Source: Acidimicrobiia bacterium (GTDB taxonomy: Bacteria; Actinomycetota; Acidimicrobiia; Spongiisociales; JAHEDJ01). Taken from it: a DNA stretch of 64,000 nucleotides. Of the stretch, positions 1-64,000 are shown in pieces. Position numbers and translations under genes: made by a program. The notes beneath the pieces were generated by a model that was given only the letters and a program-made list of their open reading frames with translations, was not told the DNA's origin and did not search any database. Location: the NCBI GenBank assembly GCA_035471805.1, contig DATIPS010000061.1, positions 1-64,000 on the forward strand. Reading direction: 5' to 3'. Position 1 is the first letter of the stretch. Every line of letters begins with the position of its first letter.

Positions 1-1521
1 CAGACGGCCACTCCGAGATCAGCCCACGAGCGACCCCCATTCTGGAGGGACGCAACAGTTCTGAAGTGGGCTGCCCAGATTGCCGTTCTGCTCGGACTCG
101 TCTTCGTGGCTGTGATCGCGGCTCGCAGCGCCGCCAGGAACCTCGAGGCCCAGGGCCTCACGTTCTCGTGGCGATTCCTCAGCGATCCTCCGGGGATTCA
201 ACTCTCGGAAGGCTTCGCGACGCTACCCGAATCGGGACTCGAAGCAATCCTGGTCGGTGTGGTGAACATGTTGCGGGTGACCGCGTCCGGTGTTGTCGCC
301 GCAACGATCCTCGGGATCGTGATAGGTATTGCCAGGCTCTCCTCCAACTGGTTGGTGAACAAGTCTTCGACGGTCTACGTCGAGACGATTCGCAACATAC
401 CTCTCCTGCTCCAGATCGTGTTCTGGGCCGCCGTCTTCGTCTCCTTCCCCAACCTGGAATCGGAGGGTTCGGGTCCGATCGAGGGGTGGCTGTACGCCAC
501 CAACAAGGGCTTGTCGATTCCGTGGTTCTTCCCGCGTGAGGCTTTCTGGCAGTGGTTCGTCTTCGTGGTCGCAGGAGCGGTCGCCGCTCGATTTGCGTTC
601 AGGTGGCGCGTCAGGGTCTTGGAGGAGACCGGGCAGGAAGCCCACGCCGTTGGTTATTCGCTGGCCGCCTTTCTGATCTTCGCCGTCGTCGGCTGGTTTG
701 CCCACCCCCTTGCCGGAGCCATCGGATGGATCTTCGGCGGCCTGGCGTGGCTGTTCGGCAGCATCCCGATGCTGCTCATGCAGATCATCCTGGCCGTCCT
801 GGCGCTCGGCCTGGCCGCCTGGTGGATAAAACGGTTCCTCGACTCGCTGCGCAGCCCCGCAGGTCTGGCGAGACTGACAGACGATGACATATTCCGCATG
901 GGTCTCGCCGGCGCGATGGGTCTGGTCGCCGCAGTCGTCTTCTTCTTGGTCCCGGGCATCACCGAAGGCATCAACCTCGGGCTCGAGCGGCTCTTCCAGT
1001 TCTGGGACACCAAGTTCGACTTCCTCCGGACCGGTACCGTGCTCGAATTCGGACGCCCCACAGTCGAAACACCTGGACGGTTCGCCGGATTCGGGTTGAC
1101 CGGCATGACGATGAGCGGGCCATTCTTCGGTGTATGGATGGGAGTGACGCTCTATACGGCGGCGTTCATAGCAGAGATCGTGCGCGGTGGAATCCTGGCC
1201 GTCGCCAAGGGACAGTCTGAGGCCGGGCTGGCTCTGGGCCTCAAGCGAAGCCAGCTGCTGCGGATGATCATCCTCCCGCAGGCATTTCGTATCATCCTCC
1301 CGCCGATGGGCAACCAGTACCTCAATCTGGCCAAGAACACGTCTCTCGGAATTGCAGTGGGATACGCCGAGGTGGTCGCCGTCGGGCAGACCCTCTTCAA
1401 TCAGACCGGTGCAACGATCCAAGTCATCCTGATCTGGATGGGTTTCTACCTGCTGGTCAGCTTGACCCTCTCTTCCATCGTCAACTGGTACAACCGCCGA
1501 GTCGCACTGGTGGAGCGCTGA
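1..1521 (+). CDS. aapQ: polar amino acid ABC transporter permease, AapQ-like, 5' end cut by window edge
   Basis: Inner-membrane permease subunit of a general L-amino acid importer. The reading frame is already open at base 1, and the residues before the internal GTG at 106 (PPFWRDATVLKW followed by a hydrophobic segment) look like a genuine AapQ N-terminus, so the start lies upstream of the window. The EAA loop that docks with the ATPase is clear near 1190-1330, with GLALGLKRSQLLRMIILPQ followed by the conserved asparagine-rich stretch. A region rich in membrane segments, roughly 540-960, lies between the first segments and the EAA domain and makes the protein longer than usual. It is followed without a gap by the second permease, sharing one base (TGATG). 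The substrate-binding protein gene is expected upstream of the window but is not seen. Confidence 0.9.
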   Translation, partial: QTATPRSAHERPPFWRDATVLKWAAQIAVLLGLVFVAVIAARSAARNLEAQGLTFSWRFLSDPPGIQLSEGFATLPESGLEAILVGVVNMLRVTASGVVAATILGIVIGIARLSSNWLVNKSSTVYVETIRNIPLLLQIVFWAAVFVSFPNLESEGSGPIEGWLYATNKGLSIPWFFPREAFWQWFVFVVAGAVAARFAFRWRVRVLEETGQEAHAVGYSLAAFLIFAVVGWFAHPLAGAIGWIFGGLAWLFGSIPMLLMQIILAVLALGLAAWWIKRFLDSLRSPAGLARLTDDDIFRMGLAGAMGLVAAVVFFLVPGITEGINLGLERLFQFWDTKFDFLRTGTVLEFGRPTVETPGRFAGFGLTGMTMSGPFFGVWMGVTLYTAAFIAEIVRGGILAVAKGQSEAGLALGLKRSQLLRMIILPQAFRIILPPMGNQYLNLAKNTSLGIAVGYAEVVAVGQTLFNQTGATIQVILIWMGFYLLVSLTLSSIVNWYNRRVALVER

Positions 1522-3269
1522 TGACAGACCCGATCGTCAACGAAGTACAGCAGTCCGAGAGTGCTCCGGAGAGGCAGTCGGCCGGCGCGATTCGCTGGGC
1601 GAAGGAGAACCTCTTCTCGTCGGTACTCAACTCGATCCTCTCGCTCCTGATGCTTGCCATCATCGTTTTCTTTGTCAGAGGGGTACTGAGTTACTCGTTC
1701 TCCGAAGACAGGCTCTGGAACGTCATCCCGCGGAACATGAAGCTCTATTGGACCGAGGCATACCCGGTAGCCGAGATGACCCGTACTTGGGTTTCACTCG
1801 GGGTTGTCGTCGTTCTCACCGGACTGAGCCTGGCGGTCTGGAGGGTCGGCGGCAGAACGTCTCCCCGTCAGTTCGGGCGCACTCTCGCCTCCCTGGGTAT
1901 CACCGGCCTCGTGATAGCGGTCCTCGCCGAGGCGTCGGCCGGAATCCGGATCGGCGCAGCAGTGGCCGGACTCGTTCTGATCCTGGCCGGACAAGCCGTT
2001 CGTCTGTCGGCAGGACCCCGTTTCAAAGAGGAGACGATCCACATTCGCAGCATCCTGCTCGGCGTCCTGGTGATAATCGGGGTCATCGTCTGGATTCTGC
2101 CGATCGAGTCGGGTACCAAGGTCAGCTTGAGCATCCAGGGCGCCCTGCTCGTGGTTTCCTACCTCCTGGGCGAGTTGGTGGCGGGGCGCGTGTCGGGCGG
2201 GCTTTTGCGAGGCGTTCTCGTTGGACTGTGGATGCTGTCGCTCCCCGTCATCTACCTGGTGATCCAGCGGGCACCGGTTGTCACAGACGTGCCGCTGATG
2301 TCCGTGTTCCTGCCGGCGGTGCTCGGGTTCATCGTCGTCGGCGGAGCATTCCTCTGGTGGGCAGGATCCGCCGACTCCGGAGATCCGGAACGTCTTGCTT
2401 CAGGTGTCCTCGTGCTGGCCGCCCTGGGTTCGTGGGCGGTGTCGGTGCCGATGCTGGTTCGTTTCCTCCTCCTCGGCCTGGCGGGTTTCGCACTTGCCGC
2501 GCCGACCTTCGGAGGAACCTCGAAGGCACAGAAGAACATCGTCGTTGCCTGGTCGGCCGTGGTCTTGCTCACGGCTTACTTCATGGCGATGATGCAGGCG
2601 GACACCGGCCTCGAAGGACTTCAGGGAGAGTTCATCGGCGGCCTCAATCTGACCTTCCTGCTGGCGCTCGCCGGCCTGGCGATCTCGTTCCCGATCGGAA
2701 TCATGCTCGCCCTGGGCCGGACCTCATCGATGCCCATCTTCCGGTTGCTGAGCACCGGCTACATCGAGACGGTGCGCGGAGTGCCTCTCATCACCGTGCT
2801 CTTCTTCGCCAACCTGGTGATCAACCGCTTCCTCCCGCGTGAAGTGGAACTGGACGACGTGGTGAAGGCGATCGTGGCGGTCGCATTGTTCTCTGCGGCC
2901 TATCTGGCCGAGAACGTCCGTGGTGGCCTCCAATCGATTCCGAAGGGCCAGTACGAGGCGGCGAAGGCGATGGGGTTGTCGACCGTCCAGACGACCGTGT
3001 TCATCACGCTCCCGCAAGCACTCAGGTCGGTCATACCCGCACTGGTCGGCCAGGTCATTTCGCTGTTCAAGGACACGTCGCTCGTGGCGATCATCGGACT
3101 GGCCGACTTCCTGCGGGTGGCTCGCGACATCGTGCCCAATCAGCCGGCGTCGCTCGGAAGCCTCCGGGAGAGCCTGCTGTTTGCGATGGTGATCTACTGG
3201 ATCTTCACATTCAATGTCAGTCGCGCCAGCTTGAAGTTGGAGCGAAAGCTCGGCGTCGGCGAGCGGTAA
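1521..3269 (+). CDS. aapM: polar amino acid ABC transporter permease, AapM-like, with large membrane insertion
   Basis: Second permease of the amino acid importer, 582 aa. The C-terminal 220 residues form the BPD_transp_1 domain, with the EAA loop (GQYEAAKAMGLSTVQTTVF followed by TLPQAL) near residues 480-510 and a typical ending. AapM-type proteins are usually about 380 aa. Here residues of roughly 85-350 add a long run of hydrophobic segments between the first membrane helix and the permease core, so the protein may hold several extra helices. The start ATG overlaps the stop of the preceding permease by one base, and the ATPase gene starts 12 bases downstream, so the three genes are co-transcribed. 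The function of the insertion is unknown. Confidence 0.9.
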   Translation: MTDPIVNEVQQSESAPERQSAGAIRWAKENLFSSVLNSILSLLMLAIIVFFVRGVLSYSFSEDRLWNVIPRNMKLYWTEAYPVAEMTRTWVSLGVVVVLTGLSLAVWRVGGRTSPRQFGRTLASLGITGLVIAVLAEASAGIRIGAAVAGLVLILAGQAVRLSAGPRFKEETIHIRSILLGVLVIIGVIVWILPIESGTKVSLSIQGALLVVSYLLGELVAGRVSGGLLRGVLVGLWMLSLPVIYLVIQRAPVVTDVPLMSVFLPAVLGFIVVGGAFLWWAGSADSGDPERLASGVLVLAALGSWAVSVPMLVRFLLLGLAGFALAAPTFGGTSKAQKNIVVAWSAVVLLTAYFMAMMQADTGLEGLQGEFIGGLNLTFLLALAGLAISFPIGIMLALGRTSSMPIFRLLSTGYIETVRGVPLITVLFFANLVINRFLPREVELDDVVKAIVAVALFSAAYLAENVRGGLQSIPKGQYEAAKAMGLSTVQTTVFITLPQALRSVIPALVGQVISLFKDTSLVAIIGLADFLRVARDIVPNQPASLGSLRESLLFAMVIYWIFTFNVSRASLKLERKLGVGER

Positions 3270-3281
3270 GCGGAGGTAAAT

Positions 3282-4022
3282 GTGCCAGGCGACAAAGACA
3301 TCATCATCAGCGAGGGCGTCAAGAAATGGTTTGGGGATTTCCAGGCGTTGAAGGGCGTAACGACCAACATCAAAGAAGGTGAAGTGGTCGTCATCATCGG
3401 CCCCTCGGGGTCGGGCAAGTCGACATTCATCCGCTGCATCAACCGGCTCGAAGTTCACCAGGAAGGCCGCATAATCGTGGATGGAGTTGAACTCACCAAC
3501 GATTTGCGCAACATCGAGAAGATCCGCTCAGAGGTCGGCATGGTGTTCCAGCAGTTCAACCTCTTCCCGCATCTGACCGTGATGCAGAACATCACTCTCG
3601 CCCCCATCTGGGTTCGCAAGCACACGAGAGCCGAGGCGGAGGCTACCGCGATGGCCTTGCTAGAGCGGGTCGGCATTCCGGAACAGGCACAGAAGTTCCC
3701 CGGGCAGCTCTCCGGCGGCCAGCAACAGCGTGTGGCGATCGCCCGTTCTCTGGCGATGGAGCCACGGATCATGCTCTTCGACGAGCCTACCTCCGCGCTC
3801 GACCCGGAGATGATCAAGGAGGTCCTCGACGTGATGAAGGAGCTGGCCAGGTCGGGCATGACCATGCTGGTCGTAACGCACGAGATGGGCTTTGCCAAGG
3901 AAGTGGCCGATCGCGTCCTGTTCTTCGACTACGGCAACATCGTCGAAGCCGGCACACCGGAGCATTTCTTCACGAATCCTCAGCACGACAGGACGAAGCT
4001 GTTCCTGAGTCAGATTCTCTGA
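3282..4022 (+). CDS. aapP: polar amino acid ABC transporter ATP-binding protein
   Basis: Cytoplasmic ATPase of 246 aa that powers the upstream permeases (GlnQ/AapP/HisP family). Visible motifs are Walker [10 protein letters not shown] near residue 40, the Q-loop in [12 protein letters not shown], the signature [16 protein letters not shown], Walker [14 protein letters not shown], and the switch histidine in VVTHEMGF. The start is GTG at 3282, preceded by GGAGG about six bases upstream. Length and motifs are standard for amino acid importers. A strong hairpin follows the stop, so this is the last gene of the operon. Confidence 0.95.
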
Positions 4023-4047
4023 GCAGCTAGCAGTTGCCGTCGTCCGG

Positions 4048-4075
4048 GGCGGCGATGCACGGCAGCATCGCCGCC
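4048..4075. terminator. bidirectional hairpin between convergent genes
   Basis: Perfect 11-bp stem, GGCGGCGATGC paired with GCATCGCCGCC, with a 6-base loop. It lies between the end of the amino acid importer operon and the end of the minus-strand ABC-2 permease. There is no clear T-run, so intrinsic termination is inferred from stem strength and position. Confidence 0.6.
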
Positions 4076-4089
4076 TGTCGACACGGAGA

Positions 4090-5748
4090 TCATCCGGTTT
4101 GTCTGATGTCGCGCCGATTGAACAGTCCGACGGATAGCGCCAATAACCCTGCGAACAAGCCGGCCAGGACCGCCCCGTGGCCCCAGTGCATTCCGTTCAT
4201 CAGCGGGTCGCTGGTCAGGTAATAGTAGAACGGTGTCCACTTGGCCAGGCCTGCGAGGCTCTCGCTGAGCGGAAGGAAGGCGTGGAGCACGAACAGGATC
4301 AGTGCCAATCCGACCGTTCCGAAGGCGGCGAAACGGGGTCGTCCCGTTGCGGCACTAAAGGCCAGCGACAGAGCTCCGAACACCATCCCGAGGAGTGTCA
4401 CCAGCAGGCAGGTGGCCGCGATGTTGCCCACGCTCATCCCCAGGCCGCCGATGATCGAACCGAGTGCAACGCCGGAGAACGTGGCAAAACCGACGATCGC
4501 GGCGCCGACGACGATCGATACGGTCTTCTCGTACACGATCTTCGATCGCTTGATCGGATTGGCGAGCAGCAGGCCCATGGTGCGGTTCGCTTCCTCTCCG
4601 GCGAGGGCCCGTGCCCCGATGGCGATCGTGACGACCATTACCGCAATCGGTGCCATCATGCCGAACGTCTCTATCTGGTAAAAACCCTCAGGAGTCCCCA
4701 GATCTCCTCCGCCGAACAAACTGAGGATCGCTTCGGGGAAGGACTTGCCCATGTCGATGAGAAACTCGTCGATCCAGTTGTACATCGGTCCGATGAGGAC
4801 GCCCATGATCAGGAACTCCACGTAGGACACGATTATGAGGAGTCCCTGGTGCTCGGTGAGGGTCTTGATCCAGATCTTTGAAACCCGCGCCGATCCGGCG
4901 AGACGATCGGCGACCTTCTTGGTCATGGGGTGTGCTCGCAGACGGTCCAGTAGTGAAACGCCGGTGCTCTGTCCGCGAAGGTCGCGCCGGTTCAACCCCA
5001 CGACGGCTGCCGCTCCGAGCACCGCGATTCCGGCGAGGAGGACGCCGATGTGACCCCAGTCGACCCCGTTCAATACTGGTTCGGCGGCCGAGTAGTAGTA
5101 CCACGGGAAGATCTTCGCGACGTTTTCGAGGCCTTCGATGAGAGGGAAGAGCCCGACACCGATGAAGGAGAGAACCATGATTCCGGACGCAACACCCGAC
5201 GCCAGTCCGGTCCTGCCGGTCCAGGCGCCGATGGCCATTGCCAGGAATCCGTGGAAGACCGATATGACGAACATGTGCCAGGCGAGGGCGGCGATGTGCA
5301 TGCCGCCGATCTGGACATCCAGCAGGGCCGGGGTCGCCTCGCCGAATGCCCAGAGGATCAGAGCACCGATTCCCGTGAGGCCTATCAGGGAAGCCGCCTT
5401 CGACGCGAGGACGTGTGTGCGGCTCTTGGGATTGCCGAGAAGCAGGCCCATCGTGCCGTTTCGTTCTTCGCCGGCGATCGACGCCGAGCCCATCGAGAGG
5501 GCCAACGCCGCCAGCGTGAGCGCGCCGTACGAGGCGTAGATGGCACCGTAGGCGAGGCCGCCTGCATCCGTGTCCTCGGCGATCCCCATCAGCGAGCGAA
5601 CCGCCTCCGGCATGCTCGTGTACACGGAGAGATCGATGTCGCGATATACCGACATGCCCATCAGGAGCAGCAGGCCGATGCTGACCGCCCCGACTGTGAT
5701 CCCCTTCCATCTATCGAGGACGTTCTTGGTGAGGACGGTGGCCAGCAT
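4090..5748 (-). CDS. ABC-2 type exporter permease, two-repeat form
   Basis: Integral membrane protein of 552 aa built as two similar halves. Each half has a phrase like GEERNGTMGLLLGNPKSR or GEEANRTMGLLLANPIKRS after a set of helices, typical of large ABC-2 permeases that act alone in place of a dimer. It is probably the transmembrane part of an exporter with the ATPase directly upstream; the two genes overlap by one base. The substrate cannot be read from the sequence. The TetR gene at the head of the operon suggests drug or lipid export induced by its own substrate. Confidence 0.88.
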   Translation of the reverse strand: MLATVLTKNVLDRWKGITVGAVSIGLLLLMGMSVYRDIDLSVYTSMPEAVRSLMGIAEDTDAGGLAYGAIYASYGALTLAALALSMGSASIAGEERNGTMGLLLGNPKSRTHVLASKAASLIGLTGIGALILWAFGEATPALLDVQIGGMHIAALAWHMFVISVFHGFLAMAIGAWTGRTGLASGVASGIMVLSFIGVGLFPLIEGLENVAKIFPWYYYSAAEPVLNGVDWGHIGVLLAGIAVLGAAAVVGLNRRDLRGQSTGVSLLDRLRAHPMTKKVADRLAGSARVSKIWIKTLTEHQGLLIIVSYVEFLIMGVLIGPMYNWIDEFLIDMGKSFPEAILSLFGGGDLGTPEGFYQIETFGMMAPIAVMVVTIAIGARALAGEEANRTMGLLLANPIKRSKIVYEKTVSIVVGAAIVGFATFSGVALGSIIGGLGMSVGNIAATCLLVTLLGMVFGALSLAFSAATGRPRFAAFGTVGLALILFVLHAFLPLSESLAGLAKWTPFYYYLTSDPLMNGMHWGHGAVLAGLFAGLLALSVGLFNRRDIRQTG

Positions 5749-6656
5749 CAGGCAGATACCTCCTCATCGCGGTAGTAGGTGAGGAAGATCTCTTCGAGGT
5801 CGGCTTCGTGGGTGGTGATGTCGAGAACGTGGAATTGCTCGGTGACGACCTTGAGCAAGGTCTCCATCTGTCCATCGAAGGAGAGGGTCACGTGTTCATT
5901 CTGCGCGCTCACCTCGCGTACGCCGGGGAGGCCTTCGAAAGCAGATCCGCTGACCGGGCCGTCGAAGAAGATGTTCACCGTGCGGATGGCTTTCGACCGC
6001 AGGCCGGCCACGTCTTCGACTGCGATCAGTTTGCCGTGGCGGATGATGCCGACACGGTTGGCTACTCGCTGCACCTCCGACAGCGTGTGGCTGGACAGGA
6101 ACACCGTGCGACCCTCTGCGGCTACCTCCCGCATCATCTTCTGGAACTCTCGCTGCACCAGAGGATCGAGTCCGGAGCTGGGCTCATCCATGATCAGGAG
6201 ATCCGGCCGGTTCATGAAAGCCTGGATCAGGCCGACCTTCTGCCGGTTGCCGGAAGAGAGGTCGCCCACCTTCTTGTCGAGATCGGCATCGAGCCTATCG
6301 GCCAGGACCTCGACGTACGACCAGTCGACGCCGCCGCGCAGGTTGGCGAAATAGGTGAGCGTGTCCCGGCCGGTGAGGTTGGGATACATCGCCAGATCAC
6401 CCGGTACGTAGCCGATGTGACGCCGGATCTCCACCGACCGGGCGTGGGAGTCCAGGCCGAGAATCGATGCCGATCCGGCCGTCGGCCGGATCTCGTCGAG
6501 GATCGTGCGGATCATCGTCGTCTTACCTGCCCCGTTCGGCCCGAGAAATCCGAAGATCTCACCCGGCCGGATGTCCAGATCAAGATCAACGAGAGCCTGC
6601 ACCTCTCCGTAGTGCTTGGTGAGTCCTTCGGTGTGGATGGCGATCTGCTCGGTCAT
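5748..6656 (-). CDS. ABC transporter ATP-binding protein (multidrug/ABC-2 type)
   Basis: Cytoplasmic ATPase, about 302 aa, of the CcmA/DrrA group. Motifs seen: Walker A GPNGAGKTT, signature LSSGNRQKVGL (LSSGN in place of LSGGQ), Walker B LLIMDEPSSGLDP, switch histidine in FLSSHTLSE, and a C-terminal DUF4162-like tail. I chose the ATG at 6656 (MTEQIAIHTEGL) because it overlaps the TetR stop by 4 bases (ATGA) and the family begins there. A longer reading upstream is arginine-rich and lies inside the TetR gene. It is the middle gene of TetR-ATPase-permease. Confidence 0.92.
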   Translation of the reverse strand: MTEQIAIHTEGLTKHYGEVQALVDLDLDIRPGEIFGFLGPNGAGKTTMIRTILDEIRPTAGSASILGLDSHARSVEIRRHIGYVPGDLAMYPNLTGRDTLTYFANLRGGVDWSYVEVLADRLDADLDKKVGDLSSGNRQKVGLIQAFMNRPDLLIMDEPSSGLDPLVQREFQKMMREVAAEGRTVFLSSHTLSEVQRVANRVGIIRHGKLIAVEDVAGLRSKAIRTVNIFFDGPVSGSAFEGLPGVREVSAQNEHVTLSFDGQMETLLKVVTEQFHVLDITTHEADLEEIFLTYYRDEEVSA

Positions 6657-7315
6657 GCGGTTTCCTTTGCGTCGTCGGAGGCGTCGGCGAACGCCTCGGT
6701 CCATAGGTTCTTTGTGACGTCGGTGACTACTCCGCCCAGCACATCCAGCGCAGGCAGCACATAGGCGGCGGCCGACTCAGGATCTCGAGAGAAGTCGGCG
6801 GTGATGTCCACGCCGAGCAGGCGCTCCATGTGCTTGTGGAGAACGACACCTCCGAGCGACCAAAGCGTGAGCAGAGCGGCTCGCCGGCGAGGGATGTCGC
6901 TCGGGGTGAGGAGACCTGCGGCGACTCCGGTCTCCATGTAGCCGACCGCGTCGTTCACCAGTTCGTCGACCAGATCGTCGACGTGGGAAGACCCGTCCAC
7001 GATGGTGCGCGCCAGGTAGCGAAGCAGGGGCGGTCCGCCGGCCGCGGACCGCAATGCCGCCAGGGGGTCGACACCGGCCCCCTGGGCCATCGCGCTGGCT
7101 TTCTGCTCGCGGATCCGGGCGGCGACGTGCTCGTCGCAGGCGATCCGCAGGGCATCCTTCGAGCCGAAGTGGTGAATCACCAAACCGGCCGACACGCCGG
7201 CGGCAGCTGCAATGGTGCGGAGGCTCGTGGAATCGATACCGTCGGCGGCGAAACACTCCATTGCCGCATCTCGGATGCGGGCTTTCGCCGTGCGGTCATC
7301 GATGCTTGAACGCAT
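6653..7315 (-). CDS. TetR family transcriptional regulator of the exporter operon
   Basis: DNA-binding repressor, about 220 aa. The N-terminal helix-turn-helix is clear (AAMECFAADGIDSTSLRTIA, then AGVSAGLVIHHFGSK); the C-terminal ligand domain is typical in length. It heads the operon and probably represses it. I chose ATG 7315 over an ATG 12 codons upstream because a promoter-like pair (TTGCAC, 17-base spacer, TAGGTT) ends seven bases before it. That leaves almost no leader and places the upstream ATG inside the promoter. The palindrome AAACGTTT in the spacer could be its operator. Confidence 0.9.
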   Translation of the reverse strand: MRSSIDDRTAKARIRDAAMECFAADGIDSTSLRTIAAAAGVSAGLVIHHFGSKDALRIACDEHVAARIREQKASAMAQGAGVDPLAALRSAAGGPPLLRYLARTIVDGSSHVDDLVDELVNDAVGYMETGVAAGLLTPSDIPRRRAALLTLWSLGGVVLHKHMERLLGVDITADFSRDPESAAAYVLPALDVLGGVVTDVTKNLWTEAFADASDDAKETA

Positions 7316-7322
7316 GTTCAAT

Positions 7323-7351
7323 AACCTAAACGTTTGTTTCGCCGGGTGCAA
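7323..7351 (-). promoter_or_regulatory. sigma70-like promoter with operator palindrome, probably leaderless
   Basis: On the minus strand TTGCAC (7351-7346), 17 bases, TAGGTT (7328-7323), then seven bases to ATG 7315. The spacer contains the 8-bp palindrome AAACGTTT (7328-7335), a plausible TetR half-operator. The -10 match is only moderate. Confidence 0.45.
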
Positions 7352-7429
7352 GCCGCCGAACCGGGCCGGCCTCGATCGCCGACCAACCGCCGGATGCGGT
7401 GAGGCTGGAACCGGGTCTAGCCTCTGCTC

Positions 7430-7957
7430 GTGTTCCGGCGTGTTGGACTGATCTTTGTGCTGGCTCTCGCGGCATGTTCCGGTGAGGCAGGCTCGTCGAC
7501 GCCCTTTACCGCCGCAGTCACGATGCCGGCGACTTCAACTGCGCCGCAGACCAGCACTACAACGCTGCCGACGATCGAGTCCTGCGCAGACATCCCCTAC
7601 CGGCCGCTGGTCGTGCCCGATCGAGCGGCAGGTTCCGAGACGGATCCGGCCGACCTGGGCGAGGATCCGTATTCCACCATTCCCGGAACGACCGTCCGTC
7701 TCTGGGTCGATGAGGAGTCCGAACCGGTCATGGCTCTTGTGCGAGGCGCGTTGCCTCCGGAGCCGTGGGCGGGCCCGACCGCCCGGGTCGAGGTGTTGCG
7801 AGAAGTCGCCGCGCTCGGTCCGTTGCAGGACGGCGTGTGGGCGGTGGCCTGGTTCGAGAGTGAGGAGCGCTGCGATCTATACACGCTCGTCCTCTATCCG
7901 CCGACGTCCGCCGGTGAGGCCCTCGCCGTGGCCGAATCGCTGATACCGGACAGATAG
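7430..7957 (+). CDS. putative lipoprotein of unknown function
   Basis: 175 aa with a GTG start. The signal peptide is short and ends in a lipobox (LAAC, Cys16), followed by a Thr/Ser/Pro-rich linker to about residue 50, so the protein is probably anchored on the outer face of the membrane. The remaining 120 residues are acidic and contain two cysteines (near SCADIPY and ERCDLY) that could form a disulfide. No domain recognised. It is a single gene, with a strong hairpin after its stop. Confidence 0.7.
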   Translation: MFRRVGLIFVLALAACSGEAGSSTPFTAAVTMPATSTAPQTSTTTLPTIESCADIPYRPLVVPDRAAGSETDPADLGEDPYSTIPGTTVRLWVDEESEPVMALVRGALPPEPWAGPTARVEVLREVAALGPLQDGVWAVAWFESEERCDLYTLVLYPPTSAGEALAVAESLIPDR

Positions 7958-7963
7958 GACGCG

Positions 7964-7995
7964 GCCCGGCCGGTGGCGGACACCACCGGCCGGGC
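7964..7995. terminator. bidirectional terminator hairpin
   Basis: Perfect 13-bp stem, GCCCGGCCGGTGG with CCACCGGCCGGGC, 6-base loop, between a plus-strand stop at 7957 and a minus-strand stop at 8021. Confidence 0.7.
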
Positions 7996-8020
7996 GCTTC
8001 GTCTGCCCGAGGGCATATGC

Positions 8021-9013
8021 CTACATCGGGTCGTTGGCCGGTTCCTCACCTGGTTCGAACACCGGATTGCTCGCCGTGACCCGGGTCGCCTTGGCGGCGC
8101 CCGCCGGTTCGACGTCGATGAACAGGTCGCGAAGAGCGCCGAGGCTCCCGAGAATGCCCGAAGTCTCCAGCGGCAGGAAGATCTTCGTTGCCTGTCCGTC
8201 TGCGATTCCCTGCAGAGCCTCCAGGTAGCGGATGGCGATCAAGTCGGGTGTCGGGTCGCCGGTGTGGATGGCACCGAACACTCGCTCGATGGCCTGCCCT
8301 TCACCTTCGGCGACCGTGAGCTTCTGGTACTTGTCTGCGTCGGCCACACGCTTGATGGCCTCTGCTTCACCCTCGGCTCGCAGGATCTGGGCTTCCTTCA
8401 CGCCCTCCGCTTTGAGGATGGCGGACCGCTTCTGACCTTCGGCCTCCGTCACGATTGCACGCCGATCGCGCTCGGCCTTCATCTGGCGGTGCATGGCGTC
8501 GGTGACGTCGGGTGGCGGCTCGATCCGCTGGATCTCGACACGGACAACGCGGGTTCCCCATTTGTCGGTCGCTTCGTCGAGGATCGCTCGCAGCGTCGTG
8601 TTGATCAGCTCCCGCGAAGTCAAAGCCTCGTCGAGCTGCAGGTCGCCGATGACGTTACGAAGGTTCGTCTGGGCCAGCTTGATGACCGCCTGGGCGAAGT
8701 TCTGCACGTTGTACTGGAGCTTCACCGGATCCGTTGCCTCGTAGTAGATGACCGCGTCGACGGTGACTACCACGTTGTCCTTGGTGATGACCTCTTGCGG
8801 GGGAACGTCGATGACCCGCTCACGCATGTCGACCTTCGTCATGCGCTTCACGAATGGCATGACCCAGCGCAGGCCTTCTCCCACCGTTCGCTCGTACCTA
8901 CCCAGGAACTCGATGAGCCCCTGTTCGAACGGGCGAACCACCTTGAGGCCCATCGCGGCGATCACGATCGCCATCAACGCGAGGACGATCAGTAATCCAA
9001 TCAATGCCTCCAT
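8021..9013 (-). CDS. SPFH/band-7 domain protein (stomatin/paraslipin-like)
   Basis: Membrane-anchored scaffold protein of 330 aa. One N-terminal membrane segment (residues 3-21) is followed by the band-7 domain ([39 protein letters not shown]) and a charged coiled-coil part rich in EAE/EGE repeats ([20 protein letters not shown]). Such proteins form rings in membrane microdomains and usually pair with an NfeD protein; here the NfeD gene lies 94 bases upstream on the same strand. Sequence and gene pairing agree. The last 60 residues are acidic and variable. Confidence 0.92.
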
Positions 9014-9107
9014 GTCTTCTCCCTTTCTTCCGTTGCGTGTATCAGTTCTTCACAGCCCGGCTGCTACAAGCCGGTCGCGGCGCGTTCTTGTTCGATCTCG
9101 GCTCCGG

Positions 9108-9911
9108 TCATGCCCGATCGTCTTCCGTCACCACCAGGCGGGATCCGGTGATACGAATCACCCTGACCGGAGTGCCCTCCTCGATGATCTCGCCCTCGGT
9201 CGTAGCCCGCCACTTCTCCGACTCCATCCGCACCATGCCCGTGCTTGCTGCGGGGTCGATCGTCTCGAGGACGATGGCCTTGGCGTGGAGGTAACGGTTG
9301 CTTCCTACCGGGGTCGGCTCATGGTCGTCCTGGTGGTGGACGAACCGCCGCACGAAGAAGAGCGAGATGATCGACACCACGAAGAACGTGATCCACTGGG
9401 CCGCCGGCCCTGCCTCGAACCAGGCGAGCAATGCCGCCGCGCCGGCTCCGATGCCGAACGGCAGCAGGAAGAACCCCGCTGTGAACATCTCGCCGATCAA
9501 CATGACGACGGCGAGGATCGTCCAGACCCAGCGCCATACCTCAAAGTCCATTCCCTCGTCTCCTTTCCCAATCCAGTACCCAAGCGCCGTAACCGCTGCA
9601 ATCGAAACTATGTAGAGGAGGAACGCCATCTGTGCACTCCGCCGGCGCTCGGCTGCGCCACTCTTGACCTCTTGCCACGTCGGCAGATCCCCTGATGTGC
9701 GGCTGCGCTGCTCCGCCGCCCAGGCCTCTGCGAATGCGGCAATGTCGGGTCCCACCACCATGGTGGGGGTCTTGCCCTCGCTCGCCGCCTCGCTGAGGTG
9801 TTGTTCCAGCTCGATACGCATCTCGTTCGCCGTTTTGCGCGGCACATGTGTCTGCAACCAATAGCGCTCGCAGTCGGCGGCCGTTTCGGTCACTGATCTA
9901 TCGGTCGACAC
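9108..9911 (-). CDS. HAAS-like N-terminal domain fused to NfeD membrane protein
   Basis: About 267 aa. Residues 1-75 are soluble, helical and charged (CERYWLQTHVPRKTANEMRI, then LEQHLSEAASEG), resembling the HAAS/DUF1700-type domains whose genes follow PadR regulators. Next come four membrane segments with the NfeD pattern (VVMLIGEMFTAGFFLLPFGI followed by GAGAAALLAWFEAG) and an OB-fold tail (GMVRMESEKWRATTEGEIIE then EGTPVRVIRITGSRLVV). GTG at 9911 is chosen because GGAGG sits five bases before it; earlier starts have no such site. It overlaps the PadR gene end by 14 bases. Partner of the downstream SPFH protein. Confidence 0.82.
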   Translation of the reverse strand: MSTDRSVTETAADCERYWLQTHVPRKTANEMRIELEQHLSEAASEGKTPTMVVGPDIAAFAEAWAAEQRSRTSGDLPTWQEVKSGAAERRRSAQMAFLLYIVSIAAVTALGYWIGKGDEGMDFEVWRWVWTILAVVMLIGEMFTAGFFLLPFGIGAGAAALLAWFEAGPAAQWITFFVVSIISLFFVRRFVHHQDDHEPTPVGSNRYLHAKAIVLETIDPAASTGMVRMESEKWRATTEGEIIEEGTPVRVIRITGSRLVVTEDDRA

Positions 9912-10242
9912 GTGTACCTCCATCAAGAACTCGACTGACACCGTCTGTCAGATCCAGCCATTCCCCTTTCCAGACGGCGAGGCGTTCCTCGCCGTCCGGA
10001 AGAATCCTGTAGTACTTCCGTCGCGGCCCTTCGGTCGATGCCACCAGATAGCCCTCGATGAGCTCCTGTCGCTGGAGTCTGCTGAGCAGCGGGTAGATGC
10101 TGCCTTCGCTGGCCAGCGACAGTCCGCGCTCGTGCAGTTTTCGGACCATCTCGTAGCCGTAGCTCGGTTCCTCGGCGATGATTGCCAGCAGGCACATATC
10201 GAGCACGCCCTTGAGGAGTTGTGAGCTACGTTCGACGCTCAT
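9898..10242 (-). CDS. PadR family transcriptional regulator
   Basis: 114 aa, a compact winged-helix repressor: LLKGVLDMCLLAIIAEEPSY, GYEMVRKLHERGL, then the wing with EGSIYPLLSRLQRQELIEGY and the typical GPRRKYYRILPDGEERL. The ATG at 10242 is the family start; upstream in-frame residues are not PadR-like and run through the promoter. It heads PadR / HAAS-NfeD / SPFH and probably represses this operon through two TGCA-N-TGCA sites in its own promoter. Confidence 0.92.
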   Translation of the reverse strand: MSVERSSQLLKGVLDMCLLAIIAEEPSYGYEMVRKLHERGLSLASEGSIYPLLSRLQRQELIEGYLVASTEGPRRKYYRILPDGEERLAVWKGEWLDLTDGVSRVLDGGTRVDR

Positions 10243-10255
10243 TTCTTCACTACCA

Positions 10256-10293
10256 TGCAATGCAGCATAGCAGACATTACCTTGCAGTGCAAG
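10256..10293 (-). promoter_or_regulatory. PadR promoter with twin TGCA-N-TGCA operators
   Basis: Minus-strand promoter TTGCAC (10292-10287), 17-base spacer, TATGCT (10269-10264). Two inverted repeats share the core TGCA-N-TGCA: CTTGCA-G-TGCAAG at 10281-10293, covering the -35, and TGCA-A-TGCA at 10256-10264, touching the -10. Their centres are 27 bases apart. The arrangement fits autorepression by the PadR protein. Confidence 0.65.
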
Positions 10294-10329
10294 ATAGCGG
10301 GTCGGGAGGATCCGGCCCCCGACGGCGAA

Positions 10330-10351
10330 GCGCCGGCCCGGAGGCCGGCGC
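10330..10351. terminator. hairpin after the protease gene
   Basis: Perfect 9-bp stem, GCGCCGGCC with GGCCGGCGC, 4-base loop, just past the minus-strand protease stop at 10367 and before the PadR promoter. Confidence 0.55.
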
Positions 10352-10366
10352 CTCAACCTGCTACCT

Positions 10367-11959
10367 CTAGTAGTCCATGATGGCGACGAAAGTGGCCAGA
10401 GCCTGATCCAGGGCGTCGAGGTCGGCATCGGTGACAACCTGCATTTGGACCAGCATGACGAATGATCCGTCTGCCGGTTGGGCGGCAACGTTCACGATCG
10501 ACGAATCGGTTCCGCCGCACGATTCCCACACGTCCCACAGGCCGACGTATAGGCCGTCGTCGTAGGGTTCTCTGCCTCCGTCTACACAGCTGTCGAGGAA
10601 GCCGTGATAGTCGAGCATATCGTCGAGACTCCACGAAGCACCCAGACTCGGAGAGGCGCCGAAGAAGATACCCGGCGTTGTCCACGACCCGAAGTAGCCG
10701 TCGAGATCCGGAGAGGCAAGCACCTGGATCCCGACGTCCATGCCATCGAGATTCCAGACGCCGGAGGCGACGTCTGACCAGGATGACGGAACATCGACGT
10801 ACAGCGAACCCGTGTCGTCGGATATCTCCATGTAGTCGCTGTAGTCGACACCCGAATCGACTATCTCGTCATCGAGTTCCGTTCCGAACGAGAATGAGAC
10901 CTGGAGCCCTTCGTCCGAGTTGAGGGTGCCTTCGAGGAACTCGCCCGTGTCGGGCCGGTAGATCTCGATCGCTAACGGGTCGCTTGCATCGTGCGAGCGC
11001 AAGATGTCGCAGTAGTCGGCCATCGTCCCATCGGTCGCCAGGACGAGGCCCTCGAGCAGGGTCACGACGTCGCCGCCTTTGATTCCTGCGGTCTGGGCTG
11101 GTGAGCCAGACTCGACCGATGAAACCCAGATTCCGGAGAACCCGTCACCGACGAACGCCTGGCCGTTGATCCCGAGCGAAGTGACGTCTTCGCCTGCCGC
11201 CAACCGGTCGAGCACTCGCTCGGCTTCGCCGCGTCCGATCGCGTACGACTGTCCGGCCGAGTCGCCGGCATAGGTGACGGCGACGACCTTTCCGTCCGGG
11301 GTGACCACGGGTCCACCGCTGTTTCCCGGAAGGATGTCGGCCGAATGTTCGATCACGCTGTCGACGGAGGACCAGTTGCTCTCACCACCGGCATCCTCCT
11401 TCGAGACGATTCCGTCGAGGATGGTGTACTCCTCGGTTCCGAGAGGGAAACCGATGGCGTAGATATCCATTCCGGCGACGACTTCGCCGTCGAACCACTC
11501 CAGGTACGGGTAGCCCTCCCCGTCGATGTCGATGACGGCCAGATCGGAGCATTCAGAGACGCCCAGCACCCGTGCGTTGCGAGGATCGGGCTCGCCGCCC
11601 ACGAAGACCTGGAGGAACGCTGCCCCGGTGACCACGTGGTTGTTGGTCACCGCGATGCCGGACGGGTCGATGATGAATCCGGAACCGCTGCCGGCTGCAT
11701 TGAACTGAGTTCCGTAGTCAGGATCGACGAACGTGCCTTGGGCGACGATTCGAACCGTGGCTCCCTTGACGTCGGGAAGCGACGCGACCGCTCCGCTTTC
11801 GGGCTGGGTTGAAGCTGTGGTCCCGGCAGCGGTGGTCTCGGTGGACCCGGTGCTCGGGGATCCGGTCGTGGTGGTCTCTTCGCTTCCACCGCCGCAGGCG
11901 GCAAGGATCAGAGAGAGAATCGTCAAGAAGATGATTCCACGGACGGCTTTGATGCTCAT
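10367..11959 (-). CDS. lipid-anchored HtrA/DegP-like serine protease with PDZ domain and extra C-terminal domain
   Basis: 530 aa, extracytoplasmic. The signal peptide ends in lipobox LAAC (Cys22), followed by a Thr/Ser-rich linker to about residue 60. The trypsin-like domain has its catalytic triad: His108 in TNNHVV, Asp139 in CSDLAVIDI, Ser214 in LPGNSGGPV. A PDZ domain follows at about 245-340 (SGSPAQTAGIKGGDVV). Residues of about 370-530 form another domain with several conserved-looking Trp and two Cys (LDSCVDGG, WESCGG) that I do not recognise; a similar block is not part of standard DegP. The start is ATG 11959, where the signal peptide begins. Probably a surface or periplasm-like stress protease. 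Transcribed alone. Confidence 0.88.
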   Translation of the reverse strand: MSIKAVRGIIFLTILSLILAACGGGSEETTTTGSPSTGSTETTAAGTTASTQPESGAVASLPDVKGATVRIVAQGTFVDPDYGTQFNAAGSGSGFIIDPSGIAVTNNHVVTGAAFLQVFVGGEPDPRNARVLGVSECSDLAVIDIDGEGYPYLEWFDGEVVAGMDIYAIGFPLGTEEYTILDGIVSKEDAGGESNWSSVDSVIEHSADILPGNSGGPVVTPDGKVVAVTYAGDSAGQSYAIGRGEAERVLDRLAAGEDVTSLGINGQAFVGDGFSGIWVSSVESGSPAQTAGIKGGDVVTLLEGLVLATDGTMADYCDILRSHDASDPLAIEIYRPDTGEFLEGTLNSDEGLQVSFSFGTELDDEIVDSGVDYSDYMEISDDTGSLYVDVPSSWSDVASGVWNLDGMDVGIQVLASPDLDGYFGSWTTPGIFFGASPSLGASWSLDDMLDYHGFLDSCVDGGREPYDDGLYVGLWDVWESCGGTDSSIVNVAAQPADGSFVMLVQMQVVTDADLDALDQALATFVAIMDY

Positions 11960-12158
11960 TACGGCCTTCCCTGTCGAACTTGCTTCTATCCGGACGGCCG
12001 GAGCCGCCAAAGTCGAGGCCCCCGAGCCAATGCTAGGTATCGGCCGGTGGTCGATGGCGCTTTGTGCGCGAGAACCGAGGGGCCCCCGGCGCGTCCGGAC
12101 GGCTTCCGGCGGAAAATCCTCACCCTGGGACTGATCGTTATGCCAGGCTGGCGTTCTG
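11960..12158. other. divergent intergenic region
   Basis: 199 bases between the divergent protease and ABC transporter genes. It must hold both promoters, but I see no convincing -35/-10 pair or palindrome, and no reading frame with a ribosome binding site. Confidence 0.4.
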
Positions 12159-13166
12159 ATGGCGACCGTCGACGTTCAAGAACTTCGGAAAGTATTCAAG
12201 GTACCGGTCCGCGAGACCGGACTGCGTAACTCGCTGCGCTCGCTCTTCAAGCGGGAGCATCGGATGGTGGAGGCCGTCCGGGGCGTCTCCTTCTCACTGG
12301 AGCCGGGTGAGATAGTCGGATTCCTCGGGCCCAATGGGGCGGGCAAGACCACAACGTTGAAGATGCTTTCCGGTCTTCTCTACCCGGATGGTGGAGTAGC
12401 CAGAGTGCTCGGCTTCCGGCCGGAGCGTCGTGATGCGGAGTTCCTGCGAAGGGTGGCCTTGATCATGGGCAATCGCAACAGCCTCCAGTGGGACCTGCCG
12501 GTCGCAGATTCACTCGAACTGCGCAAAGCCATCTACGAGGTGGATCGTGTCGAGTTCGATCGGCGTATATCCGCCTACACGGAGATGCTCGATGTCGGCG
12601 AGCTTCTCACCAAGCCGGTGAGGAACCTGTCGCTCGGGGAGAGGATGAAGGTCGAGATACTCGCCTCCCTGGTACCCCATCCACAGGTGCTGTTCCTGGA
12701 CGAACCGACCATCGGACTCGACATAACCATGCAAAAGCGGATCAGGGAGTTCGTGAGGGTTTACGCAGCCGAGACCGGTGCCAGCGTCTTGCTGACGAGC
12801 CACTACATGGCCGACGTGACCGCGCTGGCCGAGCGGGTGATCGTCATCCACCACGGCAACATCCTCTTCGATGGAGGCCTGGCCGGCCTGTCCGACCGCT
12901 TCACGGCGCACAAGACCATCGTTGTTTCGGTGGCAGGGGAGCTCGGCTCTCTCACCGAGCTGGGCCGTGTGGTCGAACAGAACACCTTCAAAGCGACCCT
13001 CGAGGTAGCCCGCGACGAGATCGCTGCAGTCGCGGCCCGGCTGCTCGCCGAATACTCGGTGACCGACCTCTCGATCTCGGACCCGCCGATCGAGGACGTC
13101 ATCGAACAAGCTTTTGCCATCGGCGACGTCCAGGAGGCGGAGGAGGCAGGAGAGTCGAGGCTGTGA
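12159..13166 (+). CDS. ABC-2 exporter ATP-binding protein
   Basis: 335 aa. An N-terminal basic stretch (RNSLRSLFKREHRMVEA) precedes Walker A GPNGAGKTTT. The signature reads LSLGERMKVEILASL and Walker B is VLFLDEPTIGLD, then a switch histidine in LLTSHYMADV. This subgroup of large-molecule or multidrug exporters uses LSLGERMK in place of LSGGQ and pairs with two different ABC-2 permeases, as here. Its stop overlaps the next gene by four bases (GTGA). Confidence 0.92.
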   Translation: MATVDVQELRKVFKVPVRETGLRNSLRSLFKREHRMVEAVRGVSFSLEPGEIVGFLGPNGAGKTTTLKMLSGLLYPDGGVARVLGFRPERRDAEFLRRVALIMGNRNSLQWDLPVADSLELRKAIYEVDRVEFDRRISAYTEMLDVGELLTKPVRNLSLGERMKVEILASLVPHPQVLFLDEPTIGLDITMQKRIREFVRVYAAETGASVLLTSHYMADVTALAERVIVIHHGNILFDGGLAGLSDRFTAHKTIVVSVAGELGSLTELGRVVEQNTFKATLEVARDEIAAVAARLLAEYSVTDLSISDPPIEDVIEQAFAIGDVQEAEEAGESRL

Positions 13167-13963
13167 GAAAGCTGATCGCCGTCTACGCGGCGGAGATGAA
13201 GTTCGCCGTCGCCAACCAGATGCAGTATCGGTGGGCGGCATTCTTCCAGCTGGTCGGGTTCCTCATCGAGCCTGTCGTGTACCTCGTCGTCTGGCGGACG
13301 GTGGCCGAATCGGGGGGCCCGATAGGCGGCTACGGAGTGGCAGAGTTCACGTCCTATTACATCGTCTGGACGCTGGTCAGGAACATGAACCTGGCCCTGG
13401 CTCCTGGTTCCTGGGACTACTGGATTCAATCGGGGCGGATATCCAACGACCTCATGCACCCGGTGCCGATCTTTCACCGTCAACTGGCGGCCTTCGCCGG
13501 TTTCAAGTTCGTCTGGATACTTCTCTGGTTCCCGGTGGCGGCCGGCCTGTCCCTCATCTTCAAACCCGATCTGAGCCCGACCCTGGTGCAGGGCCTGGTT
13601 TTCTTCGTGGCGATCTGGCTGGGATACGTCATCCGGTTCTCGATCTTGTTCTTGATGGGGCTGATCAGCTTCTGGACGACGCGCGCTCAGGCGTTGATCG
13701 AGATCGTGATGGGTGCCGAGCTTCTTCTGTCCGGCCGGTTGGTTCCGCTGGCCGTGATGCCCGAGTGGGTTGAGCGGCTCGCCGGATGGCTGCCGTTTCA
13801 GTGGACCTTCCAGTATCCGATCGAGGTCCTGATCGGCCGTCTGAGCGATCGAGAGGTATACGTGGGTCTCGGCCTGCAGTTCCTCTGGATAGGCCTCCTC
13901 ACGGGTGGCATCTTCCTGACCTGGCGGCGCGCGATCAAGCGCTACACGGCGGTTGGGTCATGA
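13163..13963 (+). CDS. ABC-2 family permease (first of pair)
   Basis: 266 aa with six predicted membrane segments. Begins at GTG 13163 (VRKLIAVYAAEMKFAVANQM) inside the stop of the ATPase gene; the frame is open far upstream, but those residues overlap the ATPase and look like shadow translation. The family pattern (MQYRWAAFFQLVGFLIEPVV) matches the DUF990-type ABC-2 permeases that form a heterodimer with the next gene. The substrate is unknown. Confidence 0.88.
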   Translation: MRKLIAVYAAEMKFAVANQMQYRWAAFFQLVGFLIEPVVYLVVWRTVAESGGPIGGYGVAEFTSYYIVWTLVRNMNLALAPGSWDYWIQSGRISNDLMHPVPIFHRQLAAFAGFKFVWILLWFPVAAGLSLIFKPDLSPTLVQGLVFFVAIWLGYVIRFSILFLMGLISFWTTRAQALIEIVMGAELLLSGRLVPLAVMPEWVERLAGWLPFQWTFQYPIEVLIGRLSDREVYVGLGLQFLWIGLLTGGIFLTWRRAIKRYTAVGS

Positions 13964-14745
13964 ACGGGTTCCGTCTTGCCGTCATGCATTGGAAGGTCGG
14001 CGCGATGCACGAGGTTCAGTACAGGGTCAACTTCTTCCTGCAGCTGGTCGATTCGGTCATCCGCCTGGCAACCGGGCTGGTTGCGATCTGGCTCGTGTTC
14101 TCGCACACGGACGACCTGGCCGGGTGGAACCGTCACGAGCTCCTCGCCGTCATGGGTATCCACATTCTCCTGTCGGGCATCAACCGCACATTCGTGGAAC
14201 CGAACGTGTTCCAGTTCATCTACACGATCGGAGAGGGAGAGTTCGACTACGTGCTGGCCCGCCCCGTCGATTCCCAGCTGCTCGTCAGCGTTCGCAACCT
14301 GCGTTTCTGGCAGCTGGTGGATGTCGTTGTCGGAGCCGTCGTGATCGGTTGGGCGGTCTCGGGGATCATGGCGACGACCTCATGGCTCGAGGCGGCCACC
14401 TTCCTGATAGCCGTTTCCTGCGGCGCCGTCATCCTCTATTGCATGTGGATGATGGTCGCGGCCGCCGCGTTCAAATGGATCAGGGTCGACGACACGGTGG
14501 GTCTCCTGAACGGCTTGTTCCAGGCGGGTCGCTGGCCGGTCACGATCTACCCGGGCTGGCTGCGACTGACCCTGACTTTCGTGATACCGCTGGCTTTTGC
14601 CATCACCGTCCCGGCAGAGAGCCTCTCGTCACGCCTGACGGGCGGGACGATGGTTCTGACGCTCGTGGTGACCGGTGTGATGCTCCTGATTACCCGCCTC
14701 GCATGGCAGCGCGGTGTGCGCAACTACTCGGGAGCCTCGGCATGA
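13960..14745 (+). CDS. ABC-2 family permease (second of pair)
   Basis: 261 aa, six membrane segments, related to but distinct from the previous gene (HEVQYRVNFFLQLVDSVIRL mirrors its MQYRWAAFFQLV). The start ATG 13960 overlaps the preceding stop by four bases (ATGA), so translation is coupled. It completes an ATPase plus two-permease exporter. The stop is followed at once by a 21-bp tandem repeat and the convergent clpB gene. Confidence 0.88.
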   Translation: MNGFRLAVMHWKVGAMHEVQYRVNFFLQLVDSVIRLATGLVAIWLVFSHTDDLAGWNRHELLAVMGIHILLSGINRTFVEPNVFQFIYTIGEGEFDYVLARPVDSQLLVSVRNLRFWQLVDVVVGAVVIGWAVSGIMATTSWLEAATFLIAVSCGAVILYCMWMMVAAAAFKWIRVDDTVGLLNGLFQAGRWPVTIYPGWLRLTLTFVIPLAFAITVPAESLSSRLTGGTMVLTLVVTGVMLLITRLAWQRGVRNYSGASA

Positions 14746-14760
14746 CCTCTCCAGCGACCC

Positions 14761-14802
14761 GCGACGAGGAACTCGCGACTCGCGACGAGGAACTCGCGAC
14801 TA
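14761..14802. repeat. two 21-bp direct repeats between convergent genes
   Basis: Two units of 21 bases (14761-14781 and 14782-14802) beginning GCGACGAGGAACTCGCGACT and identical at 20 of 21 positions. The second unit runs into the clpB stop codon. They contain the core ACTCGCGAC, the reverse complement of the heptamer array at 17955. Confidence 0.8.
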
Positions 14803-17367
14803 GGAAAACTCCAAGCCGGATTCACCCGCATCGACCTTGACCGTGTCTCCGTCTGCGAACGTACCGTCCAGAATCTTGACGGCCAGCGGATCGCCGATCG
14901 CCTTCTGGACGAGGCGCTTCAGAGGCCGGGCGCCGAACGAGGGGTCGTATCCATGCTCGGCCAGCCAGTCGAGAGCGGAATCGGTCAGTTCGAGGCCGAT
15001 GCGCCTCTCCTCGAGGCGCTGGCGCAGGTTTCCGATCTGGATTTCTGCGATCGAGCGGAGCTGTTGGCGGGTGAGGCGGTGGAACACGATGAGCTCGTCC
15101 ACACGGTTGATGAACTCAGGCCGGAAATGCTGGTGCACTACCTCGAGGACCCGCCTCTCCGTAACGTCATCCGGCAGGTCCTGATCGATCAGCTCCGATC
15201 CCAGGTTCGACGTCATTACCAGCACCGCGTTGGTGAAGTCCACCGTGCGTCCCTGACCATCGGTCAGCCGGCCGTCGTCCAGCAGCTGCAGCAGGACGTT
15301 GAAAACATCACTGTGCGCTTTCTCGACTTCGTCGAGGAGAATGACCGAGTAGGGGCGCCGGCGGACGGCTTCCGTGAGCTGACCTCCCTCTTCGTAGCCG
15401 ACATATCCCGGGGGAGCGCCGATCAGCCGGCTGACCGTGTGCTTCTCCATGTACTCGGACATGTCGATGCGCACCATCGCCCGCTCATCGTCGAAGAGGA
15501 ACTCTGCGAGGGCTCTCGCCAGCTCTGTCTTGCCGACTCCGGTCGGGCCGAGGAACACGAAAGAACCGATGGGACGATCGGGGTCGGAGAGGCGGGCGCG
15601 GCTGCGTCGAATCGCGTTCGAAACGGCGGCCACCGCATCCTCCTGGCCGATAACCCGCCTGTGAAGGTGCTCTTCGAGGCGGATCAGTTTCTGGATCTCC
15701 CCTTCCATCAGCCGCGAGACCGGCACGCCGGTCCAGCGGCTGACGACCTCGGCAATATCGTTCTCGGTCACCTCTTCCGACAGCATCCGGGTGTCGCTCT
15801 GGAGATCGTCCAGGGCGGCCTGGCGAGCGTCCAAGGCAGTATCCAGCTCGCGCAAGCGCCCGTACCGGAGTTCGGCGGCGCGCTCGAGGTCGCCATTGCG
15901 CTCGGCCAGTCCTGCTTCGGTCCGCGCGGCTTCGATCTGTTGCTTGAGGGAGCGGACCTCCTCGATCGACTCTTTCTCGCGGCTCCAGTGGGCCTTCAGC
16001 CTGTCGCCCTCCTCGGTTAGGTTGGCGAGGTCCTCTTCGATGGCGGCGAGGCGCTGTTGCGAGGAAGAGTCCTCCTCCTTCTGGAGTGCTGCCCGCTCGA
16101 TCTCGAGTTGCCTGATGCGCCGCTCCAGGTCGTCGATCTCCTCGGGCATGGAATCGATCTCGATCCGCAGCCGCGCAGCCGCCTCGTCGACGAGGTCGAT
16201 GGCCTTGTCGGGGAGATGGCGGGCCGTTATGTAGCGGTCGGACAGGACGGAAGCCGCCACGATTGCAGCGTCGGTGATGCGGACGCCGTGGTGGACCTCG
16301 TAGCGCTCCTTGAGGCCGCGCAGGATGCCGACCGTGTCCTCGACCGAAGGTGGTTCGACCATGACCGGCTGAAAGCGCCGTTCGAGCGCTGCGTCCTTCT
16401 CGACGTACTCGCGGAACTCGTCGAGAGTGGTGGCGCCGATCATGCGGAGTTCGCCTCTTGCCAGCATCGGCTTCAGCATGTTGGAGGCATCCATCGATCC
16501 CTCGGCTGCTCCTGCCCCCACGATTGTGTGCATCTCGTCGATGAATGTGATGATGCCGCCCTCGGCTGCGGTGATCTCGGCCAGGACGGCCTTGAGTCGC
16601 TCCTCGAACTCGCCGCGGTACTTGGCGCCGGCGACCATCGAGCTGAGGTCCAGGGCGACGATCCGCTTGGTCTTGAGACCCTCGGGGACGTCTCCGTCGG
16701 CGATCCGCTGGGCGAGGCCTTCGACGATGGCCGTCTTCCCGACACCCGGTTCGCCGATCAGCACCGGGTTGTTCTTCTTGCGGCGGGAGAGAACCTGGAT
16801 GACCCTCCGGATCTCATCATCACGACCGATAACCGGGTCGAGTCTCTGCGCGCTCGCCGCCGTGGTCAGGTCGCGGCCGTATTGCTCGAGCGCGTTGAAG
16901 GCCGCCTCGGGGTCGGCCGAAGTGACGCGCTGACTGCCCCGGATCTTCGTCAGGGCGGTGAGCATCGCGTCGCGTGTGGCTCCGAGACCCCGCAGTATGT
17001 CACCGACCGTCTCGCCGGAAGCGGCCATGGCGAGGAGCAGGTGCTCGACGCTGAGGTAGTCGTCCTTGAAACCGAGCCGCTGTTCGTCTGCCTCTTCGAA
17101 GAGCCGCAGGGACGACGTCGAAAGATGAGGTTCCTCCCCCCCGTACACGCTCGGGAGGCCCGAGAGGATGGCGTCAACGTCGTTCTTCAGTTCGGCCGGC
17201 GATGCGCCCACTCGATCCAGGAGTGGGTAGACGAGTCCATCGGTCTGATTCAGCAGGGCTCGCAGGATGTGTGCCGGTTCGACATACTGGTGGTTGCGTG
17301 CTGCGGCCGCGCTGCGGCCGTCGAGGATGCTTCGCTGGGTTGCGTTGGTGAGTCGTTCGAAGTCCAT
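14800..17367 (-). CDS. clpB: ClpB disaggregase
   Basis: 855 aa AAA+ chaperone that resolubilises aggregates together with DnaK. The N-domain ([20 protein letters not shown]) precedes NBD1 with Walker A GEPGVGKT and [16 protein letters not shown], a coiled-coil middle domain at about residues 400-530 ([19 protein letters not shown]), and NBD2 with Walker [11 protein letters not shown] and the [16 protein letters not shown] pore region. Full length for the family and ending normally. The promoter region carries a HAIR-like operator shared with hsp20, so control by HspR is likely. Confidence 0.97.
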
Positions 17368-17419
17368 GGGTGATCTCTCGAATAGTGAAACCGTAGGCTG
17401 ACTGCCGATATTCCAGAAA

Positions 17420-17442
17420 ATCTAAGTCGTATCATATCAGAT
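17420..17442 (-). promoter_or_regulatory. HAIR-like (HspR-type) operator and extended -10 of clpB
   Basis: 23 bp: ATCTAAGT, seven bases, TATCAGAT on the plus strand. Read on the minus strand it begins ATCTGA and ends ACTTAGAT, the same ends and the same length as the element before hsp20 at 60584. An extended -10 for clpB (TG-A-TATGAT; TATGAT at 17436-17431) lies inside it. The symmetry of this copy is weaker than that of the hsp20 copy. Confidence 0.6.
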
Positions 17443-17462
17443 CTACCAAGGGAGGGCCCGCA

Positions 17463-17945
17463 GTGGAGGGCAAGACACCGGCCGAATCCGCATCCACAGT
17501 GACCCTGGTCATGCAGCTCATTCATGCCAACTCGGCGGGTTTCATACATGGTGGGGAGATCATGAAACTTGTCGATACCACGGCCGGCGTTGCATCCATG
17601 CGACACGGCAACAGCCGGGTGGTGACGGTGGAGGTCGACTCACTCACCTTCCTCGCCCCGGTTCACATCGGCGACCTGGTGACGCTCGAGGCAGTGGTAA
17701 CTCAGGCGTGGCGGACTTCGATGGAGGTCGAAGTGCGGGTGAAGCGGGAAGACCCGCGGACCGGAGATCAAGAGCAAACGACGACCGCCTATCTGACCAT
17801 GGTGGCGGTCGACGAGAACGGTCGGCCGGCAAGAGTCCCCGAAGTGCTGGCAGAGACGCAGGACGACATTCGCCGGCAACGAGAGGCCAATGTCAGGCGC
17901 GAGGAGCGTATCCGCGTTCGGGAGAGACTGGCGTCCGAAGCCTGA
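17463..17945 (+). CDS. hotdog-fold acyl-CoA thioesterase
   Basis: 160 aa, GTG start preceded by GGGAGGG about six bases upstream. The acyl-CoA thioesterase pattern is clear: HANSAGFIHGGEIMKLVDTT, then GVASMRHGNSRVVTVEVDSL and HIGDLVTLEA, followed by the second-strand region ending YLTMVAVDENGRPARVP. It probably hydrolyses medium- or long-chain acyl-CoA in the cytosol. Divergent from clpB across a 95-base gap; the gap contains the clpB operator, which could also affect this gene. Confidence 0.9.
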   Translation: MEGKTPAESASTVTLVMQLIHANSAGFIHGGEIMKLVDTTAGVASMRHGNSRVVTVEVDSLTFLAPVHIGDLVTLEAVVTQAWRTSMEVEVRVKREDPRTGDQEQTTTAYLTMVAVDENGRPARVPEVLAETQDDIRRQREANVRREERIRVRERLASEA

Positions 17946-17954
17946 GCGGGTGTC

Positions 17955-18003
17955 GTCGCGAGTCGCGAGTCGCGAGTCGCGAGTTGCGAGCTGCGAGCTG
18001 CGG
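17955..18003. repeat. tandem heptamer array, GTCGCGA units
   Basis: Seven consecutive 7-base units directly after the thioesterase stop. The first four are exact GTCGCGA (17955-17982) and the last three degenerate to GTTGCGA, GCTGCGA and GCTGCGG. Located between convergent genes. Confidence 0.85.
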
Positions 18004-18023
18004 ATCCTCGACCCGGGGCCTTG

Positions 18024-18413
18024 TCAGCCGAGCATCAGCTCCATACGGCGGTTGACGGCGTCGAGGACGGCCCGGGCGGTTGCCTTGGCCGGGTCGTTCT
18101 CCCTGATCACCGCGCTGCCGACCAGGGAGTCGAGCGAACCTTCGATTCGAACCTCGGCGATTGCCACCCGCGCGGTTCCCAGATCGGTAGTCGCGACACC
18201 GGTCAGATCGAGCCGGGTGCCGTCGCCGATGATCCTCTCCACTGCGCGCAGAGCTGCCTCACCGACGAGCCTGGGGCGGGCGCCTCCATCGGAAGATCCG
18301 ATCGATTCTCCGTCGTAGGGGACGTCGTTCCAGGCAAGCACGATGCGCACTCGAGCTTCATTGTCGGTCACCTGCTCGTCGAGCATGGCCAGGGCGGGGC
18401 GCTGGAATCTCAT
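18024..18413 (-). CDS. small conserved-looking protein, LeuA-dimerisation-like pattern
   Basis: 129 aa, no signal or membrane segment. The pattern of a strand (ARVRIVLAWNDVPYDG), a helix (LVGEAALRAVERII), strands (RLDLTGVATTDLGTARVAIA) and a final helix (KATARAVLDAVNRRMELM) recalls the regulatory domain at the end of 2-isopropylmalate synthase, but that is a fold-level impression only. It lies 37 bases after the AAA ATPase gene on the same strand, so the two may share a transcript. Function unknown. Confidence 0.6.
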   Translation of the reverse strand: MRFQRPALAMLDEQVTDNEARVRIVLAWNDVPYDGESIGSSDGGARPRLVGEAALRAVERIIGDGTRLDLTGVATTDLGTARVAIAEVRIEGSLDSLVGSAVIRENDPAKATARAVLDAVNRRMELMLG

Positions 18414-18450
18414 GACTGCAACGGTAGCGCGTCGGAGGCTCGCCGGCCCA

Positions 18451-19917
18451 TCATGCCGGCACCGTTCTTTCCGCCGCCCAACGTCGCAGCGCGGAGATCT
18501 CCTCGGCTCGAGCGACCGACAAAGGAACCGTGGTCTTCATCTCGGATGCGATGTCCTCACCGTCCATGAGCTCATCCCCGGCAAAGGCCCGGTAGAGCGC
18601 ACCGACGACGGCCGCCTCGATTTCTGCACCGGAGAATCCGACCGACAACTCGGTGAGCTCATCGAGATCGAAGGCTTCCGGGCTGTGGCCCCGCGCGGAG
18701 ATATGGAAGGCCAGTATCGCCCGGCGGGCGGGTGCGTCCGGAAGATCCACGAAGAATGTCTCGTCGAATCGACCTTTGCGGAGCAGTTCCGCCGGAAGGG
18801 CGGACACGTCGTTGGCGGTAGCGACCAGGAAGACACCGTCGGGCCGATCCTGCATCCAGCGCAGGAACGATCCAAGCAAGCGGCGGCTCACGCCGCCGTC
18901 GCCGTCGCCGGATGTCGCCAGGCCCTTCTCGATCTCGTCTATCCACAACACGATCGGCGCCATAGCATCGACCGCTTCGAGTGCGCGGGCGAGCCGCTGC
19001 TCCGACTCGCCGATGTACTTGCCGTAGAGCCGCGAGGGGTCCAGGAGGACGAGCGGCAGGCCCCACTCCGAGGCGATGGTCTTGGCGATCAGCGATTTGC
19101 CGCATCCGGGGACACCCGTGAGAAGCACTCCCCTCGGGTGGTCGATGCCCAGCACCTCCGTGCCGGCGTCCCGGGCTCGGCCTCTGATCGCCAGCCACCG
19201 CTTCAATGAGCTCATCCCACCGACGCCGTCGAAGCCTCCGCCCGGCACATCGACCAGTTCGAGGATGCCGTCGGCCGCGAACATGGCCGCTTTGGCGACC
19301 CGGATCTTCACGAGGTCGGACGAATCGACGGTTCCATCGTCGGCGGCGGCTCTGAGTAGGAGCCGGTCGGCCTCCGACAGCGTGAGACCGGAAACGGCTT
19401 CAACCAGGCCTTGGACGGCCTCCGGAGTCAGGTCGACCCTGACTCCCGTCATCCGAAAGGTATCCAGGGATCGCTCCACCAGGGCGGCCATCTCTGCTCG
19501 GCCCGGAGGTCGCAGCTGCCAGACATGGGCGATCGATTCGAGTTCGGCGGGTACGTCGTGATCGGGTCCCGTGAGGATGAGCGTTTGTCCGGGGACGGCC
19601 TCCTGACAGATCTCCTTGAGCCGGCGAATCACCATGTCGTCGCGCAGGATCGTGTGCCCATCGGCAAACACGAACACGGAGGGTGATCTGATATCCGCGA
19701 CGAAAGAGAGTGCTTGCTGTGGATCGACCGTGCCGTACATGGGCTCTCCACCGTCGCGGGTCAGGCCCCGAGTGGCGGACCAAACCCACATCGGGCTCCT
19801 CAACTCGGCCGCCAAGGCGCGCACGATGCCGAGGAACCTCGGTTCCTCATGAGTCTCGACGAGGAGCAGAGGAAACTGAGACGCCAGCAAGACTCGAAGG
19901 TCGGCGACACTGTCCAT
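18451..19917 (-). CDS. AAA+ ATPase, Ycf46-like
   Basis: 488 aa. The N-terminal half (VADLRVLLASQFPLLLVETH) resembles Ycf46-type proteins, and the C-terminal half is an FtsH-like AAA module: Walker A GVPGCGKS, LYGKYIGESEQRLARAL, Walker B VLWIDEIEKG, sensor 1 in VATANDV, and arginine fingers in KGRFDE. ATG 19917 (MDSVADL) is chosen; ATG 19926 is equally possible. It is divergent from the archease gene 41 bases away, so the two share a very short promoter region. Substrate unknown; the family has no settled bacterial role outside cyanobacteria. Confidence 0.85.
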   Translation of the reverse strand: MDSVADLRVLLASQFPLLLVETHEEPRFLGIVRALAAELRSPMWVWSATRGLTRDGGEPMYGTVDPQQALSFVADIRSPSVFVFADGHTILRDDMVIRRLKEICQEAVPGQTLILTGPDHDVPAELESIAHVWQLRPPGRAEMAALVERSLDTFRMTGVRVDLTPEAVQGLVEAVSGLTLSEADRLLLRAAADDGTVDSSDLVKIRVAKAAMFAADGILELVDVPGGGFDGVGGMSSLKRWLAIRGRARDAGTEVLGIDHPRGVLLTGVPGCGKSLIAKTIASEWGLPLVLLDPSRLYGKYIGESEQRLARALEAVDAMAPIVLWIDEIEKGLATSGDGDGGVSRRLLGSFLRWMQDRPDGVFLVATANDVSALPAELLRKGRFDETFFVDLPDAPARRAILAFHISARGHSPEAFDLDELTELSVGFSGAEIEAAVVGALYRAFAGDELMDGEDIASEMKTTVPLSVARAEEISALRRWAAERTVPA

Positions 19918-19958
19918 GCCAGCCATTATCGGCAGCCGAACCCATCTCCTCGAGCAGA

Positions 19959-20381
19959 ATGGTGTTTGTGCAACGCTTTGAGATTTTGCCGCACACGGCC
20001 GACGTGGCGGTCGCCATCTACGGCGAGTCCCTGGCCGGCCTCTTCGCAAATGCCGGTTCGGCGCTGTTCGAGCTCATGTTCGACATGGAAGCAGCGTCCG
20101 GCGGCGAGCCGATCCGGATCGAGGCGGCGGCCGACGGGATCGAAGAGTTGCTCGTGGCCTGGTTGTCGGAACTGCTGTTCGTATCGGAGGTCAGAGGAAT
20201 CGCCCTGTCCGGGTTCGAGGTGACCGTGAACGAAGGCGACTCGGTGGTCGGGTCTGCGAAACCGACCCCGACCGCCGGGTTGGTCTTGACGGGCGCACCG
20301 ATCAAGGCCGTGACCTACCACGATCTGGCGGTACGCCGGGTAGACGGGGTCTGGAGAGCGACCGTCGTGTTCGACGTTTGA
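19959..20381 (+). CDS. archease
   Basis: 140 aa, the small activator that speeds GMP transfer and turnover of the RNA ligase RtcB. The characteristic opening FEILPHTADVAVAIYGES carries the metal-binding Asp of the HTAD motif, and the ending IKAVTYHDLAVRRVDGVWRA is typical. ATG 19959 is used; two GTG codons just downstream are also possible. RtcB lies two genes downstream on the same strand with MscL between, supporting the assignment. Confidence 0.92.
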   Translation: MVFVQRFEILPHTADVAVAIYGESLAGLFANAGSALFELMFDMEAASGGEPIRIEAAADGIEELLVAWLSELLFVSEVRGIALSGFEVTVNEGDSVVGSAKPTPTAGLVLTGAPIKAVTYHDLAVRRVDGVWRATVVFDV

Positions 20382-20493
20382 GGTGCCGTCAACCGCCGGA
20401 GCCGTCCTCCCGGTCGTGTCTCTTTCGCCGTGTCCCGGTCATGGAGAATCCCCGATAACTAGCCTGCGTTGGAACCTATGGAGGGAGTCCGCC

Positions 20494-20874
20494 TTGTTCA
20501 AGGAGTTCAAAGAGTTCGCGATGAAGCCGACGCTCATCGAGATAGCCGTCGGTCTGGTTATGGCCGTTGCGCTGGGTTCGCTGGTCAGTTCACTGGTCGA
20601 CCATGTCGTCATGCCGATTGCCGGGATACTCTTTGGTGAGCCGAGTTTCGATTCGGCGCTGGTTCTCACGATCAACGATTCACGAATCCTTTTCGGGTCG
20701 TTCCTGAGTTCCGTCGTGTCGTTCTTGTCCGTTGCCGCGGCCGTGTTCTTCTTCATCATCAAGCCCTACAAGGCTTTTCTGGCAAGAAAGGAAGCGCCCG
20801 CGGAAGAGCCGGCAGCCGAGCCCGAGGACCTCGTCCTGCTGCGAGAGATCCGCGACGCGCTGCAAGCCCGTTAG
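20494..20874 (+). CDS. mscL: large-conductance mechanosensitive channel MscL
   Basis: 126 aa, pentameric inner-membrane channel that opens under hypo-osmotic tension. The start is TTG at 20494, giving LFKEFKEFAMKPTLIEIAVG, the typical MscL N-terminus, with GGAGGG eight bases upstream; in-frame codons before it do not resemble MscL. TM1 (GLVMAVALGSLVSSLVDHVV), a periplasm-side loop with the NDSR segment, TM2 (SSVVSFLSVAAAVFFFIIKP) and a C-terminal helix (EDLVLLREIRDALQA) are all present. It sits between archease and rtcB. Confidence 0.95.
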   Translation: MFKEFKEFAMKPTLIEIAVGLVMAVALGSLVSSLVDHVVMPIAGILFGEPSFDSALVLTINDSRILFGSFLSSVVSFLSVAAAVFFFIIKPYKAFLARKEAPAEEPAAEPEDLVLLREIRDALQAR

Positions 20875-20894
20875 ACGGCATCCGAGGCGTTCGA

Positions 20895-20919
20895 GGGGCC
20901 GGCGGAATCCGCCGGCCCC
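20895..20919 (+). terminator. hairpin after mscL
   Basis: Perfect 12-bp arms GGGGCCGGCGGA and TCCGCCGGCCCC around a single base, 20 bases after the mscL stop and 19 before rtcB. No T-run follows, so it may be a processing or attenuating structure between co-transcribed genes and not a full terminator. Confidence 0.5.
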
Positions 20920-20937
20920 GGCGCGTACGCTTGAGTT

Positions 20938-22362
20938 ATGGCGCTGGTTCGATCCTCGGATGCCGTCTGGGACATACCCCGCATGCCGGGCATGCGGGTG
21001 CCCGGCAGGCTGTTCGCTTCCGAGCCGCTGATGCTGAAGGCCAGGGAAGACAGGGCAATACAGCAAGTCGAGAATGTGGCCCACCTCCCGGGCATCGTCG
21101 GCCACTCGATGGCGATGCCGGATATCCACTGGGGCTACGGGTTCCCGATCGGGGGAGTGGCAGCCACCGATGTCGAGCACGGCGGAGTTGTGTCACCGGG
21201 AGGCGTGGGGTTCGACATCTGCTGCGGTGTGCGCCTGCTCGCCTCTTCGTTCGCAGAACAGGACTTCGTCGGTCGCCGTCGCGAGGTGATGGCCGAGCTG
21301 GATCGGCGTATCCCGCGCGGGCTGGGGAAGGGATCGATCGCGGACTCGAGTCTGGTACGCAGAACGCTGGCCGGCGGTGCCGCAACCGTCCTCGAGGCCG
21401 GTTACGGCCGGGCGTCGGATCTGGATCGATGTGAGGAGCACGGGACGTCGGCCGGGGCCGACATCTCGGCCATCGGCGCCCGTGCGCTGGAGCGGGGCGG
21501 TTCGCAGCTCGGGTCCCTGGGCTCCGGCAATCACTTCCTCGAGGTTCAGGTCGTCGATCGGGTCCTGGACGGAGAAGCGGCGGCCGTTTTCGGCCTGTCG
21601 GAAGGCATGGTGGTTGTGATGATCCATTGCGGCAGTCGCGGCCTCGGTCATCAGACCTGCACCGACCAGCTCAAACTGATGGGGTCGGCGATGAGCCGTT
21701 ATGGGATCGAGGTGCCGGACCGGCAACTGGCTTGCGTGCCCGTGCGATCGCCTGAAGGGGAGAGATACCTCGCCGCGATGGCTGCGGCATCCAACTTCGC
21801 TTGGGCAAACCGGCACGTGCTGGCTCATGAGGCACGCAAGGCCTTTTCTGCTGCGTTCGGCGTCTCGGCGGAACGAACCGGCATGCGGCTCGTGTACGAC
21901 GTTGCACACAACCTCGCCAAGCTCGAACGGCATGAGGTGGGGGGAGCGGAGCGTTTGCTGTGCGTCCACCGCAAGGGCGCAACTCGGGCTCTCGGCCCGG
22001 GCCACCCGGACCTGCCGGAGGATCTCCGCCGGGTGGGTCAGCCGGTGCTGGTGCCCGGGAGCATGGGAACCGCATCGTGGGTACTGCGCGGTGTTCCCGA
22101 CAACCCGGCTTTCGCCTCGGCGGCCCACGGCGCCGGGCGACTGATGAGCCGCAAGAAGGCCAAGCAGCAGGAGAAGGGCCGTGAGGTGATGGACGGCCTC
22201 GAGGCCGAGGGTATCTCGGTGCGCCCCGGCTCGGTGGGCCTCCTCAGCGAGGAGGCCCCCTACGCATACAAGGACGTCGACGAGGTGGCCAGGGTCTGCG
22301 AGGTAGCGGGCCTCGCCCAAAGGGTGGCGCGGTTGCGGCCGCTGGGAGTAGTGAAGGGGTAG
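20938..22362 (+). CDS. rtcB: RNA-splicing ligase RtcB
   Basis: 474 aa GTP/Mn-dependent ligase that joins 2',3'-cyclic phosphate (or 3'-phosphate) to 5'-OH RNA ends, in tRNA splicing or RNA repair. Conserved blocks: GIVGHSMAMPDIHWGYGFPI, VSPGGVGFDICCGVRLLAS (metal-binding Cys), GSLGSGNHFLEVQVVD, MIHCGSRGLGHQ, VYDVAHNLAKLERH, CVHRKGATRALGPGHPDL, and the guanylated-His region near the C-terminus with the ending GLAQRVARLRPLGVVKG. Full length. Together with archease upstream it makes a complete ligation module; no RtcA or RtcR is present in the window. Confidence 0.96.
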   Translation: MALVRSSDAVWDIPRMPGMRVPGRLFASEPLMLKAREDRAIQQVENVAHLPGIVGHSMAMPDIHWGYGFPIGGVAATDVEHGGVVSPGGVGFDICCGVRLLASSFAEQDFVGRRREVMAELDRRIPRGLGKGSIADSSLVRRTLAGGAATVLEAGYGRASDLDRCEEHGTSAGADISAIGARALERGGSQLGSLGSGNHFLEVQVVDRVLDGEAAAVFGLSEGMVVVMIHCGSRGLGHQTCTDQLKLMGSAMSRYGIEVPDRQLACVPVRSPEGERYLAAMAAASNFAWANRHVLAHEARKAFSAAFGVSAERTGMRLVYDVAHNLAKLERHEVGGAERLLCVHRKGATRALGPGHPDLPEDLRRVGQPVLVPGSMGTASWVLRGVPDNPAFASAAHGAGRLMSRKKAKQQEKGREVMDGLEAEGISVRPGSVGLLSEEAPYAYKDVDEVARVCEVAGLAQRVARLRPLGVVKG

Positions 22363-22367
22363 TCGGG

Positions 22368-22476
22368 TTTCTCAGCAATACTGTTGCTCACCACGCGCCT
22401 TTGTATTGCGGAGAAAGTGGGTGAAGGTTTCTCAGCAATACTGTTGCTCACCACGCGCATTTGCATTGCGGAGAAA
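22368..22476. repeat. family A palindromic repeat, locus 1 (two copies, 60-bp period)
   Basis: Copies at 22368-22416 and 22428-22476, both 49 bp, offset by exactly 60. Each has inverted arms (TTTCTCAGCAATAC against GTATTGCGGAGAAA, 13 of 14 paired in copy 1) around a loop containing the reverse complement of GCGCGTGG-GAG. Between the convergent ends of rtcB and hspR. Inverted relative to the loci at 29209 and 48225. Confidence 0.9.
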
Positions 22477-22485
22477 GAGTGCTTA

Positions 22486-22884
22486 CTAGTCCTTCTCTCT
22501 CCGCACGTCGGGGAGGATCTGGCGGCGCAGCACGATCTCCGATCGGTAGCTGCGGTGCACCTGGCGGATCTCCTGCTCGGCGTTCTCGTGAGCTTCACGC
22601 ACCCTTTCCTGCAGTTGATCGACCTTGGCGCGCAGGCTCAGCAGCAGGTTCTCGAGTTCGAGAACGCGCCTCACCCCTTCGAGGTTGAGCCCCTCCTCGG
22701 TCAGCTCCTGGATGAGCGACAGCCGGTCCAGGTCCGCCTGTGAATAGCGGCGAGTGCCGCCCGGCGTGCGGTAGGGCTCGATCAAACCGCGGCGCTCATA
22801 GATCCGCAAAGTCTGAGGGTGGACGCCTGCGAGTTCGGCTGCCACCGAAATCACATATACGGCTTGTTCTCGTTCGCTCGCCAT
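22486..22884 (-). CDS. hspR: HspR, MerR-family heat-shock repressor
   Basis: 132 aa. MerR-type winged helix at residues 8-75 (VYVISVAAELAGVHPQTLRI then YERRGLIEPYRTPGGTRRYS) followed by a coiled coil (NLEGVRRVLELENLLLSLRA) and a charged tail. In Actinobacteria HspR represses the dnaK operon and clpB with DnaK as co-repressor, and it is the last gene of the operon as here (16 bases after dnaJ). The HAIR-like sites at clpB and hsp20 in this window are its likely targets. Confidence 0.95.
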   Translation of the reverse strand: MASEREQAVYVISVAAELAGVHPQTLRIYERRGLIEPYRTPGGTRRYSQADLDRLSLIQELTEEGLNLEGVRRVLELENLLLSLRAKVDQLQERVREAHENAEQEIRQVHRSYRSEIVLRRQILPDVRREKD

Positions 22885-22900
22885 TCGCCAATACCTCTGC

Positions 22901-24031
22901 CTATACCTCTAGGTGGGCGCGGGGACTCTCTTGCTCGAACTCCTCGGCGTACTGCTGGAGCAGTTTCTTGGCTGCACGCGGCAGCACCTGTGGAACTGCG
23001 ACCTCCACCGTAACCAGAAGATCGCCCGTCTTGCCTCGTGTGCGCGGAACGCCCTTGCCGCGCACACGGAAAGTCTTGCCGCTGCGTGTTCCCGCAGGAA
23101 CCTTCAGCTTCACCTGACCGTTCAGCGTGGGGACGTCGATAGCGGTGCCGAGCGCGGCTTCGGTGAAGGTGATGGGCACCCGCAGCGTGAGGTTCTGGCC
23201 GTTGCGCCGGAAGAGAGCGTGCCTGGCGACATGAACCCTGACGATGAGGTCTCCGGGCGGCCCTCCATTCCGTCCCGGCGCACCTTTGCCGCGCAGCCGT
23301 ATCGCCGAAGCGTCGGCTACGCCGGGCGGAATCTTGACCTTGATGGTTCGCGACCGGACCTCTGTGCCGCGGCCGCGGCACGTGGCACAGGGGTGCTCGA
23401 TGAGCTTGCCCGTCCCCCGGCATTGCTGGCACGGTTGCGAAATCGAGAAGAAGCCTTGACTCTGGGCAACGGTTCCGGTGCCACGACAGGTGGGACACAC
23501 CTGGACCGGCGTCCCGGGCTCTCCGCCGGAGCCTCCGCAGTGCCGGCAAGTCGCTTCACCCTCGATTGCCACCGAAGTCGTCACGCCGTGGAATGCGTCC
23601 TCGAAGGACAGGTGGAGGTCGGCATGGAAGTCGGCGCCGCGGCTTGGTCCGGTCCGTGCGCCGCCACTACGGCCGAATCCGAACAGATCGCCGAATCCGC
23701 CCGCACCGCCGAGCAGATCCCCCAGATCTTCCACGCGGAACTGCTGTCCCGCACCACCGAACGGACTTCCGCCTCCGAAACCCTGGAATCCGCCTGAATC
23801 GACCATCTGCCTGATCTGGTCGTACTCGGCCCGGTGCTCCTCGTTGGATAGGGTGGCGTAGGCCTCAGAGACGTCTTTGAAACGGTCTTCTGCCGTCGGG
23901 TCGTCCGGATTGGCGTCGGGGTGCAGTTCTTGGGCGAGTTTGCGGTAGGCGCGCTTGATTTCCTCCTGCGATGCGCTTCTCGACACACCGAGGACCTTGT
24001 AGAAATCCTTGTCGACCCAGTCCCTATTCAT
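22901..24031 (-). CDS. dnaJ: DnaJ co-chaperone
   Basis: 376 aa. The J-domain has the HPD motif (AQELHPDANPDD), then a Gly/Phe-rich linker (GGFQGFGGGSPFGGAGQQF), four CxxCxGxG zinc repeats (CRHCGGSG, CPTCRGTG, CQQCRGTG, CATCRGRG) and the C-terminal substrate-binding domains. Stimulates DnaK ATP hydrolysis. Its start overlaps the grpE stop by eight bases, indicating translational coupling. This is the operon-linked DnaJ type of Actinobacteria. Confidence 0.97.
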   Translation of the reverse strand: MNRDWVDKDFYKVLGVSRSASQEEIKRAYRKLAQELHPDANPDDPTAEDRFKDVSEAYATLSNEEHRAEYDQIRQMVDSGGFQGFGGGSPFGGAGQQFRVEDLGDLLGGAGGFGDLFGFGRSGGARTGPSRGADFHADLHLSFEDAFHGVTTSVAIEGEATCRHCGGSGGEPGTPVQVCPTCRGTGTVAQSQGFFSISQPCQQCRGTGKLIEHPCATCRGRGTEVRSRTIKVKIPPGVADASAIRLRGKGAPGRNGGPPGDLIVRVHVARHALFRRNGQNLTLRVPITFTEAALGTAIDVPTLNGQVKLKVPAGTRSGKTFRVRGKGVPRTRGKTGDLLVTVEVAVPQVLPRAAKKLLQQYAEEFEQESPRAHLEV

Positions 24032-24614
24032 GGTTCACCGCGACGAGCGCCGCCCGGATTACCTTCCCTTTCAGTGTGTAGCCCTTGCGCATTTCGGAAG
24101 AGACGACGATCGACTCGGTGCCGTCACCGGATGCCACTACCGCTTCATGAATCTCGGGGTTGAAAGTTTCCCCGGCGGCCGGAATCACATCGAGTCCCTC
24201 GGCTTTCAGCACTTCGAGCAGCTGCTCCCGAGTGCCGAGCATCCCGCCGAGCAGCTGGTGTTCGGTGGGGCTGGTGGCCTCGATGAGAAGCGCCGCATCG
24301 AAAGTATCGAGCACCGGAAGCAATCGTTCGATCACTCGCTCCGAGGCGCGCTCGATCGAGAGGGTCATGTCCCTCTGCGTCCGTTTTCGGTAGTTGTCGA
24401 ACTCCGCGGCCAGACGCTGCAGGTCGTCGAGAAGCGACGACGCGTCGGCCTGGGCCTGGACTATCGCGCCGAGGAGCATCTGCTCGCGTTCCGCAGGATC
24501 GTCCGGGAGGATCAGGCCGAGGGCAGCCGGGTCAATCGGTTCGAGATCGTGGATCTCGATGATCTCCGCCTCAACCGGCCACCGTTCGGCTGCTTCCTGT
24601 TCGTTGTTGCTCAT
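24024..24614 (-). CDS. grpE: GrpE nucleotide exchange factor
   Basis: 196 aa. An acidic N-terminus is followed by the long dimerisation helix (LLDDLQRLAAEFDNYRKRTQ), then the beta-wing domain with LKAEGLDVIPAAGETFNPEI and HEAVVASGDG. Exchanges ADP for ATP on DnaK. It is the second gene of the chaperone operon, 28 bases after dnaK, and overlaps dnaJ. Confidence 0.95.
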   Translation of the reverse strand: MSNNEQEAAERWPVEAEIIEIHDLEPIDPAALGLILPDDPAEREQMLLGAIVQAQADASSLLDDLQRLAAEFDNYRKRTQRDMTLSIERASERVIERLLPVLDTFDAALLIEATSPTEHQLLGGMLGTREQLLEVLKAEGLDVIPAAGETFNPEIHEAVVASGDGTESIVVSSEMRKGYTLKGKVIRAALVAVNHE

Positions 24615-24642
24615 CTCAGTGGCGTGGCCGACATCATGTCGG

Positions 24643-26481
24643 TCACGCCTCCTCGCCTTCGTCGATGATCTCGGCCTCGACTATGTCCTCATCCGAGTCG
24701 TCGTCGGGATTATCTCCGTCGGCGGCGCTCTGCTCCTGTGCTGCCTGCGCATACAGGCGCTGAGCGAGAGACTGCGAGGCGGTGAGGACTGCCTCGATCT
24801 GGGTGCGGATCTGCTCGGCGGTGGATGCTTCGTTTTCGGCGACCGTCTTCAACTCGGCGAGCGCCGACTCGATGCTCGATTTCTCGTCCTCGAGCAACTG
24901 TTCTTCCTGCTCCTTCAAGAGCTTGTCGGTCTGGTGGGCAATCTGATCGGCCTGGTTGCGAGCCTCGGCGAGTTCGCGCTTCAGGCGGTCCTCCTCGGCG
25001 TACGCTTCTGCGTCCTTGACCATCCTGTCGATCTCGTCGCTGGCCAGAGCCGTGCCCCCGGTGATCGTCATTGCCTGCTCTTTCCCGGTGCCCAGGTCTT
25101 TGGCGTTCACGTGCACGATGCCGTTGGCATCGATGTCGAATGTGACCTCGATCTGCGGCATCCCCATCGGGGCCGGCGGAATACCGGTCAGCCGGAACTT
25201 ACCGAGGCTCTTGTTGTCCGGTGCCATCTGACGCTCACCCTGAAGGACGTGAATCTCGACCTCAGGCTGGTTGTCGTCGGCGGTGGTGAAGGTCTCGGAG
25301 CGACGGGTGGGGATCGTTGTGTTGCGCTCGATCATCTTGGTCATGATCGAGCCCTTGGTCTCGATGCCGAGCGTCAGAGGAGTGACGTCGAGCAGCAGGA
25401 TGTCCTTCACGTCTCCCTTGAGCACTCCGGCCTGGATGGCTGCACCGGCGGCGACCACTTCATCAGGATTGACTCCCTTGTGGGCCTCTTTGCCGCCGGT
25501 CAGTTCCTTGACCAGTTCCTGTACGGCCGGCATGCGGGTGGAACCTCCGACCAGCACGATGTCGTTGATGCCGGACATCGCCACACCGGAGTCCTTGACC
25601 GCCTGAAGGAAAGGAGCTTTCGTGCGCTCGAGGAGATGCTCGGTCAGCTTCTGGAACTCCGAACGAGTCAGCTTCTTCTGGAGGTGCAGGGGACCCTCGG
25701 CAGTTGCGGTGATGAACGGCAGGTTCACCTCGGTCTCGGTCACGGAAGAAAGCTCGATCTTGGCCTTCTCGGCCGCCTCCTTGAGGCGCTGCATGGCCAT
25801 GCGGTCCTGCGAGAGGTCGACGCCGGATTCGTTCTTGAACTCTGTGACGAGCCACTTCATGACTGCGTCATCCCAGTCGTCACCGCCGAGGTGTGTGTCG
25901 CCGGCGGTCGACTTGACCTCGAAGACGCCCTCGCCGATCTCGAGCACGGAAACGTCGAACGTGCCGCCACCGAGGTCGTAAACGAGGATCGTATGGTCGT
26001 GCTCTTTGTCCAGGCCGTAGGCCAGCGATGAGGCGGTCGGCTCGTTGATGATCCTGAGCACGTTGAGACCGGCGATCTCCCCGGCTTCCTTGGTGGCCTG
26101 CCGCTGAGCGTCGTCGAAGTAGGCGGGCACGGTGATCACGGCCTCGGTGACCGGTTCTCCGAGGAACGCTTCGGCGTCACGCTTCATCTTCATCAGGATC
26201 CGGGCGGAGATTTCCTGGGCGGTCAGCTTCTTGCCGTTGACCTCAACAGACCAGTTCGAGTCGCCCATATGCCGCTTGACCGAGCGTATGGTGCGGTCCG
26301 GGTTGGTGATCGCCTGACGCTTGGCCACTTCGCCGACGAGCACATCGTCGTCTTTGAAGGCGACGACGGACGGCGTGGTGCGCCCGCCTTCGGCGTTGGG
26401 AACGATCGTTGGTTCTCCGCCCTCGAGGACGGAGATGACGCTGTTGGTGGTACCGAGGTCGATACCAACTGCTTTGGCCAT
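24643..26481 (-). CDS. dnaK: DnaK (Hsp70) chaperone
   Basis: 612 aa. ATPase domain with [38 protein letters not shown] and [10 protein letters not shown], linker [16 protein letters not shown], the substrate domain, a helical lid, and the acidic tail ending EIIDEGEEA. First gene of dnaK-grpE-dnaJ-hspR. The upstream region has a promoter-like pair but no clean HspR operator, unlike clpB and hsp20. Confidence 0.98.
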
Positions 26482-26528
26482 GGGGCTCTCCTCTGCTTCG
26501 AATTCTCAAGTTCTCAGTGGTTACGCAC

Positions 26529-26555
26529 AGTATAACCTGAGTGGACCCTTGTCAT
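26529..26555 (-). promoter_or_regulatory. candidate dnaK operon promoter
   Basis: Minus strand ATGACA (26555-26550), then TATACT (26534-26529), with a short 15-base spacer. Half-sites TCTCAAG (26503-26509) and CCTGAGT (26537-26543) resemble parts of HAIR elements but are not correctly spaced or ordered, so the operator assignment is open. Confidence 0.4.
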
Positions 26556-26599
26556 ATTTCCTCTTCTTCGAGTTTCGCGTAGAAAAGAGATAACAGGAA

Positions 26600-26655
26600 C
26601 CTGTTTCCGCGCGACATTTCGCCCCTATAGGGTGTGATTGCCGCGCGAAAACGAG
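26600..26655. repeat. family B 56-bp palindrome, copy 1
   Basis: Aligned on a CCCTATAGGG centre at 26623-26632. The right arm ends GCCGCGCGAAAACGAG and differs from the second copy (53830) at two of its 20 outer positions; the left arm has the same CGCGCGACATT block. It ends 17 bases before the start of a VOC-family gene. Confidence 0.85.
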
Positions 26656-26672
26656 ATAGGCGGGAGGTCCTG

Positions 26673-27023
26673 ATGCAGATCGAAGGGATCAACGTCGTGT
26701 TCCTGTGGGTGCGAGACGTCGATCGGGCTCTGAACTGGTACACCAACGTTCTGGGCCTCGAAGCCGGCCCACGCTACGGGGACTGGCAGGAGTTCAATGT
26801 GCCCGGCGGGACGAGGTTCGCGGTTCACGGTGGCCGGACTGAGGCAGGTCAACCGACGGCGGTAGTCGCATTCGGGGTACCGGACCTTGCCGAGGCGATG
26901 GCGCACATGGCCGGGGCCGGTGCCACTCCGATCGGCGAAATCACAGACACCGGAGCAGCGCGCTTCGCCACGTACGTGGACCCGGACGGCAATCAGGTGC
27001 AACTCCTCGAGAAGAACGCCTGA
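26673..27023 (+). CDS. VOC (glyoxalase/bleomycin-resistance fold) family protein
   Basis: 116 aa single VOC domain: FLWVRDVDRALNWYTNVLGL then EAGPRYGDWQEFNVPGGTRF, and the ending TYVDPDGNQVQLLE with the metal-site Glu. ATG 26673 has a good site (GGGAGGTCC) upstream. Probably a metal-dependent lyase, dioxygenase or binding protein; the substrate cannot be told. Preceded at 17 bases by palindrome B, as is the second VOC gene at 53914. Confidence 0.85.
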   Translation: MQIEGINVVFLWVRDVDRALNWYTNVLGLEAGPRYGDWQEFNVPGGTRFAVHGGRTEAGQPTAVVAFGVPDLAEAMAHMAGAGATPIGEITDTGAARFATYVDPDGNQVQLLEKNA

Positions 27024-27128
27024 TTCTCTGCCGGCAAAGTGCGGCCTCTCGACATTGTGAGAAAACGGCGGTTCGGACACTGTCCAACGACTCTGGCATT
27101 AGGCCGCCCTCCGTCGCACGATGTAGGA

Positions 27129-28025
27129 ATGCTGTCGGTCGAAGGAGTTTCGAAGCGATTCGGTGAGTTGGTGGCGCTCGACGGTTGCTCGCTCACCGTC
27201 GATCGAGGCAACATTCTCGGGTTCCTGGGGCCGAACGGGGCCGGCAAGACGACAACGATGCGGATCATTCTCGGCCTGATCGACCCGGATGTTGGTGCAG
27301 TGTCGTGGGACGGCCGTCCGGTCGATACCGCTGCCCGACTCCGATTCGGGTACATGCCTGAAGAGCGGGGCCTCTATCCGCGCATGCCTCTGCATGATCA
27401 ACTCGTCTACCACGGGCGTCTGCACGGGATGGCCAAGGTCGCAGCCGTCGCCGAGGCAACCCGCTTGCTCGAGATGCTCGGTCTCGAAGATCGGAGCGAC
27501 GCCAAGATAGAAGAGTTGTCGCACGGGAATCAGCAGCGGGCTCAGCTGGCAGTGGCGCTGATGCACGATCCAGAGCTACTGGTCCTCGACGAACCATTCG
27601 CCGGCCTTGATCCAATCGGTGTGGACGCTCTTTCGAATGTTCTGAACGAGCGGGCTTCGACCGGCACCGCCGTCTTGTTCTCGAGTCACCAACTCGATCT
27701 GGTTGAAGACATGTGCCGGCAGGTCGTGATAATCAACGAGGGAGCGGTGGTGCTGGCGGGGGAGGTGGACGAATTGCGGCACTCGTCGCCGCGCCGCTAC
27801 CTCGACGTCGTGCTCGAAGGGGGTAGTGCCGACTGGGTCGACCGACTGGAGGGAGTCGACCTCGTCGCTCACAACGGCAGTCGTTTCCGGTTGTTGGTGG
27901 ACGACGCGGTGCGAGTATCCGATGTGGCCACCTGGGCCGAGCAGGCTGGCAGCCTTCGCGAGTTCAGCTTCACTCCGCCGGATCTGTCCGAGGTCTTTCG
28001 CGAGTCGGTGAGACGGAGCGAATGA
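27129..28025 (+). CDS. ABC transporter ATP-binding protein (NatA-like)
   Basis: 298 aa. Walker A GPNGAGKTT, signature LSHGNQQRAQLAVALMHD (LSHGN), Walker B LLVLDEPFAGLDP, switch histidine in LFSSHQLDLVEDM, and a C-terminal domain with a DUF4162-like end (FTPPDLSEVFRESVRR). Pairs with the overlapping permease downstream (ATGA overlap). This subfamily includes NatA Na+ exporters and related lipid or drug exporters. Start ATG 27129 has only a weak ribosome site. Confidence 0.9.
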   Translation: MLSVEGVSKRFGELVALDGCSLTVDRGNILGFLGPNGAGKTTTMRIILGLIDPDVGAVSWDGRPVDTAARLRFGYMPEERGLYPRMPLHDQLVYHGRLHGMAKVAAVAEATRLLEMLGLEDRSDAKIEELSHGNQQRAQLAVALMHDPELLVLDEPFAGLDPIGVDALSNVLNERASTGTAVLFSSHQLDLVEDMCRQVVIINEGAVVLAGEVDELRHSSPRRYLDVVLEGGSADWVDRLEGVDLVAHNGSRFRLLVDDAVRVSDVATWAEQAGSLREFSFTPPDLSEVFRESVRRSE

Positions 28026-29197
28026 GCAGCTGGAAGACGCTCTGGCTGGTGGCCTCCCGAGAGTGGCGATCGCGTCGCAAACCTTTCACGATTTCTACTT
28101 TGATCCTGGTGCTGGTGACAAGCGGCGGCCTGACGGTTATCGGCTTGACATCCGGGGGCACCGACGGACCGGTGACCTACCGCATCGGCTCGGTCGGATC
28201 GACGGTCGCGGTCGAAAGGCTGATCAATGTCTATGCGCCGCCCGGTTGTCGCGCCGACGTGACGGCATTCTCGTCGGTGGAGGAGATCGAGCGGCGGATG
28301 GAGGAAGGTGAACTCGAGTTCGGCATTACGGGCGCCACCGAGATCCTCTCCTATCCCGGGCGCTCCAAGGCGATGCTTCAGGCGATCGCCGCCGCCCTGT
28401 CGGACAGGCAGATCCGCCAACAGGCCGAGGCTCTGGGTGTGGCTCCGGCGGACCTGGACAACATGCTCGACACCACCGTGACCGTCCGGGAGGTCGTCGA
28501 ACCGGCTGAATCGCTCGCGGCAGACTCGGCGCTGGCCGCCGCCAGCCTCTTCTTCACTTTCCTGGGGATCCTGGCCTACGGGCAGTGGGTGGCCTACGGC
28601 GTTGTGGAGGAGAAGGCCGGGCGGGTGGTGGAGGTCGTCTTGTCCGCGGTCACGCCCCGCCAGCTCCTGACGGCCAAGGTGGTTTCGATCGGCCTCCTCG
28701 GTTTCAGCCAGCTCATGATCGTCGGGTTCCTGGTGTTGCTCCTGGGGGGCCTCCTCGGCATCGTCGACCTTCCTGATGCCACAGGCGGGGCCTTCGTGAT
28801 CATCGTCGGGTGGTTCCTACTGGGATACGCCTTCTTTGCGTCCGGCTACGCGGCTTCGGGTGCGCTGGTCCGGTCTGCGCAGGATGCCTCCGACGCGGTG
28901 GGCGGATTCAATCTGCTGCTGATGGTCGGGTACTTCACCGCGATCTCCTCCCTCATCGCAGAAAGGGACACCTTGGTTGCCCAAATCGCGTCGTTCATTC
29001 CGATCACGGCGCCGTTGACAATGCCGATGCGGATGGTGCGCGGCGATGTGGCTTTATGGGAGGGAGCGGTCTCCGTCGGGATCATGCTGGTTGCCACATA
29101 CGGGATGATCCGCCTGGGTGCCCGTGTGTTCCGGAGAGGAATCATACGGGTCGGCACGAAACTCAAGTGGCGCGAGATGGTGCGCACTCAACATTGA
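28022..29197 (+). CDS. ABC-2 permease (NatB/YhaP-like)
   Basis: 391 aa. An N-terminal membrane helix (KPFTISTLILVLVTSGGLTV) is followed by an extracytoplasmic domain of about 120 residues and then five or six helices, with the GVVEEKAGRVVEVVLSAVTP phrase typical of NatB-type permeases. Overlaps the ATPase stop by four bases. With it forms a two-gene exporter; direction and substrate are inferred from family. Confidence 0.88.
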   Translation: MSSWKTLWLVASREWRSRRKPFTISTLILVLVTSGGLTVIGLTSGGTDGPVTYRIGSVGSTVAVERLINVYAPPGCRADVTAFSSVEEIERRMEEGELEFGITGATEILSYPGRSKAMLQAIAAALSDRQIRQQAEALGVAPADLDNMLDTTVTVREVVEPAESLAADSALAAASLFFTFLGILAYGQWVAYGVVEEKAGRVVEVVLSAVTPRQLLTAKVVSIGLLGFSQLMIVGFLVLLLGGLLGIVDLPDATGGAFVIIVGWFLLGYAFFASGYAASGALVRSAQDASDAVGGFNLLLMVGYFTAISSLIAERDTLVAQIASFIPITAPLTMPMRMVRGDVALWEGAVSVGIMLVATYGMIRLGARVFRRGIIRVGTKLKWREMVRTQH

Positions 29198-29208
29198 ACC
29201 GGACCGTG

Positions 29209-29317
29209 TTTTCTCAGCAATGTAATTGCGCGTGGAGAACGTCAGCATTGCTGAGAAAAGATCCTCGTGGTTCTCAGCAATGTAGTTGCGCGTGGAGAAC
29301 GTCAGCATTGCCGAGAA
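29209..29317. repeat. family A palindromic repeat, locus 2 (two copies, 60-bp period)
   Basis: Copies at 29209-29259 (51 bp, perfect 14-bp arms TTTTCTCAGCAATG / CATTGCTGAGAAAA) and 29271-29317 (47 bp). Matching bases are exactly 60 apart (29211 and 29271). The loop contains TGCGCGTGGAGAAC in both. Located between the convergent ends of the NatB-like permease and the next minus-strand gene. Confidence 0.9.
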
Positions 29318-29325
29318 TACAGGGG

Positions 29326-30543
29326 TCAGGGGAGCGTTGCTCCCCGCACCGTGAAGTTGCGCATCAGCGGGTCCACGGCGGTGAGGGTCCCGTCGAATGT
29401 GATGACCGTTCCCCTTTCCGGGACCGTCCCCGAACCCGGAAACTCCACGATGGCGTCGACCTCGGTGGTGCCGAACAGATCGTGTTCCAGGCCGGCAACG
29501 GTTGCGACCACCTTGACGCCCGGGCCGCGACCGAAGTCCGCATCGGATTCGTACGACCGAGCGCTCTTGACCTTGCCCGTCCAGTGAACCCGTCCGCCGG
29601 CGTAGTTGGCGGCGAACTTGTCCCGCACCGCGAAACTCAGCTGCCGCCCGCCGAAGAGGTCCTGCGTCGCCGCGTCTGCGTCGATTGTGCGAACCCCCTC
29701 GAGATCCGCGGGCGGTGCTGCGGAGGCGGTACCCGATTGCTTCCAGCCGCGCACCTCCGGATCGGCGGGCGCCAGGCGCTCGAGCTCTGTCATGCGGGCA
29801 TCGAGATCGTCGGATCTCCCGGCTGCTGCGAGCGTGTCGATCTCCTGCAGGCGCCGCTCGACGTCATCGGGCCGGGCCTCGACCGCCTCCCTCATCCGGT
29901 GGAGCGCCTCGGCGAGGTCGCCCGCAGCCCGAGCGGCCACCGCTTCGTCGACTTCGGCGCTTTGGCCGCCGAGGCTTTGCCCCACCCCGACCAGGCGACG
30001 CACGGTCGAGGTGATCACATCTGGATCGCGAACCACTTTGCGAACTTCCACCAGGACGGAGGTGTCGGTCACCCTCAAGGTCGGATAGGTAGCCAGCAAG
30101 CGGCTGAGTGTCGACCTCCGCTGGCCGGTCAGCCAGGCGGCGAGCCGGTCCGGATCCTCCGCCTTCACAACGAACTCTTCGTCGAAAGCGGGATCACCTG
30201 TTTCGATGTCCTGCATGCCCACCATGCGGCGAAAGAAGCCGCCGACCTTCGTCTGCCGGGCGAGTTCCAACCCGAGATCGAGGGGCGGGTATTGCACTTG
30301 GAATCGGGTGTAGCGCCTCTGGTTGTCGCCGCTGCCCTTGGTGATCGTGCGGACGGAAACCTCGTAGCCGGAGACCAGACCGTCCATCCGGGGGTACGAG
30401 AACATGCTCCCCGTTTGCAGATCGAGACCGAGTCGATCCGCAGCTTGTGTCCATTGTGCGACCGTTGTGCGGTGGTTCGCCAGGGCGAGAGCGAGGGCCA
30501 CCACGGCCGCCATCAGGATGAGGACGAAGATTACGCCGGGCAT
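29326..30543 (-). CDS. membrane-anchored protein of unknown function with C-terminal beta domain
   Basis: 405 aa. One N-terminal membrane helix (GVIFVLILMAAVVALALALA), then a soluble mixed region with strands (FSYPRMDGLVSGYEVSVRTI), a helical part with repeat-like segments at about 205-275 (AEALHRMREAVEARPDDVER, short TPR-like spacing), and a beta-rich C-terminus (FAANYAGGRVHWTGKVKSAR). I do not recognise the family. It may face the cytoplasm or outside, depending on helix orientation. The neighbouring repeats and acetyltransferase give no functional hint. Confidence 0.7.
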   Translation of the reverse strand: MPGVIFVLILMAAVVALALALANHRTTVAQWTQAADRLGLDLQTGSMFSYPRMDGLVSGYEVSVRTITKGSGDNQRRYTRFQVQYPPLDLGLELARQTKVGGFFRRMVGMQDIETGDPAFDEEFVVKAEDPDRLAAWLTGQRRSTLSRLLATYPTLRVTDTSVLVEVRKVVRDPDVITSTVRRLVGVGQSLGGQSAEVDEAVAARAAGDLAEALHRMREAVEARPDDVERRLQEIDTLAAAGRSDDLDARMTELERLAPADPEVRGWKQSGTASAAPPADLEGVRTIDADAATQDLFGGRQLSFAVRDKFAANYAGGRVHWTGKVKSARSYESDADFGRGPGVKVVATVAGLEHDLFGTTEVDAIVEFPGSGTVPERGTVITFDGTLTAVDPLMRNFTVRGATLP

Positions 30544-30714
30544 CCCCCAGAGTCTACGGATCAGGCCGGCTTCCGACCGAATGAGTTCTGCCGGGGAGCC
30601 GCCGGCGTCCGTTCCCGCCGGAGGGCACCCGGCAAACCAGGCTGCTCCGGCCGTCGAGCACGGAGCTCCGATCTGCCCAAGGGTTTCTGCGCTTCTTGCC
30701 GGCGCGACCCCCGG

Positions 30715-31323
30715 TCAACCGGCATGCCCGCTGATCGGCCCCGCCCTCGGGGCTCTCTGGGGATCGGACCGGGACCCGCGCCTTCCCCACTGCTCCGAGT
30801 CGATCCGATACAGCACGTGTCGTTTCAGCGGGCTTCCGCTGGGGACGCCCGGATGGTCGAAGTCGTCGTGCGGATCGTTGGTCATTCCCAGTCTCTCCAT
30901 TACGGCAATGGAGCGAACGTTGGCCGGGATGGTGAACGAAACGATCTGTTCGAGCTCGGCTCGCTCGAACCCGAACGCCAGGGCGGCAAGTGCCGCCTCG
31001 GTGGCGTATCCCTTCCCCCAGGAGTTTCTGTTGAGGCGCCATCCGATCTCGATTGCAGGAGTGAAGGGGGCTTGGAATCCCGTTGGCCACAAGCCCGTGA
31101 ACCCGATGAAATCGCTCTCGCCCGGCACCTCAACGGCCCACAGGCCGAACCCCCAGATGTTGAAAGCTTCCTCCACGCGGTCGATCAAGGCGTCGGACTC
31201 GTCCCTCGACAAGTGGTCGATCATGTGCCGCATTACATCCGGGTCGGCGTTCATTTCCGCGAACCGGTCCCGGTCGGACTCGCGCCAGCGGCGGAGTAGT
31301 AGTCGATCGGTTCGGATCTCCAT
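30715..31323 (-). CDS. GNAT N-acetyltransferase (RimJ/RimL-like)
   Basis: 202 aa. The opening IRTDRLLLRRWRESDRDRFA is typical of the RimJ/RimL group, followed by EIGWRLNRNSWGKGYATEAA (acetyl-CoA loop) and ANVRSIAVMERLGM. The last 25 residues are rich in Arg/Ser/Gly and may be extension. Probably acetylates a protein N-terminus or small amine in the cytosol. Divergent from the aminotransferase gene 51 bases away. Confidence 0.88.
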   Translation of the reverse strand: MEIRTDRLLLRRWRESDRDRFAEMNADPDVMRHMIDHLSRDESDALIDRVEEAFNIWGFGLWAVEVPGESDFIGFTGLWPTGFQAPFTPAIEIGWRLNRNSWGKGYATEAALAALAFGFERAELEQIVSFTIPANVRSIAVMERLGMTNDPHDDFDHPGVPSGSPLKRHVLYRIDSEQWGRRGSRSDPQRAPRAGPISGHAG

Positions 31324-31374
31324 CTCCTCATCGTAGGGGTACTTCAGAACTTCGGGCCTCTAGCATCTCGACGC

Positions 31375-32547
31375 ATGATCGATATCGATGCGGTGAGGGC
31401 CGACACCCCCGGCTGCGGCCATGTGGCCCACTTGAACAACGCCGGCTCGTCGCTGCCGCCGGTGCCGGTCATCAACGCCCAGATCGACTACATCACGCGG
31501 GAAGCAGTGGTCGGCGGCTACGAGATGGCCGCGGAGCGGAGTGAGCAAATCGAGGCGGTCTACACGTCGATCGCCCGTCTGCTGGGTTGCCGGGGCAGCG
31601 AGATTGCCCTCATGTCGAGCGCTACCGATGCTTGGAACGCTGCGTTCGCTGCTCTCGACTTCGAGCAGGGCGACCGGATACTGACGGCCGAGGCCGAGTA
31701 CGCCAGCAATGTCATCAACTTCCTCAAGGCCGCCCGCGACACCGGGGTCGTGGTCGACGTCGTTCCTTCGACGGCGAGCGGTGAGCTGTCGATCCCGGCA
31801 CTCGAGTCGATGATCGACGAGCGAGTGAAGCTGATCGCAGTCAGTCATATCCCGACCAACGGCGGCCTGGTCAATCCGGCCGAAGAGATCGGCGCGGTGG
31901 CCAGGTCGGCGGGGGTGACCTACCTGCTCGATGCTTGCCAGTCGGTCGGCCAGTTCGAGCTCGATGTCGAGTCCCTCGGCTGCGATCTGCTGACGGCGAC
32001 CGGGCGCAAGTATCTGCGAGGTCCGCGCGGAACCGGCTTCCTGTATGTTCGGGACGGGTGGTCGAACGAGCCGCGAGTCCTCGACCTCCATTCGGCCCGC
32101 TGGACCGGAGAGGACTCTTACGAAGTCCTGCCCGGCGCCCGCCGTTTCGAAACGTGGGAGTTCGGGTGGGCTTCGCTCGTCGGGCTGGGCGCCGCCGCCG
32201 ACTACGCCCTCGAAATCGGCCTCGACAGAATCGAGCAACGCATCGTGGACATGGCAGACCGGCTGCGTCGGCGCCTCGCCGGAATGCCGGGAGTGAACCC
32301 GACCGATCTGGGCACCAGGAAATGCGGCATCGTGACTTTCACGGTCGACGGCGTCGATGCTTCTGAGGTCGCCGGACGGTTGCGGGAAAAGCGCATCAAC
32401 GTCTCGGTATCCACGCCGTCGTCGACGCCGATCGATGCCCGGCGCCGGCACTTGCCGGACCTCGTCCGCGCCTCCGTCCACTACTTCAATACCGGGGACG
32501 AACTGGACCGGTTCGAAACGGCTCTGGGATTGCTGGCTACCCGCTAG
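31375..32547 (+). CDS. class V aminotransferase-fold PLP enzyme
   Basis: 390 aa, cytosolic. The fold is that of cysteine desulfurases and isopenicillin-epimerase-like enzymes: ADTPGCGHVAHLNNAGSSLP, AEYASNVINF, DACQSVGQFELDVESLGCDL, and the PLP lysine in TATGRKYLRGPRGTGFLYV. No SufE or IscU gene nearby and no obvious desulfurase Cys loop, so a transaminase, lyase or epimerase is more likely than Fe-S biogenesis. Its stop overlaps the convergent hydrolase gene by 11 bases. Confidence 0.85.
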   Translation: MIDIDAVRADTPGCGHVAHLNNAGSSLPPVPVINAQIDYITREAVVGGYEMAAERSEQIEAVYTSIARLLGCRGSEIALMSSATDAWNAAFAALDFEQGDRILTAEAEYASNVINFLKAARDTGVVVDVVPSTASGELSIPALESMIDERVKLIAVSHIPTNGGLVNPAEEIGAVARSAGVTYLLDACQSVGQFELDVESLGCDLLTATGRKYLRGPRGTGFLYVRDGWSNEPRVLDLHSARWTGEDSYEVLPGARRFETWEFGWASLVGLGAAADYALEIGLDRIEQRIVDMADRLRRRLAGMPGVNPTDLGTRKCGIVTFTVDGVDASEVAGRLREKRINVSVSTPSSTPIDARRRHLPDLVRASVHYFNTGDELDRFETALGLLATR

Positions 32548-33433
32548 CCGGATCGCTTCTTCGGCCGGCCTCCGCCAGAGTCGCCACGACCTCGGCGACC
32601 TCGCCGCCGACGGCCCACGTGAAATGGCCATGGTCGGACCACAGCACGTAGCTCGAGTTGGGGATCCGCTCGGCCAGCCACCGTCCGACGGAGGCAGGGA
32701 CGTGCTCGTCCTTTCCGCCGTACCAGAGCGAGGTCGGTGTCTCGACCTGCGAGACGTCGAATCCCCATGGCTTCCGGTAGAGACCTGCCTCGTAGGCCGC
32801 CGCCCTTCCCCCTTGCTTGACCGCTTCGCGGAACAGCCCGCCGAACCAGGCGCGAACCTCAGGTCGCTCCATCGCCGCCTGATCGGCCTCACCCATGGAG
32901 GCAATCGACTGCTCGATCACCCGGTCCTCGCGACCTTTCTCGAAGGCGTAGGCGATCATCCCGTATTGGAGTCTCCTGAGCAGCCCGTTCGAGGACGGGA
33001 GGGTGATCGCCAATGCATCCCGCATTCCCGTCGCCTCGAGCGGGCCCGATCCGACCACGATGCCGATGTGGGTCACCCGGCTTCCGAGTGCGCGCCCGCA
33101 CGCCAGCGCGAAAGGCGAACCCCCTGAGGCTCCGAGCAGCGCGAATCGTTCGATGCCGAGAATGTCGGTCGCTTCGGCGACGTCACCGGGCCAGTCGACG
33201 AACCGGTGACTCGGGCGGAATGTCGACAGTCCGAATCCCGGCCTGTCGAAGGCGACGACCCGGGCGTGCACGCCGTGTCGTTCGATCACACTCCGGGCGA
33301 TGCCCAACTCGAGGCGGTTGCCCGGGGATCCGTGGCAGTAGATCACCGGCGGTGCGCCGGCCGGCCCCCACTCGGAGTATCCGAGCCGGCGGCCGTCGGA
33401 GAGATCGAGGGTACCTTCGGTAATGGTGCCCAT
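32537..33433 (-). CDS. alpha/beta hydrolase
   Basis: 298 aa. Oxyanion-hole region VIYCHGSPGNRLEL, nucleophile elbow in LLGASGGSPFALACG (Ser in GASGG), acid region ETPTSLWYGGKDEHVPA, and catalytic His in SDHGHFTW. Start ATG 33433 (MGTITEGTLDL) is chosen because upstream residues are not hydrolase-like. Cytosolic esterase or related hydrolase; the substrate is unknown. It starts three bases from the stop of the small membrane gene upstream, so the two probably form one transcript. Confidence 0.88.
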   Translation of the reverse strand: MGTITEGTLDLSDGRRLGYSEWGPAGAPPVIYCHGSPGNRLELGIARSVIERHGVHARVVAFDRPGFGLSTFRPSHRFVDWPGDVAEATDILGIERFALLGASGGSPFALACGRALGSRVTHIGIVVGSGPLEATGMRDALAITLPSSNGLLRRLQYGMIAYAFEKGREDRVIEQSIASMGEADQAAMERPEVRAWFGGLFREAVKQGGRAAAYEAGLYRKPWGFDVSQVETPTSLWYGGKDEHVPASVGRWLAERIPNSSYVLWSDHGHFTWAVGGEVAEVVATLAEAGRRSDPASG

Positions 33434-33435
33434 CG

Positions 33436-33876
33436 CTACTCCAGTAGTCGAGCGAATGTGTAGACCCCTTCCACGATGCCGAAGAAGGGCCAGATTCCCC
33501 AGATGATCACCCAATAGGTGAAAGTGTTCTCACGAAATCCGAGATCGCGGTCCCAGATGAAGAAGAAGATCGCCGTGTACCAGAACGGAACCGAGGCGAC
33601 CAGCGCGAGCAGGAACCCCCAACGGTGCCCGAGGAGCATTCCGATGCTGCCGGCGATTTGCAGCGGGGCCCAGAAGAAAGGGTCGGCCCAGGCGCTGCCC
33701 TGGTTGAAGGCGAAGTAGGCCGTGGGGTCGGTGGCCTCCGGCCTGCCGCCGTACACGTTGGCAATCGTCCACTCGCTGCGTGGTCGAATGACCGCCACGA
33801 ACTGGAGCGCCGCCAGCAGGCCGATCAGCACCAGCCCGGCGATTGCGACGATCCAGGTGAGGACGGTTACTTCCAT
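33436..33876 (-). CDS. small integral membrane protein, unknown
   Basis: 146 aa with four hydrophobic segments (ILTWIVAIAGLV-like start, then IAGSIGMLLGHRWGFLLALV, WYTAIFFFIWDRD and TYWVIIWGIWPFFGIVEGVY). Aromatic-rich. It follows another small membrane gene (33893) and is followed almost without gap by the hydrolase. No family recognised. Confidence 0.65.
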   Translation of the reverse strand: MEVTVLTWIVAIAGLVLIGLLAALQFVAVIRPRSEWTIANVYGGRPEATDPTAYFAFNQGSAWADPFFWAPLQIAGSIGMLLGHRWGFLLALVASVPFWYTAIFFFIWDRDLGFRENTFTYWVIIWGIWPFFGIVEGVYTFARLLE

Positions 33877-33892
33877 CTGCGGTTTGTTCCTT

Positions 33893-34327
33893 TCAGGCAG
33901 GCGTCAGCGCCGATAGGGCGGCGACGACGGCGATGAGTCCCATCAGACCCCAGATGGTGAGGAAGGCCAGTCCAACCGTCACGTTGGCCGGCGAACCGAT
34001 CCGCAGCCCGCGTCGCTGCATCGCCAATCGGGTGAGGATCCCTCTACCGGCGAAATAGACGTAGATGCCGCCGCCGACGAGGCCGAAGTAGGCCCAGGAG
34101 GGTTCGTCGAGGATCACCAGCACCCCGGCAATCACCATCGTCCACAGGGTGAGAGCATCCCAGACGACTTCACCCCTGATGTCGGCCCAGAAGCTCGCCT
34201 CGACGTCCTCCTCGGCTTCCATGAGGGACAGCTTCACGGCCGCTCCCGGAGCCAACCACGCGATGAGCTGGCCTCCCCAACACAGCATGGAGAGGGCGAC
34301 GACGACGATTCCGAGGAAAACCCGCAT
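33893..34327 (-). CDS. small integral membrane protein, unknown
   Basis: 144 aa with four hydrophobic segments (LGIVVVALSMLCWGGQLIAW; ALTLWTMVIAGVLVIL; AYFGLVGGGIYVYFAGRGIL; VGLAFLTIWGLMGLIAVVAA) and a short charged stretch (MEAEEDVEASFWADIRGE) between the first two. Organised like its downstream neighbour at 33436, so the two may form a complex. No family recognised. Confidence 0.65.
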   Translation of the reverse strand: MRVFLGIVVVALSMLCWGGQLIAWLAPGAAVKLSLMEAEEDVEASFWADIRGEVVWDALTLWTMVIAGVLVILDEPSWAYFGLVGGGIYVYFAGRGILTRLAMQRRGLRIGSPANVTVGLAFLTIWGLMGLIAVVAALSALTPA

Positions 34328-34330
34328 CGC

Positions 34331-34438
34331 TCAGCTCGGCTGCTCGGCGCGCCTCGGTCTGGCGGCGCCGCCTGCTGCTGCAGCCGGGTCGGAAGCGCCG
34401 ATGGAGATGCGCAACGGTTTGCGTCCTTCTGGGGTCAT
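34331..34438 (-). CDS. possible 35-aa small ORF
   Basis: Starts at ATG 34438 with GGAG five bases upstream and ends three bases before the start of the next minus-strand gene. The sequence opens MTPEGRKPLRISIGASD and ends in an Ala/Arg-rich tail. No homologue recognised. It may be a leader that couples translation of the downstream membrane protein, or chance. Confidence 0.3.
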   Translation of the reverse strand: MTPEGRKPLRISIGASDPAAAAGGAARPRRAEQPS

Positions 34439-34576
34439 GACTTCTCCGCGGCTCAACGTCATCCAGTCTGTGGAAGAAGTCCGAGCTCTTGTAGAGGCGA
34501 ACGCCCCGAATCGTGCCCCAGCCTTCATCCCGACCCGTGCCCGGAAGGGTGAGGTCCCGGACTCGAGAACGAAGCG

Positions 34577-37105
34577 CTAGACGCCGATCGGCTCCCGTTC
34601 GTCGATGATGTAGACGCTCTCCACCGGCTCCTCCCCCCGTCGCTGGTGCCAGCGGTCCCACAGCACAAGCAGGCTGGGCAGCACGATCACAGATCCGAGC
34701 AGTGCGAAGCCGATGGCGTAGGCGGTGACGATGCCGAACTGCTGGAATGCGGTCAGGGAGGAGCTGATCAGTACCGCAAACCCGGCGATGGTGGTCAGGG
34801 CAGAACCAACCAGTGCGCCGCCCGTATGACCCGTCGTCGAGCGAAGGGCGGCGGCCGGATCGTCGAACCGTTGACGGTCCTCGAGATACCGGTGCGTGAT
34901 GTGGATCGTGTACGGCACGCCGATCCCGATCGCCAGCGCGGCGGTGGTGGCGGTGACCGGGCCGAAAGGAATCCCGCTGGCCGCCATCATGCCGTAGGTC
35001 CACAGCACTACAACGATGACGGGTGCGATGGTGATCACGCCGAGCATGGGCCGGCGGCATTCGAACCAGAATCCTCCCGTCAGCAGCGCCATGGCGGCCA
35101 CAAGGGTGATGGCCAGTGAGGAAATCTGCGACGAGTTGAGGGCATCTATCACCACGGTGACGATGATGTGCTCGTTGGTGACGATGGCACCGACACCATC
35201 GAGCGTCGCAACAGGCTCGAAGTCGGCGGCGAGTTCTCGATCCAGCCGGGCGGCGAAGCCTTCTCCGGCTTTGGTGGATATCGCCACTCGGATCGCCGGA
35301 GGGTCTTCGGCGGAGAGGACCTGGGAGATCCCCACCGGATCCAGGGCGGCCGCCGCTGCGTATATCGCGCCGACGTCTGCGTCGCTGCGAACCGTCAGGT
35401 CCGGTTGGAGGCCCAGTTCGATGGCCGTACCGAGAAACCCGGGGTCTGCCATCAACCCGGCCACCACCGATAGCGGGCTGAGGGCGGCGGCCCGCCCGCC
35501 CTGTTGCACGACGTACTCGTCGTCGTCGAGGCCGGCGAGCGCCGCCGCCAGAGCGTTGTGAGATTCCGGAGTGAGCACATCGCCTTCGATGAGAACGTCG
35601 GTGACTTCTCCGAAGCCGGACTCGTAGTTCTCGCCGAGCGTTGTATAGGTCTGGAGAATCTGAGCGTCTTCCGGGATGAATGCGGCCGAGCTGAACTCGG
35701 TGTCGAGGTTCATCAGGCCGAAGATCCCGACGCCCGCCAGGAGCGCGGTGGCCGCCAGCACGATGATCGGATGCCGCTCGGCCAGAACGGCCGTGGCACC
35801 GGAGCCGCGTGTGATCCAGCGCTTCTCCTGGCCGGCCAGCCGTTCCACCGGCAGCGAGCCCCGCCCCTCCGCCCGGCGGTCGAGCAGGAGCCGGATCGCC
35901 GGGACGAAGGTGAGCATGATCAGGAACGCCGATGCGATTCCGATGGCGGCCATGATGCCGAAGTCGCGCAGCGCCGGGACCGGGTTGACGATGTTGGTCA
36001 GGAACCCGATAGAAGTCGTCAGCGTGGCGAGAACGAGGGCGATGCCCACCGTCGCCGTGGCCCGGCCGGCCGCACCCGAAACGCTCCTGCCGGTGCCGAT
36101 CTCATCGCGATACCGGGCGGTCAGGTGAACGGAGTAGTCGACGCCGAGTCCTACCAGCAGGATCGGCAGGGCCTGGAGCAACTCGCTGGATCTGCCTATC
36201 AATCCAAGGTAGCGAGGGCCGAGCAGCACACCTGCACCCATCATCCAGGCGATCGCCATTCCGATTCCCGTCAAGGCGAGGGCGACGTCCGCCGCGGTCC
36301 GGCGTATTGCGCCGCCGATCCCCGCCCCCGTGCCGGGCCGGACCCAGAACACCACGGCGAGTATGCCCATGATGACCAGTGTGGCGAGCAGGAACAGCCC
36401 CCGGACCTCGTCGCGGAACGTCGTGTCCGAGAACAGCAGTTCGAAGCTGAAAGCCGACAAACTGACTCCGTCACTGCCGTCCCCTTCGACCGCGGCGGCG
36501 GCACTGCGGTGGACCTCTTCGAGTTCCTCGTACGAGTCCAGTCCGGATGTATCCAGGAAGACGACCATGAGACCCGAGTCGAAGGGGCCGTCCATCGCTC
36601 CTTCAACCGAGGATGGGAGCAGAGAGCGGAGCTGTTCGGTCTCATCCGGCGTCATCCGGCCCAACGCCATCTGATACATCTCTCGAACGGCTCTGTCGTC
36701 GACGGTGTCGATCGGGGTGCCCAGGAACTCCATTGCGCGGATGGCCGGAGTCAGGTAGGAGATGATCGGTCCTGCCTGGCGATCGGCGAGATAGGGGGCA
36801 GCCGAACTCGTCCGGAGCCGGGCTTCGGCGGCGACCAGGGCACGAAGGGCGTCGGCGGTCATAACGTCCCCGGCCTCGGACTCGACCAGCACTTGCAGCG
36901 ATCGACTCGTGGATGTGAAACGGTCCTGCACGTCGAGCAAGGCCGTGTATTCGGGAGCGTCCGGGGCGAAACTCTCGATCGTCGGAGCGATCTCGTCCTG
37001 GGGAATGAAGGCGGCGAGCGCGGCCGTGATGGCGATTCCCACGACGACGACCGCGATCGGGGCGCGGCGGATTGCGGCTGAGAAGAAGTGGATTAGAGCG
37101 GTCAC
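34577..37105 (-). CDS. RND/MMPL superfamily transporter
   Basis: 842 aa, two similar halves, each with one helix, a large extracytoplasmic domain and a five-helix bundle; no outer partner genes nearby. The first half has the proton-relay phrase LVGLGVDYSVHLTARYRDE. The equivalent in the second half reads IGIGVPYTIHITHRYLED, with Pro at the Asp position. Related proteins move hydrophobic lipids or hopanoid- or mycolate-like molecules. GTG start with GGAG six bases upstream. Divergent from a TetR gene whose operator probably covers this promoter too. Confidence 0.9.
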   Translation of the reverse strand: MTALIHFFSAAIRRAPIAVVVVGIAITAALAAFIPQDEIAPTIESFAPDAPEYTALLDVQDRFTSTSRSLQVLVESEAGDVMTADALRALVAAEARLRTSSAAPYLADRQAGPIISYLTPAIRAMEFLGTPIDTVDDRAVREMYQMALGRMTPDETEQLRSLLPSSVEGAMDGPFDSGLMVVFLDTSGLDSYEELEEVHRSAAAAVEGDGSDGVSLSAFSFELLFSDTTFRDEVRGLFLLATLVIMGILAVVFWVRPGTGAGIGGAIRRTAADVALALTGIGMAIAWMMGAGVLLGPRYLGLIGRSSELLQALPILLVGLGVDYSVHLTARYRDEIGTGRSVSGAAGRATATVGIALVLATLTTSIGFLTNIVNPVPALRDFGIMAAIGIASAFLIMLTFVPAIRLLLDRRAEGRGSLPVERLAGQEKRWITRGSGATAVLAERHPIIVLAATALLAGVGIFGLMNLDTEFSSAAFIPEDAQILQTYTTLGENYESGFGEVTDVLIEGDVLTPESHNALAAALAGLDDDEYVVQQGGRAAALSPLSVVAGLMADPGFLGTAIELGLQPDLTVRSDADVGAIYAAAAALDPVGISQVLSAEDPPAIRVAISTKAGEGFAARLDRELAADFEPVATLDGVGAIVTNEHIIVTVVIDALNSSQISSLAITLVAAMALLTGGFWFECRRPMLGVITIAPVIVVVLWTYGMMAASGIPFGPVTATTAALAIGIGVPYTIHITHRYLEDRQRFDDPAAALRSTTGHTGGALVGSALTTIAGFAVLISSSLTAFQQFGIVTAYAIGFALLGSVIVLPSLLVLWDRWHQRRGEEPVESVYIIDEREPIGV

Positions 37106-37144
37106 TGCGGACTCCGGATGTCGGATCCCTAGAAGATCCAGGTG

Positions 37145-37180
37145 TTGTCAACTGATACAGATCTCGTTATATTCGTATCA
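37145..37180 (+). promoter_or_regulatory. sigma70-like promoter with inverted repeat, leaderless TetR start
   Basis: TTGTCA (37145-37150), 17 bases, TATATT (37168-37173), six bases to ATG 37180. An inverted repeat TGATAC (37153-37158) ... GTATCA (37175-37180) spans the spacer, the -10 and the start codon, fitting autorepression and control of the divergent transporter. Confidence 0.65.
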
Positions 37181-37791
37181 TGAGAGTCGAGGCCCTGTCA
37201 ACGAGAGATCGGATCCTCCAGGCTGCCATCCAGCTCTTCGTCGACAAGGGAATCCGGCGGGTGGCGATGGATGAGGTCGCCGAGCGCTCGGGTGTTGCGC
37301 GGGTCACGCTCTATCGATATTTCGCGGACCGCGAGGCGCTGGTCCGAGCTGCCTTTTTCGCTCCGATGGAGTCACTCGAGGGGTTGCAGCGAGACCTGGC
37401 CTCCTCGGACGGCCTCACAGTCGAGGGCGTGCTGGGTGCCATCGGGGAGAGGATCGCGCAACAGCCGGCCATAGATCTCCCGGTTCACCGCGACGAACTC
37501 GAGAAGCTCTATCCGGTGCTGGCAGCAGAGTATGCGGAGCATCGAGACACCGTTGCCCACCGGCTCATCTCGTGGATCTTCGGATTGGCGGAAGCATCGG
37601 GCCGGTTGCGCCCGGGGGTCAGGAAGGAGCTCGTCGAAGGGGTCGTGTGGGATCTGCTCGTCAATCCCCACTCGATTCCGGCGGTGCGGGAATCCGGCAT
37701 CCGGGCCAGGGAGCTCTACGCGGCGCTGATCGATGTGCTGCTGTACGGGATGCTGTCGGACGATGGGAGCAGAGGACCGGGTGGCGCCTGA
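37180..37791 (+). CDS. TetR family regulator of the RND transporter
   Basis: 203 aa. N-terminal HTH with RDRILQAAIQLFVDKGIRRV then AMDEVAERSGVARVTLYRYF. It is divergent from the RND transporter across 74 bases, and the intergenic inverted repeat covers its own start codon. Probable local repressor released by a lipophilic ligand. The ATG is only six bases after a good -10, so its mRNA is predicted to lack a leader. Confidence 0.9.
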   Translation: MRVEALSTRDRILQAAIQLFVDKGIRRVAMDEVAERSGVARVTLYRYFADREALVRAAFFAPMESLEGLQRDLASSDGLTVEGVLGAIGERIAQQPAIDLPVHRDELEKLYPVLAAEYAEHRDTVAHRLISWIFGLAEASGRLRPGVRKELVEGVVWDLLVNPHSIPAVRESGIRARELYAALIDVLLYGMLSDDGSRGPGGA

Positions 37792-37840
37792 TCGGCACGG
37801 TCCGAGATTCTGTCACGCCGGCCCGGTATCGTTCCCTGTG

Positions 37841-39418
37841 ATGAGCGAGCACACCGCACCGGAGACCAACGAGGGCAATCGCGGCACCGCCACGTCGGCT
37901 TTCGGCGTCGGCAGGCGGGAGAACCACGACGCGTCGGCCTTCTACGCCCGATTCAGCCCTCCGGAACTCTCCGAGGACGATTCCCTCGGTCCGCTGGAGT
38001 TCGGCCTGCCCGACCCGCCCTGCATTCTCGGCGACGCCAGGGACATGGCGCAGGTTCCCGACCGTTCCGTCGCTCTGGTGGTCACCTCACCCCCCTACTT
38101 CGTGGGCAAGGAGTACGAGCAAGCGGTCACGGGAGCCGGAGAGATCGGCCGGCCGCAGGTTCCGAACTCCTACGTCGAGTACCTGGCGATGCTGCGTGAT
38201 GTCTTTGCCGAGTGCAAGAGAACGCTCGAACCCGGCGGTCGAATCGCGGTCAACGTCGCCAACCTCGGCCGCAAGCCGTACAGGAGCCTGTCTGCCGATG
38301 TGATCCGGATCCTCCAGGACGACCTGGGCTTGCTGTTGAGGGGTGAGATCATCTGGCAGAAGGCGGAAGGAGCATCCGGGTCCGTCGCCTGGGGTTCGTT
38401 CAACAAGGCCACCAACCCGGTGCTGCGGGATGTGACCGAGCGTGTGATCGTGGCTTCCAAAGGGCGTTTCGACCGGGCCCGGTCGCGTCAACAGCGCGAA
38501 AAGGACGGCTATCCGTACGAGAACACCATGCCGGTCGACGAGTTCATGGAGGCCACCCTCGACGTGTGGCGCATCGACGCCGAGAGCGCTCGCCGGGTGC
38601 AGCATCCGGCCCCTTTTCCCGTGGAGTTGCCGCGGCGCCTGATCGAGCTCTACACGTTCGAGAACGACCTGATCCTCGATCCGTTCCTCGGGTCCGGCAC
38701 AACTCTCGTAGCCGCGGCGCGCACCGGACGGCGCGGCGTCGGATACGACCTCGACCCCGACTACATCGAAACCGCCAAGGCACGCTATCGGGCCGAGAAG
38801 AAGCGCTACAGGCGTTATGAGGAGCAAGAGGACGCCCATCAGGAGCGACTGGCGCTCGACCTTCCCCCCGAGTTCACTCCCGAGGAACGCGCCGACCACT
38901 TCCAGCGTCGGGCGAGCCGTGAAGGCAAGAAGGCCCAGGACCTGGCCAGGCAGGTGCTCGAACAGGCGGGCTTCGAGGTCATCGACGAGGCCTACAAACT
39001 GCCCAAGTCGGGCGTTCATTTCAACTTCCGGGTCGTGGACGGGAAGGGTGATCGCGAGTTCCTGGTCGACGTTTCCGGGGCGTTCACCACGGCCCGACCG
39101 GGTTTGCTGCGCACAGACACCCTCTGGAAGACCCTCGGCCGTGCCCACGTCCTCAAGTCGCTCGACGAGGAGGCCCGGCTGCTGATCGTGACCTCGAACC
39201 TGCCGAGGCCCGGCAGCGACGGGGACAAGGCGCTGCATGCCGTCGGGCCCGGGAACGTGTGGGACGCCGTCGAAATGTTCGACGGTGAAGGCGTCGGCCG
39301 GCTCGAACAGTACGCGCAGGGTCACGCCGAGCAGCTGCCAGGATTCTGGACGGCCGAAGAGCTGGCCGCCCGCCGGGACGAACAGCTCGCCCGGTACTAC
39401 GACGCCGAAGACGAATGA
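37841..39418 (+). CDS. site-specific DNA methyltransferase (beta class) with C-terminal extra domain
   Basis: 525 aa. The catalytic motif IV SPPY lies at residues 83-86 (VVTSPPYFVGKEY) and motif I DPFLGSGTT at 280-288, an order typical of beta-class N6-adenine or N4-cytosine methyltransferases. Residues of about 355-485 form a separate domain (LARQVLEQAGFEVIDEAYKL, then FNFRVVDGKGDREFLVDVSG, KTLGRAHVLKS, LLIVTSNLPRPG) whose helix-strand-strand order recalls restriction-endonuclease folds, but with VDVSG where D-x-E-x-K would be. ATG 37841 fits; the stop overlaps the next start by four bases. Confidence 0.88.
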   Translation: MSEHTAPETNEGNRGTATSAFGVGRRENHDASAFYARFSPPELSEDDSLGPLEFGLPDPPCILGDARDMAQVPDRSVALVVTSPPYFVGKEYEQAVTGAGEIGRPQVPNSYVEYLAMLRDVFAECKRTLEPGGRIAVNVANLGRKPYRSLSADVIRILQDDLGLLLRGEIIWQKAEGASGSVAWGSFNKATNPVLRDVTERVIVASKGRFDRARSRQQREKDGYPYENTMPVDEFMEATLDVWRIDAESARRVQHPAPFPVELPRRLIELYTFENDLILDPFLGSGTTLVAAARTGRRGVGYDLDPDYIETAKARYRAEKKRYRRYEEQEDAHQERLALDLPPEFTPEERADHFQRRASREGKKAQDLARQVLEQAGFEVIDEAYKLPKSGVHFNFRVVDGKGDREFLVDVSGAFTTARPGLLRTDTLWKTLGRAHVLKSLDEEARLLIVTSNLPRPGSDGDKALHAVGPGNVWDAVEMFDGEGVGRLEQYAQGHAEQLPGFWTAEELAARRDEQLARYYDAEDE

Positions 39419-39735
39419 ACGGGGTTGCCTACGCGGTCGTGCGCTTCGACCCTCCGGCGGTCTTCCTTGCCGAGGACATCGACGTGCTCCAGCGCCTGCT
39501 GGCTCTGGAGCTGGTGGCAGATACCGACCCCGCCGAACTGTCGGAGGAGGGTGCGGGCGAGCTACGTCGGGCGTTGCTCGATGAACGCTGGGGTGACGCG
39601 GTGGTCACCTGGATGGACCTGTCCGGGGTGGCCGTCGACGTCTACACCTTCCTTCCGGTCTACGGGCGCGGTGAGCTGCCCGGTGAGCTGATCGGAGCAC
39701 AGCTCCAGTTCAAGCGCCTGTTCCGGGACGCCTGA
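39415..39735 (+). CDS. small protein of unknown function in methyltransferase operon
   Basis: 106 aa, acidic, no signal or membrane segment. Helical in the middle (IDVLQRLLALELVADTDPAE then LSEEGAGELRRALLDERWGD), with a strand-rich end. Starts inside the methyltransferase stop (ATGA) and is followed two bases later by the next gene, so the three are translated as one unit. Could be a specificity, bridging or regulatory subunit. No domain recognised. Confidence 0.7.
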   Translation: MNGVAYAVVRFDPPAVFLAEDIDVLQRLLALELVADTDPAELSEEGAGELRRALLDERWGDAVVTWMDLSGVAVDVYTFLPVYGRGELPGELIGAQLQFKRLFRDA

Positions 39736-39737
39736 TC

Positions 39738-40763
39738 GTGCCGGCCCTCCGCACCGAGATCACCGAGATCGTCACCGGGCTCGGCATGTTCGGCTATCCG
39801 AATCTCGGTCACGCGATCGGGATGCGGCCGCCGGCGTTCGAGAACGTCGAAGGAGATGTCTACGACCGTCTGGCGTCTGCATACCAGTCCGGGTTGCACC
39901 GCGATCTGTTCGACACGGCATGGCGCAACGGCGTCCGGTTCGCTGCCGCCAATGAGGGGTTGCGCGGCCGGCCGCCGTGGATCGTCGAGTGGAAGGGCGC
40001 CCACCGCCCGCCCGGGTACGAGGAGATCCCGGCCGACCTGCGCGTCGACCATGTTTACCTCGTTTCCTGCAAGTACGGCTCGAACATCCTCACGAACTCG
40101 TCGCCCACCGGCCTGTTCGGCACCGAGAGCGGCGAAGACGACTGGTTCGCGACGGTTGCCCCCTCCGCCTACCAGCGACTGTACGACGAGTGCCGGCGCC
40201 TCGTTCCCGACCCTTCGCTGCCGGCCCTGGCAACCGGTCTGACCAAGTCGCACCGGCTCGTGCTCAAGAGAACCCTGCCGCGCAACCTGGCCGGCAACGC
40301 CAAAGGGGCATACAGGGAGTTCGCCACCGCGGCGGCGAGTGGTTCCTCCGCACGCTGGCAGGAGAGCCTCGGCACGAAGCTTCTGCGAGAACAGATGGTC
40401 TGGCGGCTGCTCCGACTCCAATCCGCTCCCTATTTCGTACTCGGAGAGTCGGCGGACGGCCACGCGCTCGCCTATCGCGTCCAGACCCCGTGGGACCTGC
40501 GTGCGTCCCACGAGTTCCTCTCGTTCCGGCAATGGGGTGAAGCCGACCGCGGTCAACCGATCGTGAGCTGGGAGGCCATCTACCTCGACCGGCGGACCGG
40601 TGCGGAATCCCCGATCGCCGGACACATCGAGGTCCGCTGGAGTCACGGAAAGTTCGCCCAGGCACCGGAAGCCAAGGTGTACCTCGATACTCCGCACCAT
40701 GCGGTGCCCGCCTACCTCCCCCTGGAGGGTCGGGCGGGAGGCGAGCTATCGCTGTTCGACTGA
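39738..40763 (+). CDS. unknown protein with PD-(D/E)xK-like motif, possible restriction partner
   Basis: 341 aa, soluble, GTG start two bases after the previous stop. Residues 82-112 hold WIVEWKGAHRP (E84-x-K86) followed by VDHVYLVSCKYGSNIL (D104 and C111-K112), a layout compatible with a degenerate PD-(D/E)xK nuclease core. The C-terminus contains SGHIEVRWSHGKF-like text (AGHIEVRWSHGKFAQAPEAK). No named family recognised. Its position at the end of a methyltransferase operon suggests restriction or another DNA-marking function, but this is inference. Confidence 0.65.
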   Translation: MPALRTEITEIVTGLGMFGYPNLGHAIGMRPPAFENVEGDVYDRLASAYQSGLHRDLFDTAWRNGVRFAAANEGLRGRPPWIVEWKGAHRPPGYEEIPADLRVDHVYLVSCKYGSNILTNSSPTGLFGTESGEDDWFATVAPSAYQRLYDECRRLVPDPSLPALATGLTKSHRLVLKRTLPRNLAGNAKGAYREFATAAASGSSARWQESLGTKLLREQMVWRLLRLQSAPYFVLGESADGHALAYRVQTPWDLRASHEFLSFRQWGEADRGQPIVSWEAIYLDRRTGAESPIAGHIEVRWSHGKFAQAPEAKVYLDTPHHAVPAYLPLEGRAGGELSLFD

Positions 40764-40814
40764 CCACAGGCGTAATCTGATCCAGGCAAGAGAGTCTCAG
40801 CGGGTGGAGGATAC

Positions 40815-41258
40815 GTGAGCCGGAAACCGCCGCTTCAGATCATCGGGTGGCGAGAGTGGATTGGTCTGCCGGTGCTCGGCGTCCCCGCCATCAAGGCGAA
40901 GGTCGACACGGGCGCACGTTCCTCTGCACTGCACGCCTACGGTCTGCGGATCGAGCGGCGGGCGGGTGAGGAGATCGCCGTGTTCGACATTCACCCTCTG
41001 CAGCGGCGATCGAGTCCATCGATTCGAGTCGAGGCGGTCGTAGTCGACCATCGCAAGATCACGAGTTCGGGCGGCCATCACGAAACTCGTCCGGTCGTCG
41101 TGACCAATCTGGACCTGATGGACCAGGTCTGGCCCATCGAGGTGACCCTCACGCGCAGGGACACGATGGGATTCCGCATGTTGCTGGGGCGACAGGCCAT
41201 CCGGCGGCGGTTCGCCGTCGATCCCGGCCGCTCATACCTTGGAGGGAAACCGAAGTGA
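40815..41258 (+). CDS. RimB/RloG-type ATP-dependent zinc protease family (PF05618)
   Basis: 147 aa, GTG start with GGAGG five bases upstream. The opening IIGWREWIGLPVLGVPAIKA then KVDTGARSSALHAYGLRI carries the D-T-G-A motif of a retropepsin-like fold, and the ending MLLGRQAIRRRFAVDPGRSY is standard. Often encoded beside RimK ligases, where it trims glutamate tails; no rimK is seen in this window. Located 51 bases after the methyltransferase unit and 40 bases before corA. Confidence 0.85.
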   Translation: MSRKPPLQIIGWREWIGLPVLGVPAIKAKVDTGARSSALHAYGLRIERRAGEEIAVFDIHPLQRRSSPSIRVEAVVVDHRKITSSGGHHETRPVVVTNLDLMDQVWPIEVTLTRRDTMGFRMLLGRQAIRRRFAVDPGRSYLGGKPK

Positions 41259-41298
41259 ACCGGCAGGCAGCTTTTTCAACTGCAGCAGGAGACTGCGA

Positions 41299-42393
41299 AT
41301 GATCCAACTCCACCACAGCACCGGCAGTGGAGCACCGCGGTTGGTAGACCCGGGCACGGACCTGCAGGAACTTCGCAGCCGGGACGGGTGGGTGTGGGTG
41401 GATGTAGTTGCTCCTTCTCCGGCCGAGATCTCATCGCTGGCAGGACAGTTCGCTCTGGAAGACCTCGACGTGGAGGACGTGCTCCGGTTCACGGAGTTTC
41501 CGAACATGGAGCAGCGAGATGGGTACCTCTTCGTCATTGCGCACACACCGGCGGTCGACACGCGAAGGCTCCGCACCGTCGAGGTGGATGCCTTCCTCGG
41601 CAGGGACTTTCTCATAACGGTCCGACCGGAGGCGTCGCCCGGCTTCGATGCCATGGCCCAAATCGACGGCGATGAGCGGGCAACCAGGCCGGACGGCTTT
41701 CTGGCAGTCCTGCTCGACCTGTTCATGCAGCGAATGCGGGTGCTGGTAGACAAACTGGACGGTGAGGTCGATCGCATCGAGGTGCTGGCCATCGGCGGCG
41801 ACCCGCTGGCGGTCGAGCAGATACAGGTGCTTCGCCGGGACGTCGTGCGCCTGAGACGCGTGTTGATCCCGCAACGGGACGTCCTGCGAGCGATGGCGCG
41901 CTCGACCGGCGGTTTCATCGTCGGCGACTCGGCAAGAGGGACGCTCGACAGCACGTTCGACGATTGCCTGCGTGCACTCGAGGAGATCGAATCCGCCCGC
42001 TCCCTGCTGGCATCTGCGCTCGAGACTTATAGGGCAACGGTTGGTGAGCGGACCAACGAAGTCATGAAGGTGCTGACGGTCTTCGCGGCAATTGTGCTGC
42101 CGCTGGGTCTGATGGCCGGGATCTACGGCATGAACTTCGCGAACATGCCGGAGCTCGACTGGGAGTACGGCTACTTCGCGCTGCTCGGAGTCATGGGATT
42201 GACCGGCCTGGGCCTGTGGCTCTATTTCGCCAGGCGGGGCTTCGTCGGCAGCCCGCGCGTTCCGCGCCTCGACCGGGCAGTCGGAAAGGGCCTCGCCTCA
42301 TTCGTGCACCTGACCCTCACACCGGCCCGCACCGTCTGGCAGATTGTGGCGGGACCCGAACCCGCATCGGACGATTCCGAGGAGATCGGCTAG
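41299..42393 (+). CDS. corA: CorA family Mg2+/divalent cation transporter
   Basis: 364 aa. An N-terminal cytoplasmic funnel, long stalk helix, and the two C-terminal helices with the GMN pore motif (MAGIYGMNFANMPELDWEYG). ATG 41299 with AGGAG eight bases upstream; the earlier in-frame ATG is inside the RimB gene. Length is normal, with a short acidic tail after the last helix. Confidence 0.93.
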   Translation: MIQLHHSTGSGAPRLVDPGTDLQELRSRDGWVWVDVVAPSPAEISSLAGQFALEDLDVEDVLRFTEFPNMEQRDGYLFVIAHTPAVDTRRLRTVEVDAFLGRDFLITVRPEASPGFDAMAQIDGDERATRPDGFLAVLLDLFMQRMRVLVDKLDGEVDRIEVLAIGGDPLAVEQIQVLRRDVVRLRRVLIPQRDVLRAMARSTGGFIVGDSARGTLDSTFDDCLRALEEIESARSLLASALETYRATVGERTNEVMKVLTVFAAIVLPLGLMAGIYGMNFANMPELDWEYGYFALLGVMGLTGLGLWLYFARRGFVGSPRVPRLDRAVGKGLASFVHLTLTPARTVWQIVAGPEPASDDSEEIG

Positions 42394-42659
42394 CCGTCTC
42401 TGTGCTTGCGGCGCCTGAAGAATCCGCCCAGTTCCCAGATGAGAATTCCGGCGACGGCCGATCCGATCAACAGGATGATCTGAGGCGCCTCAAACGACCA
42501 GGAGAGAAACTCGACTTCGACGGATTCCGAGTTCTGAACTGCAAAGGTGGCAAAAGCTCCGAGGAGCACGACGATTGCGCCCATTCGGAAGAGCCAGCGA
42601 ACATCCACATCTCGCTTGGGGGTTGGTTGCTGGCCTGCCGGTGCCGGTGTGTCGCTCAC
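42390..42659 (-). CDS. LapA/DUF1049-like small membrane protein
   Basis: 89 aa. GTG start with GAGGAGG five bases upstream. A cytoplasmic N-terminus, then two helices (MGAIVVLLGAFATFAVQNSE and APQIILLIGSAVAGILIWEL) joined by the SVEVEFLSWSFEAP segment typical of LapA domain proteins, ending in a basic tail. Role in envelope assembly is inferred from the family. Tail-to-tail overlap of four bases with corA. Confidence 0.8.
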   Translation of the reverse strand: MSDTPAPAGQQPTPKRDVDVRWLFRMGAIVVLLGAFATFAVQNSESVEVEFLSWSFEAPQIILLIGSAVAGILIWELGGFFRRRKHRDG

Positions 42660-42682
42660 GATGTCCTCCTCTGACCAGGATT

Positions 42683-43597
42683 CTACGCTGGCGGATCGGG
42701 CGGTTCCTGCCTGATCGGCAGCGAGCCCTCGAAATAAGTGCGAACCGTCGGGTAGGCCAGTTCTACGGTCGGGTCAACGGCGATTGCGTCGAGAATGGCC
42801 TTCCATAGAGTTTCCTCGGTCGATCGACGTGCCCGCGCATCCACGAGGAACCTCCCCGTCAACAGAACTCCGCTGTCCCTGACCGTCAGATAGACGATTG
42901 GGGTGATCGCCCCGATCTTGATCTGATACCTGCGGGCCGTCGCCCGGATCTGGTTCTCATGTTTGCTGCCGAGCTTCGGCGCATGTTCCTGCAGGGCAGT
43001 TCGCAGGATGTCCTCGGCCGTTCGCCAGTTCGACTCGAAGGTCACCAGAAGCGGCAGCTCATGCCATACGAATTGGAACCCCTCGGTGTAGTTGGCGATC
43101 GGAGTCGTGAAAACGTTCCCGTTCGGTACGTGGACCAGGCGACCGGTCGATTGATCGGCATCCACCCAGTTGCCCACTTCCATCAGCGAGAACCGAAAGA
43201 GGCGAATGTCGACGACGTCCCCCTTCAGGTTGCTGATCTCGATCCGGTCCCCGACTTTGAACGGGCGTCTGGTCAACAGGTATACCCAGCCGGCCATGTT
43301 CTTGAGCACATCGGAAAGAGCGATCGCGATACCGGCCGAGACCAGTCCCAGGTAGGTGGCCACATTGTCGAATGCATCCAGCCAGATCCACGACAGAGTG
43401 ATGATGCCGATGATCGTGATGCTGTAGGTGGTGAGCTTTGTCGTGCGGTATGCCGCTTCACCGTCGTCGACCCGTTGGTGAACGCTGCGCAACATCAGGA
43501 ATCGAGCGGTGAACAGAATCACCAGCACAACGAATGAGGCGAGGATCTTCCCCTGCATATCGGTTGAGATTCCCAGGTTGTCGGTGATCCAGATCAT
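42683..43597 (-). CDS. MscS family mechanosensitive channel (first of pair by position)
   Basis: 304 aa. Two or three helices at the start (GKILASFVVLVILFTARFLM, YSITIIGIITLSWIWLDAF) lead to the MscS pore helix and beta domain (GLVSAGIAIALSDVLKNMAG, then RRPFKVGDRIEISNLKGDVV) and a cytoplasmic domain with a proline-rich end. ATG 43597 overlaps the upstream gene stop by four bases (ATGA); the frame is open further upstream but reads Arg-rich shadow. Emergency osmolyte release or small-molecule exchange. Confidence 0.9.
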   Translation of the reverse strand: MIWITDNLGISTDMQGKILASFVVLVILFTARFLMLRSVHQRVDDGEAAYRTTKLTTYSITIIGIITLSWIWLDAFDNVATYLGLVSAGIAIALSDVLKNMAGWVYLLTRRPFKVGDRIEISNLKGDVVDIRLFRFSLMEVGNWVDADQSTGRLVHVPNGNVFTTPIANYTEGFQFVWHELPLLVTFESNWRTAEDILRTALQEHAPKLGSKHENQIRATARRYQIKIGAITPIVYLTVRDSGVLLTGRFLVDARARRSTEETLWKAILDAIAVDPTVELAYPTVRTYFEGSLPIRQEPPDPPA

Positions 43598-44382
43598 TGA
43601 TTCTCCCCCAGCCAGGAGCGCATGATGTCCTGCTCGAGCTGGCCCTTCCGGTCGACGGGGGTCGGGAACCTGACGGTCAGCTGGACATCGTCGGCGCCCT
43701 TGCTCTCCACGACGACGATCGGGTCGACAGTCGGAAGGTCCAGCGAGTGGAGTTGTGCCCGACGCTCCATGTGCTCGCGAGCCTGATCGATGAAGCCGGA
43801 ACTGGCTTCTCGAGCTGCGGCCAGCAGTCCTTCCTCCGCTTTGCGCCATCCGGACCTGGGAACGTTCACCGTGAAGGCATGCAACACGTAGTCGTGGCCG
43901 GATGTCTCATTGAGCACCGCAGTGTTCAGGAACACGCTGTTGGGAATAGTGATGGTACGACCGGTACGGGCGTGCGCGGCGCCGACTTCGAGCAGGGTGG
44001 TAGCGAGGAGCGTGTGATCGATGACCACACCGCGTACGGAGCCGACCTCGATGCGGTCCCCGACCGTGAAGCTGCGGCTGCTGGTGCGAACGAGCGCCCC
44101 GCTGACGCACATGATGAGTTCCTTGGTGGCGAGCACGAAGGCAGCCCCCAGCGCGACGAGGGAGATGGCAGCCGCTCGCAACTCTGCCGCCCAGATGAAC
44201 ACGAGCCCGATGGCCATGAGGAGAAAGGCGGCGTTGCGAATCTGAACGATCCAGCGGCGACCGATCTGAGGCGAGGCCCAGTCCTGGCGCCGCACGTAGT
44301 TGACGGCGAACCACCGCAGCCCGAGCGCAACGAGGGCCAGCACGCCGCTGGCTATCAGATTGCGTATCGTCTCAGTGTCCAT
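43594..44382 (-). CDS. MscS family mechanosensitive channel (upstream gene)
   Basis: 262 aa. Two N-terminal helices, pore helix and beta domain (LVALGAAFVLATKELIMCVS, then SSRSFTVGDRIEVGSVRGVV), and a shorter cytoplasmic tail ending QDIMRSWLGENQ. Coupled to the downstream MscS gene by a four-base overlap. The pore segment carries Lys/Glu (ATKELIM) where the partner has Ser/Asp (LSDVLKN), so the two may differ in conductance or form mixed heptamers. Confidence 0.9.
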   Translation of the reverse strand: MDTETIRNLIASGVLALVALGLRWFAVNYVRRQDWASPQIGRRWIVQIRNAAFLLMAIGLVFIWAAELRAAAISLVALGAAFVLATKELIMCVSGALVRTSSRSFTVGDRIEVGSVRGVVIDHTLLATTLLEVGAAHARTGRTITIPNSVFLNTAVLNETSGHDYVLHAFTVNVPRSGWRKAEEGLLAAAREASSGFIDQAREHMERRAQLHSLDLPTVDPIVVVESKGADDVQLTVRFPTPVDRKGQLEQDIMRSWLGENQ

Positions 44383-44674
44383 CTCTCCCTTTCGATCCGG
44401 AGTTGGCAGTTAGATTACCGCCGGACCGGCGAGGTCCTGAGTCGATGAGTCGCCCGCCGCACCAACGTGGCCCGACACCCCCTCGTTCCTCAGCTCCTTC
44501 CCCTCACGGTGTCCGCCCGGGCATCGACGGCATTCCCGGGCACCATGCTCGGGAATCGACACGAGTATCCCGAGCCGGGTTGAACTCGACGATCGTGAGG
44601 ATTCTGCAGGAGAACCGGGAAGGCAAGCGCGCCGCAACGCCGGCCTGCCAAGGCCCTGCGCGGGAGCCGGCGCC
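44383..44674. other. 292-base intergenic region with a hairpin
   Basis: Between the head of the MscS operon and the end of the minus-strand exporter operon. The only clear structure is a hairpin at 44532-44556 (ATTCCCGGGCA / TGCTCGGGAAT, 10 of 11 paired, 3-base loop). No convincing coding frame. Confidence 0.5.
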
Positions 44675-45745
44675 TCAGGCCTCGATCGCCACCTTCTGTT
44701 CCAGTCGCTTCGCCATCGCAAGCACTGCGGGAACGAGTACGGCGATCCAGGCCAGCGCTATCACAAGCTGGATCCAGATGTCTCCGAACGAAGCGTCTTT
44801 GACCCCGACCTCGAAGATCGGCGACAGGAACCAGTACGTCGGCGAGATCTTGGCGATCCATTGAGGCAGGTTCGGCCATATGTAGAAGACAACCGGGTAG
44901 AAGAGCAGAATCCCGCCGGACTTCATCAGCGCGAACAGCATGTTGGAGTCTTTGGCGAAGATGCCGAGTATCAAGCCGATCTCGGCCATCATCAGCGCGG
45001 CGATCAGAAGAACGACGGTCAAGGCGATCGGGTGGCTGCCGAATGCATTGTTGAGCATCAGCGTGATGATGCCGGTTGCCATGCCGAGGACGATGCCGAG
45101 ACCGGCCTTGCCGGCCAGGAAGTCGTTGACCGTGGTCGGTGTGACCAACACGGAGTTGATCGTGCCCTTCTCCTTCTCCTGGACTATCGATGCAGCAGGA
45201 ACGAAGGCGGCTGAGATAGCCACCGCGTAGATCATGAGCAGCGGCACCATCCGGCTGGCGATGGGCACTGCCTCGGCGTCCCCAACCGTGACTACGGCGA
45301 CCTCGACCGGCGCGGGCCGACCGGCGACTTCGCGTACGAGATCCAGGGTCGTCACCTGCAGGATGATCCGATTGGATGCGAGGCTTTCGCCACCGATGTA
45401 GAACTGCAGGGCAGGTCGAGAACCGCTCCTCACCGCCGAGTCAAAACCCTGGGTGAGCACCAGGCCGGCGTCGAGGTCGTTGGCCTCGACCATTCTCCTG
45501 AGGGTTTCCTCCGAAGACATCGTGGTCACCTCGATACCGGCCAGATCCCGCGCGGCCGGCACGATCGTCGAGTTGCCGTTGTCGACGATGCCGAGGCGGG
45601 GGCTCGGCGCAAACAGCGATCCGAAGACTCCCACGATGACGAACGTCATCACCACCGGGAGGATCAGGGCGTAGAGGAATAGAGGAGAACGCGGCCCCAT
45701 GCGGAGTTCCTTCCGCATGATGAGCCAGCCTCTGGAAGGGTTCAT
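44675..45745 (-). CDS. ABC-2 exporter permease
   Basis: 356 aa. One helix (FLYALILPVVMTFVIVGVFG), a large outside domain of about 140 residues with the IEVTTMSSEETLRRMVEAND segment, then five helices with IVQEKEKGTINSVLVTPTTV, the ABC-2 coupling phrase. ATG 45745 overlaps the previous gene's stop by four bases. With the next upstream permease it would make a heterodimeric exporter powered by the 46851 ATPase. Confidence 0.88.
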   Translation of the reverse strand: MNPSRGWLIMRKELRMGPRSPLFLYALILPVVMTFVIVGVFGSLFAPSPRLGIVDNGNSTIVPAARDLAGIEVTTMSSEETLRRMVEANDLDAGLVLTQGFDSAVRSGSRPALQFYIGGESLASNRIILQVTTLDLVREVAGRPAPVEVAVVTVGDAEAVPIASRMVPLLMIYAVAISAAFVPAASIVQEKEKGTINSVLVTPTTVNDFLAGKAGLGIVLGMATGIITLMLNNAFGSHPIALTVVLLIAALMMAEIGLILGIFAKDSNMLFALMKSGGILLFYPVVFYIWPNLPQWIAKISPTYWFLSPIFEVGVKDASFGDIWIQLVIALAWIAVLVPAVLAMAKRLEQKVAIEA

Positions 45746-46854
45746 AGCGACTGCACCTTTCTCCTCAGAATCGTCAGCCCGGCGATGAAGGCGACCACCG
45801 TCCACGCCAGGACAAGTCCCAGATTGGGCAAAGCTTCCGCCCATCCCTCGCCGTAGGAGGTGGTTCCTGTGATGGCCTGAACCAGCCCGTAGCTGGGAAT
45901 CGCCCTGATCCACAATGACGCAGTTCCCGGAAACAGCAAACCGAAGGCCGGGATCAGCATCGGAACCATGAACAGCATGCTCCAGAAGAGCACGCTGATG
46001 AAGTCCTTGCCGAATGCCCCGGCGATCAGTGCGAACCCGGTCACCATCAAGGACCCCAGCAGGAGTGTCGTCAGCAAGAGCACCGGGGCGGTGGCGAGCG
46101 ATTGGATGGCGATGAGCAGCAGGACCACCTGGCTGAAGGCCAGCAGGGCGCCGAAGATGATCTTGGCCGTCAGGAAATCGGCCAGCGTCGCCGGCGTGGT
46201 GATCACTGCCGTGACGGTCCGGTTCTGCATCTCTCCGGCGATGAGGCCTGCCAGCGACATCATTTCGACCAGCAGCACCAGGAAGGCCAGCATCGGCCTG
46301 AGTTTCTCCCGCAGCGACACCTGGTCACCGAGACGGTCGGTTCCGAGGACCTCTTCCTGATAGTCCACCGGCAGCGGGAGGCCGCTGATGGCGAAAGCCG
46401 CCTCCCGGATGAACGAGTCCATGGCCGTGCGGAGCTCGTCGGGGATTTCTGCCGTTGCCACGATGCTGACCGTCGTCGGTTCTCCGGCGGCAATCGCTTC
46501 GAAGAAGTCGTCGGGGAACGCCAATCCAAGCGCGACGCCGTCATCGCCTTCCTCCACCGCCGTCATGAGCGTCTGACGGGAGTCGAAAGCAACTACGGTC
46601 AAACCATCGGCCTCTGCTCCGGTTGCCTGCTGGAGGAGGTTCTCGATTCCGGCTCCTGTCGCCCCGATGGTGATGTCCTCGTCGACGCTGTCGGGTAGTA
46701 CCCAGAAGATGGCGACGTAAGCCACCAGGCCGATTACGGACATATACAGGTAGAAGCGGTCTCTCAGGAACGCCTGCAGGTCCTTGCGGATGATGGCGCC
46801 GATGATCGCTGCACGCGAGACCGGCGCCCTCGGCGAGGTCTCGTCGGACGTCAT
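45742..46854 (-). CDS. ABC-2 exporter permease
   Basis: 370 aa. A cytoplasmic start, one helix (LYMSVIGLVAYVAIFWVLPD), an outside domain of about 140 residues, then helices with LIAGEMQNRTVTAVITTPAT as the coupling phrase. Organised like its downstream neighbour and overlapping it by four bases. Second half of the exporter pair. Confidence 0.88.
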   Translation of the reverse strand: MTSDETSPRAPVSRAAIIGAIIRKDLQAFLRDRFYLYMSVIGLVAYVAIFWVLPDSVDEDITIGATGAGIENLLQQATGAEADGLTVVAFDSRQTLMTAVEEGDDGVALGLAFPDDFFEAIAAGEPTTVSIVATAEIPDELRTAMDSFIREAAFAISGLPLPVDYQEEVLGTDRLGDQVSLREKLRPMLAFLVLLVEMMSLAGLIAGEMQNRTVTAVITTPATLADFLTAKIIFGALLAFSQVVLLLIAIQSLATAPVLLLTTLLLGSLMVTGFALIAGAFGKDFISVLFWSMLFMVPMLIPAFGLLFPGTASLWIRAIPSYGLVQAITGTTSYGEGWAEALPNLGLVLAWTVVAFIAGLTILRRKVQSL

Positions 46855-47723
46855 GCGCTCAACTCCCGGCCGGTGAGCTTGATGAAGATGTCTTCCAGGG
46901 TCGCTTCCTCTGTGTGGATCGTCATCAATCCTTCGACGGAGACTGCGTCGCGGATCTGGTCTCCTGCGTTTGCCTCGTCGAGGCGGATCACCCGCTCGTC
47001 GACGCCTGATCCGCCGTCGCGCGCGCGAATTCGAACGGTGCGCTGGCCGTGCTCGAGTTTCAGATTCTCCGCGGTGTCCAGCGCCACGATCCTGCCCTCG
47101 TTGATGAAGGCAACCCGGTCGGACAACTGGTCCGCTTCGTGCATGTCGTGGGTGGTGAGGATGACCGAAGCGCCTCTTTCTGCCTCGGCTTTGATCACAT
47201 TGCGCACCGACTGCGAAGAGACCGGGTCGAGGCCGTCGGTGGGTTCATCGAGGAACAGGATGTCCGGGCTGTTGATCATCGCCCTCGTCATCATGAGCCT
47301 CTGGCGCATACCTTTCGAGTAGCTTCCCACCCGGTCGTCGGCGCGGTCGATCAGCCCCACGCGTCGCAGGAACGGATCGAAGTCCATCTTCTTGATGCCG
47401 TAGAGGCGGGCGAAGAAGTCCAGGTTCTCGCGTGCGGACATGTTCTCGTAGAGGTTCTTCTCCTCGAAGCAGACACCGATGCGGGCCTGGATGTCGAGGG
47501 TTTGTTCGGGCATGGTCATGCCGAGCACCGAAATGGATCCCGCGTCCGGCAGGAGCTGTCCGGTGAGCATCTTGATGGTCGTCGACTTGCCTGCACCGTT
47601 CGGGCCGAGAAAGCCGAGGATCTCCCCTTGCGCGACCGAGAAGCTCACCCCGTCGACGGCCTGGATGTTGCCGTAGGCGAAGGAGAGGTCACGAACCTCG
47701 ATTGCGTTGCCGTTGGTGGTCAT
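46851..47723 (-). CDS. ABC exporter ATP-binding protein
   Basis: 290 aa. Walker A GPNGAGKST, signature YSKGMRQRLMMTRAMINSPD, Walker B ILFLDEPTDGLDP, switch histidine in LTTHDMHEAD, and a C-terminal tail ending EEATLEDIFIKLTGRELSA. The signature YSKGM is common in this exporter group. Coupled by four-base overlaps to the regulator upstream and the permease downstream. Confidence 0.92.
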   Translation of the reverse strand: MTTNGNAIEVRDLSFAYGNIQAVDGVSFSVAQGEILGFLGPNGAGKSTTIKMLTGQLLPDAGSISVLGMTMPEQTLDIQARIGVCFEEKNLYENMSARENLDFFARLYGIKKMDFDPFLRRVGLIDRADDRVGSYSKGMRQRLMMTRAMINSPDILFLDEPTDGLDPVSSQSVRNVIKAEAERGASVILTTHDMHEADQLSDRVAFINEGRIVALDTAENLKLEHGQRTVRIRARDGGSGVDERVIRLDEANAGDQIRDAVSVEGLMTIHTEEATLEDIFIKLTGRELSA

Positions 47724-48181
47724 CGGGTTTCCTTCCGTGCATGCCAGCGCCGGGCGAGCGCGGCCATTTCGACATCCATGAAATCGAGTAGTTCGGCCAG
47801 TTGCTCCATCCGGCGATGTTGCTCCGGCGGGGCGTCGGAGAGGACGCCGTGACCCTCATCCACGATCTTGCGGAGTCCGGCCATGCCGATGCGTTTCTCG
47901 TCGAGGAGGTACTCCCATCCGTCGGTGGCCATCCGGTAGTAGCTGGCGCGATCCCGTGGGAACGTGACTCTTTCGACGAGGCCGATTTGCTCCAGGACTC
48001 GGATGTTGCTCGAGATCGTGCCGGCACTCATGTGCAGCGCTTCCTGCAGCTGTTTCGAAGACTGGTGAGGTGGATCCGAGATCAGCAGCCAGCCGATCAG
48101 TTTGCCCTGGGCGCGATTGCCGCCCCGGTCCGACCAGTACCGCCCCACGTGCTCGGCGTACTCGGCGTTTGATATGTTCAT
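47720..48181 (-). CDS. GbsR/MarR family transcriptional regulator
   Basis: About 153 aa winged-helix protein: QGKLIGWLLISDPPHQSSKQ, LQEALHMSAGTISSNIRVLE and QIGLVERVTFPRDRASYYRM. Heads the regulator-ATPase-permease-permease operon, so it is a local repressor. ATG 48181 is chosen over a TTG three codons upstream because a strong promoter (TTGACC, 18 bases, TAATAT) ends nine bases before it. The 14-base palindrome GATATG-TT-CATATC covers the start codon. Confidence 0.88.
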   Translation of the reverse strand: MNISNAEYAEHVGRYWSDRGGNRAQGKLIGWLLISDPPHQSSKQLQEALHMSAGTISSNIRVLEQIGLVERVTFPRDRASYYRMATDGWEYLLDEKRIGMAGLRKIVDEGHGVLSDAPPEQHRRMEQLAELLDFMDVEMAALARRWHARKETR

Positions 48182-48220
48182 ATCTTTCAAATATTACCGA
48201 AAGTTCAAAACATAGGTCAA
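48171..48220 (-). promoter_or_regulatory. promoter and palindromic operator of the exporter operon
   Basis: Minus strand TTGACC (48220-48215), 18-base spacer, TAATAT (48196-48191), then nine bases to ATG 48181. Palindrome GATATG-TT-CATATC at 48171-48184 covers the start codon, and CTTTC ... GAAAG (48184-48203) surrounds the -10. Suggests an almost leaderless, autoregulated transcript. Confidence 0.65.
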
Positions 48221-48224
48221 GGCG

Positions 48225-48333
48225 TTTCTCGGCAATGCAGATGCGCGTGGGGAGCATCAATATTGCCGAGAAACTGAGCTCCCGATTCCCGGCAATGCAG
48301 ATGCGCGTGGGGAGCAACAGTATTGCCGAGAAA
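48225..48333. repeat. family A palindromic repeat, locus 3 (two copies, 60-bp period)
   Basis: Copies at 48225-48273 and 48285-48333, both 49 bp, offset by exactly 60. Arms TTTCTCGGCAATG against TATTGCCGAGAAA; loop core TGCGCGTGGGGAGCA in both. This locus lies upstream of the exporter regulator promoter and downstream of the minus-strand gene at 48405, so it is not between convergent genes, unlike the other two loci. Confidence 0.9.
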
Positions 48334-48348
48334 CTCCTGGGGAATTGG

Positions 48349-48379
48349 ATGTGGGGCCGGTCGTAGACCGGCCCCACAT
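48349..48379 (-). terminator. strong terminator of the His/Met-rich protein gene
   Basis: Perfect 14-bp stem, ATGTGGGGCCGGTC with GACCGGCCCCACAT, 3-base loop, 26 bases past the minus-strand stop at 48405. Confidence 0.7.
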
Positions 48380-48404
48380 GTTTGGGGGAGGGAGGTTGGC
48401 TTTG

Positions 48405-49052
48405 CTACGCGCTGGAACTGGTCTCGGCCCCGGAGGTTTCGGAAATCTGGTCGCGCAGGTAGTCGATCATCTCTTTCACGTGGTCGGGGACCTCCCCGCC
48501 AAACCGCTGGGTCATCTCGTCGATGAACCCCTGCAAGTCTTCGATGTTCATATCGCCGAAGTGATGGAGGCCGTCTCCCATCATGCCGGGTCCCATGTGA
48601 CCGTGGCCGTGGCGGAAGAAACCGCCCTCCGAGTTGCCTCCGTCAAACATGTGGCCGCCGAAGAAGTCGTCGCCCATCAGCGAACTCATCTCGTCGAGCC
48701 ATGCATCGAACTCGGGAGTCCCGGGAGGTCCGGGCGGCGGAGTCATGCCTTCAGGGAGTTCGTGCATGAAGCCGAACCCCATCGGACCGTGAGGTCCGTT
48801 TCCGTCGAAGCCGAAACCACCGGCCATCTTGTCGCTCATCCGCTGCCGGATGGCATCGGCCTGCTTGCTGTCGATGACCTCTTCACCGACCAGTTCGTCC
48901 AGAACTTCGTCGAGCGGCGTGAACCGGTACTCACCGGAAGACCCTTCGTCCTCCTGCGCTTGTGCACCATCCGGTCCCAACAGCGCGAAACCGGCTACCG
49001 CGAGCAATCCGGCCGAGAGAAGAGCGATGGATCCGATCAGAAGCTTCTTCAT
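48405..49052 (-). CDS. secreted His/Met/Gly-rich protein, possible metal binder
   Basis: 215 aa. Signal peptide or anchor at residues 1-25 (KKLLIGSIALLSAGLLAVAG), then a helical segment (LDEVLDELVGEEVIDSKQAD) of the kind seen in actinobacterial secreted proteins, and a low-complexity middle rich in Met, Gly, His and Phe (FFRHGHGHMGPGMMGDGLHH). Ends in an amphipathic helix. The His/Met clusters suggest copper, zinc or nickel binding. ATG 49052 is chosen as the signal-peptide start; the frame is open further upstream but without a plausible leader. Confidence 0.75.
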   Translation of the reverse strand: MKKLLIGSIALLSAGLLAVAGFALLGPDGAQAQEDEGSSGEYRFTPLDEVLDELVGEEVIDSKQADAIRQRMSDKMAGGFGFDGNGPHGPMGFGFMHELPEGMTPPPGPPGTPEFDAWLDEMSSLMGDDFFGGHMFDGGNSEGGFFRHGHGHMGPGMMGDGLHHFGDMNIEDLQGFIDEMTQRFGGEVPDHVKEMIDYLRDQISETSGAETSSSA

Positions 49053-49199
49053 GACGTGTGCATACCTCCTATTGCGGACAGTATGGATCGGCGAACTGAA
49101 CGACGGATGAAGCCGACCTAAGAATGGGGTGAGAACAGCCACGAATGCCGGCAGGGCCGGGCCGCGCGATGGTCGCTCACGGCAGCCGGGCACCTGACA

Positions 49200-49225
49200 C
49201 GCCGGCCGTCTGCGAACGGCCGGCG
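49200..49225. other. 10-bp hairpin in divergent intergenic region
   Basis: CGCCGGCCGT and ACGGCCGGCG with a 6-base loop, 45 bases before the start of the gene at 49271. Could be an operator or an RNA structure; no T-run. Confidence 0.5.
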
Positions 49226-49270
49226 GTATCGGGGTGACCGCCTCGATAGGATCCGGGGTAGGAGGTAATC

Positions 49271-49570
49271 GTGACGAGTAGACGTTTGGTCGGGGTAGTG
49301 ATTCTGCTGGTTCTGTTGATGTCCGCATGTGCTGCCGGCGCTAATCCGCAGGTCGATCTGGCAGCGGAAGACGGTGAGGTGGCCGGTTTCTGGACGGGTC
49401 TGTGGCACGGGATCATCCTGCCCTTCACGTTCATTGTTTCGCTGTTCAGCGACAACGTGAATGTCTACGAAGTATTCAACAGCGGTGGCTGGTACAACTT
49501 CGGGTTCGTGCTGGGCGCCGGCACTCTGCTCGGCGGTTCGGGTTCCGGAGCGAGGGGGCGGAGGCGCTAG
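49271..49570 (+). CDS. small lipoprotein/membrane protein, unknown
   Basis: 99 aa, GTG start with an excellent site (AGGAGGT, four bases upstream). Signal peptide with a lipobox-like LMSAC (Cys near residue 18), a short linker, then a membrane helix (GLWHGIILPFTFIVSLFSDN) and an aromatic segment ending in a Gly/Arg tail. Compact proteins of this type occur singly in many genomes, but I cannot name a function. The stop shares a palindrome with the convergent guaB1-like gene. Confidence 0.7.
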   Translation: MTSRRLVGVVILLVLLMSACAAGANPQVDLAAEDGEVAGFWTGLWHGIILPFTFIVSLFSDNVNVYEVFNSGGWYNFGFVLGAGTLLGGSGSGARGRRR

Positions 49571-49581
49571 CCGGCGACCGG

Positions 49582-49584
<3 letters not shown>
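49568..49584. terminator. palindrome containing both convergent stop codons
   Basis: TAGCCGG, CGA, CCGGCTA: the TAG stop of the plus gene (49568-49570) and the reversed stop CTA (49582-49584) of the minus gene are the two ends of one 7-bp stem. Confidence 0.55.
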
Positions 49585-51108
<1,524 letters not shown>

Positions 51109-51148
51109 TCACGTGCCCGGGTCCTCCCCGGGTAGTAGCTTCTCCGGC

Positions 51149-52198
51149 ATGAGTGCACGGCCGTTCGACCCGCCTGTGAGACCCATGAAAGCCAAGGTCA
51201 GGGAGGAGCCACCGCGTCCACCCGGATGGGTGTACGAACCCAAATGGGACGGCTTCCGGATGATCGCCTGGGGAGGCTCCAAGCCGCGTCTCGACAGCCG
51301 GAACGGCAAGCCGCTTTTGCGGTACTTCCCCGAACTCGAGCCGGCGCTCGCCCAACTGCCTGCCGGGACGGTCGTTGACGGCGAGGTGGTGGTCGTTTCC
51401 GGCGGAGTGACCGAGTTCGACACCCTGCAGCTGCGCATACATCCGGCCGCCTCCCGCATCGCCATGCTTGCAGAGGAGATCCCGGCCGAGCTCGTCGTGT
51501 TCGACCTTCTCGCCGACCGGGGCGAGGATCTGCGATCGGCGCCATACCTCGAACGGCGCACAAAGCTCGAGGGTCTGTTCAAGGGTCTCGGATTCCCCTG
51601 GCATCTGACTCCGGCCACCTCGAGTTTCGAGGTGGCGGAAAGATGGTTCACCGAGTTCGAGGGCGCCGGATGCGATGGGATTATCTGCAAGCAAGCCGAC
51701 GGTGTCTACCTCGAGGACAAACGCGAATGGATCAAGTGGAAGCATCGACGGGACGCCGACTGCGTGGTTGGCGGCTATCGGATCCACAAGGACGGCGACA
51801 AGATCGGTTCGATCCTTCTCGGGCTCTACAACGACGCGGGCGATTTGCACTTCATCGGGCACTGTTCCGGGTTCACCAACCAGGATCGGGTGGCGATCCT
51901 CGAGCTACTGGAACAGATCCGTGCGGATGAGAGCTTCGGAGGCGACGGCGGCGCCGTGCGGGTGCCCGGCGGCGAATCGCGCTGGTCGAGCGGCAAAGAC
52001 TTGTCATGGATCCCCGTGCAACCCGGTGTCGTGGTGCAAGTCAGCTACGACCAGCTGGAGGGTGGGAGGTTTCGTCACGCCGCGAGATTCGAGCGTTGGC
52101 GTCCCGACAAACCGGCAGCCGAATGCACGATGGATCAGCTCGTGCGCCCTGAGGGTGCGGCCTTCAACGAAATAGTGGCCGGAGAACCCAGTACTTAG
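51149..52198 (+). CDS. ATP-dependent DNA ligase (LigC-like)
   Basis: 349 aa. Adenylation motif I in YEPKWDGFRMIAW (Lys of KWDG), motif III region ELVVFDLLADRGEDLR, motif IV DGIICKQADGVY, motif V KWKHRRDADCVV, then an OB domain with QPGVVVQVSYDQLEGGRFRH. A short stand-alone ligase of the actinobacterial LigC type, used in repair. Its closest helpers in this window are the LigD-type polymerase and a dCMP deaminase on the opposite strand; no Ku gene is seen. Confidence 0.9.
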   Translation: MSARPFDPPVRPMKAKVREEPPRPPGWVYEPKWDGFRMIAWGGSKPRLDSRNGKPLLRYFPELEPALAQLPAGTVVDGEVVVVSGGVTEFDTLQLRIHPAASRIAMLAEEIPAELVVFDLLADRGEDLRSAPYLERRTKLEGLFKGLGFPWHLTPATSSFEVAERWFTEFEGAGCDGIICKQADGVYLEDKREWIKWKHRRDADCVVGGYRIHKDGDKIGSILLGLYNDAGDLHFIGHCSGFTNQDRVAILELLEQIRADESFGGDGGAVRVPGGESRWSSGKDLSWIPVQPGVVVQVSYDQLEGGRFRHAARFERWRPDKPAAECTMDQLVRPEGAAFNEIVAGEPST

Positions 52199-52222
52199 AA
52201 CTCTGAACCAGAACCTCTGCAC

Positions 52223-52696
52223 CTACTGCTTGTCGTAGGTCTCCACGACGTCCTCGACTATCAACAGCTCGACTCCCGCTCGCGCGAGAATGTGGCGAGT
52301 GTCCTGGCCCGCGTGGTAGCGACGGCGGGCGACGACCCGTTCGATTCCCGCACTGGCAATGAGCATCGCGCAAACCCGGCAGGGCTCCATCGAGCAGTAG
52401 AGCGTCGTACCTTCGAGCTGCAAGCCGTAACGGGCTGCCTGGCAGATTGCGTTCTGCTCGGCGTGAACAGTGCGAACGCAGTGTTGCCTGGTCGTGCCGT
52501 CCTCATCGATCATCTGTTTGAAGTCGTGCCCGGCATCATCACAGTGCGGCAAGCCCGACGGGGACCCTACGTAGCCGGTGCAGATGATCCGTTTGTTGCG
52601 TACAACGACGCATCCGCTCTTGCCCCGGTCACAGGTCGCACGTGTGCCGACCTGGTCCACCAGCTCGAGGAAGTACTCATCCCAACTCGGCCGCAT
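52223..52696 (-). CDS. dCMP deaminase family protein (ComEB-like)
   Basis: 157 aa, cytosolic zinc enzyme. The zinc site is seen in VRTVHAEQNAICQAA (H and catalytic E) and CSMEPCRVCAMLI (two Cys). The extra region GYVGSPSGLPHCDDAGHDFK is typical of the dCMP deaminase subgroup. ATG 52696 is used; earlier frames run through non-homologous residues. Provides dUMP for thymidylate synthesis. Confidence 0.9.
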   Translation of the reverse strand: MRPSWDEYFLELVDQVGTRATCDRGKSGCVVVRNKRIICTGYVGSPSGLPHCDDAGHDFKQMIDEDGTTRQHCVRTVHAEQNAICQAARYGLQLEGTTLYCSMEPCRVCAMLIASAGIERVVARRRYHAGQDTRHILARAGVELLIVEDVVETYDKQ

Positions 52697-52824
52697 TGGA
52701 TCACTCCCGTCTCGATGTGGAGATGCACGATACCGGTGACGGGCGGGGTCGGGAGAACCGGGAACCTGCAACCCGGCAACGGAGTGCGTCGGGAGCGCGT
52801 TGTCGGTGACCGGCGGCCGCCGGG

Positions 52825-53847
52825 CTACTCCCAGTTCTCCTTCCGCATCTTCGACGGCTGCACGCGCGGTGGTTCGCCCGGCATCTTCGGGTAATGAGGA
52901 GGCCACGGAGCATCGCCCAGCCCGTTCTCCTCATCGGCCGCAACCATCTCGAGCAGGCCTTCGAGCCGACCGGCGGCTCCGTCGATTCCGTCCGTTAGGT
53001 CGCCCACATCTGCCCAGCGGTCCTTGAACGACATCATGTCCATCGCGCGGTGGTCTATGTCGGCCAGCTCACTCCACCGGAACGGGGCCGATACCAAACC
53101 GGTGTGACGGATCGAGTACGCAGAGGCAATCGTCTTGTCCCAGGCGTTCTGGTTGAAGTCGATGAACACCCCATCCCGCTCCTCCTTCCACCAGGCGGTC
53201 GTTGCTAGGTCATTGCGTCGCTCGACCTCCCTGGCGAGTGCCAGCCCGGCCCGGCGGATCTCATAGAAATCCCATTCCCGTTCGACGCGGGTGTAGATAT
53301 GGATGCCGCGATTTCCCGACGTCTTCGGCCACCCCACGAGACCCAGGCCCTCGAGCACCTCGCGTACGGTCCCGGCAACCTCTCGAGCGGCCTCGAAGTC
53401 GTAGCCGTCGGTGGGGTCCAGGTCGATGCGGAGCTCATCGGGATGCAGCAGGTCGTCGGCCCTGGCGTTCCAGGGGTTCAGGTCGATGCAGTTCATCTGG
53501 GCCATCCAGATAACGTCGCCTTCGTCCATCGGGGCGAACATCTGGCCGGGCCGGGCGGAAGGGAAGCTCACATCGACAAGTCGCGGGGCGCCCTTCGGCC
53601 GCTTCACGAACAGCGCCCGCTCGCCGACGCCCTGGTTCCAGCGCTTCAGCAGCACCGGCCTGTTGTAGACGCCCCGCAGTGCTCCCGAAGCACACAGTAG
53701 GAAGTGTTCGACGACGTCGAGCTTCGTCCATCCCTGTTCGGGAAACAGCACCTTCTCCGGATTGCTTATCCGGATCTCGCGTCCACCGACTTCGACACGG
53801 GTGTCCTCTGAGGCCAAAGTCCTTGTCCTCTCGTTTTCGCGCGACAT
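52825..53847 (-). CDS. LigD-type polymerase/primase domain protein
   Basis: 340 aa, archaeo-eukaryotic primase-like polymerase used in double-strand break repair. Metal-binding pair in LRIDLDPTDGYDF (D-x-D) with HIYTRVERE-type context (SGNRGIHIYTRVEREWDFYE) and the LVDVSFPSARPGQMFAPMDE region of the family. The start codon (53847) lies within palindrome B2, so the first residues (MSRENERTRTL) come from the repeat. A conserved core begins near residue 18, so a later start is possible. Confidence 0.88.
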   Translation of the reverse strand: MSRENERTRTLASEDTRVEVGGREIRISNPEKVLFPEQGWTKLDVVEHFLLCASGALRGVYNRPVLLKRWNQGVGERALFVKRPKGAPRLVDVSFPSARPGQMFAPMDEGDVIWMAQMNCIDLNPWNARADDLLHPDELRIDLDPTDGYDFEAAREVAGTVREVLEGLGLVGWPKTSGNRGIHIYTRVEREWDFYEIRRAGLALAREVERRNDLATTAWWKEERDGVFIDFNQNAWDKTIASAYSIRHTGLVSAPFRWSELADIDHRAMDMMSFKDRWADVGDLTDGIDGAAGRLEGLLEMVAADEENGLGDAPWPPHYPKMPGEPPRVQPSKMRKENWE

Positions 53848-53885
53848 TCACACCCTATAGGGTCGGAATGTCGCGCGAAAACGAG
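53830..53885. repeat. family B 56-bp palindrome, copy 2
   Basis: Perfect 20-bp outer arms (CTCGTTTTCGCGCGACATTC and its complement) around a perfect 12-bp palindrome ACCCTATAGGGT at 53852-53863; only the two bases on each side between them fail to pair. The left arm contains the start codon of the minus-strand polymerase gene, and the right arm ends 28 bases before a VOC-family gene. Confidence 0.95.
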
Positions 53886-53913
53886 TTTGCGGTGGAGCCG
53901 GTATCCTGCGGCG

Positions 53914-54303
53914 ATGGCTCCTTCCGTCGACACCGCCATCATCTTCACGGCGAACATGGTCGGACTGGCCGCCTTCTACCAGCAAGCCTTCGAGCTGGAC
54001 GACCCGGCCGAGCAAGACCGGCATCGTGGGTTTCAGCTCGACGGGTTGTACCTGGGCATCGACCAGGTCGACGGTGCATCCGCCTCTGCAAGCAATGTCA
54101 CTCTGTGGTTCAGGGTCGAGGACCTCGAAGGAACATTCGAGCGGATCGTGGGGCTCGGGGCCGCAGTGAGGTATCCACCGACCGACACGCCGTGGGGCGA
54201 CCGGCTGGCAGCCGTCTTCGATCCGGACGGGAACATGGTCGGCTTGTCGCAGAAGGCGCAGACGGATCCGAGGGAATCGGCGGGAATCCCGGCCGGTGGG
54301 TAG
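53914..54303 (+). CDS. VOC (glyoxalase-fold) family protein
   Basis: 129 aa. Opens VDTAIIFTANMVGLAAFYQQ, contains LDGLYLGIDQVDGASA and VTLWFRVEDLEGTFERIVGL, and ends AVFDPDGNMVGLSQK. One or two of the usual metal ligands look replaced (the last Glu is Gly), so it may be a binding protein and not an enzyme. ATG 53914. Preceded by palindrome B2 as the VOC gene at 26673 is by B1, although the two proteins are not close. Confidence 0.8.
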   Translation: MAPSVDTAIIFTANMVGLAAFYQQAFELDDPAEQDRHRGFQLDGLYLGIDQVDGASASASNVTLWFRVEDLEGTFERIVGLGAAVRYPPTDTPWGDRLAAVFDPDGNMVGLSQKAQTDPRESAGIPAGG

Positions 54304-54336
54304 CCGCCGGCACCGGCGCCTGATGCCCGGCGGCTA
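54301..54336. terminator. hairpin containing a stop codon
   Basis: TAGCCGCCGG (starting with the VOC stop codon) and CCGGCGGCTA, perfect 10-bp stem, 16-base loop, before the convergent gene end at 54352. Confidence 0.55.
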
Positions 54337-54351
54337 CTGTCGGTCCGGCGC

Positions 54352-54606
54352 TCATCCGCCCGGGTTGTCACCCGGACTGCATTCATTTCTGAAGTAGGCC
54401 CATTCCTCGCACTCCGACCCATCGTCGAAGATGCAGAATCCGCTCGTACCGGTGTCGTCGGTTCGCATTTCCAGCGTTCCGCCCTGCTCCTCGCAAAACA
54501 CCGAGGCGGGGTTGGCAAGACCGGCGTCGTCGTCGTTGTCGTCCGTGCCGCAGCCGGCGAATGCCATGGAAATCACGAGCAGGCCCACTGGGATGATCCG
54601 CTTCAT
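54352..54606 (-). CDS. DUF333-domain small lipoprotein
   Basis: 84 aa, AAGGAGG five bases before ATG 54606. Signal peptide with lipobox FAGC (Cys near residue 19), an Asp-rich linker, then the DUF333 pattern with three or four Cys: NPASVFCEEQGGTLEMRTDD, GFCIFDDGSECEEWAYF, NEC. Secreted and lipid-anchored; DUF333 proteins are of unknown role. Confidence 0.82.
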   Translation of the reverse strand: MKRIIPVGLLVISMAFAGCGTDDNDDDAGLANPASVFCEEQGGTLEMRTDDTGTSGFCIFDDGSECEEWAYFRNECSPGDNPGG

Positions 54607-54704
54607 TCTGACCTCCTTACACAACACTAGGACGTCACTGACCATGCGGTAGGTTCCTCCCCCCGGTTGGGCGGCGTCGATCTCCACAGACCTTTCGGGT
54701 TAGT

Positions 54705-55361
54705 TCACCGGAGGCTGAAAGGTGGGTAGGAGTCCGTGAGCAGCAGCATCGCGTAGGCCTGCACTCGAGTTCCCCATCTGGCTACCCCGACCACGAAGTC
54801 GAACAGCCCGCGTGGGTAGCGGCCGGTAAACAGTATCGCGAACCAGGCGATCAGAACTGCAAAGACCGCAGCAACGGCCAGCACTGCCAGCACGATGTAA
54901 TGCGGGACGGCCAGCAGCCACTTCACGAGCGGCAACCACCGGTTCAGGTCTTGTGCGGCATCCGGGTAATCGAGTTCCAGGTGTACCGACTGCTCATTCT
55001 CGGTGTCTGGGTATTTGTCGGTGAGGAGGGCTACGTAGGATCCGATGCGCATCTCGAAACGGGTCAGCTCCCGGGCGAAGTCGAACCACCAGCGCGGGTA
55101 CTTCTGGCGGAAGACGATCATGAGCATCGTCGCGCCGAAGAGTCCGGCAACGATTCCCCCGCCGCTCTCGGTGGCCCTGCTCAACACTTCTCCGGTCTCG
55201 CTGATCACCGTTGCGGTTGAACTGGCGGTCCCTGAGAGCAACGTTGCAACGATGGCGATCGGGATGACCCAGATCAGCCTGAAGAACGTAGTGAACCGGT
55301 CAAGCGACTCGGGGTAGTCGATGTCGAGGCGGGCTGGGTACGAATCCGACTGGGTGACCAC
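54705..55361 (-). CDS. DUF4389-domain membrane protein
   Basis: 218 aa, GTG start with AAGGAGG six bases upstream. Two DUF4389-like blocks, one before and one after the middle: YPESLDRFTTFFRLIWVIPI, RQKYPRWWFDFARELTRFEM, then LNRWLPLVKWLLAVPHYIVL and GRYPRGLFDFVVGVARWGTR. Four or more membrane helices. The repeated structure suggests an ancient duplication. Role unknown. Confidence 0.82.
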   Translation of the reverse strand: MVTQSDSYPARLDIDYPESLDRFTTFFRLIWVIPIAIVATLLSGTASSTATVISETGEVLSRATESGGGIVAGLFGATMLMIVFRQKYPRWWFDFARELTRFEMRIGSYVALLTDKYPDTENEQSVHLELDYPDAAQDLNRWLPLVKWLLAVPHYIVLAVLAVAAVFAVLIAWFAILFTGRYPRGLFDFVVGVARWGTRVQAYAMLLLTDSYPPFSLR

Positions 55362-55385
55362 GGTAAGCCTCCTTGGGTAGGTCAA

Positions 55386-55408
55386 CGTCGGGCACACATT
55401 GCCCGACG
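55386..55408. promoter_or_regulatory. 9-bp inverted repeat upstream of the DUF4389 gene
   Basis: CGTCGGGCA, five bases, TGCCCGACG, 25 bases before the start at 55361 on the minus strand. Spacing suits an operator or a leader hairpin. The rest of the 251-base gap to 55613 shows nothing else. Confidence 0.5.
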
Positions 55409-55612
55409 AAACAGGCCATTGCCGACGGTACGCGGTCCGCCGGTCATTCGGTAGGGCCGAACGACTCACCGGTCTTGATGGCGGAGGCGGGAGAGCGGCG
55501 CGGGGCGCCGTAGCCGATCGAGGAACGTTCGTCGGGCCGGGGCGACTGCTCCACAGCAATCCAAGTGGCGGGCAGTTGTGGGCGAAGGCTCGTAGTGGGA
55601 TAGGGTGGGCCC

Positions 55613-56605
55613 ATGGATGCCATGAATCACCGAATCACGCTTGCAAAGAGACCGGTCGGCGCAGTGGCCGACGACTGCTTCGCCGCCGACGACGTACCCG
55701 TGCCTTCTCCCGGGCCGGGCGAGGTCCTGGTGGAGGTGACGTGGCTGTCGATCGACCCGACCATCAGGGGCTGGATGGCCTACGACACCTATCTGCCGGC
55801 TATCGAGATCGGCGCGCCCATACGCAGCGGCGGGTTGGGAAAGGTGGTCGAGTCGGACAACGACGCCTACCCGGTTGGATCCACCGTCTTCGGGATGACC
55901 GGATGGCAGCAGTACTCCGTGTTCGAGAGGGGCCTTCAGATCGTTTCCGATCGTGTTCCGCCCGAAGCGGCGCTGAGCGTGTTCGGGACTACCGGTCTCA
56001 CCGCCTACTTCGGTCTCCTCGACATCGGCCGTCCGGTCGCCGGCGAGACGGTCCTCGTGTCCGGAGCTGCGGGTGCGACCGGTTCCGTCGCGGGCCAGAT
56101 CGCCAAGATCAAGGGCTGCCGCGTCGTCGGTCTCGCCGGGTCGGACGAGAAGTGCGCCTGGCTCACGGACGAGGCGGGCTTCGACGCGGCCATCAACTAC
56201 AAGACCGACAACGTACGGCGGGCGATCGGTCAAGCCTGCCCCGACGGCGTCGACATCTTCTTCGACAATGTGGGTGGAGAGATTCTCGAGGCGGCCATCG
56301 GCCATCTGGCCCTTCGCGGACGCGTCGTCATGTGCGGCGCCATTTCCCAGTACAACGACGAGGTGCCCGGCCCGGGCCCCAGGAATCTGGGGATGCTCAT
56401 CAGCAAGCGGGGTCGGATGGAGGGGTTCATCGTCCTCGACTACTTGCGCCGTGCCCCCGAGGCGATCGGCGAGCTGTCTGGTTGGGTTGCCGACGGCCGG
56501 CTGGCCTACAAGACGGACGTTGTCGATGGCCTCGACAACGCTCCGGCCGCCCTCGACCGTTTGTTCAGTGGAGCCAACACAGGCAAGGTGATGGTTCGCC
56601 TGTAG
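55613..56605 (+). CDS. zinc-independent NADP-dependent oxidoreductase (MDR family, CurA-like)
   Basis: 330 aa. Opening with KRPVGAVADDCF-type substrate domain, WLSIDPTIRGWM, the cofactor loop VLVSGAAGATGSVAGQIAKI, NADP-side KTDNVRRAIGQACPDGVDIF and FDNVGGEILEAAIG, and CGAISQYND. No catalytic zinc Cys/His set. Family members reduce double bonds of curcumin, leukotriene B4 or similar enones. ATG 55613 or 55622 are both possible. Confidence 0.9.
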   Translation: MDAMNHRITLAKRPVGAVADDCFAADDVPVPSPGPGEVLVEVTWLSIDPTIRGWMAYDTYLPAIEIGAPIRSGGLGKVVESDNDAYPVGSTVFGMTGWQQYSVFERGLQIVSDRVPPEAALSVFGTTGLTAYFGLLDIGRPVAGETVLVSGAAGATGSVAGQIAKIKGCRVVGLAGSDEKCAWLTDEAGFDAAINYKTDNVRRAIGQACPDGVDIFFDNVGGEILEAAIGHLALRGRVVMCGAISQYNDEVPGPGPRNLGMLISKRGRMEGFIVLDYLRRAPEAIGELSGWVADGRLAYKTDVVDGLDNAPAALDRLFSGANTGKVMVRL

Positions 56606-56617
56606 GCGGTCGCGTGT

Positions 56618-57481
56618 CTAGGCCGACCAGGGTGGTCCGCTGACGTATTTCCATCCGGCGTCGGGGAGCAAGGCGATTGCAGTCCCGCCGTCCCGGCTGA
56701 GTGTCTCGACGGCTGCGTGGAGCACCGCCCCCGACGACGTGCCGACGAACTGGCCTTCGGCCCTCATGGTGCAGGCAACCATGTCTGTGGCGGCGGCTGC
56801 GTGCACTTCGTGTCTGTCCGTGACAAGTGACAGATCTGCAACCGGCGGTTGGAAGGGGTCGTTCTGGGAACGCATCCCGCCGATCGGATCGTCGACGAAC
56901 GGCTCCACCGAGTGAACCCGCAGTGAGGGCCACCGCCGCACGAGGCCCCGGCTGTTGCCGGTCAGGGTCCCGCCGGTTCCGTACGCACCGAAGAAGTGCC
57001 CGGGAGGGTCATCGAGCGACCAGTCGCGGATGATCTCGAGCGATGTTCCGAAGAAGTGCGCGTAGACGTTCCACCGGTTGCCGTACTGGTCGAGCATCTG
57101 CCCCTCGCCGGCTTCGACCAGTTCACGTGCATGAGCGATTGCACCGTTGGGACCGCCGGGAACCTCTATCAGGTCTGCACCGTAGGCGCGCAGCAGCTGT
57201 TTGCGTTCCTCGGTGGCGGTGTCCGGCAGGCAGATGGTCATCGGGTGACCGTGCAGTACGGCCAGTCTGGCGAGACCGATACCGGTGTTTCCGGATGTGG
57301 CCTCGATGAGCGGCTGCCCGGGGAGCAGCTTGCGCGTCTGTACCGCGTTCTGGAACATGAACCAGGCCGCCCGGTCCTTGATCGATCCCGTCGGGTTGAA
57401 CCACTCGAGTTTGGCGAACAGGCGGGTGCCGGCAGGCGCCAGATTGGAGAACTCGACGAGGGGAGTATTGCCCGGTTTCAT
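56618..57481 (-). CDS. PLP-dependent cysteine synthase family protein
   Basis: 287 aa. PLP lysine in FNPTGSIKDRAAWFM, phosphate/PLP loop EATSGNTGIGLA, GAYGTGGTLTGNSRGLV and the ending FVGTSSGAVLHAAVETLSRD with ALLPDAGWKYVSG. Fold type II (CysK/CysM group); the exact substrate cannot be told. ATG 57481 (MKPGNTPLVEF) is chosen. Convergent with the oxidoreductase 12 bases away. Confidence 0.9.
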   Translation of the reverse strand: MKPGNTPLVEFSNLAPAGTRLFAKLEWFNPTGSIKDRAAWFMFQNAVQTRKLLPGQPLIEATSGNTGIGLARLAVLHGHPMTICLPDTATEERKQLLRAYGADLIEVPGGPNGAIAHARELVEAGEGQMLDQYGNRWNVYAHFFGTSLEIIRDWSLDDPPGHFFGAYGTGGTLTGNSRGLVRRWPSLRVHSVEPFVDDPIGGMRSQNDPFQPPVADLSLVTDRHEVHAAAATDMVACTMRAEGQFVGTSSGAVLHAAVETLSRDGGTAIALLPDAGWKYVSGPPWSA

Positions 57482-57603
57482 GACTTTGCAACCGTAGCCG
57501 GATAACGGAGGTACCGATCCGGGACACGATGGACTATTGCCTCTGGTGAGTGGTGGCACCGTTCTGAGAACGTGAGCTCATTGCCGTTGGAGCTGGAGGA
57601 ACT

Positions 57604-58086
57604 TTGTCTGCTCCCGTGACCACCGAACTGGTATGGCGAGTCGTGGACAAGCACGTCTTCGCCGTTCTCGCCCTCGTGACTCCCGCCGGCGAGGCTCGCT
57701 CGGCGGGCATCGTCTACGTGGTCGACCACCACAACTTCTATATATCGACGGGCCGGGAAACATGGAAATCCCGCCACATCATGGCCAATCCCAACGTCTC
57801 GTTGACCGTCACGATCCCGAAGCGGCTTCCGTTCGTCCCATTCCTCAAGATTCCTTCGGCCGTGGCGACGTGCCAGGGAACCGCGGAGATTCTCGACGTC
57901 GGGGAGGTGGATCCATCGATTGTGCAGCGGATCTACCGCGGCATGGAGGTGACCGAACAGATCCGCAGGGATACCTGTGTGATCAAGGTCACGCCGACCG
58001 GCGACTTCGTCACCTACGGAATCGGCGTTCCGATGATCCGAATGCGGAATCCCGAGGAAGCGCAGGGACGCGCACCGGTGCGATAG
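57604..58086 (+). CDS. pyridoxamine 5'-phosphate oxidase-fold protein (F420/FMN-binding type)
   Basis: 160 aa. TTG start with a GGAGGA site five bases upstream. A split beta-barrel pattern: HVFAVLALVTPAGEARSAGI, VYVVDHHNFYISTGRETWKS, RHIMANPNVSLTVTIPKR. Binds flavin or F420 and is common in Actinobacteria; reaction unknown. Divergent from the cysteine synthase gene and convergent with the patatin gene five bases away. Confidence 0.82.
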   Translation: MSAPVTTELVWRVVDKHVFAVLALVTPAGEARSAGIVYVVDHHNFYISTGRETWKSRHIMANPNVSLTVTIPKRLPFVPFLKIPSAVATCQGTAEILDVGEVDPSIVQRIYRGMEVTEQIRRDTCVIKVTPTGDFVTYGIGVPMIRMRNPEEAQGRAPVR

Positions 58087-58090
58087 AGAT

Positions 58091-59125
58091 TCAGTCTCCG
58101 ACGAGCTTCTTGGCCAGCCGGTTGAGATCGTCCAGTCGCGCTCCGACCAGCTGATCGCCGAGATGCCGGAGGGCGTCGACGTTCTCGGCACTGACGTCGT
58201 CCATGGCGTAGCTGGCTGCATTCTTCAAGTCGATCTGGAATCGCCAGTAGTGGTCGCCGATGAGTGTGCTCAGCACCTGGTCGTGGAGCGCCGCCTGGCC
58301 ATCCTCCGCCGCCCGGAACACGTCCTCGGCGAGTTTGAGCCAGCTTCTGCTGACGAACTCCTTGTAGGTCAGACTCTGCGATCTGCCCGGAACTCCGGTA
58401 CCCAGCGACACGACCATCACGTCGTTGTCCGCCAGGCCGTGCCGGCGCGCCCGGTGGACGCCCTCGATGTATCCGACCATCGCCGGGTTCTTGGCGAAGA
58501 CTCCGCCGTCGACCAGCAAACGGTTTTCGACTCCGTCCCAGTTGATGAGCAGCGGCGGGAAGTAGGTGGGGGCCGCCGATGTCGCCCGCGCTACGTCGCG
58601 CATCAAGGGGTCGGTGTCGCCGTTGGCACGAGCATCGCTCGATTTGAACAGCACCGGGCTCTTGGTCTGCAGGTCGTAGCTGGTGATGACCACATCGATC
58701 AGCGCCTGCGAGAGACGGGTTTCGCCGAAGTAGAGATCGAAGGCTCGTTCTATGCCATCGGGTGAATAGCGCGCGTTGCCGCCGTCGGGGTTGTAGCCGA
58801 ATATGGCTGCGTTCGAACTCGCCGAAGCCCACCAGTCCCTGGCATCCGCCAGGCTGCGGGGAAGCGCCGTCGGTGGTTTGGGGAAGATCTCCGATCCGTG
58901 TGAGGTATAGATGTCACCGACCGTCTTGGCGGCATAGCGGGGTTTGCCGTCTTCTCCGGGAGTGGCCAGGCCGAGAGCGAGCATGCCGCCCGTCGAAGTC
59001 CCGACCATGACATCGAACAGATCGACTATCGGCCGTCCGGACAAGCTCTCGAGCGCGATGAGGAGCCGGGTCGGGATGATGCCCCGCACGCCTCCGCCCT
59101 CTATGGTCAGCACCCGGACAGGCAT
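58091..59125 (-). CDS. patatin-like phospholipase
   Basis: 344 aa, serine-aspartate lipid hydrolase. Gly-rich oxyanion loop IEGGGVRGI (residues 8-16), nucleophile Ser44 in VGTSTGGMLA and catalytic Asp in LLVDGGVFAKNPAMVGYIEG, with ATSAAPTYFPPLLINWDG. ATG 59125 (MPVRVLTIEGGG) is the family start; in-frame residues before it are not conserved and lie in the divergent spacer. No signal peptide, so it acts inside the cell. Confidence 0.9.
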   Translation of the reverse strand: MPVRVLTIEGGGVRGIIPTRLLIALESLSGRPIVDLFDVMVGTSTGGMLALGLATPGEDGKPRYAAKTVGDIYTSHGSEIFPKPPTALPRSLADARDWWASASSNAAIFGYNPDGGNARYSPDGIERAFDLYFGETRLSQALIDVVITSYDLQTKSPVLFKSSDARANGDTDPLMRDVARATSAAPTYFPPLLINWDGVENRLLVDGGVFAKNPAMVGYIEGVHRARRHGLADNDVMVVSLGTGVPGRSQSLTYKEFVSRSWLKLAEDVFRAAEDGQAALHDQVLSTLIGDHYWRFQIDLKNAASYAMDDVSAENVDALRHLGDQLVGARLDDLNRLAKKLVGD

Positions 59126-59243
59126 GCCGACAGAGTAGATGCCCCGGCGACGGGAATAGTCGGGGAACGCCTCACGAAGCCGGAATCGTCGCCCGGATGA
59201 ACATGCTTGAGTTGTAGCTGGACGCGCTAGAGAGGAGGCACCT

Positions 59244-60482
59244 GTGGACATCATCGTCCGTTCGGCGAGGGTGAGGGGACGGCCGGACTGTGTAGACATC
59301 GGGATAGACGCCGGTCGGATCGTCGCTATCGATGATCGTATCGACGATGAGTCAGAAGTCTCCATCGATGCAGGGGGAATGCTGACTACCGAATCTTTCG
59401 TAAACCCGCATCTGCATCTGTGCAAGGTGTACACGCTGGATCGAATGGACGAACTGGCGCTTGCCGATTACCACGGCGACCAGATGGGCAAGGCGATGAA
59501 CGCGATCGAGTTGGCCGCCCGGGTGAAGTCCGACTACGACGCCGCGTGGATCGTTCCAAATGCCCGAAAGGCCGTGGCCCTCGCCGCGCTGCACGGCAAT
59601 ACCCACATCCGGGCCTTCGCCGACGTGGACACGAAGGCACGGCTCGAGGGAATCAACGCGCTACTTCAGGTCAGGGATGAGTTCGCCGGAACGGTGGACG
59701 TTCAGGTGGTTGCTTTCGCGCAGGACGGACTGATCCGGGAGCCGGGTGCATCGGGCCTGTTGCGAGAGGCCATGGAGCTGGGCGCAGATGTCGTCGGAGG
59801 AATTCCCTGGATCGAGTTCACCGAGGTCGATGAGCAGGCGCACGTGGACCAGATCTTCGATCTCGCAGTCGAGTTCGACAAGCCGGTCTCGATGCTGGTC
59901 GACGACGCCGGCGATCCGGGCCTGCGAACCCTGGAGATGATGGCCGTCAAGGCCATCGAGAAAGGCTGGCAGGGGAGGGCGCTGGCGCACCACGCCAGGG
60001 CGATGGCGCTCTACCCGAAGCCCTATCTGCAGAAGCTGGCCGCGTTGCTGAAGGCCGCCGGGATTGGAGTGGTGACCGACCCTCACACCGGCCCGTTGCA
60101 TGCCCGCGTTCGTGAACTGCTGGACGAAGGTGTCTTGGTGTGCCTCGGTCAAGACGATGTGTCGGACGCTTACTACCCGCTCGGCCGCAACAGCATGCTC
60201 GAGGTCGCCTTCCTGGCCGTACATCTGCTGTGGATGACCACCGCCGCCGACATGGAGAAGGTCTTCTCGATGGTCACAACCGATGCGGCGATCGGCATGG
60301 GCCTCGCCGACCATCGGCTGGAGGTTGGTGCCCCGGCGAATCTCGTCGTGTTGAGTGAGCCGGATGTGCGTGAAGCTCTACGTACCCACGCAGCTCCCGC
60401 GCACGTGATCAGCCACGGCCGTACCGTCGACAAGAGAGCGATGCAGACGATCGTGGATACAGGTGGAGCCGATTCTCCTTAG
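59244..60482 (+). CDS. amidohydrolase, cytosine deaminase-like
   Basis: 412 aa. GTG start with GAGAGGAGG site. Metal site in FVNPHLHLCKVYTLD (HxH), the catalytic base region QVVAFAQDGLIREPG, HxxH-type LAHHARAMALYPKPYLQKLA and metal Asp in CLGQDDVSDAYYPLGRNSML. A composite-domain deaminase of the CodA group; could act on cytosine, isoguanine or a related ring. Followed by the hsp20 promoter. Confidence 0.88.
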   Translation: MDIIVRSARVRGRPDCVDIGIDAGRIVAIDDRIDDESEVSIDAGGMLTTESFVNPHLHLCKVYTLDRMDELALADYHGDQMGKAMNAIELAARVKSDYDAAWIVPNARKAVALAALHGNTHIRAFADVDTKARLEGINALLQVRDEFAGTVDVQVVAFAQDGLIREPGASGLLREAMELGADVVGGIPWIEFTEVDEQAHVDQIFDLAVEFDKPVSMLVDDAGDPGLRTLEMMAVKAIEKGWQGRALAHHARAMALYPKPYLQKLAALLKAAGIGVVTDPHTGPLHARVRELLDEGVLVCLGQDDVSDAYYPLGRNSMLEVAFLAVHLLWMTTAADMEKVFSMVTTDAAIGMGLADHRLEVGAPANLVVLSEPDVREALRTHAAPAHVISHGRTVDKRAMQTIVDTGGADSP

Positions 60483-60570
60483 AAACACAGCAGAAAACGG
60501 CTGCTGAGTGACCATGGTCCTCCTTCCCCGGCCGTCGGCCGTCATGAGCGAAAATCGAGATATTAGGGTA

Positions 60571-60606
60571 TTGACTAGATAAAATCTGAGTGATATACAC
60601 TTAGAT
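60571..60606 (+). promoter_or_regulatory. hsp20 promoter and HAIR-like operator
   Basis: TTGACT (60571-60576), 17 bases, TATACA (60594-60599). The operator ATCTGAGT, seven bases, ACTTAGAT (60584-60606) overlaps the -10; arms pair 7 of 8. Its ends match the clpB element. AGT-N7-ACT is the core of the HspR HAIR motif. Confidence 0.7.
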
Positions 60607-60620
60607 ATAGCGATATTGGA

Positions 60621-60642
60621 GAGAGCCGGGTGAAAGGCTCTC
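60621..60642 (+). promoter_or_regulatory. hsp20 5'UTR hairpin, possible thermosensor
   Basis: GAGAGCC, eight bases, GGCTCTC form a perfect 7-bp stem in the predicted leader. CTCTC (60638-60642) can alternatively pair with GAGAG (60653-60657), which overlaps the ribosome binding site. The two pairings exclude each other. Confidence 0.4.
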
Positions 60643-60661
60643 AGGACGTAAGGAGAGTGGT

Positions 60662-61153
60662 ATGGCACTACTTCGCTGGTCTCCTTTCGATGCCTTTGCA
60701 GCGCTCGAACGGGACATGCAGGATCTGATGGATCGTATGCCGATGCGGACCGGGGCCCGCCGGGAGCCGGTGGGTGAGTTCGTCTGGCGTCCCCGCGTCG
60801 ACGTGTTCCGCGAGAAGGACGCCGTTGTTGTCCGGGCAGAGTTGCCCGGAGTAGACCCCGAGAAGGACATCGAGATATCGGTAGAGGACCGGGTGCTCCG
60901 CATTGCAGGACAGAGGTCGTTTGACCGGGAAATCGAAGAGGAAGATTTCTATCTCTCGGAGCGTTCGTTCGGCAGATTCCAGCGCGAAATCATGTTGCCG
61001 CAGGGAGTAGACGTGGATCAGCTCCAAGCCCACTTCGAGAACGGGGTCCTTTCGATGACGATCCCGCTGCCCGTCGAAGTGCAGCCGGGTTCGCGCCGGA
61101 TTCCTATCTCGGTCGGATCACAGACTGAACTCGAGGCAGAAACCGGAGATTGA
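60662..61153 (+). CDS. Hsp20 family small heat-shock protein
   Basis: 163 aa alpha-crystallin domain chaperone. N-terminal ALLRWSPFDAFAALERDMQD, then the domain from about residue 40 (WRPRVDVFREKDAVVVRAEL, then PGVDPEKDIEISVEDRVLRI) with FGRFQREIMLPQGVDVDQLQ, FENGVLSMTIPLP and a short acidic tail. AAGGAG site eight bases upstream of ATG 60662. Binds unfolding proteins for DnaK and ClpB to recover; shared operator with clpB. Confidence 0.95.
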   Translation: MALLRWSPFDAFAALERDMQDLMDRMPMRTGARREPVGEFVWRPRVDVFREKDAVVVRAELPGVDPEKDIEISVEDRVLRIAGQRSFDREIEEEDFYLSERSFGRFQREIMLPQGVDVDQLQAHFENGVLSMTIPLPVEVQPGSRRIPISVGSQTELEAETGD

Positions 61154-61166
61154 ATGACATCGGTCA

Positions 61167-61198
61167 CGGCGGGGCTTCCTCGATCGGTTGCCCCGCCG
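61167..61198. terminator. bidirectional hairpin terminator
   Basis: CGGCGGGGC and GCCCCGCCG perfect 9-bp stem with a 14-base loop between convergent gene ends at 61153 and 61234. Confidence 0.6.
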
Positions 61199-61233
61199 GC
61201 TCCGAACCGGGACGGTGGGCTTGCCGAATTGCG

Positions 61234-63270
61234 TCAGCGCACCTCCAGAGCGTCGAGGATCGGCAGGAGAATCGAAGCCTGATAGGCCTCACGATCTACG
61301 GAGTCGGAAGCGAGTAGGACGAGCACGGTGTATCCGTTGGTTTCCGTGATCGCAATATCGGTGGCGACTCCCTCAACCTCCAGCGTATGGATTCCCCAGA
61401 TTGTGGGACCGGAGTTGTATTCGCGGCTGGTCACATCGTCGGCGTCGGCGCCGAGTTGGGCCGTCAGCGTTGTCAGAAGCAGGTTCGCCTGGTTGCCGCC
61501 CACCGCCTGAAAGAGGAGCGCGGTTTGATCGAGGCCACTCGCCCCTCGCAGGTAGACCCCCGAACCGAGTTCGCTCCAGTCGTCGGGAACGAGAGTATCG
61601 ATGGTTGCTCCGAAGCTCTCGACCGTCACCGGCACCAGCCGTATCTCGGCTGCAGGCTCGTCGCCGGTGATGAAATCCGGTCCCGACATGGCCGAGACGC
61701 ACGAACCGTCGGGCTCGGCGGACGGGTCGTTCAGGAATTCGAGTGCGATGGAAAGGGCACACTCGTCGGAGACCGAAGTGCCGTGCCCGAGGCCGGGGAA
61801 CTCGAAGAATGAAGCGTTTGCCAGGGTCTCGGCGGCGAGAACGCCCCACGACGGGGGAGTGATCGGATCGAACTCGCCCGCCAGCACGAGGGTCGGGATG
61901 TCGCTGGCGACCGGCTCGTTCTCCAGCGCGTCGGCAGTTCCGACATCCCAGAGTTCGCAGACCTCCAGAGCGAACGGACCGGTGCTGCCACCCGATTCCA
62001 CGATTCGTTTGATATAGGGGTCGAAGTCTCCGGCCGTTGCCAGCTCTGCCGGATCTGTGAAGGGAAGCTCCTCCCGGCATTGCACCGCGAAGGTCTGTCC
62101 GGTGGAGATGAACTCGATGTTGGCGAAGAAGTTGGAAAGCAACAACTCGAGCGATTGGTAGTCGCCGTTTTCGACATCATCGATCAGCCCGGGAAGGACG
62201 GGGATCAGCTCGCTCGAGTAGAGCGATTGGAACAGGAGTCCGAGCAGCGCGTCGCCTTCGACCAGCGCATCGTGTTCCTCGAGCGTGAACACATCGAGAA
62301 GCGTCGCCATGATGGGTTCGGCGTCGAGGGCGTCGACGAGTGCGAAGAACCGTGCTTCGAGGTCCGGAAAGGCTCCCGAGCACTCCGGATCTTCGGCGCA
62401 GGCGTCGAAGAACACGGTGAACGCTCTGGCCGCATTGAGTCCGACCTCGAGTGGGAGGCTCACCTGCGGTGGATAGGTCGAGTCGAGGATGACGCTCCGG
62501 ATCCCCTCGGGGTGGTCCCGCATCGTCGTCAGAGCCAACCGCGTGCCGTATGAAATCCCGAAGAGGTTCCACTCTTCGTAGCCCAGGACCACCCGCAGAT
62601 CGGCGAGGTCGGCCGCGCTGGCTTCACTGTTGTACAGGCTGAGTTCCGCCTCTTCAACGATTCGAGTGTGGCATTCCTCGAGTGCGGCCAGTTCCTGTGC
62701 CAGCGCCTCGTCCAGGTCGAGGTCCAGGTCGAGTTGCTCGAAGGCCAGTTCGACGGTTTCCGGGCACGCGAGCGAAGGAGAAGAGAAACCCGTTCCCCGC
62801 TGGTCGAACATGATGAAATCACGGCTCTCCAGGAAGGGAGCGAACGCCTGGGCAAACGTGAACGGCACGGCCTCGAGTGCATCGCCGCCGGGGCCGCCCT
62901 CCAGATATACGATCGGGTCCTCGGGAACTCCCGCGACCTGTGAGCGGAAGATGGCGACATGGAGACGAACCGTCTTCCCGTTCGCCGGATCGGATCGATC
63001 CTCCGGGGCGACGAGCCAGCCGCAGTCGACCTGGTATCCCGGCGGTTCGTCGAACTCGCAGCGTCCCTCGACGAAGCGTGCCCCGGTGGTCGCCTCCGGG
63101 CGGGTTTCGGTGGTTTCCGTTCGCTGCGTGGTCGTGGGTTCCACCTGGAGCGTGGTTGTTGTGGTGGTGGCTGCCGTCGGAGCTTCGTCGTCGACGCCGG
63201 CGAACAGCAGGCCGATACCGGCGACGAATGCTGCAGCGGCGAGGATGAGCAGCCATGCGGTGCGGTCCAC
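61234..63270 (-). CDS. membrane-anchored alpha/beta hydrolase (TAP-like) with unknown C-terminal domain
   Basis: 678 aa, GTG start with AAGGAG five bases upstream. One N-terminal helix (LILAAAAFVAGIGLLFAGVD) and a Thr/Glu-rich linker anchor it on the outside. The hydrolase core has LEGGPGGDAL, nucleophile Ser in LFGISYGTRLAL, Asp in LAGEFDPITPP and His in FPGLGHGTSVS, the TAP-like pattern of secreted peptidases/esterases. About 160 residues after the core form another domain that I cannot place. Usual length for the family is nearer 500. Confidence 0.88.
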   Translation of the reverse strand: MDRTAWLLILAAAAFVAGIGLLFAGVDDEAPTAATTTTTTLQVEPTTTQRTETTETRPEATTGARFVEGRCEFDEPPGYQVDCGWLVAPEDRSDPANGKTVRLHVAIFRSQVAGVPEDPIVYLEGGPGGDALEAVPFTFAQAFAPFLESRDFIMFDQRGTGFSSPSLACPETVELAFEQLDLDLDLDEALAQELAALEECHTRIVEEAELSLYNSEASAADLADLRVVLGYEEWNLFGISYGTRLALTTMRDHPEGIRSVILDSTYPPQVSLPLEVGLNAARAFTVFFDACAEDPECSGAFPDLEARFFALVDALDAEPIMATLLDVFTLEEHDALVEGDALLGLLFQSLYSSELIPVLPGLIDDVENGDYQSLELLLSNFFANIEFISTGQTFAVQCREELPFTDPAELATAGDFDPYIKRIVESGGSTGPFALEVCELWDVGTADALENEPVASDIPTLVLAGEFDPITPPSWGVLAAETLANASFFEFPGLGHGTSVSDECALSIALEFLNDPSAEPDGSCVSAMSGPDFITGDEPAAEIRLVPVTVESFGATIDTLVPDDWSELGSGVYLRGASGLDQTALLFQAVGGNQANLLLTTLTAQLGADADDVTSREYNSGPTIWGIHTLEVEGVATDIAITETNGYTVLVLLASDSVDREAYQASILLPILDALEVR

Positions 63271-63513
63271 TGATACTCCTTGCGGGAAGGGGAGAAGTGT
63301 AGGTCTGTTCGGGCAGAATCCCACCAACGGAACACTGGCACGAACCGCCGGCCGTTCCTCTCTCTGCGTCCTTCCTCGGTGCGTATTCCGGAGCAGACGT
63401 GATCCGTCCGGGCGGCCTGCATCGATCCAGCGCCGGTGACTTGCCCGCCGCGCAGACGGTCGAAGGTCGCGGGCAGTGGGCCGAGGCTAGGCTCGGCACT
63501 GGAAGGAGGTCGC

Positions 63514-64000
63514 ATGCAAATCACCAGTCCCAGCTTCTCAGACGGCCGGATGATCCCTGGGGAGTACGCGTTCTGTGTGCCCGACGAGGAGTCGCACGCA
63601 ACGTTCGGAGAGAACAAGAACCCCGCCTTCGAGTGGGACGATCTCCCCACGCAGACCAGGTCGCTCGTGTTGATTTGCCACGATCCGGATGTTCCGTCGC
63701 TACCCGACGATGTGAACCAGGAGGGCAGGGAGGTTCCGGCAGACCTTCCACGAGTGGACTTCTATCACTGGGTGCTGGTCGATCTGCCCCCAGATCTCGG
63801 GTGTTTCGGCAAAGGTGCGTTCTCCCGTGGTGTGACGGCTCGCGGCAAGGAGTCCGGAGGTCCGTTCGACACGCGTTCGGGTTTCAACAACTACACCCAA
63901 TGGTTCGATGGCGACCCCGAGATGGGCGGGACCTACTACGGCTACGACGGGCCCTGCCCGCCCTGGAACGACTCGATCATCCATCACTACGTCTTCACCC
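63514..64000 (+). CDS. PEBP/YbhB family protein, 3' end cut by window edge
   Basis: At least 162 aa seen, frame still open at the last base. ATG 63514 has an ideal site (GGAAGGAGGT, three bases upstream). The phosphatidylethanolamine-binding protein pattern is clear: NKNPAFEWDDLPTQTRSLVL, CHDPDVPS, DFYHWVLVDLPPDLGCFGKG, GPCPPWNDSIIHHYVF (the conserved PPxxxxxHHY region). A usual length is about 180 aa, so only a short end is missing. Probable cytosolic ligand-binding protein; specific role unknown. Confidence 0.9.
   Translation, partial: MQITSPSFSDGRMIPGEYAFCVPDEESHATFGENKNPAFEWDDLPTQTRSLVLICHDPDVPSLPDDVNQEGREVPADLPRVDFYHWVLVDLPPDLGCFGKGAFSRGVTARGKESGGPFDTRSGFNNYTQWFDGDPEMGGTYYGYDGPCPPWNDSIIHHYVFT

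Follow-up and report, generated by a model that had tools for sequence, protein, structure and literature searches.

The window analysed here is a stretch of 64,000 nucleotides from an Acidimicrobiia bacterium (contig DATIPS010000061.1) whose genome assembly, G000, is 2.85 Mb and 97% complete. Three genes on the forward strand form a unit within the window, and the features of this unit are as follows.

37841..39418, + strand: methyltransferase gene, 525 aa; a beta-class DNA methyltransferase by profile and motifs, apparently near-core in the order
38816..39415, + strand: C-terminal domain of the methyltransferase, residues 326-525; predicted PD-(D/E)xK-like fold, with D410-V-S412 at the ExK position
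39415..39735, + strand: S106, a 106-aa putative accessory protein encoded between the methyltransferase and R341
39738..40763, + strand: R341, 341 aa with a GTG start; candidate restriction nuclease of an uncharacterised family
37798..40763, + strand: moved unit, homologous to a segment of genome G053 (locus L003) that has unrelated flanks

The methyltransferase gene and S106 share the four bases ATGA at their junction, and S106 is separated from R341 by a 2-base gap. The open reading frames and junctions therefore agree with the initial annotation, which had described a three-gene unit joined by a 4-base overlap and then a 2-base gap. The flanking genes are an MMPL exporter, TetR, Zn_protease and CorA, as identified with Pfam. 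The BREX and DISARM partners PglZ, BrxC and DrmA/B/C are absent among the three proteins and the Pfam-scanned flanking proteins, and identity with either system was rejected on this basis; no such arrangement had been recognised initially. The unit was also said to be without mobile-element traces. No mobile-element genes were seen among the neighbours scanned, yet the unit has changed its genomic setting, the moved segment being bounded by the three genes.

The methyltransferase and its C-terminal domain

The window methyltransferase matches Pfam N6_N4_Mtase (E 2.3e-40) and PADLOC MTase_II (E 5.9e-81), and its TSPPY motif (residues 82-86) lies upstream of DPFLGSGTT, the order of motifs seen in the beta class. 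The Pfam match and the motif order uphold the earlier beta-class assignment, and profiles and motifs together indicate that the protein is the product of a DNA methyltransferase gene of the Type II kind. From the TSPPY motif it is probably of the N4-cytosine type. Among solved structures, TTHA0409 (PDB 2zie; E 4e-35, residues 62-320) is closest to the methyltransferase domain; at 297 aa it is without the C-terminal nuclease-like domain that the window protein has.

This domain of 200 residues was modelled with a pLDDT of 90.8 and a layout of H-EEE-H-E-H-E. Its six best PDB fold matches in Foldseek are BstEII, SfsA, the R2 endonuclease, BsoBI, Bax1 and FokI, with BspD6I also among the matches; the probabilities for BstEII and BsoBI are 0.98 and 0.99, respectively, and the E-values are only moderate at 5e-3 to 5e-2. 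The model has the PD-(D/E)xK core fold and its top matches are mostly nucleases, so the extra domain of endonuclease-like layout noted from the sequence is found in the predicted structure. The fold is held in common with BstEII, BsoBI and other PD-(D/E)xK enzymes, but here the TM-scores are low (0.32-0.48), the domain is fused to a methyltransferase and the ExK lysine is replaced. The aligned homologues have D-x-S/T/A/C at the ExK position, and the lysine of a catalytic D/E-x-K is missing there from all of them. One of R419, R424 or K430 may be a migrated catalytic residue. The domain is probably non-catalytic, and as a degenerate PD-(D/E)xK domain it would probably serve DNA binding or dimerisation. 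Many methyltransferases from R341-free genomes possess the domain and those at the R341-positive loci L087-L089 are without it, and it should therefore be seen as belonging to the methyltransferase and not to the unit containing R341.

R341 and S106

Comparison of 52 R341 homologues shows conservation of E84 (50/52), D104 (51/52), C111 (48/52) and K112 (52/52), all of which had been picked out from the single sequence. K86, picked out with them, is variable, being kept in 42/52 homologues, and E84-x-K86 was for this reason rejected as an active-site element. The initial annotation missed D100, which is invariant among the 52, and a second conserved centre, E298..R300-W-S-H303-G...P310-E311-A-K313, in which E298 is present in 51/52. 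The conserved set consists of R78, P80, E84, D100, D104, K112, E298-R300-S302-H303-G304 and P310-E311-x-K313. Judging from this conservation, the invariant D100, K112, E311 and K313 could form a metal site together with E298.

Structure prediction, one of the checks proposed with the initial annotation, gave a confident model of R341 (pLDDT 92.8) with a beta-rich C-terminal region after a helical and hairpin part. This model has no fold match in the PDB (Foldseek; best E 0.03, TM<0.2) and does not show the alpha-beta-beta-beta-alpha-beta core of known PD-(D/E)xK members, so that a recognisable fold of this type, as had been suggested for R341, was not found. A divergent PD-(D/E)xK core may still be present, since Foldseek can miss small cores. 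Among the viral structures of BFVD, the R341 fold matches A0A8D9C8Y9 (E 1.2e-6) and A0A1J0F9H5 (E 4e-5) with a TM of about 0.43 in Foldseek; both are uncharacterised viral proteins, 517 and 571 aa long. Sequence searches with R341 and with S106 against Pfam, NCBIfam, PHROGs and PDB sequences gave nothing useful. No match was found in plasmids for R341, S106 or the methyltransferase C-terminal domain, or in phages for R341.

The link of R341 to restriction comes from the PADLOC REase_II model PDLC03456 and from a viral occurrence of the R341 motif. PDLC03456 is matched by 47/52 R341 homologues (best E 2.3e-5), over a span of only ~32 C-terminal residues, and the window R341 itself matches weakly (E 0.012). 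A genome search with this model gave no matches, and 14 controls were equally unmatched. Considered as a linked endonuclease, R341 has the linkage, and its identity as a nuclease is suggested by the weak PDLC03456 match and the acidic and lysine residues, with no fold match. On the viral contig IMGVR_UViG_3300000553_003694, a fragment with the R341 motif matches PDLC03456 (E 0.0012) and is positioned immediately upstream of an m5C methyltransferase. The motif also adjoins an unrelated class of methyltransferase, and no other single observation speaks as strongly for R341 acting in restriction. The stretch taken from this contig (L253, 88-1680) carries the C-terminal fragment with the motif, EVRWSHGKFCGNPESKLYKY, and a second m5C methyltransferase is found nearby on the opposite strand. 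In this virus-like contig, the fragment and its methyltransferase have the look of a related restriction unit.

S106 was found in 22/138 genomes of the order, R341 being present in 22/22 of these (Fisher p 4e-21, without correction for shared ancestry), and is located only between the methyltransferase and R341. Five of the order genomes with strong R341 matches are without S106.

Distribution, linkage and loss

Matches to the methyltransferase at E<=1e-60 are present in 118/138 genomes of the order, including 75 of the 78 good genomes, and at E<=1e-40 in 312/395 class genomes sampled. These matches group at about 65-70% and 50-60% identity, the grouping being by identity. By sequence, the methyltransferase appears to be near-core in the order, with strict orthology across the identity groups only presumed. 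The distribution of R341 is patchy. Homologues were found in 29/138 order genomes, 27 of them strong and two set aside as matches near E 3e-4, and in roughly one in five of the class genomes sampled (77/395, 74 strong); a phylum sample of 396 genomes added only G518 and a fragment in G538. Among the 78 good order genomes, about 16 have R341. Most order genomes therefore have a solitary methyltransferase with no linked R341, whereas in the window genome the two are linked.

The reverse association is close to complete. A methyltransferase at E<=1e-40 is present in 71/74 class genomes with strong R341, and the three in which it was not matched are incomplete (G004 56%, G010 68% and G070 76%); in G010 and G070 R341 adjoins a fragment of a methyltransferase that lies at the edge of the contig. 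Complete genomes with a solitary R341 encode the methyltransferase elsewhere. The candidate nuclease R341 is thus hardly ever kept where the methyltransferase is missing, as is expected of a Type II system.

R341 has a same-strand methyltransferase <=500 bp away at 53/67 loci, upstream at 50 and downstream at 3, the 67 loci not being independent events since they include same-genome duplicates via two collections (e.g. L003/G053) and related species. One locus, L090, is counted among the 53 only on the strength of a fragment of the C-terminal domain; the methyltransferase itself is 2.8 kb away. About 11-13 of the 67 loci have no adjoining methyltransferase; two of these are near contig ends and one (L083) is a broken copy. 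R341 and methyltransferase distances are correlated (Mantel r 0.56, 0/999 permutations). Conservation of the neighbourhood, another of the proposed checks, is thus seen in the linkage of the two genes. The initial annotation was to be given up if the folds were unrelated to nucleases and linkage was absent as well; linkage is strong, therefore this combination does not occur. By eye, the solitary R341 of L061 has a Fpg/Nei DNA glycosylase-like protein ~170 bp upstream, and those of L048, L084 and L085, in several genomes, are near CarD-like genes.

G053 (L003) is assigned to a different family of the order. It is homologous to the window, at 77% on the nucleotide level, over positions 37798-40763 and no further. 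The flanks in G053 are unrelated to those of the window, which are common to three congeners. Since the homology is confined to the unit and the flanks differ, the three genes have moved together.

Loss of R341 and S106 can be seen between related genomes. The flanks in G125 and G126 are 82-83% identical, with 885 nt between them in G125, containing S106 and a truncated R341, and 33 nt in G126, which has neither S106 nor R341. Comparison of G086 with G088 and G089 shows R341/S106 replaced by ~1.1 kb of unrelated sequence. The methyltransferase is intact in both comparisons. Broken or frameshifted copies of R341 are present at L070 (G233), L080 (G320), L083 (G343) and L099 (G125). These are consistent with frequent loss; assembly error could also explain them. 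A search for the target site through palindrome avoidance in 20 R341-positive and 20 R341-negative genomes, at 20 kb each, gave no difference surviving ~80 tests. CTAG occurs at ~0.4 of expectation in the class genomes sampled, with or without R341 (L213-L252, 40 stretches of 20 kb).

A restriction-modification reading of the unit

The unit is probably a restriction-modification module of Type II-like character, in which R341 is the nuclease and S106 an accessory. This is the best-supported reading, and the likeness to restriction-modification rests on the genetics of the unit, with nuclease activity and a shared target being putative. The methyltransferase would mark a specific site in host DNA, probably as N4-methylcytosine, and R341 would be a sequence-specific endonuclease cutting the same site when unmarked. 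S106 would be a small protein required by, or controlling, R341. In the lineage the methyltransferase would have become near-core, with R341 and S106 gained and lost around it, and most likely this add-on cuts unmarked foreign DNA. Against this reading count the short and, for the window R341, weak REase_II match, the lack of family, sequence and fold matches for R341 in Pfam, NCBIfam and the PDB, the loci at which R341 has no adjoining methyltransferase, and the absence of a palindrome specifically avoided in R341-positive genomes.

The arrangement is like Type II restriction-modification in that methyltransferase and candidate nuclease are separate, adjacent genes that are transferred together, in that the nuclease is lost earlier than the methyltransferase, and in the weak sequence similarity to a single PADLOC REase_II model. 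It is unlike it in that the R341 family and predicted fold match no solved structure, in the third gene, the R341-dependent S106, and in a methyltransferase that appears near-core and ends in a degenerate nuclease-like domain. Retention across a lineage, mostly free of a nuclease, is a feature of orphan methyltransferases such as CcrM and the CTAG methyltransferases of Halobacteria, the latter being conserved orphans alongside patchy restriction-modification genes (PMC6471742). Here, however, the conserved methyltransferase is recurrently beside a linked candidate nuclease, and its conservation is across 55-70% identity groups of presumed orthologues. No methylome giving a usable motif was found in the literature; in BS4, the only Acidimicrobiia genome covered by PMC6329791, neither a methylated motif nor a methyltransferase was detected.

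Other functions for R341 and S106 are less probable. The two could be accessory factors of the methyltransferase without nuclease function, acting for example as DNA-binding partners in its specificity or as partners in its activity, for epigenetic regulation in some lineages. The tight coupling of R341 to the methyltransferase and their correlated divergence would be expected of such partners, as would the absence of a recognised nuclease fold and of site avoidance specific to R341 genomes, and a near-core, mostly R341-free methyltransferase is suited to a regulatory enzyme. A partner specific to this methyltransferase would not be expected to match REase_II in nearly all homologues or to have its motif beside an unrelated m5C methyltransferase, and copies of R341 standing alone at a distance from the methyltransferase fit a subunit less well; this role is considered unlikely. 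It is very doubtful that the nuclease is instead the C-terminal domain, in a fused restriction-modification protein with R341 and S106 for recognition or control. Such a protein would account for the complete alpha-beta-beta-beta-alpha-beta layout of the domain and for BstEII, BsoBI, FokI and BspD6I among its best fold matches, but not for the loss of the ExK lysine or for the distribution of the domain with respect to R341, and the Foldseek E-values are modest. The least probable reading, for which there is very little room, makes R341 a Type IV-like nuclease that depends on modification, or another kind of defence effector, travelling with the methyltransferase by chance. Its beta-rich C-terminal region after a helical and hairpin part and the solitary copies would suit this, but the methyltransferase is obligate in R341 genomes and cutting of methylated sites by R341 would be self-harm.

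The restriction-modification reading retains much of the initial annotation. The methyltransferase-linked unit, the endonuclease-like fold of the C-terminal domain and the link of R341 to restriction stand, while E84-x-K86 and a PD-(D/E)xK fold for R341 do not. The two alternatives that had been offered, a modification system or an orphan methyltransferase, both apply, the former as a restriction-modification-like unit in the window genome and the latter as the solitary methyltransferase in most of the order. A more specific history can be put forward only tentatively, and is itself rather doubtful. R341 would be a nuclease whose fold is new among solved structures, strictly dependent on S106 in one sub-group, that has repeatedly docked onto a near-core methyltransferase with a remnant fused nuclease, one nuclease having replaced another.

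If the restriction-modification reading is correct, the unit is a worked example of interconversion between a conserved methyltransferase and a restriction-modification pair, each stage (three-gene, decaying and lost) being represented among related genomes. It would add a nuclease family whose predicted fold has no solved relative. Expressing a single gene would then be enough to test directly the epigenetic mark in a large class of actinobacteria that is mostly uncultured.
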